Shown: positions 1-32,747, numbered from the stretch's first letter. The stretch is 32,747 nt of DNA from Bdellovibrionales bacterium (GCA_947462765.1 CANHQK010000025.1:1-32747); one strand, 5' to 3'. A program made the numbers and translations. The notes: generated by a model from the letters alone, not told the origin.

Positions 1-912
1 AGAACTGCCGTCACTCGCGAACCGATCGCCACCAATTCCGATGCTCCAATTTTTTCCCCAATCTTTTGTCAATTCGATTGAATAAGCATGGGTGAGTACA
101 GAAGTGGTTTCATTCGTCGCGACACTCTTTGAAACCGTTAGCGACAGATCCAAGGGAAGTGTCAGGTCGAATCCCGCCTCGACTTCCCTAGATGAGAATC
201 CCGATAACGTCGAACTGAACTCCGCGGCGCCGGTGGCAATAGCGCGGGGATCATCGAGCACATCCATGAAATTCGAAACATCTCGCGTATATAGAAATCG
301 GGTGTAAGAACCATAAAATCCGAACCATTCTAAAGGATCGAAGTTCAGAGTCAGATCAAGTGAGACTTTCCCGATAGCTTGATCCTCCGTTCTGGGGCGC
401 TTCCTCTGACTCCCTTTTCGAGCCGAGCCCGATGTTTTTGCGATAGTTTGTGCGTAATGTTGGTATCCCACCGAGCCTCGGAACCCGATAGTCGGAAGAT
501 AGGTTTCTTCCTCTTCGTCATCCTGAAGTCTCGATCCCAACTCGATTGTTTTCGAGATGAACCCTGTCCCGCCGAATGAACTGAGACTCTCTGCCGGAGT
601 AGTCGAAAAAGAACCGGTCAATCCACGCCGTACCTTGCCGGAGACCGAGTAAGATGTGCCCAGTGAGTGGGTATAATTAAATGCATCAGACGTCGCCCCG
701 GTCGCAGCACCGATCTCGTTCCGGGTGAGCGTATATGCGAGATACACTGAACGCGACTCTTCTTCTTTCGGATTCTTGAGTCTTTTCGAAAGACTAAGGG
801 TCTGAGAGAGGGTTCCGTCGCCCACGGAAGTGGCGGTGCCGAATTCATCGGAACGGCAGGGATTGCACAAAAAAAATAACCCAATAGAGAACAGAAACAG
901 AATGCGGCCCAT
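1..912 (-). CDS. Partial secreted or outer-membrane protein, cut by window edge
   Basis: An open frame runs from an ATG at 912 to the left edge without a stop, giving 304 residues of an incomplete protein. Residues 1-20 form a hydrophobic export signal (MGRILFLFSIGLFFLC, then NPCRSDE). The rest is rich in Ser, Thr, Gly and aromatic residues with alternating hydrophobicity (for example YLAYTLTRNE, VSLDLTLNFDP, SIGIGGDRF), as in transmembrane beta-strands. I do not recognise the family; an outer-membrane barrel or porin-like protein is an inference. No Shine-Dalgarno is visible, but TTGGGT-17-TCCAAT ends 6 nt before the ATG. The gene diverges from the DUF2905 gene at 1007. A 114-residue frame at 618-962 on the same strand is a shadow in another phase. 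Confidence 0.75.
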   Translation of the reverse strand, partial: MGRILFLFSIGLFFLCNPCRSDEFGTATSVGDGTLSQTLSLSKRLKNPKEEESRSVYLAYTLTRNEIGAATGATSDAFNYTHSLGTSYSVSGKVRRGLTGSFSTTPAESLSSFGGTGFISKTIELGSRLQDDEEEETYLPTIGFRGSVGYQHYAQTIAKTSGSARKGSQRKRPRTEDQAIGKVSLDLTLNFDPLEWFGFYGSYTRFLYTRDVSNFMDVLDDPRAIATGAAEFSSTLSGFSSREVEAGFDLTLPLDLSLTVSKSVATNETTSVLTHAYSIELTKDWGKNWSIGIGGDRFASDGSS

Positions 913-918
913 GGCACG

Positions 919-947
919 ATTGGAACATGGAGCAGGTAAAAACCCAA
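919..947 (-). promoter_or_regulatory. Candidate leaderless promoter for the gene starting at 912
   Basis: On the minus strand, TTGGGT (942-947) and TCCAAT (919-924) are separated by exactly 17 bp. The -10 box ends 6 nt before the ATG at 912, so transcription would begin at or next to the start codon. The -10 match is moderate. Confidence 0.45.
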
Positions 948-970
948 TCCAAATGGAGTCAAAAGGGGAA

Positions 971-999
971 TTGACCTTTTACGCTCATCACAGTACCCC
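971..999 (+). promoter_or_regulatory. Candidate leaderless promoter for the DUF2905 gene
   Basis: TTGACC (971-976), a 17-bp spacer and TACCCC (994-999) end 7 nt before the ATG at 1007. The -35 box is strong and the -10 box weak. There is no Shine-Dalgarno before this ATG, which fits the leaderless layout seen at other genes in the window. Confidence 0.4.
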
Positions 1000-1006
1000 T
1001 GATTCG

Positions 1007-1240
1007 ATGCCTACAGAACAATCCGGAAAAATACTGCTCACAATCGGAATCGGTCTTTGCATCGTCGGAATTCTGCTCTGGAAGTTCGGTGACCGCCTCA
1101 AGTGGATCGGACATTTGCCCGGGGACCTAACTTATGAGGGGTCTCAATTCAGATTCTATTTTCCATTCACTACCCTGCTTCTACTGAATGGCATTTTTTG
1201 GCTTTTGGTGAAGATCAAGGACTGGCTCTCAAAAGACTGA
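1007..1240 (+). CDS. DUF2905 family small membrane protein
   Basis: This 77-residue protein has two hydrophobic segments (about residues 8-24 and 53-70) around a conserved hairpin containing GDRLKWIGHLPGDL and FRFYFPFTT, which is the hallmark of the DUF2905 family. The family is widespread and its members are small inner-membrane proteins of unknown function. The length is normal for the family. The frame is open upstream to 830, but the extra N-terminus overlaps the divergent gene and has no family resemblance, so I chose the ATG at 1007. No substrate or partner can be inferred from the neighbours. Confidence 0.85.
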   Translation: MPTEQSGKILLTIGIGLCIVGILLWKFGDRLKWIGHLPGDLTYEGSQFRFYFPFTTLLLLNGIFWLLVKIKDWLSKD

Positions 1241-1313
1241 ACACCTAAGTCATTGTAATCTCGAGGCCTTATTGCACTCAAGTTGTGATCATATTTTGAC
1301 GATATGCCTCAAG

Positions 1314-2480
1314 ATGAGTTCATCAATACTGTTCTTGGCCCTCCTCTGTTCCAGCCCTATCGCACATGCCGATGCTAGGCAGGTGGAAACAGTTCCCTAT
1401 GAGGAACTAGGGAAATTTTCCATCAGCGACTCAGTAGTCAATCGCATTGCCATGCAATCGAAAGTCCATGTCATGAAAAGTTCCGAAGGGCAAATCTACG
1501 CAAGCGAGCTCGAATTACTTGATGTCCAACTAGTCATTGAAAACACAACAGTGGCCGACCTTCCCCAGCCTAGTCCTGAAGGTCAGGCTCACTGTGCGAC
1601 CTGCTCTCTTCCTGCAACCTTGGATCCGCTTCCGCCTCCTGGAATCCGGGCCTTACCCACGCCCGTTTCGAAGAAAAAACGCTTCATTTACATCACCTGG
1701 GGCTATAACCGCGGGTTTCATAGCAATTCCGATGCGACTTTTAAAACAGCCTCAGGGACCTTCACCATTCACGATGCCGTCGGTCATGATCGGCAATCGA
1801 CCGAACTCCTGGACTACATCCACCCCGAGCGGATTCCCATTCCGCAATACAATTTGAAGATCGGGTATGAGGTCAATGAGAACTGGGATATTGTTGCGGG
1901 CCTGGACCACATGAAATGGGTCTTTCAAAACGACCGAAAATACGAAGTCTCGGGGGATTACAATCGAACAGTGTTTGTTCCCCACTCAAGTGGAGACCCC
2001 GGCCAACTCACCGGACTCAACTTCGATCAAGTGAAGGCTACAGGCGATGCGCGCTGGCTCAACTTCGAACACACGGACGGTTTCAACTATGCCCACCTCG
2101 GTGCGGTGTATAAGAAAGAGCTCTGGCGGTCGAAGAATGAGCGTTTTTCACTGGGTGTGGGAGGCGGAGGCGGCGCAGGGCTGATGGTGCCTCAGACCAC
2201 GGTTAAATTCCATCAGGACAAACCGTCGAACTGGCAGGGCGTGGATAATAAATTTCATTTGGCCGGCTATGGTGGTCATGCTGATGCCCATTTAAGACTC
2301 GGCATCGGGAATTTTTTCATGCAACCGACGGTACGTGGGACTTATATCAAGATCGAGAACGCCCTGGTCAATTCAGCTGGTGATCGTTTGGAACAGACAC
2401 CGATTGGCTCCATCCAATTCATTGTCGAAGGTGGCTATAAAATTCCAATCGGGCAGCGCAAGAAAAAGAAACACCCTTAA
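1314..2480 (+). CDS. Secreted outer-membrane beta-barrel-like protein
   Basis: From ATG 1314 this is a 388-residue protein with a clear signal peptide (MSSSILFLALLCSSPIAHA, about residues 1-19). A region of about 100 residues containing a CATC motif and a Pro-rich linker (LPPPGIRALPTP) follows. The remaining 260 residues have barrel-like alternation (FIYITWGYNRG, YNLKIGYEVNENWDIVAGLDH, FSLGVGGGGGAG) and finish with a typical final strand (IGSIQFIVEGGYKIPIG) and a lysine-rich tail. A TTG at 1272, preceded by GAGG, is an alternative start but would place 14 polar residues before the signal. The precise function is unknown. The stop codon overlaps that of the convergent repA gene in the shared bases TTAA. 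Confidence 0.75.
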   Translation: MSSSILFLALLCSSPIAHADARQVETVPYEELGKFSISDSVVNRIAMQSKVHVMKSSEGQIYASELELLDVQLVIENTTVADLPQPSPEGQAHCATCSLPATLDPLPPPGIRALPTPVSKKKRFIYITWGYNRGFHSNSDATFKTASGTFTIHDAVGHDRQSTELLDYIHPERIPIPQYNLKIGYEVNENWDIVAGLDHMKWVFQNDRKYEVSGDYNRTVFVPHSSGDPGQLTGLNFDQVKATGDARWLNFEHTDGFNYAHLGAVYKKELWRSKNERFSLGVGGGGGAGLMVPQTTVKFHQDKPSNWQGVDNKFHLAGYGGHADAHLRLGIGNFFMQPTVRGTYIKIENALVNSAGDRLEQTPIGSIQFIVEGGYKIPIGQRKKKKHP

Positions 2481-4096
2481 GTGAGTTCTCCCTTGCTGAA
2501 TCCGGATCTGTCCAGCTGCGGCTGAAGATTGCGGAAATGGACCCGGTTCAGAGAACCATCCAGGATATCTTCCATGATGGTATCCGTAACCATTTTTTCG
2601 CTCCGGATGGCGTCCTCCGGGAGCTTGGGGAACTCCTCCCTCAATCGTTTCAAATAGTGATTGAGGCCTGAACTATTCAGTTCAGCATAGAGGTTGCGCG
2701 CCTGCTTTTCGGCCTCCTGTGCCGCACTCTGGGTCCGCACCTGCTCCCTCGCCTCCAATTGGTTTTTGGCGATCAAGGCCTCCGCATCACGAAGCCTCTC
2801 CAAATAAGTCTTGTACCCGTCAGGATACTTGAGCGAGTTCGCACCATTCAGAATGCTTCTCGCTATCCTCAAAATGGATCCGCGCTCCTCGTTTGCCGTC
2901 GACCACTTCCTCAACTGACGTTTTCCATTCCTGACATGATATTGAAAGACGAGCACGTCGAGAATGTGGATCGTTCTCAAAAATGATCTTCCTTCATATT
3001 CGATCCGTTCCTCCGTCGCGGCTACAAAGTCCGAAATCGCTTTTTGCGGTTCGCACAGGGTACTCCAGATCGAAGAGGAAAACAGTCTTTCATGGACATG
3101 GAAGTACTCTTCGATTTCCTCTTCCAGTGTTTTCTGCCTCAAGATCTCACGCGTATAAGTTTTGGAATAAATGGTAAGGAGGGCGTTGTTCCCGACTTTG
3201 GTGACCTCGTAACGGTATCCACCCAGTTCCACCAATTCCCTCAAAGAAGCGGCTAGCCGTTTTAGAATCGTACTCACGTTGGAAGCCTCGCCTTCCAGTG
3301 GCAGGTTCTTTGCCAATTGAGACAACAAGAACTCGATTTTCTCCTGACCGACTCCGGAACCTTTCTGAAATTCAAACTCGATAATATCCACCAAGCGACG
3401 GTAATACTTGCTCGATGCTGAAGTGTAATCCTTGACTTGAATCACGATCGAATAGTCATGGATCATGTTACTGACAATGGCCGTGTTGAGACGGATCCGG
3501 TAAAAGTCAGTTTCGATGTTCCCATTCAGGCTTTTGCGCCCTCTACGGGACTGGCTCTCCTGACAGTCCGCGAAGAGTGAGAATTCGCGGGTATCCTTTC
3601 GGAAATCAGGCGCAGAAACGTAGGAGCCTTCGATTTTGATTGTCGATCTGCTGATCCGGCTGATGGCTTCTTTGACCATCTTGTAATTCTTTCCACCCGT
3701 GCTGAGCCCCAGTTGTTCGATCAGCTTACCGATAGAAAAGTGAACAATGCCGTCGGCCGGTTTGCCGTTCGTCACCCAAATGGAGACAATCGCGTAAAAC
3801 ACCTTCTTTTCGAAATCACCGGGTACACGGTCTTGCTCGATCTTACCCTTGTGGGAAATCGGAGAGGTCGAGGTCGTGAGTTGAGTCACAATGATCCCTC
3901 CTCCTCCCGTCGGATTCAATGCGTCGATGTGCCGCGTGCTGTAGAGGGGTGTTTCTGGGGAGTGTGGTGGGAAGAGTGCGGAGTATTTAACCAGATTGGC
4001 TTCCACCGTGAAATCAGGATTGAAGAGCTCGCGCTGTTCCTCACGAGTGGTCAATTGATTTCCATGAAGTACGATTTCAGTGTTTGAGTGAGCCAT
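2477..4096 (-). CDS. Plasmid-type replication initiator protein (RepA/RPA-like)
   Basis: This 539-residue protein resembles plasmid replication initiators with winged-helix domains (the RPA/TrfA-like group). The clearest stretch is about residues 100-260, with HFSIGKLIEQLGLS, YKMVKEAISRISRSTIKIEG and YYRRLVDIIEFEF, which matches the DNA-binding and dimerisation layout of such proteins. Initiators of this kind bind iterons in their own origin and recruit host DnaA and DnaB. That role is strongly supported here by the iteron array just upstream of the start. A charged, helical C-terminal extension (about residues 430-500) may be a coiled coil. The ATG at 4096 has a good AGGAAGAGG ribosome binding site. 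The protein is longer than many Rep proteins. Family assignment is by motif only. Confidence 0.82.
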   Translation of the reverse strand: MAHSNTEIVLHGNQLTTREEQRELFNPDFTVEANLVKYSALFPPHSPETPLYSTRHIDALNPTGGGGIIVTQLTTSTSPISHKGKIEQDRVPGDFEKKVFYAIVSIWVTNGKPADGIVHFSIGKLIEQLGLSTGGKNYKMVKEAISRISRSTIKIEGSYVSAPDFRKDTREFSLFADCQESQSRRGRKSLNGNIETDFYRIRLNTAIVSNMIHDYSIVIQVKDYTSASSKYYRRLVDIIEFEFQKGSGVGQEKIEFLLSQLAKNLPLEGEASNVSTILKRLAASLRELVELGGYRYEVTKVGNNALLTIYSKTYTREILRQKTLEEEIEEYFHVHERLFSSSIWSTLCEPQKAISDFVAATEERIEYEGRSFLRTIHILDVLVFQYHVRNGKRQLRKWSTANEERGSILRIARSILNGANSLKYPDGYKTYLERLRDAEALIAKNQLEAREQVRTQSAAQEAEKQARNLYAELNSSGLNHYLKRLREEFPKLPEDAIRSEKMVTDTIMEDILDGSLNRVHFRNLQPQLDRSGFSKGELT

Positions 4097-4117
4097 CTCT
4101 TACCTCTTCCTGACTTA

Positions 4118-4147
4118 TGAATAAAAACGTATATATAAGGGTGCCAA
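4118..4147 (-). promoter_or_regulatory. Candidate repA promoter
   Basis: On the minus strand, TTGGCA (4142-4147) and TATTCA (4118-4123) are separated by 18 bp of AT-rich DNA containing TATATATA. The first iteron (4151-4159) lies immediately upstream of the -35 box. Binding of RepA to the array could therefore repress its own transcription, which is common in iteron plasmids. The autoregulation is inferred. Confidence 0.5.
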
Positions 4148-4150
4148 AAA

Positions 4151-4681
4151 TACGAATTTCCTGAATGAATTCAGGAGCCGCTTTCTTTCCAGTACGAATT
4201 GTTTTCCGGGAGGTGCGAATTTCATTCGCAAAAAAATCCGGCAGGTACGATTTTCTTTTCCACTGGGTACGAATAAGGTGGGCCGGGGACGAAACGGATC
4301 CAATCAGGGCATTGAGTTCCTTCAAGTCATTGAAAAGGAGAGTGTTTATCCATTTTTGCCCCCTTTTCAGCCCTGTGTTTTTCCGGCTGGTACGAATTAG
4401 GTTCGTAAAAAAATCAGCCCGGTACGAAAAAGATTCCGGCCGGTACGATTCACTTTTCCAGCCGGTACGATTTAAGGACGATTCTCTCCCTATTGTGGAA
4501 GGGGTCTTGCTTTCCTGCTTCGAATCATCCCAATTCATACTGAAAATTTTGCCGAGCCTATCACTCGAACTCAAGCGTTTTTTCCAGAGAGTACGAATTC
4601 TTTTCGATGAGGTGCGATTTAGTGCGCCCCTTCACCCGGAAATCGTACCGGGTGGAAAGGGTTTTTGGATTGATTCGTACC
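4151..4681. repeat. Iteron array, probable vegetative origin of replication
   Basis: The 603-bp gap between repA and the TolC gene holds many copies of a 9-mer with consensus GGTACGA(A/T)T. Clear forward copies are at 4151, 4192, 4212, 4244, 4266, 4389, 4421, 4442, 4464, 4591 and 4611. Reverse copies are at 4641-4649 and 4673-4681, and degenerate ones at 4286 and 4475. Two copies carry a short inverted partner: TGCGAAT-3-ATTCGCA at 4214-4230 and TACGAA-5-TTCGTA at 4391-4407. A DnaA-box-like TTATCCATT is at 4346-4354 but is a weak match. Spacing is irregular, unlike CRISPR. Together with the adjacent initiator gene this is the classic layout of an iteron-controlled origin. The long frames that cross it show no protein character. 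Confidence 0.85.
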
Positions 4682-4699
4682 TGGCGGAAAATGACCCAG

Positions 4700-6094
4700 T
4701 CAGTCAACTAACTCAAGGCGACCCTGAGCAGCGCGAAGGTCGATTTCAGACCTCTTCATCTCTGAAAAAGCCTCGAACTTTCGAATCTCGGCTTCTGCCA
4801 GGTTCTGCTCCCGGATATTCAATAACAGTAAGTTCGAGTCCCCTTCGAGAAAGCGCTTGCTCTCGAGATCGACCAGCTTTTTTGCCAGTTCGAGCTCTGA
4901 AGAGGCCAGTTTAAGCCGTTCTTGTGCGAGGCCCAGGGCAACTCCGGAATCGGCAATCTGATTTCGAATCCTGACCAAGGTGAGTGAAGCTGTGGCCTCC
5001 TGTCTCACCCACTGAGCCTCAGCCTGCGAAATCCTCGCAGAAGCCGCCCTGGAGGGGATTGGAAACTCGAAAAATATTCCGCCATTCATCCTGAACTTGC
5101 TGAGACCGTAAACCGGATTTCCCAGGTTCTCGCCTGCCTCGACCGAAAAATCCAATTTAGGCAAGAACTGGTTGCCCGCTAGCTCACGGTCGATGCCCGT
5201 TTGCTCGAGCACAAGCCTTTGTCTCCGAACTTCGGGATGGGATTCCGCATCCTCCTGCTCGGACTGTTTCCAGGTTGAAGCTGCGTGATTGGGGTTTGAA
5301 GGAATCTGGAGATCCGGAACTTCACTGACAGGGAGCTCAGAAATGGCCTCAGCACGTGTGCTGAGAAGGGCCTCCAGATCAAGGCGGGAGCGAGTGAAGG
5401 TGCGGTTCCCTTGAGCCAGCGCAGCCTTCCGTTGCAGGATGGTTCGGTCGCCCTCCAGCTCCTCGATTTTGGCGATATCTCCACGTTCGACACGGATCCT
5501 GATCTTTTCCTGCCGGTCTTCAGCGAGTTTCAGGATTTTCTCGGCGACTTTCAGTCGTTGTCCGTTCAGGTACCAATCCCAGTACCGGGCTCCGATCTGT
5601 CGGAGCAAGTCCAAGGATTGGGAGCGGGCCTGAAGTTCGGAAACTTCTTTTGAAATGATGCCTTTCCTGAGAGCGGCCCTGAGTCCATCGGTCCAACCGT
5701 TCCTCAGGAGGGGAATATCGAGCTTGGCCCGGAGGGAGCCTCCGTCTTGGGTCATGTATTTACCGTCGTAGTCGGCAAAATCCCCTTGGCTCTTATTGTA
5801 TCCAAATTCGATTGCCGACCCCCAAACCGAAAGTCTCTGAGCTACGCTGAGCTCTTTCCGTCTTTGAATGTAGTCGCCCCGGAATTGATCAAAGTACTTG
5901 GCTTTCAAAACCGGGTCGAATTGGTTCCCCACAGCCACCTGGTACTCGAGAAACACCCTGAGGCGGTCACTTTCGATTTGTGATTTCAGATCCGAATCAC
6001 CGAAAATCCTGCCGGCAAGTTCGGAAAAACGGATGGCTCCCAGGGATTCAGCAGGGAGTGTGATGAGCCAGAGGAGTGCGAGGCAACGGATCAT
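4700..6094 (-). CDS. TolC-family outer-membrane efflux protein
   Basis: This 464-residue protein has a signal peptide (about residues 1-19) and two long alpha-helical repeats (about 150-230 and 370-460) rich in Gln, Glu, Ala and Leu, as in TolC/OEP proteins. Such trimers form the outer-membrane duct of tripartite exporters. It is the last gene of a three-gene operon and overlaps the HlyD-like gene by the four bases 6091-6094 (ATGA), indicating translational coupling. The length is typical. Its stop codon lies only 19 bp from the outermost iteron, so the exporter directly abuts the replication origin. The substrate is unknown. Confidence 0.9.
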   Translation of the reverse strand: MIRCLALLWLITLPAESLGAIRFSELAGRIFGDSDLKSQIESDRLRVFLEYQVAVGNQFDPVLKAKYFDQFRGDYIQRRKELSVAQRLSVWGSAIEFGYNKSQGDFADYDGKYMTQDGGSLRAKLDIPLLRNGWTDGLRAALRKGIISKEVSELQARSQSLDLLRQIGARYWDWYLNGQRLKVAEKILKLAEDRQEKIRIRVERGDIAKIEELEGDRTILQRKAALAQGNRTFTRSRLDLEALLSTRAEAISELPVSEVPDLQIPSNPNHAASTWKQSEQEDAESHPEVRRQRLVLEQTGIDRELAGNQFLPKLDFSVEAGENLGNPVYGLSKFRMNGGIFFEFPIPSRAASARISQAEAQWVRQEATASLTLVRIRNQIADSGVALGLAQERLKLASSELELAKKLVDLESKRFLEGDSNLLLLNIREQNLAEAEIRKFEAFSEMKRSEIDLRAAQGRLELVD

Positions 6095-7092
6095 TCCTTG
6101 CCTTCCTTTGATTTTTTCCCGGTACTGATCTGAGGGACGATCGGGAAGGCGTTGAACTGACGCCAGAGCTCATAGCCGAGCGAAACTGACTTGATGTTGA
6201 CCCAACCGATGGTACGCACTCCTTGGCGGAGGAAACCGGGATCCGGCCAATTGTCCACTCCCCCTTCAGGAAGGATCATGATCCTGAACTCACCCAACTC
6301 ATTGCTGGTGGGATCCACCCAGAGGACTTTGCCGGGGAAGGTCCCGACCGCGACGGATGGCCAGCCTGAGAATTGGATGGCAGGCCATCCCTCGAACTGG
6401 AGACGTACGGACTGGTCTTTTTGGACCAGAGGCATGTCATTTCCCCGAACCCAGAGTTCCACTGCGCGGGATTCCGTATTCGGGATGAGTACGGACAGCT
6501 CCGCTCCGATCTTGACCACTTCACCTTCCTGACCAGTCAGACGCTTGGTGATGATTCCATCCACAGGCGCTGATACAAGCTGTGCGGCCTGCCTGGCCAT
6601 TCTGACATCGAGCTTGGCGAGCTCGGAGGTGGCGTTGGCTTCGTCCGTCAGGTACTTCACGAGCTCAAGATTGGCCAATTCATAGCTTCGCCTGGAAGAG
6701 ATGCCCTCTTCAAAGAGCTTTTCTTGCCGTTGGAGGTTCTTTTTTGCTGTCTCGATACCGAGCTTGGCCGCCGAGATTTTTTTCTTGGTGGCGATTTGCT
6801 CCTGCTCGAGGCGCTTCAGGATGTCGGGGTCCACATCGGTCAGTTCAACGATGGGGTCGCCTTTTTTAACAATCGAACCCTCGGCAATGAACCATTTCTT
6901 CACCCTTCCATCAATCGGTGCGATGATCCGCTGTTCCCGTTCAGTCGGGGAGAAAGCAACGACCCTTCCCTTTCCGATCACGGTCTGGGCCCATGGCAGG
7001 AGCGCCAGGGAGAACAAGAACCCTACGAAACACCAAGTGAGGATTTTGGCTGTTCTGGAGTGTTTCCGGATTTCTGATTCGGAGAAACTCAT
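6091..7092 (-). CDS. HlyD-family periplasmic adaptor (membrane fusion protein)
   Basis: This 333-residue protein has an N-terminal transmembrane helix (about residues 15-37). Two lipoyl/biotinyl half-motifs follow (IIAPIDGRVKKWFIAEG near residue 75 and APVDGIITKRLTGQEGEVVKIG near 178), separated by a helical hairpin of about 85 residues. A beta-barrel domain lies at the C-terminus. Adaptors of this type bridge an inner-membrane transporter to TolC. The short hairpin and total length are at the small end for type I secretion adaptors. The gene overlaps both neighbours by 4 nt and so belongs to the same operon. Confidence 0.9.
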   Translation of the reverse strand: MSFSESEIRKHSRTAKILTWCFVGFLFSLALLPWAQTVIGKGRVVAFSPTEREQRIIAPIDGRVKKWFIAEGSIVKKGDPIVELTDVDPDILKRLEQEQIATKKKISAAKLGIETAKKNLQRQEKLFEEGISSRRSYELANLELVKYLTDEANATSELAKLDVRMARQAAQLVSAPVDGIITKRLTGQEGEVVKIGAELSVLIPNTESRAVELWVRGNDMPLVQKDQSVRLQFEGWPAIQFSGWPSVAVGTFPGKVLWVDPTSNELGEFRIMILPEGGVDNWPDPGFLRQGVRTIGWVNIKSVSLGYELWRQFNAFPIVPQISTGKKSKEGKE

Positions 7093-8738
7093 ATGTCACC
7101 TCCGGTAGACCGCAAGCGTTTGAGTTCGATCGTCTGGTCGCACTTCTTCACAATACGGTCATCGTGCGTGGCAATCAGGACCGTCTTGCCTTTCATCCGG
7201 CTGGTGATCACATTCCAGACCTTGTCCTGCATTTCCGGGTCGATCTGGTCGAGCGATTCATCGATGATCAGGATCTCCGGGGAATGAGCAAGCGCCCTCA
7301 ATAAAGAAAAACGCGCCTTTTGTCCTACTGAGAACGGAAGTGCCACAGGCTCGAGTTCGGTTTGGTAGCCGTTCGGAAGGGCCGACACGGAGTCTTCGAG
7401 AGACAGATCCCGTACGAGCGACGTCAGGTAGGGAAACTCCACCTTCCGACCCAGCTCGATATTTGCCAAAAGTGTTCCCGGGATCACCTGGAAAATGGAG
7501 GCAAAACCGATATGGTCACGGAGGCGCTTCAAGTGAAGGTCCTTGGAGTTCAAATCGTCGAACAGGAGCTGCCCTTCGGAAGGATTCCGAAGACCGTAGA
7601 TGAGTTCGAGAAGCGTACTTTTCCCGGATCCGGACGGCCCCATAATGGCCACCGTCGATCCCGGAGTGACAGACTGGTGGATCGGAGTCCACAGGTTCGC
7701 TCCACCCGGATAACGGTAATTGATGCCCTGTAAATCGATCTTCCCGGAAAGCTTCGCAGGGAAGTGCCCCGACTCGTTCACGGTCTCGGCTGGAATAGCG
7801 AAGAGGCTCTCCAGTTTTCCCACCGACGAAACGATCCCGAAATAATTCTCCATGATCTTGTCGAGTTTACCGATTGACGCGAGAACTCCCGCCAAGATGA
7901 TCTCTGCTGCGACTAGCTGGCCCAGGGAGAGCTGGTTATTGAACACCAGCACACCGCCTGCTCCCAGCAGGGCTGTCGAGGAGAGGACCGAAATGATCAA
8001 AAATCCGGTTTGTTGACGGAAGAGGACCTTGAAGTGTTTGGCGCGGGTTTCAATGAATGAATCGGCAAGCGCAAGTGTCCGCTCCTGCGCGAGCTCTACA
8101 CCGTTCAGTCCACGGAGCGCCACAGCCGGGCGCGACAGGCTCATCATCCAAGTGGCAAGGTCATACTTGCTCTCCGACTCTTCGAGCTTGGTATCAATCC
8201 CCTCCTTGCCCACCACACGGACCACATAAAAAAGAGAGAACACCAATAGGATGTCGAACACAAGAAAGGCCGGGTGATACAGGGCCACGATCAGCATGCC
8301 CGATCCGACGATCAGGGCGAAATCCAGTAAATCGACCAATAGTCCGCTAAGATTTTTTTGGATCGAGAAGAGCTCGAGGTAACGTGAGAAATAGGTACGA
8401 TCGTAGGTGGTATCCAGAGCTTCCTCTTTCAGTCCGGGCAGGTGCCGGCCGAGAGCGATCGTCGTCCTGAAAAACACCTTGATCGTGATCCACTCCACCA
8501 CTTTCCGTTGAGCCAATTTCAGTGCGCTACTGAAACCGAGCCCCAGAAAAACCATGAGTGAGAGGACGAAGACAGGTAGCAGGACGGATCCGAATGCCAC
8601 CGAGTTCACCAGGCTTTGTACCGCAATGGGGATCGACAAGGACAAAAACCCGATCAGTACTCCGTAGACGGAGATGATCGCGATTTCTTGGCCCCCAAGA
8701 CGGTAGTACTTGAGAAGGTCAGGACGGGATTTTGCCAT
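7089..8738 (-). CDS. ABC transporter with fused membrane and ATPase domains
   Basis: This 549-residue half-transporter has an N-terminal membrane domain (about residues 1-310, with hydrophobic segments such as IAIISVYGVLIGFLSLSIP and FALIVGSGMLIVALYHPAF) and a C-terminal nucleotide-binding domain. Walker A is GPSGSGKST near residue 366, Walker B is ILIIDES and the switch histidine lies in ATHDD. The signature is FSVGQ rather than LSGGQ, which is a noticeable deviation. There is no N-terminal C39 peptidase domain. With the downstream adaptor and TolC it forms a type I secretion-like or small-molecule export pump. The ATG follows a strong AAAAGGAG site. No obvious secreted substrate such as an RTX protein is encoded nearby. 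Confidence 0.9.
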   Translation of the reverse strand: MAKSRPDLLKYYRLGGQEIAIISVYGVLIGFLSLSIPIAVQSLVNSVAFGSVLLPVFVLSLMVFLGLGFSSALKLAQRKVVEWITIKVFFRTTIALGRHLPGLKEEALDTTYDRTYFSRYLELFSIQKNLSGLLVDLLDFALIVGSGMLIVALYHPAFLVFDILLVFSLFYVVRVVGKEGIDTKLEESESKYDLATWMMSLSRPAVALRGLNGVELAQERTLALADSFIETRAKHFKVLFRQQTGFLIISVLSSTALLGAGGVLVFNNQLSLGQLVAAEIILAGVLASIGKLDKIMENYFGIVSSVGKLESLFAIPAETVNESGHFPAKLSGKIDLQGINYRYPGGANLWTPIHQSVTPGSTVAIMGPSGSGKSTLLELIYGLRNPSEGQLLFDDLNSKDLHLKRLRDHIGFASIFQVIPGTLLANIELGRKVEFPYLTSLVRDLSLEDSVSALPNGYQTELEPVALPFSVGQKARFSLLRALAHSPEILIIDESLDQIDPEMQDKVWNVITSRMKGKTVLIATHDDRIVKKCDQTIELKRLRSTGGDI

Positions 8739-8744
8739 GACTCC

Positions 8745-8779
8745 TTTTAGCAGAATTCAGTGAGTGATTTCAGCTAAAA
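8745..8779. repeat. Inverted repeat between par genes and exporter operon
   Basis: TTTTAGC at 8745-8751 and GCTAAAA at 8773-8779 form a perfect 7-bp inverted repeat with a 21-bp loop. It lies between the end of the ParB-like gene and the start of the ABC gene and partly covers the latter's ribosome binding site. It could be a weak terminator or a translational control hairpin; no function is proven. Confidence 0.3.
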
Positions 8780-8796
8780 AGGTAAATGCCAAACGA

Positions 8797-9132
8797 TCAA
8801 AACCGGTCTATTTTTCCGGCGTCGACCAGATCGCAAAAAGTCTTGATGGCCTCGTTGTAGGCGTCTTCGAGTTTGTCAAAACCAGCCTTAAGCCGAGCCT
8901 TTCTGAAGCGCTCCTCGAGGCGCGGGTCCGCGAGAAATGAGATTTTCTTGGTTCGCGCGGGCGAGCTTACCGGGGCTTCTACCTTATGATTGTAAGTAGA
9001 GGCCGGTTCGGTTTTCACCGCCGGCCCGGAGACCACTTGGGTCTCGGCCACCTGCGGCATGTTGGTTGAGGCAAACAGGTTTCGAGCCAGTCCGACTGAT
9101 CTTTTTTGTCCTGCGTTATGATCTAGAGCCAT
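8797..9132 (-). CDS. Small ribbon-helix-helix-like partition partner (ParB/ParG-like)
   Basis: This 111-residue protein directly follows and overlaps parA by 10 bp. Its first 60 residues look disordered (rich in Ala, Pro, Ser, Val and Thr). The C-terminal 50 residues show a strand (KKISFLAD) and two helices (RLEERFRKARLKAG and KLEDAYNEAIKTFCDL), the pattern of ribbon-helix-helix DNA-binding domains. Type Ib plasmid partition systems pair a short ParA with just such a small centromere-binding protein carrying a flexible N-terminal tail. The assignment rests on position and predicted fold rather than clear sequence identity. Confidence 0.65.
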   Translation of the reverse strand: MALDHNAGQKRSVGLARNLFASTNMPQVAETQVVSGPAVKTEPASTYNHKVEAPVSSPARTKKISFLADPRLEERFRKARLKAGFDKLEDAYNEAIKTFCDLVDAGKIDRF

Positions 9133-9890
9133 GGTGCTACCTCCTGGGCGAGTTCTTGATAATCCTTGGAAACGGGGGCTTTGGGTTTGTGCTCCGAGGA
9201 GCTTTGGCCATAAGCGATTGAATTGGCTGCATCGATGGCTGCGCGGATGCTTGACTTGAAAATCAGGTCACCTAGACCGATCTCAGATAGCCGATCAAGA
9301 TAGAACTGTGCGTTTTTGGACGAACTCTGGACCTGGTTGAGGAGGATTCCACGGATGGAGAGTCCAGGATTGAGTGCGCGATGTTCCTCTACGAAAGGAA
9401 CGAACTCCTTCAAGGTGCTAATGTCCGTATCGGTTGGACGTGCGGGTATGATCACCTCATGGGCGGCAAGGAGCGACATCGACATGAAAACGTCCGAGGA
9501 GCCCGGTGGATCGATGATGATGGCATCGAATCCGAGATGGCTCACACCCTTCAGGCACTCGCGGAGACGCACGAGGCCGGCAGGACCTTTCAGTTCGCTC
9601 TCTAAATTACCGAGCGCCCCGGTGGAGGGGATCAGAAACAGGTTCGGTTTGGGCTGTACGATGGCTTCCGCCACAGACAGCCTCCCCTGCCCCGCTTTCG
9701 AAACCAGGTCTTCGATGTAGATCTGGTCTTGGGGGAGCTCGATCTTGAAGCTGTGGGTGAGGCTGGCTTGAGGGTCGAAGTCCACCATTAAGATTTTTTT
9801 GCCGAGGCGGGCCAATTCGTGACCCAGGTTGAAGGAGGTCGTCGTTTTACCAGACCCCCCTTTCGAGTTCGCAACGGTGAAGATTTTCAT
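9123..9890 (-). CDS. parA: ParA-type partition ATPase
   Basis: This 255-residue protein carries the deviant Walker A motif KGGSGKTT at residues 10-17, the A' motif VDFDPQAS near residue 40 and the B motif AIIIDPPG. These are diagnostic of the ParA/MinD/Soj family. It has no N-terminal helix-turn-helix extension, which places it with short type Ib plasmid ParAs. Such ATPases bind DNA non-specifically and move plasmid copies through a centromere-binding protein, here probably the overlapping downstream product. The ATG follows a good AAGGAG site (9897-9902). The repeat-rich region upstream is a candidate operator and centromere. ParA of this kind also occurs on chromids and genomic islands. Confidence 0.92.
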   Translation of the reverse strand: MKIFTVANSKGGSGKTTTSFNLGHELARLGKKILMVDFDPQASLTHSFKIELPQDQIYIEDLVSKAGQGRLSVAEAIVQPKPNLFLIPSTGALGNLESELKGPAGLVRLRECLKGVSHLGFDAIIIDPPGSSDVFMSMSLLAAHEVIIPARPTDTDISTLKEFVPFVEEHRALNPGLSIRGILLNQVQSSSKNAQFYLDRLSEIGLGDLIFKSSIRAAIDAANSIAYGQSSSEHKPKAPVSKDYQELAQEVAPWL

Positions 9891-10190
9891 TTCTCTCTCC
9901 TTGAGATGTGGTCGTATTTCCCGAAACGTTCAAACTTCGAATCATTCCTTATCCGAGAGGATAGGTTAATCCTACCGAATCCGCCTCAGATATTTTTTTG
10001 ACTGAAGAGAAAGAACCTCTCTCTGAGAACAGGGAGTGTGATTCTCGAAACCCGTGAGAAATGTGAGCTTCGCACTCGCCGAACGAAGAGAATGATTCGC
10101 ACGAATCGTCAAAAGCGGAAAAAGTGAATTTTGAGGCAAGTCCTCACTTTTCGGAAAATGAGGCAAAGGATTACAAGGTCTTGAGGCAGT
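9891..10190. promoter_or_regulatory. Repeat-rich region upstream of parA, candidate parS/operator
   Basis: This 300-bp gap holds no convincing gene. It contains three direct copies of TGAGGCA (10132, 10159 and 10182) plus a reverse GCCTCA at 9983. A compound inverted repeat lies at 9947-9974, formed by CCTTATCC/GGATAGG and TAGG/CCTA. GATTCG-CA-CGAATC (10094-10107) is a perfect palindrome whose halves resemble the iteron core. Centromeres of type Ib systems normally lie just upstream of parA and consist of short repeats, so this is the best candidate. Which repeat is bound, if any, cannot be told from the sequence. Confidence 0.5.
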
Positions 10191-10637
10191 TTAAGCCTCT
10201 CCCTCGAGAGAGCGGGGAAGCTCGCCGGATCGGGACAGGTGCTCTGAAACCGCCTTACGCGAGAACCGGCGATGGCCTCCCGGGGTGAGCCTGCAGGGAA
10301 TCCCGTCCGAATCGGCAAGGCGACGGACGGTCTCGTCTGAGACCTGAAGGAGTCGGGCCACATCCCGTGTGGAGATCCAATCTTGGTCTTCCACCAACCG
10401 GAGTGAGGAGTGCGGACTGCAAGCAGGGGGAGGGGATCCTCGAGTGAGCGATAAGTGGATGCGGTTCGAAAGCTCCTTCCGGACCTTCAGAACCAACATC
10501 TCGGTTTGTCCGATGTCTTCAGGGCGCCAGGTTTCCACCACCCGGTAATTGAAGTCAGGAGAGTAGATCATCAAGTGATTTTGGATCACCTGAATGACAA
10601 GCGGGTAGGATTCGGGTCGGATGTGTCGGTTATTCAT
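10191..10637 (-). CDS. MerR/excisionase-type helix-turn-helix DNA-binding protein
   Basis: From ATG 10637 this is 148 residues long. The C-terminal third (about residues 87-134) is a winged helix-turn-helix of the excisionase/MerR kind, with WISTRDVARLLQVSDETVRRL followed by GGHRRFSRKAV, where the GHRRF wing is characteristic. The N-terminal 80 residues are not recognised. I chose 10637 because AAGGA lies 7 nt upstream; the frame continues to 10769 without a start signal. The location next to the par operon suggests a regulator of partition or replication, or an excision factor. No integrase was found nearby. Confidence 0.75.
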   Translation of the reverse strand: MNNRHIRPESYPLVIQVIQNHLMIYSPDFNYRVVETWRPEDIGQTEMLVLKVRKELSNRIHLSLTRGSPPPACSPHSSLRLVEDQDWISTRDVARLLQVSDETVRRLADSDGIPCRLTPGGHRRFSRKAVSEHLSRSGELPRSLEGEA

Positions 10638-10764
10638 AAGGAAATCCTTTTCCTTGAAACAAGTTCGCTCAAAATGAAAAGCGGGGCCGAGACCAATTCT
10701 CTCAAAACTCGCAAAATTCACAAGAGCCAAACCGTGCGTGGTCATGGGTTTTGTCAATAATTTG

Positions 10765-10781
10765 TACACTTGTCAGGTGTA
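10765..10781. promoter_or_regulatory. 17-bp near-perfect palindrome, candidate operator
   Basis: TACACTTGTCAGGTGTA is symmetric except for one base pair (TACAC/GTGTA outer arms, TG/CA inner arms). It sits between the divergent helix-turn-helix gene (start 10637) and the secreted coiled-coil gene (start 10900). Its size and symmetry suit a dimeric regulator, possibly the adjacent MerR/excisionase-type protein. Confidence 0.4.
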
Positions 10782-10899
10782 GCCGTGCACAGAGTAACGA
10801 AGATCATTGAGTCTCGTGTAGTGGTGGGTTGAAATCGCAGGGGAAATTTCAGGGCAAGCGGATGCAGGGGTTGGCATCCTGCTTGCTCTATCTCTGAGC

Positions 10900-11652
10900 A
10901 TGATGAATCAGAAGTCGTTCTTAGGTTCTTTGGTCGTGATGGTGTCCCTGATGGCCGGTGCGCCGGTCCCTTCAGCGTTTGCGGATCCTGGTCAGGAATT
11001 GCAGACCCAGGCTGATGACCTTCGTGAATTGCAAGTGAAGTTGGATGCAGCCGAGCGAGTGGTGGAGTCCAAGCGTGTAGCGGTTCGGGCCAAGAAAGAG
11101 ATCATGAGCCAGCGTGAGCGTTTGATTAGAAAGATCGAGAAGGATCAACGCCAGGAGGACAGGATTGCAAACCGTGACTTGGGAGCTTCCGATGCGGCCC
11201 GCAATGCCCGACAGGTGACTGCCAAGGATCGCGCGGAACGGATTGCACGTCTCGAGCAAGAGTTGTTGAGTGATGAAAAAGAATTGGCACTGGGCGAAGT
11301 GGAACTTCAGCAAGCGATTGAAGCCCGCAATGCACTGAAGGAAGCCGCCCGTGAGACCGAAAAAGGCCTCCGCGCACTTGCCAAATCGATCCACGACGAG
11401 AACTGCGGGAAGCGTCGATTCTTCCAGAAGCTCGGTAAAGGCCTCGCCGACCTCGGCGCCCTGGTTGCTGATGTCGATAACTCCAAGTCCGAGCGCCAAG
11501 AGCACGAGATCCAGCGCATCCTGAAGAGCTCCCAGTGCAACCAGAACACCGCTGTGTCTCACCGTCAAATGCCGACCGAGCGCCCTGTGAGCTTCCCAGT
11601 AGGCGGATCCGAATCCGAAGAAAATGCAGATGTCGGTGGCCGGGCGAACTAA
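10900..11652 (+). CDS. Secreted coiled-coil protein of unknown function
   Basis: This 250-residue protein has a signal peptide (about residues 1-28, ending SAFA before DPGQ). A long, highly charged helical region (about 30-165) with heptad-like runs of Leu, Glu, Arg and Ala follows and predicts a coiled coil. The C-terminus is Ser- and Glu-rich and probably disordered. Two cysteines (in ENCGK and SSQCNQ) could form a disulphide in the periplasm. The family is not recognised. ATG codons at 10900 and 10903 are both possible and no clear ribosome binding site is present. A strong stem-loop follows the stop codon. Confidence 0.7.
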   Translation: MMNQKSFLGSLVVMVSLMAGAPVPSAFADPGQELQTQADDLRELQVKLDAAERVVESKRVAVRAKKEIMSQRERLIRKIEKDQRQEDRIANRDLGASDAARNARQVTAKDRAERIARLEQELLSDEKELALGEVELQQAIEARNALKEAARETEKGLRALAKSIHDENCGKRRFFQKLGKGLADLGALVADVDNSKSERQEHEIQRILKSSQCNQNTAVSHRQMPTERPVSFPVGGSESEENADVGGRAN

Positions 11653-11676
11653 GCCAAAAAAAGAATAAAGCGAATG

Positions 11677-11705
11677 AGCGGGTCACAGGGTTCCTGTGGC
11701 CCGCT
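11677..11705. terminator. Shared stem-loop between convergent genes
   Basis: A 13-bp stem (AGCGGGTCACAGG pairing with CCTGTGGCCCGCT through one G-T pair) closes a 3-nt loop. It lies between the stop of the coiled-coil gene (11652) and the stop of the minus-strand SGNH gene (11713). On the minus strand a T-rich stretch follows about 20 nt later, so it most likely ends transcription from that side and possibly from both. Confidence 0.65.
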
Positions 11706-11712
11706 TCTGCGT

Positions 11713-12504
11713 TTAGAGGCTATCGGTTTTTTCAGTGATCGCCCTGCAAGTTTTTTCTGCCAGCTCCTGTGCCGCCTTACCGCAGTAATGGATATTGTCG
11801 TTTGCCGCACCGCCAAAGCAACCCGAGGTTCCCTCAACCCCCTCGCGCGAAAGGGTCTCGCCCTTCAGGAGCGGGCTCTCTTTCATCAGGTCGAGTCCAT
11901 TCAGGATCCTGCAGGAGGTCCCGGCTTCGGCCTCAATCGCTTTGATCACCTTGATGGTGTTCTCAAGATCCTTCGAAGGCACATTCCTCTTGGTGGCCAC
12001 CGCCATTTCGTAGGTGGGAGTGAGGAGAGTGCAGTTCTCGCGACGAATGCCCGCTTTCTCGAGCGTCTGGATCACCTTCCGGTACTGGCTCCGGATTTCA
12101 TCCGTGCTGGCGGTCAAAAGGTTGTCGCCGAAGAACAATAAGGTTTGAGTGGGCCGGTGGGTCTCGATGAGCCGATCGAGTCGCTTCTTGCAAACCGGTA
12201 CCAGGCTGCCACCGAGGTTGGTATGCGCCTCGGTAGCGCTACGATAAACAGTATCGATGTGGTCGAGACCGGAGTGGCTCAGCCAATGAATCGGTTGAGT
12301 GCCTCCCCGGGCATAAGAAACAAAAGAAACACCTTTCTTAGCCAGGCATTTTTGGATGAAGTTTCCGAAATAAGAGGTGGCCCAATTTGCACCGGTTTGG
12401 GAGTCTCCTAAAATCAGGAACTCAGCGTGATCTCCGGAACAAGACTCTTTCGCGATCGCGAGTGGGGGAAAGCACAACAACAAAAAAAGAACGCACCTGG
12501 TCAT
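11713..12504 (-). CDS. Periplasmic SGNH/GDSL-like hydrolase
   Basis: From ATG 12504 this is a 263-residue protein with a signal peptide (about residues 1-18). It has block I GDSQ with the presumed nucleophile Ser35, a GDN motif in the middle (FFGDNLL) and a C-terminal D-x-x-H (D236, H239 in NDNIHYCG). These are the blocks of SGNH hydrolases, which remove acyl groups from lipids, glycans or peptidoglycan. The substrate is unknown. Six or more cysteines suggest disulphides. The frame extends to a TTG at 12540, but the ATG gives the better signal peptide and is preceded at 7 nt by a -10-like box. Confidence 0.75.
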   Translation of the reverse strand: MTRCVLFLLLCFPPLAIAKESCSGDHAEFLILGDSQTGANWATSYFGNFIQKCLAKKGVSFVSYARGGTQPIHWLSHSGLDHIDTVYRSATEAHTNLGGSLVPVCKKRLDRLIETHRPTQTLLFFGDNLLTASTDEIRSQYRKVIQTLEKAGIRRENCTLLTPTYEMAVATKRNVPSKDLENTIKVIKAIEAEAGTSCRILNGLDLMKESPLLKGETLSREGVEGTSGCFGGAANDNIHYCGKAAQELAEKTCRAITEKTDSL

Positions 12505-12511
12505 GCGTCGG

Positions 12512-12540
12512 AACTTAACCGACGATCCGCGCCAACACAA
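12512..12540 (-). promoter_or_regulatory. Candidate leaderless promoter for SGNH gene
   Basis: On the minus strand, TTGTGT (12535-12540), a 17-bp spacer and TAAGTT (12512-12517) end 7 nt before the ATG at 12504. No Shine-Dalgarno is present between the box and the start codon. Confidence 0.5.
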
Positions 12541-12556
12541 GAGTGGAATCAGGCGT

Positions 12557-13144
12557 TCAGTTCTGGATCTTGATACTGACGATCTTCACGTCTTTGTTGG
12601 GTTTGTCCATCCCGTCACGGGGAAGGCCCGCGATCTTGTTGACCACATCCAGTCCTGAAATGACCTCGCCGAAGATCGTATGGCGACCGTTCAAGTGTGG
12701 AGTCGGGGCAACAGTGATGAAGAACTGCGAGCCATTGGTGTTAGGGCCGGCATTGGCCATGGCCAGAATCCCCGGATTGGCGAAATTATCGAGCGGGCTA
12801 ACCTCGTCCTGGAATTGATATCCGGGGCCACCGATTCCTTGGCCGAGCGGATCTCCCCCCTGGATCATAAAACCAGGGATCACGCGGTGAAAAATGGTCC
12901 CGGTGTAAAGAGCTTTGCCTTTCACTTTTTTGTTGGTCTTCGGGTCAGTCCATTCCTTCTTTCCGGTCGCCAGACCGATGAAGTTTTCAACCGTGATCGG
13001 AGCCTTGCTCTTGAAGAGGCGGACCTTGATCGTGCCGAGCGAAGTCTGAATTACAGCAACCGGATCTTTGGTGTCCTTTGTTTTTGCAGCATGGACCGAG
13101 GTTGAACCGAGCAGGGCAAGAAGACCAATCAATAATGTTTTCAT
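12557..13144 (-). CDS. Periplasmic cyclophilin-type peptidyl-prolyl isomerase
   Basis: This 195-residue protein has a signal peptide (about residues 1-19, ending VHA) and a full cyclophilin domain. Conserved active-site stretches are [15 protein letters not shown] (catalytic Arg), NGSQFFIT and [11 protein letters not shown]. Enzymes of this family catalyse cis-trans isomerisation of X-Pro bonds, here in the periplasm, comparable to E. coli PpiA. The length is normal. It is followed at a short distance by the SGNH gene, which has its own promoter-like sequence. Identification is secure; the specific clients are unknown. Confidence 0.93.
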
Positions 13145-13151
13145 GCACAGG

Positions 13152-13181
13152 AGTTTAACTCCCGGTCGACCAAAAAATCAA
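13152..13181 (-). promoter_or_regulatory. Candidate leaderless promoter for cyclophilin gene
   Basis: On the minus strand, TTGATT (13176-13181), an 18-bp spacer and TAAACT (13152-13157) end 7 nt before the ATG at 13144. Confidence 0.5.
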
Positions 13182-13182
13182 T

Positions 13183-13545
13183 TCATGGAAACAAGACTTT
13201 CAGAGCTTCTTCAGGGCTGATCAATCCATTCGCAACAGATCGAAGGATCACCAGGCGAGCCTCTTCTTCGCTGTTGGGGAGAGAGGGGCTGTTGGTTGGC
13301 TCATGGACGGTAGGACGAGGGGGGACTTGGATCCCTTGTGACAGATACATTACTCTGGCCATGCCCTCCCGGAACCCGGCTGGAAGTTCGGCCTCGAAAG
13401 CCTGCATTTCCTTCGAGACATCAAAGCCAGCGAGAGAATTGTGCATCAGGGTTTGAAGGCGCATCATCTGCTCGGGCTTGAGTTGTCGCATCAAGGTGGT
13501 CATTTCTGCAATCGCTTCAGGGCTCAGTTTGCTCGGATCAAACAT
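13183..13545 (-). CDS. Small hypothetical protein
   Basis: This 120-residue soluble protein has no signal peptide or membrane segment. Its first 75 residues look helical and are rich in Met, Leu and Gln (MTTLMRQLKPEQMMRLQTLMH). A Pro-rich linker (about 88-100, QVPPRPTVHEP) follows, then a short helical end (ARLVILRSVANGLISPEEALKVLFP). I do not recognise the family. The start codon lacks a ribosome binding site but is preceded at 6 nt by TATGCT (13552-13557). It lies just upstream of the cyclophilin gene on the same strand, which has its own predicted promoter. Confidence 0.6.
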   Translation of the reverse strand: MFDPSKLSPEAIAEMTTLMRQLKPEQMMRLQTLMHNSLAGFDVSKEMQAFEAELPAGFREGMARVMYLSQGIQVPPRPTVHEPTNSPSLPNSEEEARLVILRSVANGLISPEEALKVLFP

Positions 13546-13658
13546 GCAGGGAGCATAAACTGGAAACGTTGTGATGCAGAAAAAAATGTGGAAATAAAGA
13601 TGACAACCAGTAACGCAGTGTGTTAAAACCCGTCTGCCCTGATCGGGTGGAGGATCTC

Positions 13659-14603
13659 ATGAAGTCAATTCCCGCACTGTCCGCTTTTTTAATGGCTGGA
13701 GTTTTACCCCTCGCGGCGGGTGCTTTTCAGATGGACTCCGGTGTCCCGGCGGATCAAAAGAAAGTGATGTTGGAGGATTACGCCTATTTAGACCAGCTTC
13801 AGGTCCTGGATGAGGGTAAGGATCTTGAGATTCGGCGGCTTCTTGAAACGCCCAGGATTTCCTCTCCACAGTTGAAGCAGTGGTTGGCGAGTCGCATGAA
13901 GGTGGTCATTTCGGAAAAGATCGACCTTGAGAAGTCAGTCCGAATCGTTGGGCGCGCAGCCTATTACCAGAATGGGGGATTGATGCCGGACATCGATGCG
14001 CCGGTGCCCACTCCGACTCCGAAACCGACCCCTACCGATGGATCTGCGAAACCGGCTTCCCGCCCGATGGTCGTGATGTCCAACATGGGAACGGCCATTT
14101 ATATGTATGGGAAACAGAATGCGAAGCTGCTTGGCCTCCAGGGGACGGATGGTGGAATTTTGCCAATTCGGACTCCTCGTGATGGCCTGGTTCAGATCGG
14201 TGAAGGATTGTTTCATGAGCGATTGCGGGTGAATCCCGAGCGCGTGGATCTTCCTGCGAACCGTCTTGCCCGTCTTTCAACCTATTTTCATGAAGCCCGT
14301 CACAGTGATGGTAATGGAAAGTCACTTGGCTTTGCTCATGCGATGTGTCCGGTCGGGCATGCCTATCAGGGCTACTATGCTTGCGAAAAGAATCTGAACG
14401 GACCGTACACCACCGGTGCAATGGTGTTGAAGAAGCTCACCGAGGCGTGTGCTGACTGCAGCGCCAAAGAGAAGACGACGCTACAGATGATCCAAGCCGA
14501 TTCTTTGAGCAGGGTGCTGAAGACCTACCGGAATAAGAGCGGCATGTCCGAGAATGCCAGGATGTGGAATCCTGCACCTGAGAAAGTGATCATCGCACTC
14601 TGA
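13659..14603 (+). CDS. Secreted protein with HExxH motif, putative zinc metallopeptidase
   Basis: From ATG 13659, with a good GGAGG site 5 nt upstream, this is a 314-residue protein with a signal peptide (about residues 1-22). A helical region follows, then a Pro-Thr-Lys linker (PVPTPTPKPTPTDG, about 116-128) and a C-terminal domain. That domain contains HEARH at 211-215 followed by FAHAMC and GHAYQGYYACEK; the later histidines (H227, H234) are possible third zinc ligands. HExxH is the zinc-binding helix of many metallopeptidases, but the surrounding family is not one I recognise. Protease activity is therefore a hypothesis. The stop codon is immediately followed by the ATG of the peptidase E gene, indicating coupling. 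Confidence 0.7.
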   Translation: MKSIPALSAFLMAGVLPLAAGAFQMDSGVPADQKKVMLEDYAYLDQLQVLDEGKDLEIRRLLETPRISSPQLKQWLASRMKVVISEKIDLEKSVRIVGRAAYYQNGGLMPDIDAPVPTPTPKPTPTDGSAKPASRPMVVMSNMGTAIYMYGKQNAKLLGLQGTDGGILPIRTPRDGLVQIGEGLFHERLRVNPERVDLPANRLARLSTYFHEARHSDGNGKSLGFAHAMCPVGHAYQGYYACEKNLNGPYTTGAMVLKKLTEACADCSAKEKTTLQMIQADSLSRVLKTYRNKSGMSENARMWNPAPEKVIIAL

Positions 14604-15296
14604 ATGGAGCGGCATCTCTTCACCATTGGCGACAATGGATTCTATCAGGACCGTAAAACCACTGAATTATACGCTGAAATCTTGAGAACCCCGGGGGTGA
14701 CGAACCCCCGGGTCTGTCTCATTCCTACAGCCTCCGGAGACGCCCAGTTCATCATTGATGCTTACCTCGATGTGTTTGGTCGCTTGGGGGCAAGAACCTC
14801 GGTTTTGAGTCTGTTCCGAGGAGAGCGTGAGGATCTTGAAGGAATGCTCTCCGAGCAGGACATCATTTATGTTTCGGGCGGCAATACCCGGAATATGCTC
14901 GTACTCTGGAAGGAGTGGGGCTTGGACCGAATGCTACGGGCCGCTTACGAACGCGGAGTGGTACTCGCTGGAGGAAGCGCAGGAAGTTTATGTTGGTATG
15001 AGTCGGGCGTGACCGATTCCATCCCTGGCAGGCTGTCGGCTCTCAAATGTCTGGGTTGGTTAACGGGGAGCCATTGCCCGCACTACGATGAGCCCGGTCG
15101 CCGTCAGGCTTATCTCGAACAGGTCCTGAAAGGTGAGTTGCCGCGGGGGTTGGCAGCAGAAAACGGAGTTGCCCTTCATTTCGTGAACGAGCAGTTCAAG
15201 GAGGCGCTGAGCGCTCACCCCAGTAAACGGGCCTTCATAGTCAATGCTGCCCACGGTGAAGCAAAAGAATCCGAACTTCCAGTCCGATTTGTCTGA
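14604..15296 (+). CDS. Peptidase E-like serine peptidase (family S51)
   Basis: This 230-residue protein matches the peptidase E/cyanophycinase group. It has the GGNT motif (about 92-95) and the nucleophile elbow LAGGSAGS with Ser125, followed by the conserved region SHCPHYDEPGR. Family members cleave dipeptides with N-terminal aspartate, or related substrates, in the cytoplasm. The length is typical for peptidase E and much shorter than cyanophycinase. The ATG directly abuts the upstream stop codon, so translation is probably coupled to the HExxH gene, pairing two putative peptidases in one transcript. Confidence 0.85.
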   Translation: MERHLFTIGDNGFYQDRKTTELYAEILRTPGVTNPRVCLIPTASGDAQFIIDAYLDVFGRLGARTSVLSLFRGEREDLEGMLSEQDIIYVSGGNTRNMLVLWKEWGLDRMLRAAYERGVVLAGGSAGSLCWYESGVTDSIPGRLSALKCLGWLTGSHCPHYDEPGRRQAYLEQVLKGELPRGLAAENGVALHFVNEQFKEALSAHPSKRAFIVNAAHGEAKESELPVRFV

Positions 15297-15304
15297 CTCC
15301 GAAT

Positions 15305-15802
15305 TTATGCCTTTTTCAAAAACTCGGTTTTTAAGACCAGGACTGATCCGTCGACCCGGCATTCAATCAGTTTCGGATCTGGCGTGAGACGGATTTTTCT
15401 GATGAGCGTTCCGCGTTTCAGGTCGGACGATCCCCCCTTCACCTTCAAATCCTTGATGACCGTCACAGAATCTTCTTCGTTGAGGGGAGTTCCATTGCAA
15501 TCGAGGGCGACACGCACCTCGTCTCGGTTGCTGGCACCTTCAAAGGCAACTTCTATCATTTTTAGCCAGACTGAGGCTTCTTTTGAGTCCGTAAACCAAC
15601 GATTCGCTTCCGTGCCGAAATCAGTCAAATCGGCAACTCCGGACTCACGAAGGCTCCGTACCTCCTGAAGGAGTGCCAGGAGGTCGGAATCGGACAGGGT
15701 GGACGCATGATGCTGCGCAGTTTCCGAATCTTTTTCCGGGTCACCATCCGCGATGACCGAGTTCAGGAACAGGATGAGTTTCGGGTGCTTCTGAAGTGCC
15801 AT
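15305..15802 (-). CDS. Protein with C-terminal PhnA-like domain
   Basis: This 165-residue cytoplasmic protein ends (about residues 100-163) in a PhnA/YjdM-type domain. Characteristic segments are DCNGTPLNEEDSVTVIKDLKVKG and LIECRVDGSVLVLKTEFLKK. The usual N-terminal zinc ribbon of PhnA is absent. Instead there are about 95 residues of helical, acidic sequence (TLSDSDLLALLQEVRSLRESG) that I do not recognise. PhnA was named from a phosphonate operon but does not itself degrade phosphonates, so no pathway role should be assumed. The start has a TAGGCT box 9 nt upstream and no clear ribosome binding site. Confidence 0.75.
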   Translation of the reverse strand: MALQKHPKLILFLNSVIADGDPEKDSETAQHHASTLSDSDLLALLQEVRSLRESGVADLTDFGTEANRWFTDSKEASVWLKMIEVAFEGASNRDEVRVALDCNGTPLNEEDSVTVIKDLKVKGGSSDLKRGTLIRKIRLTPDPKLIECRVDGSVLVLKTEFLKKA

Positions 15803-15885
15803 GGTGTGATGAGCCTACTGCATCCGACATGCCCTTGCCATCGTGATTCTATCCGCCCCTTGCAATTCGTGTTAGCAGTGAAGCG

Positions 15886-16548
15886 ATGAAGCGTATTGCG
15901 ATCATTTTGTGCGGATCTGGATTTAAGGATGGTTCCGAGATTCATGAATCGGTACTGACACTGTTGGCGCTTTCGACTCGAGGAGCCCGATATCATTGTT
16001 TCGCTCTGGATCGTCCTCAACACCATGTGGTGGACTGCCTGACCGGAAAGGTAGCTCATGCCGAGAGTAGGAATCAGTTGGTCGAGTCGGCTCGGATCGC
16101 ACGAGGTGCGGTCAGTCCCCTGACCGATCTCAGCATCAGTGATTTCGATGCGGTGATTTTACCCGGGGGATTCGGAGCGGCTAAAAACCTCTGTGATTAC
16201 GCATTTGCCGGGTCCGATGCCAAGGTTGTTCCTGAGGTGGGTCAGGTGCTGGATGGATTCCATCATGCTAAAAAACCGATTGGCGCCATTTGTATCGCTC
16301 CGATGATTCTTGCCCTGCACTTCAAAGGGAAAGGGCTCCGGTTGACTCTCGGACCAGCCGATGACGAGGTATTCGGTCATGTCAGGATGCTGGGTCATAT
16401 CCCCGTGGAGCATAAAGTCGACGGAATCTGTATCGATGAAGCCAACCGGGTGGTCACCACTCCGGCTTACATGCACGAGGCACCGGCACTCCATGAGGTA
16501 GCAAGAGGTATCGATGCCCTGGTTGAAACCGTATTGAAGATGGCGTGA
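15886..16548 (+). CDS. elbB: ElbB-type glyoxalase (DJ-1/PfpI superfamily)
   Basis: This 220-residue protein matches ElbB throughout: ILCGSGFKDGSEIHESVLTL at the N-terminus, ILPGGFGAAKNL in the centre, the nucleophile Cys136 in GAICIAP and a C-terminal TPAYMHEA. ElbB is a cytoplasmic DJ-1-like enzyme reported to have glyoxalase activity and once linked to isoprenoid biosynthesis. The length is typical. It diverges from the PhnA-domain gene and is convergent with the START gene, whose stop lies 2 bp away. No ribosome binding site is obvious. Confidence 0.9.
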   Translation: MKRIAIILCGSGFKDGSEIHESVLTLLALSTRGARYHCFALDRPQHHVVDCLTGKVAHAESRNQLVESARIARGAVSPLTDLSISDFDAVILPGGFGAAKNLCDYAFAGSDAKVVPEVGQVLDGFHHAKKPIGAICIAPMILALHFKGKGLRLTLGPADDEVFGHVRMLGHIPVEHKVDGICIDEANRVVTTPAYMHEAPALHEVARGIDALVETVLKMA

Positions 16549-16549
16549 A

Positions 16550-17215
16550 TCATGGATTCAGGAGGGCTCGCGCCAGGTTCTGATTCTCGACAATATCCTG
16601 CTTCTGAAGCTGTTTTTTGAGCCCATTGATGGTATCCACCGGCCATTTGCTCTGGAACAGATTCACCACCCACTTGGGAATGGCCCCTTTCGGATCGGCG
16701 AGGATTTCGCAGGTGAGATGGGTTTTTCTTGCCCCGATGTATTTTAGGATGAATCGACTATCGATCAGCTCACCCCGAACCACCCCCGGGGTGTGTGGTT
16801 TCTTCGGGTTCTCACCCGAGACCATTTCAATCACTAGTCGGGGTTCTGGATCTTTGATCAAGCGGGTCAGGGTATGGATCACAAATTCTCGGTCCTGAAG
16901 TGGCCACGGGGTCTTGGTGCGATTGTATTCCCAACGGTCTGTCTCGGTTTTCTTCTCGATGTTATAGCTCTCAGCGATATTCGCCATCCACTCTTTGGCT
17001 CTCTCGACATTTTCAAGCACGCCTACGATCCTGGGCATGCCATCTTCGATCACGGTCTCTCCGCGGAGTGCAATCAGGGATGTGCCGGGCATGTCTTTTT
17101 TATACACCGTGATGCCGTCTTTTTGGCTGGTGACTTGCCAGCCCTCAGCTCTGCACTGAGTGAGAGGCAGGATCACCATTAACGAGAGAAACAATATCTT
17201 TTGAATCGGGTTCAT
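16550..17215 (-). CDS. Secreted START-domain-like lipid-binding protein
   Basis: From ATG 17215 this is 221 residues long with a signal peptide (about residues 1-23, ending CRA before EGW). The mature part resembles bacterial START domains: WQVTSQKDGITVYKKDMPGTS near the N-terminus, WPLQDREFVIHTL in the middle and a C-terminal helix around PKWVVNLFQSKWPVDTINGLKKQL. START domains bind lipids or other hydrophobic ligands; the ligand here is unknown. An in-frame upstream start at 17356 would overlap the neighbouring gene and bury the signal, so it was not used. A cysteine at the end of the signal could indicate a lipoprotein, but the lipobox is poor. Confidence 0.78.
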   Translation of the reverse strand: MNPIQKILFLSLMVILPLTQCRAEGWQVTSQKDGITVYKKDMPGTSLIALRGETVIEDGMPRIVGVLENVERAKEWMANIAESYNIEKKTETDRWEYNRTKTPWPLQDREFVIHTLTRLIKDPEPRLVIEMVSGENPKKPHTPGVVRGELIDSRFILKYIGARKTHLTCEILADPKGAIPKWVVNLFQSKWPVDTINGLKKQLQKQDIVENQNLARALLNP

Positions 17216-17264
17216 GGATTGTTCGTAGTTCAGGGGGGTAGCAATAGCCAGCGAAAACAATGAA

Positions 17265-18233
17265 TCAACCAAACCTGAGGAGCGGATGGGCAAACTGTAA
17301 CAGCTCGCCTTTGAACTTCCTTTTGTAGGTGTCGACTCCCTGGAATTCCGGGTCATGGCTTCCCGGATTTGAGATACCGTTCAGATCGTATGTCCGGTAC
17401 CCCCGCGCCCTAAACGCTCTCATCGCCTCCCACTGAGCTAAAGCATTTAAGCTCAGATTCGGACATGAGGTCGATCGGGACTCAGCCGCGAAGAGGTTGA
17501 ATACGCATCGTCCGGCTGGGAATGCCAACAGTTCACAAGTGCTTTGAGAGGGTTCGTGGATGGCTCGGATGAGGAGCGCCCCCGAATCCGGACGAGCTAA
17601 AAGTTGGTGGATCCACTCTCGTGAGGGAAGCCAGAGATTTTTTTTCGTGTAAAAGGATGAACATCGATTCCAGAAATCATCGATTGCCATTTTGGCATCT
17701 AAATGCTCAGCCCTTGAATGATCCCGGATCGCCCGGCGGACTTCGTGCCGGATTCTAGACCCCAGGGATTCGAACAAACCGCCCTCTTCGGGAGTATCGA
17801 GCTTCAACCTCAAAGTGCTGCTTCGGTCGACTCCGTCGGTCGGGAAAGCGCTTTTTTCGAGAAATGAATCTAGGTCCTTTTCCTGAAGTCTCGGTCTCAA
17901 GGTGACCCGGGTGATGTTTGGACGACATTGGATGAGAGCATGGACGGTCATTCCGATCAGCTCGTTTTGCTCGGCGGCCGTCCTGTTACAGGACCAATCG
18001 TAGACAGGACCGTTCACGCACTCCGCCTCTGTTCCGCTTCTGAGAAAAAGAGCGGATATCCTGCGTTCGGGGCTGAACACCAGAATGGGTTCGACACCAA
18101 GATGGATTCCAGCCAGTCCCCAGTCCGGAGTCTGGCTCGGGGCCAGATTGGGCCCCCAGTCAAGACCGTACCAGTCCTCGATTTCTCCGGCAGACAATGC
18201 CTTCACGGGTTTGGCAATCCAAGTGGCTCCCAT
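17265..18233 (-). CDS. FemAB/GNAT-like aminoacyl- or acyltransferase
   Basis: From ATG 18233 this is 322 residues. The C-terminal half carries the pattern typical of FemAB-related transferases: Ala-Arg-Gly-Tyr-x-x-Tyr-Asp-Leu-Asn-Gly-Ile, then GVDTYKRKFKGELLQFAHP. FemABX enzymes add amino acids to peptidoglycan precursors, and relatives act on other acceptors. The acceptor is unknown here. An alternative GTG at 18251 has an AAGGG-like site. I prefer the ATG because TATTCT ends 6 nt before it, the layout seen at other genes here. It diverges from the amidotransferase gene at 18289. Confidence 0.75.
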   Translation of the reverse strand: MGATWIAKPVKALSAGEIEDWYGLDWGPNLAPSQTPDWGLAGIHLGVEPILVFSPERRISALFLRSGTEAECVNGPVYDWSCNRTAAEQNELIGMTVHALIQCRPNITRVTLRPRLQEKDLDSFLEKSAFPTDGVDRSSTLRLKLDTPEEGGLFESLGSRIRHEVRRAIRDHSRAEHLDAKMAIDDFWNRCSSFYTKKNLWLPSREWIHQLLARPDSGALLIRAIHEPSQSTCELLAFPAGRCVFNLFAAESRSTSCPNLSLNALAQWEAMRAFRARGYRTYDLNGISNPGSHDPEFQGVDTYKRKFKGELLQFAHPLLRFG

Positions 18234-18253
18234 GGACCGAGAATAGCACACTC

Positions 18254-18282
18254 TTGTCCCTTATTGCCGGAGAGCATAAAAT
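18254..18282 (+). promoter_or_regulatory. Strong candidate leaderless promoter
   Basis: TTGTCC (18254-18259), a 17-bp spacer and TAAAAT (18277-18282) end 6 nt before the ATG at 18289. A transcript starting the usual 6-8 nt after the -10 box would begin at the start codon. The nearest purine-rich Shine-Dalgarno-like stretch overlaps the spacer and could not be in the mRNA. Confidence 0.65.
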
Positions 18283-18288
18283 AGAAAC

Positions 18289-19038
18289 ATGAAGCGAGTG
18301 CTTCTGATCCAACATGAGGCTTTCGATCCGTTCGGGACACTTGATCCGCTTTTGAAGCGTGAAGGGATTCGCATCCGGTATGTTAATTTTGCCCGAGAGC
18401 CGGAGGCTCGGCCCTCACTTGATTCTTATGACGGACTGATTCTGATGGGGGGCGAAATGGCCGTATATGAAGCCCATTTGTACGAGCACATCCGGACCGA
18501 GATGGGATTGGTCGAAGAGGCGTTGAAGCGCGATCTGCCGGTTCTGGGAATCTGTCTCGGGGCACAGATTGTTGCGAATGTACTCGGCGCAAAGGTGGCA
18601 CTGCACCCGGTCCGGGAAATGGGTTGGAGCAAGATCCGTCTCACCCCTGCCGGAATTGTGGATCCAGTTCTGGGCGGGTTCGGACCCGAGGAGTATTTCT
18701 TTCAATCCCATCAGGATTCGTTCGAGATTCCGTCAGGTGCCGAACATTTAGCGGAGTCCGATCTTTGCGGTTCGCAGGGATTCCGTTACGGAAAACATGT
18801 TTACGGGTTCCAGTTTCACCTCGAGATCGATCACCCAACTGTCCGCCACTGGATTGACACTCCTGCGAATCTCCGTTTTTTCGAGGAGAACCGAGATCTC
18901 CTGACTCCCGACCAAGTCTTGGCCGACACCGACCGTTATTTGCCAAGGTCGACCCAGTTGAGTGAATCCTGCTTCTTGAATTTTCTTCGACTCGGAGGGG
19001 CGAAACCCCCTCGGATCCGTCTTGGTTCCGGGCGCTGA
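18289..19038 (+). CDS. Class I glutamine amidotransferase (GMP synthase-like)
   Basis: This 249-residue stand-alone amidotransferase domain has the nucleophile Cys89 in GICLGAQ and the His177/Glu179 pair in FQFHLE. LILMGGEMAVYE forms the usual oxyanion region. Stand-alone proteins of this type either hydrolyse glutamine for an unknown partner or act on gamma-glutamyl compounds. No synthetase partner is encoded nearby. It has its own strong promoter without a ribosome binding site. Its 3' end overlaps the promoter of the next gene at 19058. Confidence 0.88.
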   Translation: MKRVLLIQHEAFDPFGTLDPLLKREGIRIRYVNFAREPEARPSLDSYDGLILMGGEMAVYEAHLYEHIRTEMGLVEEALKRDLPVLGICLGAQIVANVLGAKVALHPVREMGWSKIRLTPAGIVDPVLGGFGPEEYFFQSHQDSFEIPSGAEHLAESDLCGSQGFRYGKHVYGFQFHLEIDHPTVRHWIDTPANLRFFEENRDLLTPDQVLADTDRYLPRSTQLSESCFLNFLRLGGAKPPRIRLGSGR

Positions 19039-19050
19039 TCTTGCTAGGCT
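19022..19050 (+). promoter_or_regulatory. Candidate leaderless promoter inside the end of the amidotransferase gene
   Basis: TTGGTT (19022-19027), a 17-bp spacer and TAGGCT (19045-19050) end 7 nt before the ATG at 19058. It overlaps the last codons of the preceding gene. Confidence 0.45.
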
Positions 19051-19057
19051 CAGAAGC

Positions 19058-19531
19058 ATGATTCGGCTTCAACTCATCGCATGGATCTGGATTGCCATCA
19101 CATCCTCTGCCCAGGCTTTTCCGGCCATAGGGGATCATGTGGAGTTTGAAGCCCGTTACCGAGGCGGTAAAGTCGTGCTTGAAAAGAGCGTCAAGAGTTT
19201 CGATCCGTCGAGTGATCGATTCGGTGTGAGGACTTTGATGCGCATGGGAGACACCTTACTCCGTGATGATCTATACCTTTTGCCGAGAAGTTTTCTTTAT
19301 ACACCCGAAAAAATCGCTCGAGTGCTGAGCACCTGTGTGAGCCGTGAAGGGGCGCTCGGCCGGGAGCGTATTCAAGGGCGAATGGTGGAGGTGTGTGAGT
19401 TTTATCACGAAGATTCCCAACTCACGACCGTGCTCGGTAGAGTCCCCTTCGGACAAATCCGCTTTCAGGAATACCTGGGTGATGGGGAGTTCCTTGATTT
19501 TCATCTCGTCCGCTTCGACTCCGGGTTGTGA
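19058..19531 (+). CDS. Small secreted hypothetical protein upstream of dinB
   Basis: From ATG 19058 this is 157 residues with a signal peptide (about residues 1-20, ending SSAQA before FPAIGDHVEFEARY). The mature part is mixed alpha/beta with two cysteines (STCVSRE and MVEVCEFYHED) and a strand-rich end (GQIRFQEYLGDGEFLDFHLVRF). The family is not recognised. Its TGA stop overlaps the ATG of the DNA polymerase IV gene by one base (TGATG), so the two are probably translated together, an unusual pairing of a periplasmic protein with a repair polymerase. Confidence 0.65.
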   Translation: MIRLQLIAWIWIAITSSAQAFPAIGDHVEFEARYRGGKVVLEKSVKSFDPSSDRFGVRTLMRMGDTLLRDDLYLLPRSFLYTPEKIARVLSTCVSREGALGRERIQGRMVEVCEFYHEDSQLTTVLGRVPFGQIRFQEYLGDGEFLDFHLVRFDSGL

Positions 19532-20631
19532 TGATCGCAGAAGGCGCCATTCGGAAAATCATTCATTTGGACATGGATGCGTTTTTCGCATCCGTCGAAC
19601 AAAGAGATCTGCCGCAGTACCGCGGTAAGCCGCTGGTGGTTGGCGGCAATCCGGAGGGAAGGGGAGTGGTGGCCTCGGCTTCCTATGAAGCCAGGGCATT
19701 TGGAATTCGCTCAGCCATGAGTGCGGCACAAGCAAAACGCCTGTGCCCTCACGCGGTGTTTGTTTATCCTCGATTCGAGGCCTATCAGGAGGCGAGTCGG
19801 GCAATTCAATCGATTTTCAAGGAGGCGACCGATCTCGTCGAGCCACTTTCTTTAGACGAGGCCTACCTCGATGTCACAGAAAACAAATGGGGAGAGCCCC
19901 TTGCAGGAAGAGTCGCCATTCAGATTCAGAAGAAAATCCAGGCGGAGCTCGGATTAACCGCCTCGGCCGGAGTGAGCAATACGCTCTTTGTTGCGAAGCT
20001 CGCGAGCGACTTCAAGAAACCCAGGGGGCTGACCATCGTGAAGCCGGATGAAGTTCAGGATTTCATCGGCCCCCTCCCAGTCTCTCGCCTTTGGGGCGTC
20101 GGCCCTGCGACCGAAAAGGTTTTGCATGCTCTCGGGCTTTTCAAGATTTCAGATCTTCGTGCATTTCCGGTCGAGGCCTTGGAGCGGGAGCTTGGCAAGC
20201 AGGGGAGGTTTCTTTTCAGTCTCGCATTCGGCCAGGACCGAAGAACGGTGGAGCCCGGATGGGAAAGAAAGAGTTACGGAGGGGAAACCACGTTCCAACG
20301 GGACCTGATCCAATTTCCCGAGATGGAGAAGGTCTTGGAGACCCTGGCCAAGGATCTTTCAGATTCGTTGAACGCCGATCAACGGAAAGCCAAAACCATC
20401 ACTCTCAAGGTGCGGTATTCTGACTTCGAGACCGTTACAAGGAGCCAGACCCTGCCACGTTACGTAGCGGAATTCGGCCCCATATTCGAAACAGCAATGG
20501 AGCTACTCGGGTCGAAGACCGAAGCAGGCCTCAGGCCCGTGCGCCTACTTGGCATCTCTGTTTCACAGCTATTGAGCCGGAATGATCCCGAACAACTTTG
20601 TCTGGAGTTCCCTGATCAATATTTCAGATAA
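19531..20631 (+). CDS. dinB: DNA polymerase IV (Y-family translesion polymerase)
   Basis: This 366-residue protein has the Y-family hallmarks. These are the catalytic motif IIHLDMDAFFASVEQ near the N-terminus, the second acidic motif LSLDEAYLDVT, a helix-hairpin-helix region (VSRLWGVGPATEKVLHALGL) and a C-terminal little-finger domain. It synthesises past lesions in an error-prone way in the cytoplasm. ATG 19531 was chosen over the preceding GTG because it overlaps the upstream stop in TGATG. No consensus beta-clamp motif could be assigned with certainty, although QLCLEFP near the C-terminus is a candidate. No LexA-type box was recognised upstream. Confidence 0.95.
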   Translation: MIAEGAIRKIIHLDMDAFFASVEQRDLPQYRGKPLVVGGNPEGRGVVASASYEARAFGIRSAMSAAQAKRLCPHAVFVYPRFEAYQEASRAIQSIFKEATDLVEPLSLDEAYLDVTENKWGEPLAGRVAIQIQKKIQAELGLTASAGVSNTLFVAKLASDFKKPRGLTIVKPDEVQDFIGPLPVSRLWGVGPATEKVLHALGLFKISDLRAFPVEALERELGKQGRFLFSLAFGQDRRTVEPGWERKSYGGETTFQRDLIQFPEMEKVLETLAKDLSDSLNADQRKAKTITLKVRYSDFETVTRSQTLPRYVAEFGPIFETAMELLGSKTEAGLRPVRLLGISVSQLLSRNDPEQLCLEFPDQYFR

Positions 20632-20835
20632 CGGTAAGTGTCCCTGAATTCCACCTGAGATGCGGGGCCTCGTTTTAAGGGCTCATGGGTCCACACCCAC
20701 CAAGAAGCTCCCAGTACCCAAGCAAAATGAAACCAAAATAGCCATTTCATGAAATGAATCTCCTAAAGATGAGAGTCTAATGGGTGACTATTTTTGTCAA
20801 CCATTTGGGTGTACCTATTAAATATTTGAATATAT
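20632..20835. other. Gene-free gap with two perfect 14-bp palindromes
   Basis: This 204-bp AT-rich gap between dinB and the minus-strand hypothetical gene holds CATTTCATGAAATG (20743-20756) and TTGAATATATTCAA (20826-20839, running into the 3' end of the next gene). Both are perfectly symmetric. Neither is followed by a T run, so they look more like protein-binding sites than terminators. No gene is visible. Confidence 0.5.
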
Positions 20836-21498
20836 TCAAGAATATCCTTCTTCGGACTCTGGAATGGCTGGAACATCTTGGTACAGGATGGGGACCCCCT
20901 CGGCTAAAAGCGGGGCGGTTTTTCGATCCAACCAGGTGGCAAATGGAATAGCAAGAAGGTGGGAGATAAACAAATATCCAGAGAGCGGAGTGGTGGAGAG
21001 CCACAATCCCATCTCGACGCATTTTCTTTTGTGTATCGGTGCCAAGACACTGATTCGAAGCATGGACTCAAGGATGTGTTTCAACATGAGATGAAACCCG
21101 GGCACTTCATCAAGCTGCTTGAGTTCGGTTCTGAGACGATCCGATACTTCGATCCAACCCCCGCAAAAAGCACGTTTACATAGTTCGAAGATCAACCGTC
21201 CGGACCGCTTTTCAACGAAAGAATTCAGGGAAGGAGGTGAGAACGGAAGTCTCTCAGAGAAGGGCGGAATCCTGTCCATTGAAATGAATTCCAACTCCAC
21301 GATCCGGATTCCCTTTTTTCTGAATGGTATCGAGCAAAGGTCCGTGATCCTGGCAAATGGAACGGATAATTGCTCGGATTGGATCAGGATATCTGAGACA
21401 GGGACCGATCTCCCGCCTGTGAGTGCCGAGTAACGTGGACGCCGCTCCTGATTGATTCGGATGGCATCCCTCAAATGTTCTTCGAATGGCCCCATCAT
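20836..21498 (-). CDS. Hypothetical protein, second gene of a two-gene unit
   Basis: This 220-residue protein has no signal peptide. It starts 7 bp after the stop of the upstream barrel gene and so is probably co-transcribed with it. The middle (about residues 95-190) contains several hydrophobic stretches (GRLIFELCKRAFCGGWIEV, LSGYLFISHLLAIPFATWL) that may be amphipathic or membrane-associated helices. Six or so cysteines lack an obvious metal-binding pattern. I do not recognise the family. The 5' part resembles PilZ-type proteins only vaguely (RXPRYSALTGG) and I do not assign that. Confidence 0.55.
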   Translation of the reverse strand: MMGPFEEHLRDAIRINQERRPRYSALTGGRSVPVSDILIQSEQLSVPFARITDLCSIPFRKKGIRIVELEFISMDRIPPFSERLPFSPPSLNSFVEKRSGRLIFELCKRAFCGGWIEVSDRLRTELKQLDEVPGFHLMLKHILESMLRISVLAPIHKRKCVEMGLWLSTTPLSGYLFISHLLAIPFATWLDRKTAPLLAEGVPILYQDVPAIPESEEGYS

Positions 21499-21505
21499 CT
21501 GTCGG

Positions 21506-22342
21506 TCAATAAAGCGCGGAGAACCCGAGGAAGGGGTTCAAATCGTCCGCAGAATCAGTTACCCCGATGTTCATTCCAGCATCGAATTGAATGAAGGGAG
21601 TGATTCGATAAGTCAGCCCGAAATCCGCGGTTGCTAGCCACTTCGAATCAGTCTCGGAAGAGAAGCTATTCCAAAATTCGACATATCCGGCGAGGTCACC
21701 CACGATGTCGTGGCCAAAAGTGATGGAAGTAACGTACTCGTTATGGAAGCTGTCATCCGAATCGTTCTTCATCCGGTTATACTGGAACATCGTACCCATG
21801 TCCCAGTCTCCAGGTAAACTGATCGACAATGGAGCGATCAGCCCACCCTCATAAAACTTGTGGCCCGTTCCACCTGAGCTGGTCGGAAGGACGATAAAGG
21901 GCATCAGCGCGAATGCGGCGTCACCCCCGTTATTTCCGAAAAGGTTCACCTTTAGTCGAAGGGTCGTGTCGCCGAAGCCGCTGATCTTTCTTGAACCATC
22001 CGAAACCGAAGTGTAGGGGGTCACTACGGCTTGAAAGTCGATGGAGTCAGTGAGCCCCAGCTTGAGATTGCTGACCATGATGCCAAGGTTCTCAGTCGTG
22101 GATCCGCCACTCGAGTCACGGCTCAGGACCAGGAGATCTGTTTCGATTTGAAAATGCCCCGCATCTACCGAGTACGGGCTCTCTGTCTTATCTGGACGGT
22201 CCGTATTCAGACCCCTCATGGCATCCTTAGGGGTCGGATTGAAAAGATGGAATTTTGACCTATCCAGCGACGTCTCGGCGTTTGCACCGTTCGAGAAAAG
22301 TAAAGCCAGAATCAGGAGTGTGAAAGCCATTCGGATTTGCAT
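21506..22342 (-). CDS. MetA-pathway-type outer-membrane transporter/barrel
   Basis: This 278-residue protein has a signal peptide (about residues 1-22, ending ANA). A conserved start, LNTDRPDKTESPYSVDAGHFQIETDLL, is typical of the family annotated as MetA-pathway of phenol degradation (putative porin). The rest shows about a dozen beta-strand segments and ends with an aromatic residue (GFSALY). Family members are outer-membrane barrels of mostly unproven substrate, so a phenol role should not be inferred. The start lacks a ribosome binding site; TAGCCT (22349-22354) ends 6 nt upstream. Confidence 0.85.
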   Translation of the reverse strand: MQIRMAFTLLILALLFSNGANAETSLDRSKFHLFNPTPKDAMRGLNTDRPDKTESPYSVDAGHFQIETDLLVLSRDSSGGSTTENLGIMVSNLKLGLTDSIDFQAVVTPYTSVSDGSRKISGFGDTTLRLKVNLFGNNGGDAAFALMPFIVLPTSSGGTGHKFYEGGLIAPLSISLPGDWDMGTMFQYNRMKNDSDDSFHNEYVTSITFGHDIVGDLAGYVEFWNSFSSETDSKWLATADFGLTYRITPFIQFDAGMNIGVTDSADDLNPFLGFSALY

Positions 22343-22380
22343 TCCATCAGGCTAACTGAGTCGGGTTCGGGATTCACTCG

Positions 22381-22417
22381 AAAAAACGGGGTGCGAAGAA
22401 ACTCTCCTTCGCACCCC
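22381..22417 (-). terminator. Rho-independent terminator of ahpC
   Basis: A perfect 11-bp stem (GGGGTGCGAAG at 22388-22398 paired with CTTCGCACCCC at 22407-22417) encloses an 8-nt loop. On the minus strand it is followed after one base by six Ts (22381-22386). It lies 31 bp beyond the ahpC stop codon. Confidence 0.9.
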
Positions 22418-22447
22418 TGACAACCCGTGGCGAGTTTAGCTTGGTCG

Positions 22448-23014
22448 TTAGATTTTTCCGACAAGATTGATCCCGGGCTTCAACGTCTGTGCGCCGGGCT
22501 TCCATTTGGCAGGACAAACCTCTCCCGGATGGGTGGCAACAAACTGAGCGGCCTGAACTTTCCTGAGCAGTTCGTCGGCGCTTCGCCCAATGCCGTTGTC
22601 GTGGATTTCGGAGATCTTGATGCGGCCTTCGGGGTCGACCACAAAGGTCCCACGATAGGAGATCCCCTGTTCTTCAATGTGAACTCCAAAGGAGCGAGTG
22701 AGCACACCGGTCGGGTCGGCCAGCATGGGATAACGTATTTTTTTAATGGTCTCCGAGGTATCGTGCCAGGCTTTGTGCACAAAGTGGGTGTCCGTACTCA
22801 CCGAATAAATCTCGACTCCCATTTTCTTGAAATCGTCATAGCGATCTGCCATGTCTCCGAGCTCAGTCGGGCATACAAAAGTGAAATCAGCCGGGTAAAA
22901 GAAAAAAACGGACCACTTACCCTTGAGGTCCTCCTGGGTCACCGTGCGGAATTCGCTTTGGTGGAAGGCTTGGACCTTGAACTCCGGAATTTTGGTATTG
23001 ATCAATGTATTCAT
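22448..23014 (-). CDS. ahpC: AhpC-type 2-Cys peroxiredoxin
   Basis: This 188-residue protein is a typical AhpC. The peroxidatic Cys48 lies in FYPADFTFVCPTE, and the resolving Cys167 in EVCPAKW near the C-terminus. It reduces hydrogen peroxide and alkyl peroxides in the cytoplasm. The usual flavoprotein partner AhpF is not present in this window, so another reductase must serve it. The gene has a strong AAGGAG site (23022-23027), a separate promoter and a strong terminator, making it a single-gene unit. Confidence 0.96.
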   Translation of the reverse strand: MNTLINTKIPEFKVQAFHQSEFRTVTQEDLKGKWSVFFFYPADFTFVCPTELGDMADRYDDFKKMGVEIYSVSTDTHFVHKAWHDTSETIKKIRYPMLADPTGVLTRSFGVHIEEQGISYRGTFVVDPEGRIKISEIHDNGIGRSADELLRKVQAAQFVATHPGEVCPAKWKPGAQTLKPGINLVGKI

Positions 23015-23062
23015 GAGTATTCTCCTTAGTGTTTCGAAAAGTGTAGAACGGCGTACCCGCAG

Positions 23063-23090
23063 TGAATATTCAGATTGTTCTTTCAGGCAA
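23063..23090 (-). promoter_or_regulatory. Candidate ahpC promoter
   Basis: On the minus strand, TTGCCT (23085-23090), a 16-bp spacer and TATTCA (23063-23068) predict a leader of about 40 nt before the ATG at 23014. This contrasts with the leaderless arrangement at many other genes. No OxyR or PerR box could be assigned with confidence. Confidence 0.45.
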
Positions 23091-23224
23091 TAGAGAAAAT
23101 TGATGTCCTACGCGGCACCTAAGATGCTGTAATGGCTGGTGTTTTTTTATTAAATAAAATATAAATAACACATTGAAGTCTTGATCTGACCCCCCTAAAC
23201 TCAAGATCAGGGGGTAATTTTGGG

Positions 23225-24595
23225 ATGGGGTTCGGTTTTGGCTTAGTCATCCTGGCTTTGGCACAGGGCGCGCTCGCGAGTGGGATATCCGATGATTTGA
23301 GACGTCTTGAAAGGTGTCACGGATTGTTTGTAGGTGAACGGATCTCCAAACAGTCGCCCTTGTATGTGGCTGTGATATCCGGCGCAATGTCCGGGACAGA
23401 TGCCTGTATGAATCTCCTCGATCAGGCCCGAATTGGCCAAGACGGTCGAATTCCCCACGTCAATGGCGCTCCTGAACTGACCGGACATAAGATTCTTTCC
23501 AATCTTGTTCAGTTCCATCGATCGCAGTTGGAGAGTCCCGATTTCAATGCCGCATCCGGTGGCGTCCGCACCCGGGAAATGGATCTGTTCGACGCTAATG
23601 AACCCGCTTTTCATTTTGTTTACTCCCTCCTCAAGTCAGGCGAGCCCTACTCCAATGTTGTGACAAGGCCTTTCGGCATCCGTGCGATCCGGTATACTGC
23701 CCGGACTACGCCGAGGACTCGTCGAGTGGTGGATTCGGGAGCGATCCTCTATTCACAAGGACCTGGGCCCACACCCGCAGCCTGGAACCCGACATTGATT
23801 GATACTGGGAGGATTGCCGGGCTTGTTCCGGACTCGGTTCAGAACCCAGTTCAGATCCTCGAGACTTCCCAAGCACAGTACCAGGGTAGGAATACGAATG
23901 CCCATTTTGGTGGTGGATTTTTGGGCTCCCAAGCCTATCTTTTGGCCACTTGGAATGGTTCCAACTTCAGGGTCTGGGCGAAAGACCTTCTTGCTGATGC
24001 TCTGTGCAAGGACATTCCGGTTTTACGTTCGCTGGATGTCTTACAGGCCGTGAAACCCGAATCCACTTTCGCTTGGAGGCAGGGAATCTCCTGCATGCAG
24101 TGCCATGAGACGATGGACCCCGTCTCTGCTGCGATGCGAACCCAGGGGCTGATCCGTGCCTCGCCGGTCAATGAGGCGCGATTTTGGGTTTCGCGACCGA
24201 TCGATCGGCCTTCTGCTCCGTACCCCTCCATGTCACCCGATCCGGACTATAGTCGCAGACCTCCGGACTATTACCTCAAATACAGGTCTTTCGATGGGAC
24301 ACTGGTGAATTTAGAGGGTACCGGTGTTGCCTCCTTGGGTCAGGCCTTAGCCAGTCGTGATGACCTTTATGTTTGTGCTGCAAAGAGGTATTTCCAGTTT
24401 TTAACTGGAATCGAGGCGGATATCCGTGACGATTCCGACCCGCTCAATCCGCTTGATCTTTCTCCCTCCGAGAAGAAGTACCGACAGCGGGTGATCGACC
24501 TCGGAAAACAATTGAAACAGGATCAAAGTGCGCGTGAGCTACTTAAGCGGATCATCAGCTCGCCCACATTCATCTATCCGGATCGGGGAGTGTGA
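23225..24595 (+). CDS. Secreted CxxCH protein with DUF1585-like C-terminus
   Basis: This 456-residue protein has a signal peptide (about residues 1-19, GFGFGLVILALAQGALAS). A single c-type haem motif CMQCH is at 290-294, in the context RQGISCMQCHETMDP. The C-terminal 100 residues (DGTLVNLEGTGVASLGQAL, then CAAKRYFQFLTGIEAD and LLKRIISSPTFIYPD) resemble DUF1585/DUF1588-type ends of large Planctomycetes and Bdellovibrionota cytochrome-like proteins. It heads a three-gene operon with a Tat-exported DUF1501-like protein and a lipoprotein. A redox or periplasmic binding role is likely but unproven. No clear ribosome binding site is present before the ATG. Confidence 0.75.
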   Translation: MGFGFGLVILALAQGALASGISDDLRRLERCHGLFVGERISKQSPLYVAVISGAMSGTDACMNLLDQARIGQDGRIPHVNGAPELTGHKILSNLVQFHRSQLESPDFNAASGGVRTREMDLFDANEPAFHFVYSLLKSGEPYSNVVTRPFGIRAIRYTARTTPRTRRVVDSGAILYSQGPGPTPAAWNPTLIDTGRIAGLVPDSVQNPVQILETSQAQYQGRNTNAHFGGGFLGSQAYLLATWNGSNFRVWAKDLLADALCKDIPVLRSLDVLQAVKPESTFAWRQGISCMQCHETMDPVSAAMRTQGLIRASPVNEARFWVSRPIDRPSAPYPSMSPDPDYSRRPPDYYLKYRSFDGTLVNLEGTGVASLGQALASRDDLYVCAAKRYFQFLTGIEADIRDDSDPLNPLDLSPSEKKYRQRVIDLGKQLKQDQSARELLKRIISSPTFIYPDRGV

Positions 24596-24600
24596 CTCGC

Positions 24601-26301
24601 ATGAACAGAAGGTCTTTTCTGAAAAAAACAGCCGGTGGTTTGGGCGGCGCATATTTGCTCACTTCGCCCCTCCAATTGATGCTAGGAAACATCCTATCTT
24701 CGGTATTTCAACGAGCAATGGCTCTCGAGCAGGGTGAGGCCGGATTCTTGGATAGGAAGCTCATCAATGTCTCGTTAAATGGAGGATCATCGAGATGGAT
24801 GTTCGACCTTCCTTTAAGACCAAATGGCAATGATGCTTTTCAGTACAACGCAATCAATGATCCAAGAACCTCCATGCTGATCACCAAGTTGAACCCTGAC
24901 CCCTTGGGGCCCGGAGGATTCACTGGGGAATATGCAACGGTCGAGGTCGGCGGATACCACTTGCCAGCTATGTGGGGCGGTAAGATCGCCACGGTCGGTG
25001 GCGGCTCAGAAAACATGTCGGTTTTGGCTGCCAACATGCTTTTTATGAGGGGTATCAAATCTATTGATTCACACAGTCTGGGTAGAACCCTGCAGACCAA
25101 GCCCTCTGGAGACGTTTCTCTCGGGGGAGCAGTTGCCGATCGGGCCACGACTGTCTTGCCAGCACTGAGCATGGGAGTGATCAACGGTGCTTTCAAATCA
25201 GGGAAGGGAATCGCTCCCCAGGAGATGCCCCTGACCGACCCCTTTACTACAGCTTTTCTTCCATTCAACTCGGCCATGTCTTTGCGTTCAAATTCCGGTT
25301 CCACGGCTGCTGCCATCGATGTCGCACTCGATGTCATGCGTGCGAAAGCGGGGAGCCGGCATAAAATGGTTCCTTTCACTTTTGAAGATCGGATCAATGC
25401 AAGAAAGCTGATGACCACTCAGTTTTCGAATCTTGCGGGTGCGTACACTGATTTACGAGCCAAGTACCAAAATCTGATCTCACGCGCACTCAGTGATGTC
25501 TCACTCAGGCAAGCGGGTGTGGATGATGTAGTGGTTCCGGGGGGAGCGAGCGGCCAATTTAGGATTAGTAATGGTACAACCCAGACTTTTTACACAGGGT
25601 CTAATTTGAGCTCTATCACAGATGCCCAGTCCGGGGTGGGTCGACTTGCAGAGATGATGGCTGTCGCCGAATTCATGATTTGCGGAGGGAGCTTCAACCG
25701 GAGTTTCTCTTCCACACTCCATGCAGAGCTGGGTGGCGTTGGAGGAGTGTTTGACTCGCTCACGGTAGATGGTGTCACCACCCAAGCGCAGCGCATGAAC
25801 CTGATTTCAGATGCGCATTTCACCGGTTCTTACATCCAACTAGTCCAATTTACCCGTTACTACCGGGCACTCGCCTCTTGTCTGCACGAGCTGGTTCAAA
25901 AATTGAAAGCGGTTCCTTCCGGTGGAGGGACCCTTTTCGATAAAACGGTGATTTCGATTCATTCGGAGTTCAGTCGCAGTGCTCGCGATGCCGGGGATGG
26001 AGCCGACCATGGACCGAATGGGAGCTGTTATACCGTTCTTTCGGGGATGGTTCCACAGACTCTAGTGGTGGGAGACATCGCCAAAAACGGAGGCTCTAAC
26101 GGATACCGTGGAACCTGGGGTACTGGTGCCCCCATGATAGAGTTTACCAATCAGCAAGCTGTGGTCGGCAATGCGGCATCCACGGTAGCACTCATGCTCG
26201 GTTTTCCGACACCTACTCCGAATAATGCGCCTTTCGTTAATTTGAATCCAAGCACCGGAAAAGTTGTCTCGACGGTGAGTCGGGCAAAGAATGTGGGGTG
26301 A
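24601..26301 (+). CDS. Tat-exported DUF1501-like protein
   Basis: From ATG 24601 this is a 566-residue protein starting with a twin-arginine signal (MNRRSFLKKTAGGLGGAYLL). The C-terminal part carries the DUF1501-type stretch ISIHSEFSRSARDAGDGADHGPNG, which resembles the metal-binding region of the sulfatase/phosphatase-like fold. Tat export implies folding, often with a cofactor, before transport. Proteins of this family are regularly encoded beside cytochrome-like DUF1588/1585 partners, as here; the function is unknown. A GTG at 24592 overlaps the upstream stop, but GGGGAG is better spaced for ATG 24601. The gene is separated by only 3 bp from the next one. Confidence 0.8.
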   Translation: MNRRSFLKKTAGGLGGAYLLTSPLQLMLGNILSSVFQRAMALEQGEAGFLDRKLINVSLNGGSSRWMFDLPLRPNGNDAFQYNAINDPRTSMLITKLNPDPLGPGGFTGEYATVEVGGYHLPAMWGGKIATVGGGSENMSVLAANMLFMRGIKSIDSHSLGRTLQTKPSGDVSLGGAVADRATTVLPALSMGVINGAFKSGKGIAPQEMPLTDPFTTAFLPFNSAMSLRSNSGSTAAAIDVALDVMRAKAGSRHKMVPFTFEDRINARKLMTTQFSNLAGAYTDLRAKYQNLISRALSDVSLRQAGVDDVVVPGGASGQFRISNGTTQTFYTGSNLSSITDAQSGVGRLAEMMAVAEFMICGGSFNRSFSSTLHAELGGVGGVFDSLTVDGVTTQAQRMNLISDAHFTGSYIQLVQFTRYYRALASCLHELVQKLKAVPSGGGTLFDKTVISIHSEFSRSARDAGDGADHGPNGSCYTVLSGMVPQTLVVGDIAKNGGSNGYRGTWGTGAPMIEFTNQQAVVGNAASTVALMLGFPTPTPNNAPFVNLNPSTGKVVSTVSRAKNVG

Positions 26302-26304
26302 GGC

Positions 26305-27003
26305 ATGAGAGTGAATTGTATTTCTTTCGGTTTGGGGATTGGTCTCATGGTTTCTACCAGCGCTTGCTTCCAGTCTACAGAATTGAAATTCAATGACCAG
26401 AATGCCGCGGTTGCTTCTGGGCGGATTCCCGCTAGCGTCGCTGAAGATTACTCCTTGGAGCTCCCGATCGGAAATCGGCACTATGTGTTTTCAGTGCTTA
26501 GTCAGGTGTTTGCAATACCTGAAGTCAGTGGCGATGCTGATGCACTTCGCACGGATATCTTTTTTAAGAAAGAGTTTGGGGGAGGGTGCGATCTGTATGG
26601 TGTTTCTGAAATTACTGTGAATGGTACTGTCACCTCTGAATTTGCAAGTTCACGGTGTATCCAAGGGATTACTTCCGATCTCAAGGCAACGTCCAATCCC
26701 ATGAGGTACGCCTGGACAGCAAAGACATGTGAAAGTCTGATAGTGAGTAAGCCCACCCGCTATGCGGCGGCAATGAATCAGATATTAACCGGGTGGTCGG
26801 TCGGTTCGTCGCAAGTTCAGCACAGGCCCAGTCCCGATACCGTTAAAAAAGCATACGGACTATTTTTCCAAGGTAGGGACCCGGATGCCGATGAAGTGGC
26901 CGCTTTATTGCAGTTGGGGGCTACCGCTTCGAATAACGATGATGCCTGGCGTCTTATTTTGATTTCACTTTGTGTGAACCCCGAATGGCAGAGTTTGATT
27001 TAG
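26305..27003 (+). CDS. Putative lipoprotein, third gene of the DUF1501 operon
   Basis: This 232-residue protein has an export signal ending in a cysteine (VSTSAC, Cys21), a plausible though imperfect lipobox. The mature part includes paired cysteines (GGGCDLYG, SSRCIQG, AKTCES) and a C-terminal segment (GLFFQGRDPDADEVAALLQLG, then ILISLCVNPEWQSLI) reminiscent of the end regions of DUF1588/DUF1800-type partner proteins. It lacks a haem motif. The ATG comes 3 bp after the upstream stop. Its TAG stop overlaps the convergent gene's stop (shared bases TTAG at 27000-27003), so the two operons meet with no spacer or terminator. Confidence 0.7.
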   Translation: MRVNCISFGLGIGLMVSTSACFQSTELKFNDQNAAVASGRIPASVAEDYSLELPIGNRHYVFSVLSQVFAIPEVSGDADALRTDIFFKKEFGGGCDLYGVSEITVNGTVTSEFASSRCIQGITSDLKATSNPMRYAWTAKTCESLIVSKPTRYAAAMNQILTGWSVGSSQVQHRPSPDTVKKAYGLFFQGRDPDADEVAALLQLGATASNNDDAWRLILISLCVNPEWQSLI

Positions 27004-27902
27004 AGTATCCCGCCCAGCCCTATCGACCATATGGTTGAGGGGCGCGCAATTGTTCGTCCGAAGTCGGTCTCGAGGTACAAATGCCCGAATCTCCACCTCG
27101 AGAAGAGAGAAAGCGTAAAGCTGAGCGTCTTGTCTTGTTCCACTGTATAGGCCGGGTCAGACGGACTGGTGAGGTTTTGCCGGACGTAGAGAGCACTTCC
27201 TCTCAGGCCCACCTCCGAGCCCGTTGAGGAGACGATCTTTCCAACGCCCAATGAGAATCGGCCACCGATTGCAGGGACCTGCGACTGTTGGTACTCAACC
27301 AAACCCTGAATTGCGCTGACTCCACCTGATCCGTACAGCCCGCTTAGATCGACACTGAGAGCCCAGAATCGGTTTTCCAGGCTGGCCCCAATACCAGGGC
27401 AAAAACCGAGATTTGTAGTGAGGAGGCTTGTTCTTTCAAACGGACCCTTCAAGGATGCCTGACTCTGCCAACTCATGTAGTGAATAAAGCCACGCCATCT
27501 GACTCGGTATCGGCGCTCTTCCAGTTGCGACAAGTGTGCCTTGATCCGGTCAGCGGTGGCGTCGACCTCATCTTCCCGGTACTCGAGTTTTCCCAAAGCT
27601 TTTCGAAAGAATTCAAAAAGAGGAGTGTCCCGGTTTAGGCTTGCATCGATGGATTTGGCTGTGGAGATTTTATTGGCGTAGCCGGTATAGATCTTGAACA
27701 ATAGCTCCTTGTATTCTTTGCTGAATTCATTCTCCCTGGCTTCACTCCCATCGTTGACCGCTTTCTTGATCTTGCCTGTTTCGACGGGATGGTTTTTGTT
27801 GAAAGCTTTGATCCAATCGCTTAGTGACTCGGCACTGAATGCCTGTGCAGGTAGAAGAATGAAGCACACAAAAATAGCAAGACGGGAGGGGATGCCTATC
27901 AT
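27000..27902 (-). CDS. Secreted protein with C-terminal beta-barrel, end of haem-porin operon
   Basis: From ATG 27902 this is a 300-residue protein with a signal peptide (about residues 1-23, ending AFSAES). A helical, charged region follows (about 25-130, with repeated Lys/Glu segments such as KEYKELLFKIYTGYANKIS). The last 150 residues have the strand alternation of an outer-membrane barrel (GFIHYMSWQSQAS, FWALSVDLSGLYG, SFTLSLFSRWRF, STIWSIGLGGIL). ATG 27908 is an equally possible start. ATG 27902 overlaps the upstream stop as ATGA. The family is not recognised; its place in the operon suggests it works with the haem-bearing barrel upstream. Confidence 0.65.
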   Translation of the reverse strand: MIGIPSRLAIFVCFILLPAQAFSAESLSDWIKAFNKNHPVETGKIKKAVNDGSEARENEFSKEYKELLFKIYTGYANKISTAKSIDASLNRDTPLFEFFRKALGKLEYREDEVDATADRIKAHLSQLEERRYRVRWRGFIHYMSWQSQASLKGPFERTSLLTTNLGFCPGIGASLENRFWALSVDLSGLYGSGGVSAIQGLVEYQQSQVPAIGGRFSLGVGKIVSSTGSEVGLRGSALYVRQNLTSPSDPAYTVEQDKTLSFTLSLFSRWRFGHLYLETDFGRTIARPSTIWSIGLGGIL

Positions 27903-29053
27903 AGCCATACATTCGTCTGGAATAGGATGGTCCAGCCGTCCTGTGTGGATGCATTCGGATTGAAGGTCCGGGTTTGGTAGAGGTCTGTTCGCAGTTCCAG
28001 TTTTTGTACAGGGAAGAACTGGAACCCGGGTCCCCATCGAATCGTGGTTGCAGCATTCGAGAGGTCGCTTTTCAGATACTCGATGTTGGTCAGGCAGTAT
28101 AAACCCCGTATGGGGCGGGTATAGGTCTGGAGGAGCGCGTACCGGCCGATGCGGTCCCCCCTCGAGCCCAAAGAGATCCTTTCTGTTTGTCCCGCCTCGA
28201 TCAAGATCGCGGATCCCTCAGACAAGGAGAGCCTCGCATGCGTCGAGTAGGAAAGGAGTCTGACATAGTCATTTTTTGATGACATCAGGGAGAGTCCGAC
28301 TCTATGGTCATTGAATATCTGGCGTTCAATTTGGGTGCTGGCTCCGACTTGCCTGAGATCACGCGCTTGGAGCAGGTTGCCCATGAATCCATGGATTGCA
28401 CCCTCCCAGCCATTGAATAGTCCGTGGATCATCACCCCGTGTGTCTGATCATTTTGGGTTGTCTCGGGGAGGATCCTACTGTAGGCGATGTGTTCAGCAA
28501 TCCGGATCCCATAGGCCTTGTCCATCAGGCCCGCGTATACACCTATCTCGGGATTGATTCGGTATCCTACATAGTGTTCCCTGGTTCTCACCTTTCGTTT
28601 GTCTTGTCCGCTAGCTTTCGCAGAGTTTGAGCTTGGGTTGTATCCGATTTCGCCTACGAAAGTGAGCCGGTCATTTTCAAGAAATTTGAGAATGAGCTGT
28701 CCACCGGCCTGCATATGAATCCAGGACCACTTTTCGCTCGGGGTTCCCACTGAAGAGATCATCTCCATTCCGCGATAGTTCGCTTGAGCCCGAACGTGAC
28801 GCTGAACCGGGGTACGGAATAGGAATCCAGAAAGTGAGGCGATTTTTTCTTCGGACCAAGACTTGGGGTAGAGGGCTCCAGAGGCGATTCCATCGGCTCC
28901 CACAGCCCGTCCATAGTCAGTCAGGGGTCCGTTCCCCATCGGATTGTAGTGGCAGTTCATGCACGAAGGGTAACCGTGTCCGATGAACTGTGGATAGCTC
29001 TGGGCAGCCAGCGGTGTGATGAAAAGCGCCAAAGCCAAGAAGAGACGCTTCAT
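27899..29053 (-). CDS. Haem-motif/outer-membrane barrel fusion, Cyc2-like porin-cytochrome candidate
   Basis: This 384-residue protein has a signal peptide (about residues 1-20) and a single CxxCH motif at 31-35 (YPSCMNCHYNPMGNGPLTDYGR). It then has about 330 residues of barrel-like alternating strands that end in an aromatic-rich terminal strand (GWTILFQTNVWL). One small haem domain joined to a porin is the architecture of Cyc2-type fused porin-cytochromes, which carry electrons across the outer membrane in iron oxidisers. The CxxCHxNPxGxGxLTxYGR signature is shared by a broad family of uncharacterised proteins, so iron oxidation is not established. It overlaps both neighbours by 4 nt (ATGA). 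Confidence 0.72.
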   Translation of the reverse strand: MKRLFLALALFITPLAAQSYPQFIGHGYPSCMNCHYNPMGNGPLTDYGRAVGADGIASGALYPKSWSEEKIASLSGFLFRTPVQRHVRAQANYRGMEMISSVGTPSEKWSWIHMQAGGQLILKFLENDRLTFVGEIGYNPSSNSAKASGQDKRKVRTREHYVGYRINPEIGVYAGLMDKAYGIRIAEHIAYSRILPETTQNDQTHGVMIHGLFNGWEGAIHGFMGNLLQARDLRQVGASTQIERQIFNDHRVGLSLMSSKNDYVRLLSYSTHARLSLSEGSAILIEAGQTERISLGSRGDRIGRYALLQTYTRPIRGLYCLTNIEYLKSDLSNAATTIRWGPGFQFFPVQKLELRTDLYQTRTFNPNASTQDGWTILFQTNVWL

Positions 29054-29427
29054 GGGATATTATTGATCCACGTTTTTAGCGTGTTAAAGTCTGCGGAGTT
29101 CAAGGTGTTGGAAGGTGGCATATTCCCCGTTCCGTTCTGAAAGGTTTTCTGTATCAGTACCGAATTGCTTGCCTGACCCTTGATGACATACCCGGATGCG
29201 AGCCAGAGCGCGTTCGAATTCAAGTTATTCCACGAAGAGTGTGAATGACAGGAGGCACATTGGGCTTGGACGATTGAGAATGCAGCGGCAAAGTTAGGGT
29301 CCCCGCCCGTCTCAATCACTGTTTCAGTGTAGACACTGTCGTCTTGTGAGCTCGAATTGTATGCAGCACAAGAAGTTGCCAGGAATGCGATCAGGAATGC
29401 ATAAGAAAGTGAATGTTTTAGCGTCAT
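29050..29427 (-). CDS. Monohaem c-type cytochrome lipoprotein
   Basis: This 125-residue protein has a lipoprotein signal with Cys20 in FLATSC. The cytochrome c domain has haem motif CASCH at 57-61 and the probable distal ligand Met103 in GNMPPS. It would be anchored in a membrane facing the periplasm and could pass electrons to the haem-porin fusion encoded just downstream, which it overlaps by 4 nt. The size is that of a small class I cytochrome. Electron transfer is well supported by motifs; the partner is inferred from the operon. Confidence 0.87.
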   Translation of the reverse strand: MTLKHSLSYAFLIAFLATSCAAYNSSSQDDSVYTETVIETGGDPNFAAAFSIVQAQCASCHSHSSWNNLNSNALWLASGYVIKGQASNSVLIQKTFQNGTGNMPPSNTLNSADFNTLKTWINNIP

Positions 29428-29912
29428 TTCTTCGGAGCTGGCAGTCGTACTTCTACATTGACCACATCATTGACTTCCACTCCGAGGTATTTGGCATGGG
29501 GCATTTTGAAGTCTGCCGAGTTCAACTCAAACCTGGCCAATATAGCCTGATCTTTTTCTTCGTAACTGAATGAGATGTCTCTCTTGATCCCGTTCAATTC
29601 AAGAGAGCCGGTGCCTTTTCCTCCACTGGCTTTCAATCCGGATAAGACGGCTTTCGGCTGGGTTTCACAACCGAGATGTTTGCAGAAATGCTCGTCCCTC
29701 AAGGTCATTCCTGTTTTGAATGAGTCGAGGGCCACGCTCAGCTTCTGAGACGTGAGTTCGGCGCCTGTCCGGCTCAGGTCCCCTTTCAGTCGGTCACTTT
29801 TGGCGACAAAGGACCCAGCCGGAGTCAGTTTGACTGCGATTTGTATCGTGCCTTCAGCATGACTGAGTAGGGGGAAGCATATCAAAAATGCAGTGATCCA
29901 ATTCTTGTGCAT
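29424..29912 (-). CDS. YceI-family periplasmic protein
   Basis: This 162-residue protein has a signal peptide (about residues 1-19, ending SHA) and the YceI lipocalin-like pattern. MTLRDEHFCKHLGC is the typical MRDxHF segment, preceded by LSVALDSFKTG and followed by GSLELNGIKRDISF. YceI proteins bind polyisoprenoids or related hydrophobic molecules and are often encoded near cytochromes. The gene lies 12 bp downstream of the matrixin gene and overlaps the cytochrome lipoprotein gene by 4 nt, so it belongs to the same operon. Confidence 0.85.
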   Translation of the reverse strand: MHKNWITAFLICFPLLSHAEGTIQIAVKLTPAGSFVAKSDRLKGDLSRTGAELTSQKLSVALDSFKTGMTLRDEHFCKHLGCETQPKAVLSGLKASGGKGTGSLELNGIKRDISFSYEEKDQAILARFELNSADFKMPHAKYLGVEVNDVVNVEVRLPAPKK

Positions 29913-29924
29913 AGGTTTTTTTCT

Positions 29925-30515
29925 TTACTGGTCCCCGGTGAGTATTTTCAGGGTTGCGACATCGACGCTCAGGTGGTTGATGTGGCCTCCGGGGCTCGCA
30001 TCAGGGAACATGATGTCGTTCGGGTTGTCATTGTGGGAGAGTCCGATGAAATGACCGAGTTCATGTGCGAAGGTTTTCCTCGCGCTGATCCGGGAATCCC
30101 GAATACAGTCACCCGGGCAAAAACTCTGTGTACCATTGATCATGACCATGGCTGCTTGAATCCCTTCAGATTCGGTCTGGACAGTGGTCATTCCCACAAA
30201 GCTTTGAGCAAAAGGCCAAGGGTTTTGGAAGAAGATGACGTTGCCAAGAATCGAGCTGGGCCGGGAAGGGTCTCCGGCGTAGGGTGTTCCGCCCCGCCAC
30301 TGTCCCTTGAAGTCAAACACGGGCTTTCCAGCTTTTTGCTCCCAGTACCGGAATGCGTCTTGTAGGTCGCTCATGGCTTGAGGATTGGTGACAATAGTGG
30401 CATCACCGTAGATAGGAACCGGTAGCTTTTGCCAGCCGGTGTGACTCGCACCTCCACAAGAGGTGACGCCTAATGAGATCAGGAACAATGTGACCAGCCT
30501 TCCTTGGCAAATCAT
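29925..30515 (-). CDS. Matrixin-like zinc metalloprotease lipoprotein
   Basis: This 196-residue protein has a lipoprotein signal (VTSC, Cys20). The metzincin zinc site HELGHFIGLSH is at about 151-161 and a Met-turn (DIMFPD) at about 169. This is the matrixin (M10-like) active site, with His151, His155 and His161 as zinc ligands and Glu152 as catalytic base. It is probably an active, membrane-anchored protease. It has a GGGAG-type ribosome binding site and appears to head the operon that continues into YceI and the haem proteins. Its relation to them is unclear. Confidence 0.87.
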   Translation of the reverse strand: MICQGRLVTLFLISLGVTSCGGASHTGWQKLPVPIYGDATIVTNPQAMSDLQDAFRYWEQKAGKPVFDFKGQWRGGTPYAGDPSRPSSILGNVIFFQNPWPFAQSFVGMTTVQTESEGIQAAMVMINGTQSFCPGDCIRDSRISARKTFAHELGHFIGLSHNDNPNDIMFPDASPGGHINHLSVDVATLKILTGDQ

Positions 30516-30554
30516 GAGGTACTCCCACCTCTGATTATTCCATGGGTCGAGTTT

Positions 30555-30604
30555 AAAAAACCAGATTCGCTAGTGGGCAATGTTTGCCCCGCCGGCTAAC
30601 TAGC
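30555..30604 (-). terminator. Probable terminator after the quinone oxidoreductase-like gene
   Basis: On the minus strand, nested inverted repeats GCTAGT/ACTAGC and GGGCAA/TTGCCC form a stem-loop beginning 20 bp beyond the stop at 30624. It is followed by six Ts after a short gap (complement of 30555-30560). It separates this gene from the matrixin operon. Confidence 0.6.
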
Positions 30605-30623
30605 TGAAACAGGGGGTTCGGTG

Positions 30624-31658
30624 TCAGAATCCCAGCACAATTTTACCTGTGGACGCTCCTGACTCAATGAGTCGATGGGCGTTTGCGGCATCAATTGCAT
30701 CGAATCGTGTGATTTTCGGTGGTAGCAATTGTCCTTTCTCGACCATATCCAAAAGACTCCGCATTCCTTCGAGGAGGAGGTCGTCCCGATCGAAAAGGAA
30801 TGAAAGATTGAATCCAATGACACTCTTGTTGTCTGTGATGAGATCCATCGGGTTGAATCTGGGCATCTTCCAGAGTCCGATTGCAGCCTTCAGGTAGTTC
30901 ATCCGTCCTGTGCTGGTTTGGGGTAAGATCCCGTGTGATCCGTATACGATCAGCTTTCCGGTGGCTCGGAGTGCCGTGTAACTCCCACGCAGGGTTTCTG
31001 GTCCGTTAGCATCCAGGACCGCATCATATCCGTTTGGACAAACCGACCTCACGATTGTCCAAAGGTCAGCGGAGGACTTGTCGATCACATGGTGTGCCCC
31101 GAGACTTTTGACATAGCTCACTTTGTGAGGACTTCCCACTACACCTGTAATGCTGAAGCCTCTGGCCCGTGCCAGTTGGACCAGGGCTGAGCCGACACCA
31201 CCACCGGCCGAATGGATGAGGATGGAAGCACCCTCGGGAATCCGTACCAATTGAAATAGAGCGTGGTAGGCAGTCATGAATACGGCTGGAAATCCAGCGG
31301 CCTCTTCGAGAGAGAAACGGTCCGGGATCGTGTAAAGTTGCTTCTCCGGGACGCAGATCTGGGATGCGTACCCGTTGAAGAAGGTGATTCCGAATACACG
31401 ATCACCGCTCTTGAACCGCGTGACATCGGGCCCTGTATTCCCTACGATTCCTGAGAATTCGAAACCCGGAGTGATGGGCCAACCCACCATTCTTTTAGCG
31501 GATTCGTAGACCCCCCAGCGTACACAAACGTCCGCATAATTGACTCCAGCGGCACGGGTGTTGACCACCACCTCACCCGGTCCGGGAATAAGGTCGGGAT
31601 GCTCTTCAAGAGTCATTTTTTCGTGATTCCCGGGTGAATGAATGACTATTTTTTTCAT
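30624..31658 (-). CDS. Medium-chain oxidoreductase, quinone reductase/VAT1-like
   Basis: This 344-residue protein belongs to the zinc-independent branch of the medium-chain dehydrogenase/reductase superfamily. It has a GroES-like N-terminal half (GPGEVVVNTRAAGVNYADVCVRWG, TPGFEFSGIV, GDRVFG) and a Rossmann half with the NADPH loop SAGGGVGSALVQLA (about 155-168). The lack of structural zinc cysteines and the sequence around the active site suggest a quinone oxidoreductase or VAT1-like enzyme. The substrate is unknown. A possible frameshifted secreted gene ends 6 bp upstream of its ATG, and a terminator follows. Confidence 0.9.
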   Translation of the reverse strand: MKKIVIHSPGNHEKMTLEEHPDLIPGPGEVVVNTRAAGVNYADVCVRWGVYESAKRMVGWPITPGFEFSGIVGNTGPDVTRFKSGDRVFGITFFNGYASQICVPEKQLYTIPDRFSLEEAAGFPAVFMTAYHALFQLVRIPEGASILIHSAGGGVGSALVQLARARGFSITGVVGSPHKVSYVKSLGAHHVIDKSSADLWTIVRSVCPNGYDAVLDANGPETLRGSYTALRATGKLIVYGSHGILPQTSTGRMNYLKAAIGLWKMPRFNPMDLITDNKSVIGFNLSFLFDRDDLLLEGMRSLLDMVEKGQLLPPKITRFDAIDAANAHRLIESGASTGKIVLGF

Positions 31659-31664
31659 GATTTT

Positions 31665-31929
31665 TTACCTGGAAATGCCCCAGCTCCGTGAGAATCGTCT
31701 GGCGGCGATGGTAGCCGGGCTCATGTATGGAATCGGCACATCGATTGCTAGATCGAACAAGAATCCCGGATCGGATGGGTCCATCGAACGCGTCTTGCTT
31801 GCGATTGGTGTCGGATTTCTAATAAATGCGGGCCCTCTCGACAAATTGTTTGAAGTTCTCAAAAGCCACACCAGCCCGGGCTGCCAAGGGAAGGGTGAGA
31901 GTCAGCAGGACCAGAAGAAAAGACCGCAT
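31665..31929 (-). pseudogene. Small secreted gene, apparently frameshifted
   Basis: A reading frame from ATG 31929 encodes a convincing signal peptide (MRSFLLVLLTLTLPLAARA) and 17 further residues (GVAFENFKQFVERARIY). It stops at 31819 after only 36 codons. Skipping one base near 31835 would join it to an open frame that ends at 31665, just before the next gene, giving about 88 residues with segments such as RNPTPIASKTRS and GFLFDLAIDVPIPYMSP. A TTGACC-17-TAATCT promoter lies directly upstream, so the start looks genuine. It may be a frameshift mutation, a sequencing error or a true 36-residue product. A 100-residue frame on the opposite strand (31642-31944) has no start signal and is judged a shadow. 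This is the only candidate in the 31659-32018 gap. Confidence 0.45.
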
Positions 31930-31937
31930 CGGGGCGC

Positions 31938-31966
31938 AGATTAACATTCCCGACAAAAAGGGTCAA
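31938..31966 (-). promoter_or_regulatory. Strong candidate leaderless promoter for the short secreted gene
   Basis: On the minus strand, TTGACC (31961-31966), a 17-bp spacer and TAATCT (31938-31943) end 8 nt before the ATG at 31929. Both boxes are close to the sigma70 consensus. Confidence 0.6.
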
Positions 31967-31983
31967 GTAATTTTCTAGTTCCC

Positions 31984-32012
31984 TTGCTCCTGGCACCCGG
32001 GAAGTCCACAAT
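31984..32012 (+). promoter_or_regulatory. Candidate leaderless promoter for the DUF6929-like gene
   Basis: TTGCTC (31984-31989), a 17-bp spacer and CACAAT (32007-32012) end 6 nt before the ATG at 32019. An AGGGG run touches the ATG itself and so cannot serve as a normally spaced ribosome binding site. Confidence 0.45.
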
Positions 32013-32018
32013 CAGGGG

Positions 32019-32747
32019 ATGCGACCACTCATCCTTCAGACAGAGGAAGTGTATCAATTCAAACTTCAGGGCTTCTCTGCGGCGAGTGGACTGATTATTC
32101 AGGGAGATAGGCTCTTTTGCGTGGCAGATGACGAGTTGGGCCTGGTTTCAATCCCCATGACCCTGGAGGGCCCCGAGGCTTGGATTCCCCTGTTTCCTGG
32201 ACAGCTGCCTGAGGATCCAATAGCCCGAAAGAAGACGAAGCCGGACATTGAAATACTGGTCGAACTGCCCGAAGCCAGGACTATTCTTGGTTTGCCATCG
32301 GGGTCGACGCCCTTCCGGGACCGTGGTGTTCTGGTGGATTCCAATCAGCAAGTGAATCCATTGAGCTTCAGTCGGACTTACGAGGCGCTCAGGAAGAAAA
32401 TTCCAGAACTGAATCTCGAGGGTGCGGTGGTGACAGATGGCCGTATCCGTCTTTTCCAAAGGGGTAACGGTCAGGAGGGTTTCAATGGAATCCTCGACCT
32501 GCCTTAGAGCGACTTTTTGGCGGATCGCCCGGGTTCATTTCAGTTTCAGCCGGTCGATCTCGGGCTAAGTGCTGATCAATCGCCTTGGGGGTTCACCGAT
32601 GCTTGTCTGGATGGAGACTCGATCTGGTTTCTAGCGGTTTCAGAGGCCTCTCGCTCGACTTACCATGATGGTTCCTACGGAGGGGCGAAGCTCGGGCGTA
32701 TGGACTTGTCGGGGCGAGTCCTGGAGATCCATTCTTTGGATGTGCCT
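32019..32747 (+). pseudogene. DUF6929-like protein gene with in-frame TAG, continuing past the window edge
   Basis: The first 162 residues resemble DUF6929-type proteins (ADDELGLVSIPM, ILGLPSGSTPFRDRGVLVD, LNLEGAVVTDGRIRLFQRGNG). A TAG at 32505-32507 ends this frame. The same phase then stays open for 80 more codons to the window edge and reads like real protein (SDFLADRPGSFQFQPVDLGL, then WGFTDACLDGDSIWFLAVSEAS). The break therefore looks like a nonsense mutation or a sequencing error in one longer gene, not the natural end. TAG is used as an ordinary stop at 27001-27003, so general recoding is unlikely. The function of the family is unknown. Confidence 0.65.

Follow-up and report, generated by a model that had tools for sequence, protein, structure and literature searches.

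We consider it somewhat probable that a gene cluster in a 32,747-nt stretch of DNA from a Bdellovibrionales bacterium (the whole of this stretch is called the window) encodes an outer-membrane redox module, in which a Cyc2-like fused cytochrome-porin would exchange electrons with the periplasmic cytochrome pool. The central protein, called the haem barrel here, is predicted from its sequence and structural model to be an exported 16-strand porin with a single N-terminal c-type haem site. Its Cyc2-like plan, together with a lipoprotein cytochrome and a YceI-family protein encoded in the same conserved cluster, appears fitting for electron transfer across the outer membrane.

ORF calls and translations confirmed five minus-strand genes at this locus, from a matrixin-like protease through to a second, smaller barrel (Table 1). 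The sequence-only reading had listed matrixin, YceI, lipoprotein cytochrome, haem-barrel fusion and second barrel as tightly packed genes, and they proved to be real ORFs with a 12-bp gap and with 4-nt overlaps at the YceI/cytochrome and cytochrome/haem-barrel borders, as it had claimed. The 4-nt overlap that it gave for the last gene holds with a start at 27902, but the start conserved among homologues (27908; M-A/V-L/M...) gives an overlap of 10 nt. The extent it assigned to the system, 27000-30515, covers the five genes but leaves out the convergent genes at 23225-27003, which form part of the conserved neighbourhood too. No multihaem protein was found in the cluster, and in a scan of 26800-30800 promoter and terminator sites were no commoner than in shuffled sequences. 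Upstream of the matrixin gene lies a gene for a zinc-type alcohol dehydrogenase/quinone oxidoreductase-like protein (30624-31658, minus strand), which is retained in the same place in the two closest relatives (L046 and L047). A further gene (32019-32507, plus strand) encodes a DUF6929/DUF6910 protein (Pfam, 2e-31) with no relation to the redox module.

Table 1. Features of the redox module and its surroundings in the window.
Feature	Position	Strand	Basis or remark
PSCyt3/PSD2-like (DUF1588/DUF1585) protein	23225..24595	+	Weak Pfam matches, PSD2 0.02 and PSCyt3 0.08
CMQCH motif of PSCyt3/PSD2-like protein	24092-24106	+	Translation
DUF1501-like protein, twin-arginine-type signal	24592..26301	+	Pfam; 4-nt overlap with preceding gene
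Lipoprotein without a family assignment	26305..27003	+	3' end overlaps 3' end of small-barrel gene by 4 nt
Small outer-membrane protein, predicted helical N-terminal domain and 8-strand barrel	27000..27908	-	Start by homology; 27902 alternative
Fused cytochrome-porin (haem barrel), 384 aa	27899..29053	-	ORF; AlphaFold2; Foldseek
Loop between predicted strands 5 and 6 (position of porin pore loop L3)	28445..28522	-	Conservation 2.93 bits
Invariant His188 within strand 5-6 loop	28490-28492	-	Candidate second haem ligand
Invariant Met114 in predicted strand 2	28712..28714	-	Alternative candidate haem ligand
CMNCH haem-binding motif, residues 31-35	28949..28963	-	Translation; one per protein in 78/78 homologues
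Lipoprotein monohaem c-type cytochrome	29050..29427	-	ORF; Cytochrome_CBB3 1e-5
CASCH haem motif of lipoprotein cytochrome	29245-29259	-	Translation
YceI-family periplasmic lipocalin with signal peptide	29424..29912	-	Pfam YceI 1.1e-9
Matrixin-like lipoprotein metalloprotease	29925..30515	-	Peptidase_M10 2.3e-7; lipobox VTSC
Matrixin zinc site HELGHFIGLSH	30033-30065	-	Fits HExxHxxGxxH

The haem barrel was examined by structure prediction and by sequence and profile searches. It comprises a signal peptide (residues 1-19), after which the mature N-terminus reads YPQFIGHGYPSCMNCHYNPMGNGPLTDYGR, a haem domain (residues 20-79) and a 16-strand barrel (residues 87-384). The AlphaFold2 model, built with 78 alignment rows, has a pLDDT of 93 and a pTM of 0.88 and places helices in the first 60 residues, followed by 16 strands. 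Foldseek searches with this model returned 16-strand porins that matched along almost the whole length, among them V. cholerae OmpT (E = 3e-12; TM-score 0.76, by target), OprP, Omp32 and OmpF. A closed barrel is thus predicted, and the haem motif shows no sign of degeneration, as exactly one CxxCH was present in each of the 78 aligned homologues. The haem barrel had no match in Pfam or NCBIfam, tblastn against plasmids gave nothing at E ≤ 1, and a PDB sequence search with the family profile produced no meaningful match. Its porin fold would also suit a pore for the uptake or storage of haem or iron rather than an electron carrier. We regard this function as extremely improbable, given that the covalent c-type motif is invariant in the 78 homologues, that partner cytochromes are present and that iron-uptake genes were not recognised beside the haem barrel.

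Conservation peaked in the haem domain (mean 2.97 bits) and in the loop that joins strands 5 and 6 (2.93 bits), compared with 2.37 bits overall. Outside the CxxCH motif, the only invariant histidine and methionine are His188 (precursor numbering) and Met114, even when paralogues of about 22% identity are included. It is this invariance, extending to the paralogues, that makes the two residues candidates for the second haem ligand. In 16-strand porins, the strand 5-6 loop folds into the pore, suggesting that the conserved surface of the haem barrel faces the pore as well. A tandem pair of haem-barrel paralogues lies on a single contig (L045, of genome G024, and L021).

We compared the haem barrel with Cyc2, the definition of which includes AXPXFAR[Q/K][T/Y] upstream of CxxCH (PMC8406198). 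The references were four full Cyc2-type proteins only (from Acidithiobacillus, Methylocystis, Ideonella and Polymorphobacter), retrieved by searching plasmids with a short consensus probe, and some of these plasmid proteins also depart from the strict Cyc2 signature. Like Cyc2, the haem barrel has a signal peptide, a single N-terminal CxxCH and a C-terminal 16-strand outer-membrane barrel. The family shares with the Cyc2-type proteins an A-x-P-x-F at equal distance before CxxCH and then L-T-x-Y-G-R, with S instead of the first A in the window's own haem barrel; small c-type cytochrome genes likewise follow the fused gene at Cyc2-type loci. The alignment of the family with the four proteins by hhalign (probability 71, E = 3.7e-5) spans 43 columns in the haem domain only, and the barrel part could not be aligned with the Cyc2 barrel. 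In contrast to Cyc2, none of the 78 homologues contains the full signature, of which only A-x-P-x-F is common to both, and none has PXL at +4 after CxxCH. The haem barrel further differs in its longer spacer (N-P-x-G-N-G-P-L) between CxxCH and L-T-x-Y-G-R, in its YceI, 8-strand barrel and PSCyt/DUF1501 neighbours and in its Bdellovibrionota hosts. The Cyc2-type plan put forward in the sequence-only reading therefore stands for the fusion of one N-terminal haem to a 16-strand barrel, but not for the published signature. Its absence in 78/78 rules out strict Cyc2 membership, and for this reason we do not file the haem barrel as Cyc2 despite its Cyc2-type anatomy. The family is apparently a separate, undescribed branch of fused cytochrome-porins that resemble Cyc2.

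The haem-barrel family was present in 205 of 290 Bdellovibrionota genomes (about 70%), all with a completeness of at least 85%. We take its carriers very probably to include the predator B. bacteriovorus HD100. Gene order was surveyed in 80 loci from a genome-contig scan, labelled mostly Bacteriovoracales, Bdellovibrionales and Halobacteriovorax, with partners counted within 3.5 kb. The small barrel was found at 75 of these loci, a small cytochrome at 66, YceI at 50 and matrixin at 4; the corresponding numbers for the 50 fully flanked loci were 48, 45, 31 and 3. The neighbourhood is strongly conserved across the phylum, and chance falls far short of explaining the arrangement: YceI at 31 of 50 fully flanked loci compares with about 1% expected per locus, an estimate that disregards genome kinship among loci that are related and hence not independent trials. 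The order and strand of the module genes varied widely, with co-directional, convergent and divergent arrangements, which favours selected linkage over mere descent. YceI and cytochrome genes also adjoin distant haem-barrel paralogues (about 25% identity), suggesting that this core is old.

The same survey decided the role of the matrixin, which matched Pfam Peptidase_M10 with 31.3 bits (cut-off, 24) and had been placed at the head of the system. Its four occurrences were confined to the window's genus, where its position relative to the module varies between upstream and downstream. A protease that activates or sheds parts of the cytochrome-porin in a matrixin-headed surface system has next to no probability in our estimate: the gene is adjacent in six examined members of the genus, in two different positions, but it is missing from 76 of the 80 loci and from other lineages of the phylum. 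As a general feature such a system is largely refuted, and the matrixin is ruled out as a core part. It is an optional genus-level neighbour, a local add-on.

The lipoprotein cytochrome scored 26.1 bits against Pfam Cytochrome_CBB3, just under the cut-off of 27. Its CASCH motif and its adjacency in 66 of the 80 loci agree with the earlier description of a membrane-anchored monohaem cytochrome ahead of the haem barrel, and its MPP motif is a possible sixth haem ligand. The small barrel had no significant match in Pfam or NCBIfam. Its AlphaFold2 model (pLDDT 96) consists of five helices and an 8-strand barrel, the fold matches were weak and of OmpX/OmpA type, and the N-terminal region looked TPR-like by eye in other members. 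This protein had been thought to be a further electron conduit; with 8 predicted strands and a helical periplasmic domain, it is too small for that, and a conduit of porin size is ruled out. It may instead be a periplasmic docking part.

The YceI protein scored 39.2 bits against its Pfam family (cut-off, 23.7), its signal peptide was read from the sequence, and its membership in the cluster was upheld by this match and by its presence at 50 of the 80 loci. YceI lipocalins bind ubiquinone-8 and adjoin cytochrome b561 genes elsewhere, and in Burkholderia lipid peroxyl radicals are detoxified by YceI lipocalins and their cytochrome b561 partners (PMC9113575). The binding of ubiquinone-8 suggests a quinone link for the module and also supports an alternative, antioxidant repair modelled on the BcnA-LcoA proposal, in which YceI at the outer membrane would pick up oxidised quinones or lipid peroxyl radicals, while the haem barrel and the lipoprotein cytochrome supply the quenching electrons. 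As with BcnA/LcoA, the YceI gene of the module adjoins a cytochrome gene; YceI also recurs beside the distant paralogues, and the genome of this organism encodes an aerobic oxidase. However, the partner in BcnA/LcoA is a cytochrome b561, whereas the module combines c-type cytochromes with an outer-membrane haem porin and has no b561 gene in the cluster. Antioxidant repair has no need for a 16-strand haem porin, and YceI is missing within the flank at many loci. We therefore consider this alternative unlikely.

We also examined the convergent plus-strand genes. The scores of the PSCyt/PSD-like protein were under both Pfam cut-offs; a homologue scored 4e-4 for PSD2, and homologues of the gene were found beside haem barrels. 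The DUF1501-like protein appears from its sequence to be at most a relative of DUF1501, as its Pfam score stayed low (21.5 bits against a cut-off of 27; E = 1.4e-4), and its TAT_signal match (0.02) was also under cut-off. In L136, L139, L141 and L148, genes for the PSD-like, DUF1501, lipoprotein, cytochrome and YceI proteins lie in a single row oriented towards the haem barrel, which ties the window's convergent genes to the system. In genome G109, the haem barrel (2,431,619-2,432,743) and small barrel are followed by a convergent set encoding YceI, two cytochromes and one protein each of the DUF1501-like and PSD-like types. The genes at 23225-27003 are the second, convergent half of the module.

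In Planctomycetes and Verrucomicrobia, PSCyt/PSD genes are paired with DUF1501 genes. The window resembles these pairs in that a haem protein with a PSD-like C-terminus is followed by a DUF1501-like protein, but its pair is very divergent, falls under the Pfam cut-offs and is linked to a haem porin. Verrucomicrobia PSCyt genes occur near sulfatase and carbohydrate-binding genes, and the PSCyt families have no assigned function (PMC5615132). This setting would agree with a role of the PSCyt/PSD and DUF1501 proteins in the oxidative processing of surface or prey polymers, with the haem porin and cytochromes merely draining electrons, as would the fact that roughly half of the haem barrels with full flanks have such genes beside them (nearby in 21 of 42 long-flank loci). 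The other half of the loci have none nearby, the Pfam matches are weak and neither PSCyt/PSD nor DUF1501 families have an assigned function; we hold polymer processing to be very unlikely.

For the redox module around the haem barrel, we propose that the N-terminal haem would sit where the pore opens to the periplasm, its distal side being occupied by either the strand 5-6 loop (His188) or Met114. Because one haem by itself does not reach across the membrane, the substrate has to be soluble and come into the pore, an argument also made for Cyc2 (PMC8406198); a small solute would enter and swap electrons with the haem. The lipoprotein cytochrome would carry electrons between the haem barrel and the pool of periplasmic cytochromes, and YceI may give or take up isoprenoid quinone or lipid. 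Of the two directions, we lean slightly towards inward transfer, as in Cyc2. The genome contains one haem-copper (caa3-type) oxidase gene and a cytochrome c assembly gene, along with genes for cytochrome-bearing oxidase subunits and for alternative-complex-III-like subunits (the latter by ORF reading), so that c-haem attachment and a terminal electron acceptor would be available. We know of no lithotrophy in Bdellovibrionota, which counts against the redox module. MtrCAB, MtoAB and PioAB also combine a barrel with c-type haem at the outer membrane, but they hold a decahaem cytochrome in a 26-strand barrel whereas the haem barrel has one haem fused to 16 strands.

A phylum-wide redox machine, in which YceI would ferry isoprenoid quinone between the inner and outer membranes and the cytochrome-porin and PSCyt/DUF1501-like proteins would exchange electrons with the outside or with prey, is quite unlikely in our judgement; if true, it would represent trans-envelope electron transfer of a kind not previously described, in a largely predatory phylum. 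Fused cytochrome-porins have so far been known chiefly as iron oxidases (Cyc2). The existence of a separate branch, which has conserved partners of its own, suggests that predators living in or on other bacteria run an unexamined outer-membrane redox reaction. The module offers a genetically tractable case for fused cytochrome-porins beyond iron oxidation, and it places YceI and PSCyt/DUF1501, poorly known families, together in one concrete setting. In the open literature searched, we found no description of the module, no mention of Bdellovibrionota in the papers listed on Cyc2, porins and iron oxidation, and nothing on YceI and cytochrome in B. bacteriovorus; for Bdellovibrio cytochrome c and extracellular electron transfer, only a wastewater secretome survey was found.

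At other loci, a protein with a signal peptidase II half (Pfam, 2e-14) and a two-helix HAMP-like half is encoded immediately upstream of the haem barrel or elsewhere in its cluster (L068:5118-5945, plus strand), with similar genes in L069, L070, L071, L078, L081-L083, L085, L087, L091, L150 and L151. It might process the several lipoproteins encoded in the cluster. Its frame can read stop-free into that of the haem barrel and give up to 657 aa (L100:5188-7146, L103:264-2237, L107:1082-3046 and L102:3-1574), which may reflect either a true fusion or an independent internal start. The HAMP-like half has no copy in the window; in relatives it forms a separate gene, about 145 aa long, next to the module (L048:934-1371, minus strand; L049, L054, L055, L059, L063 and L064).
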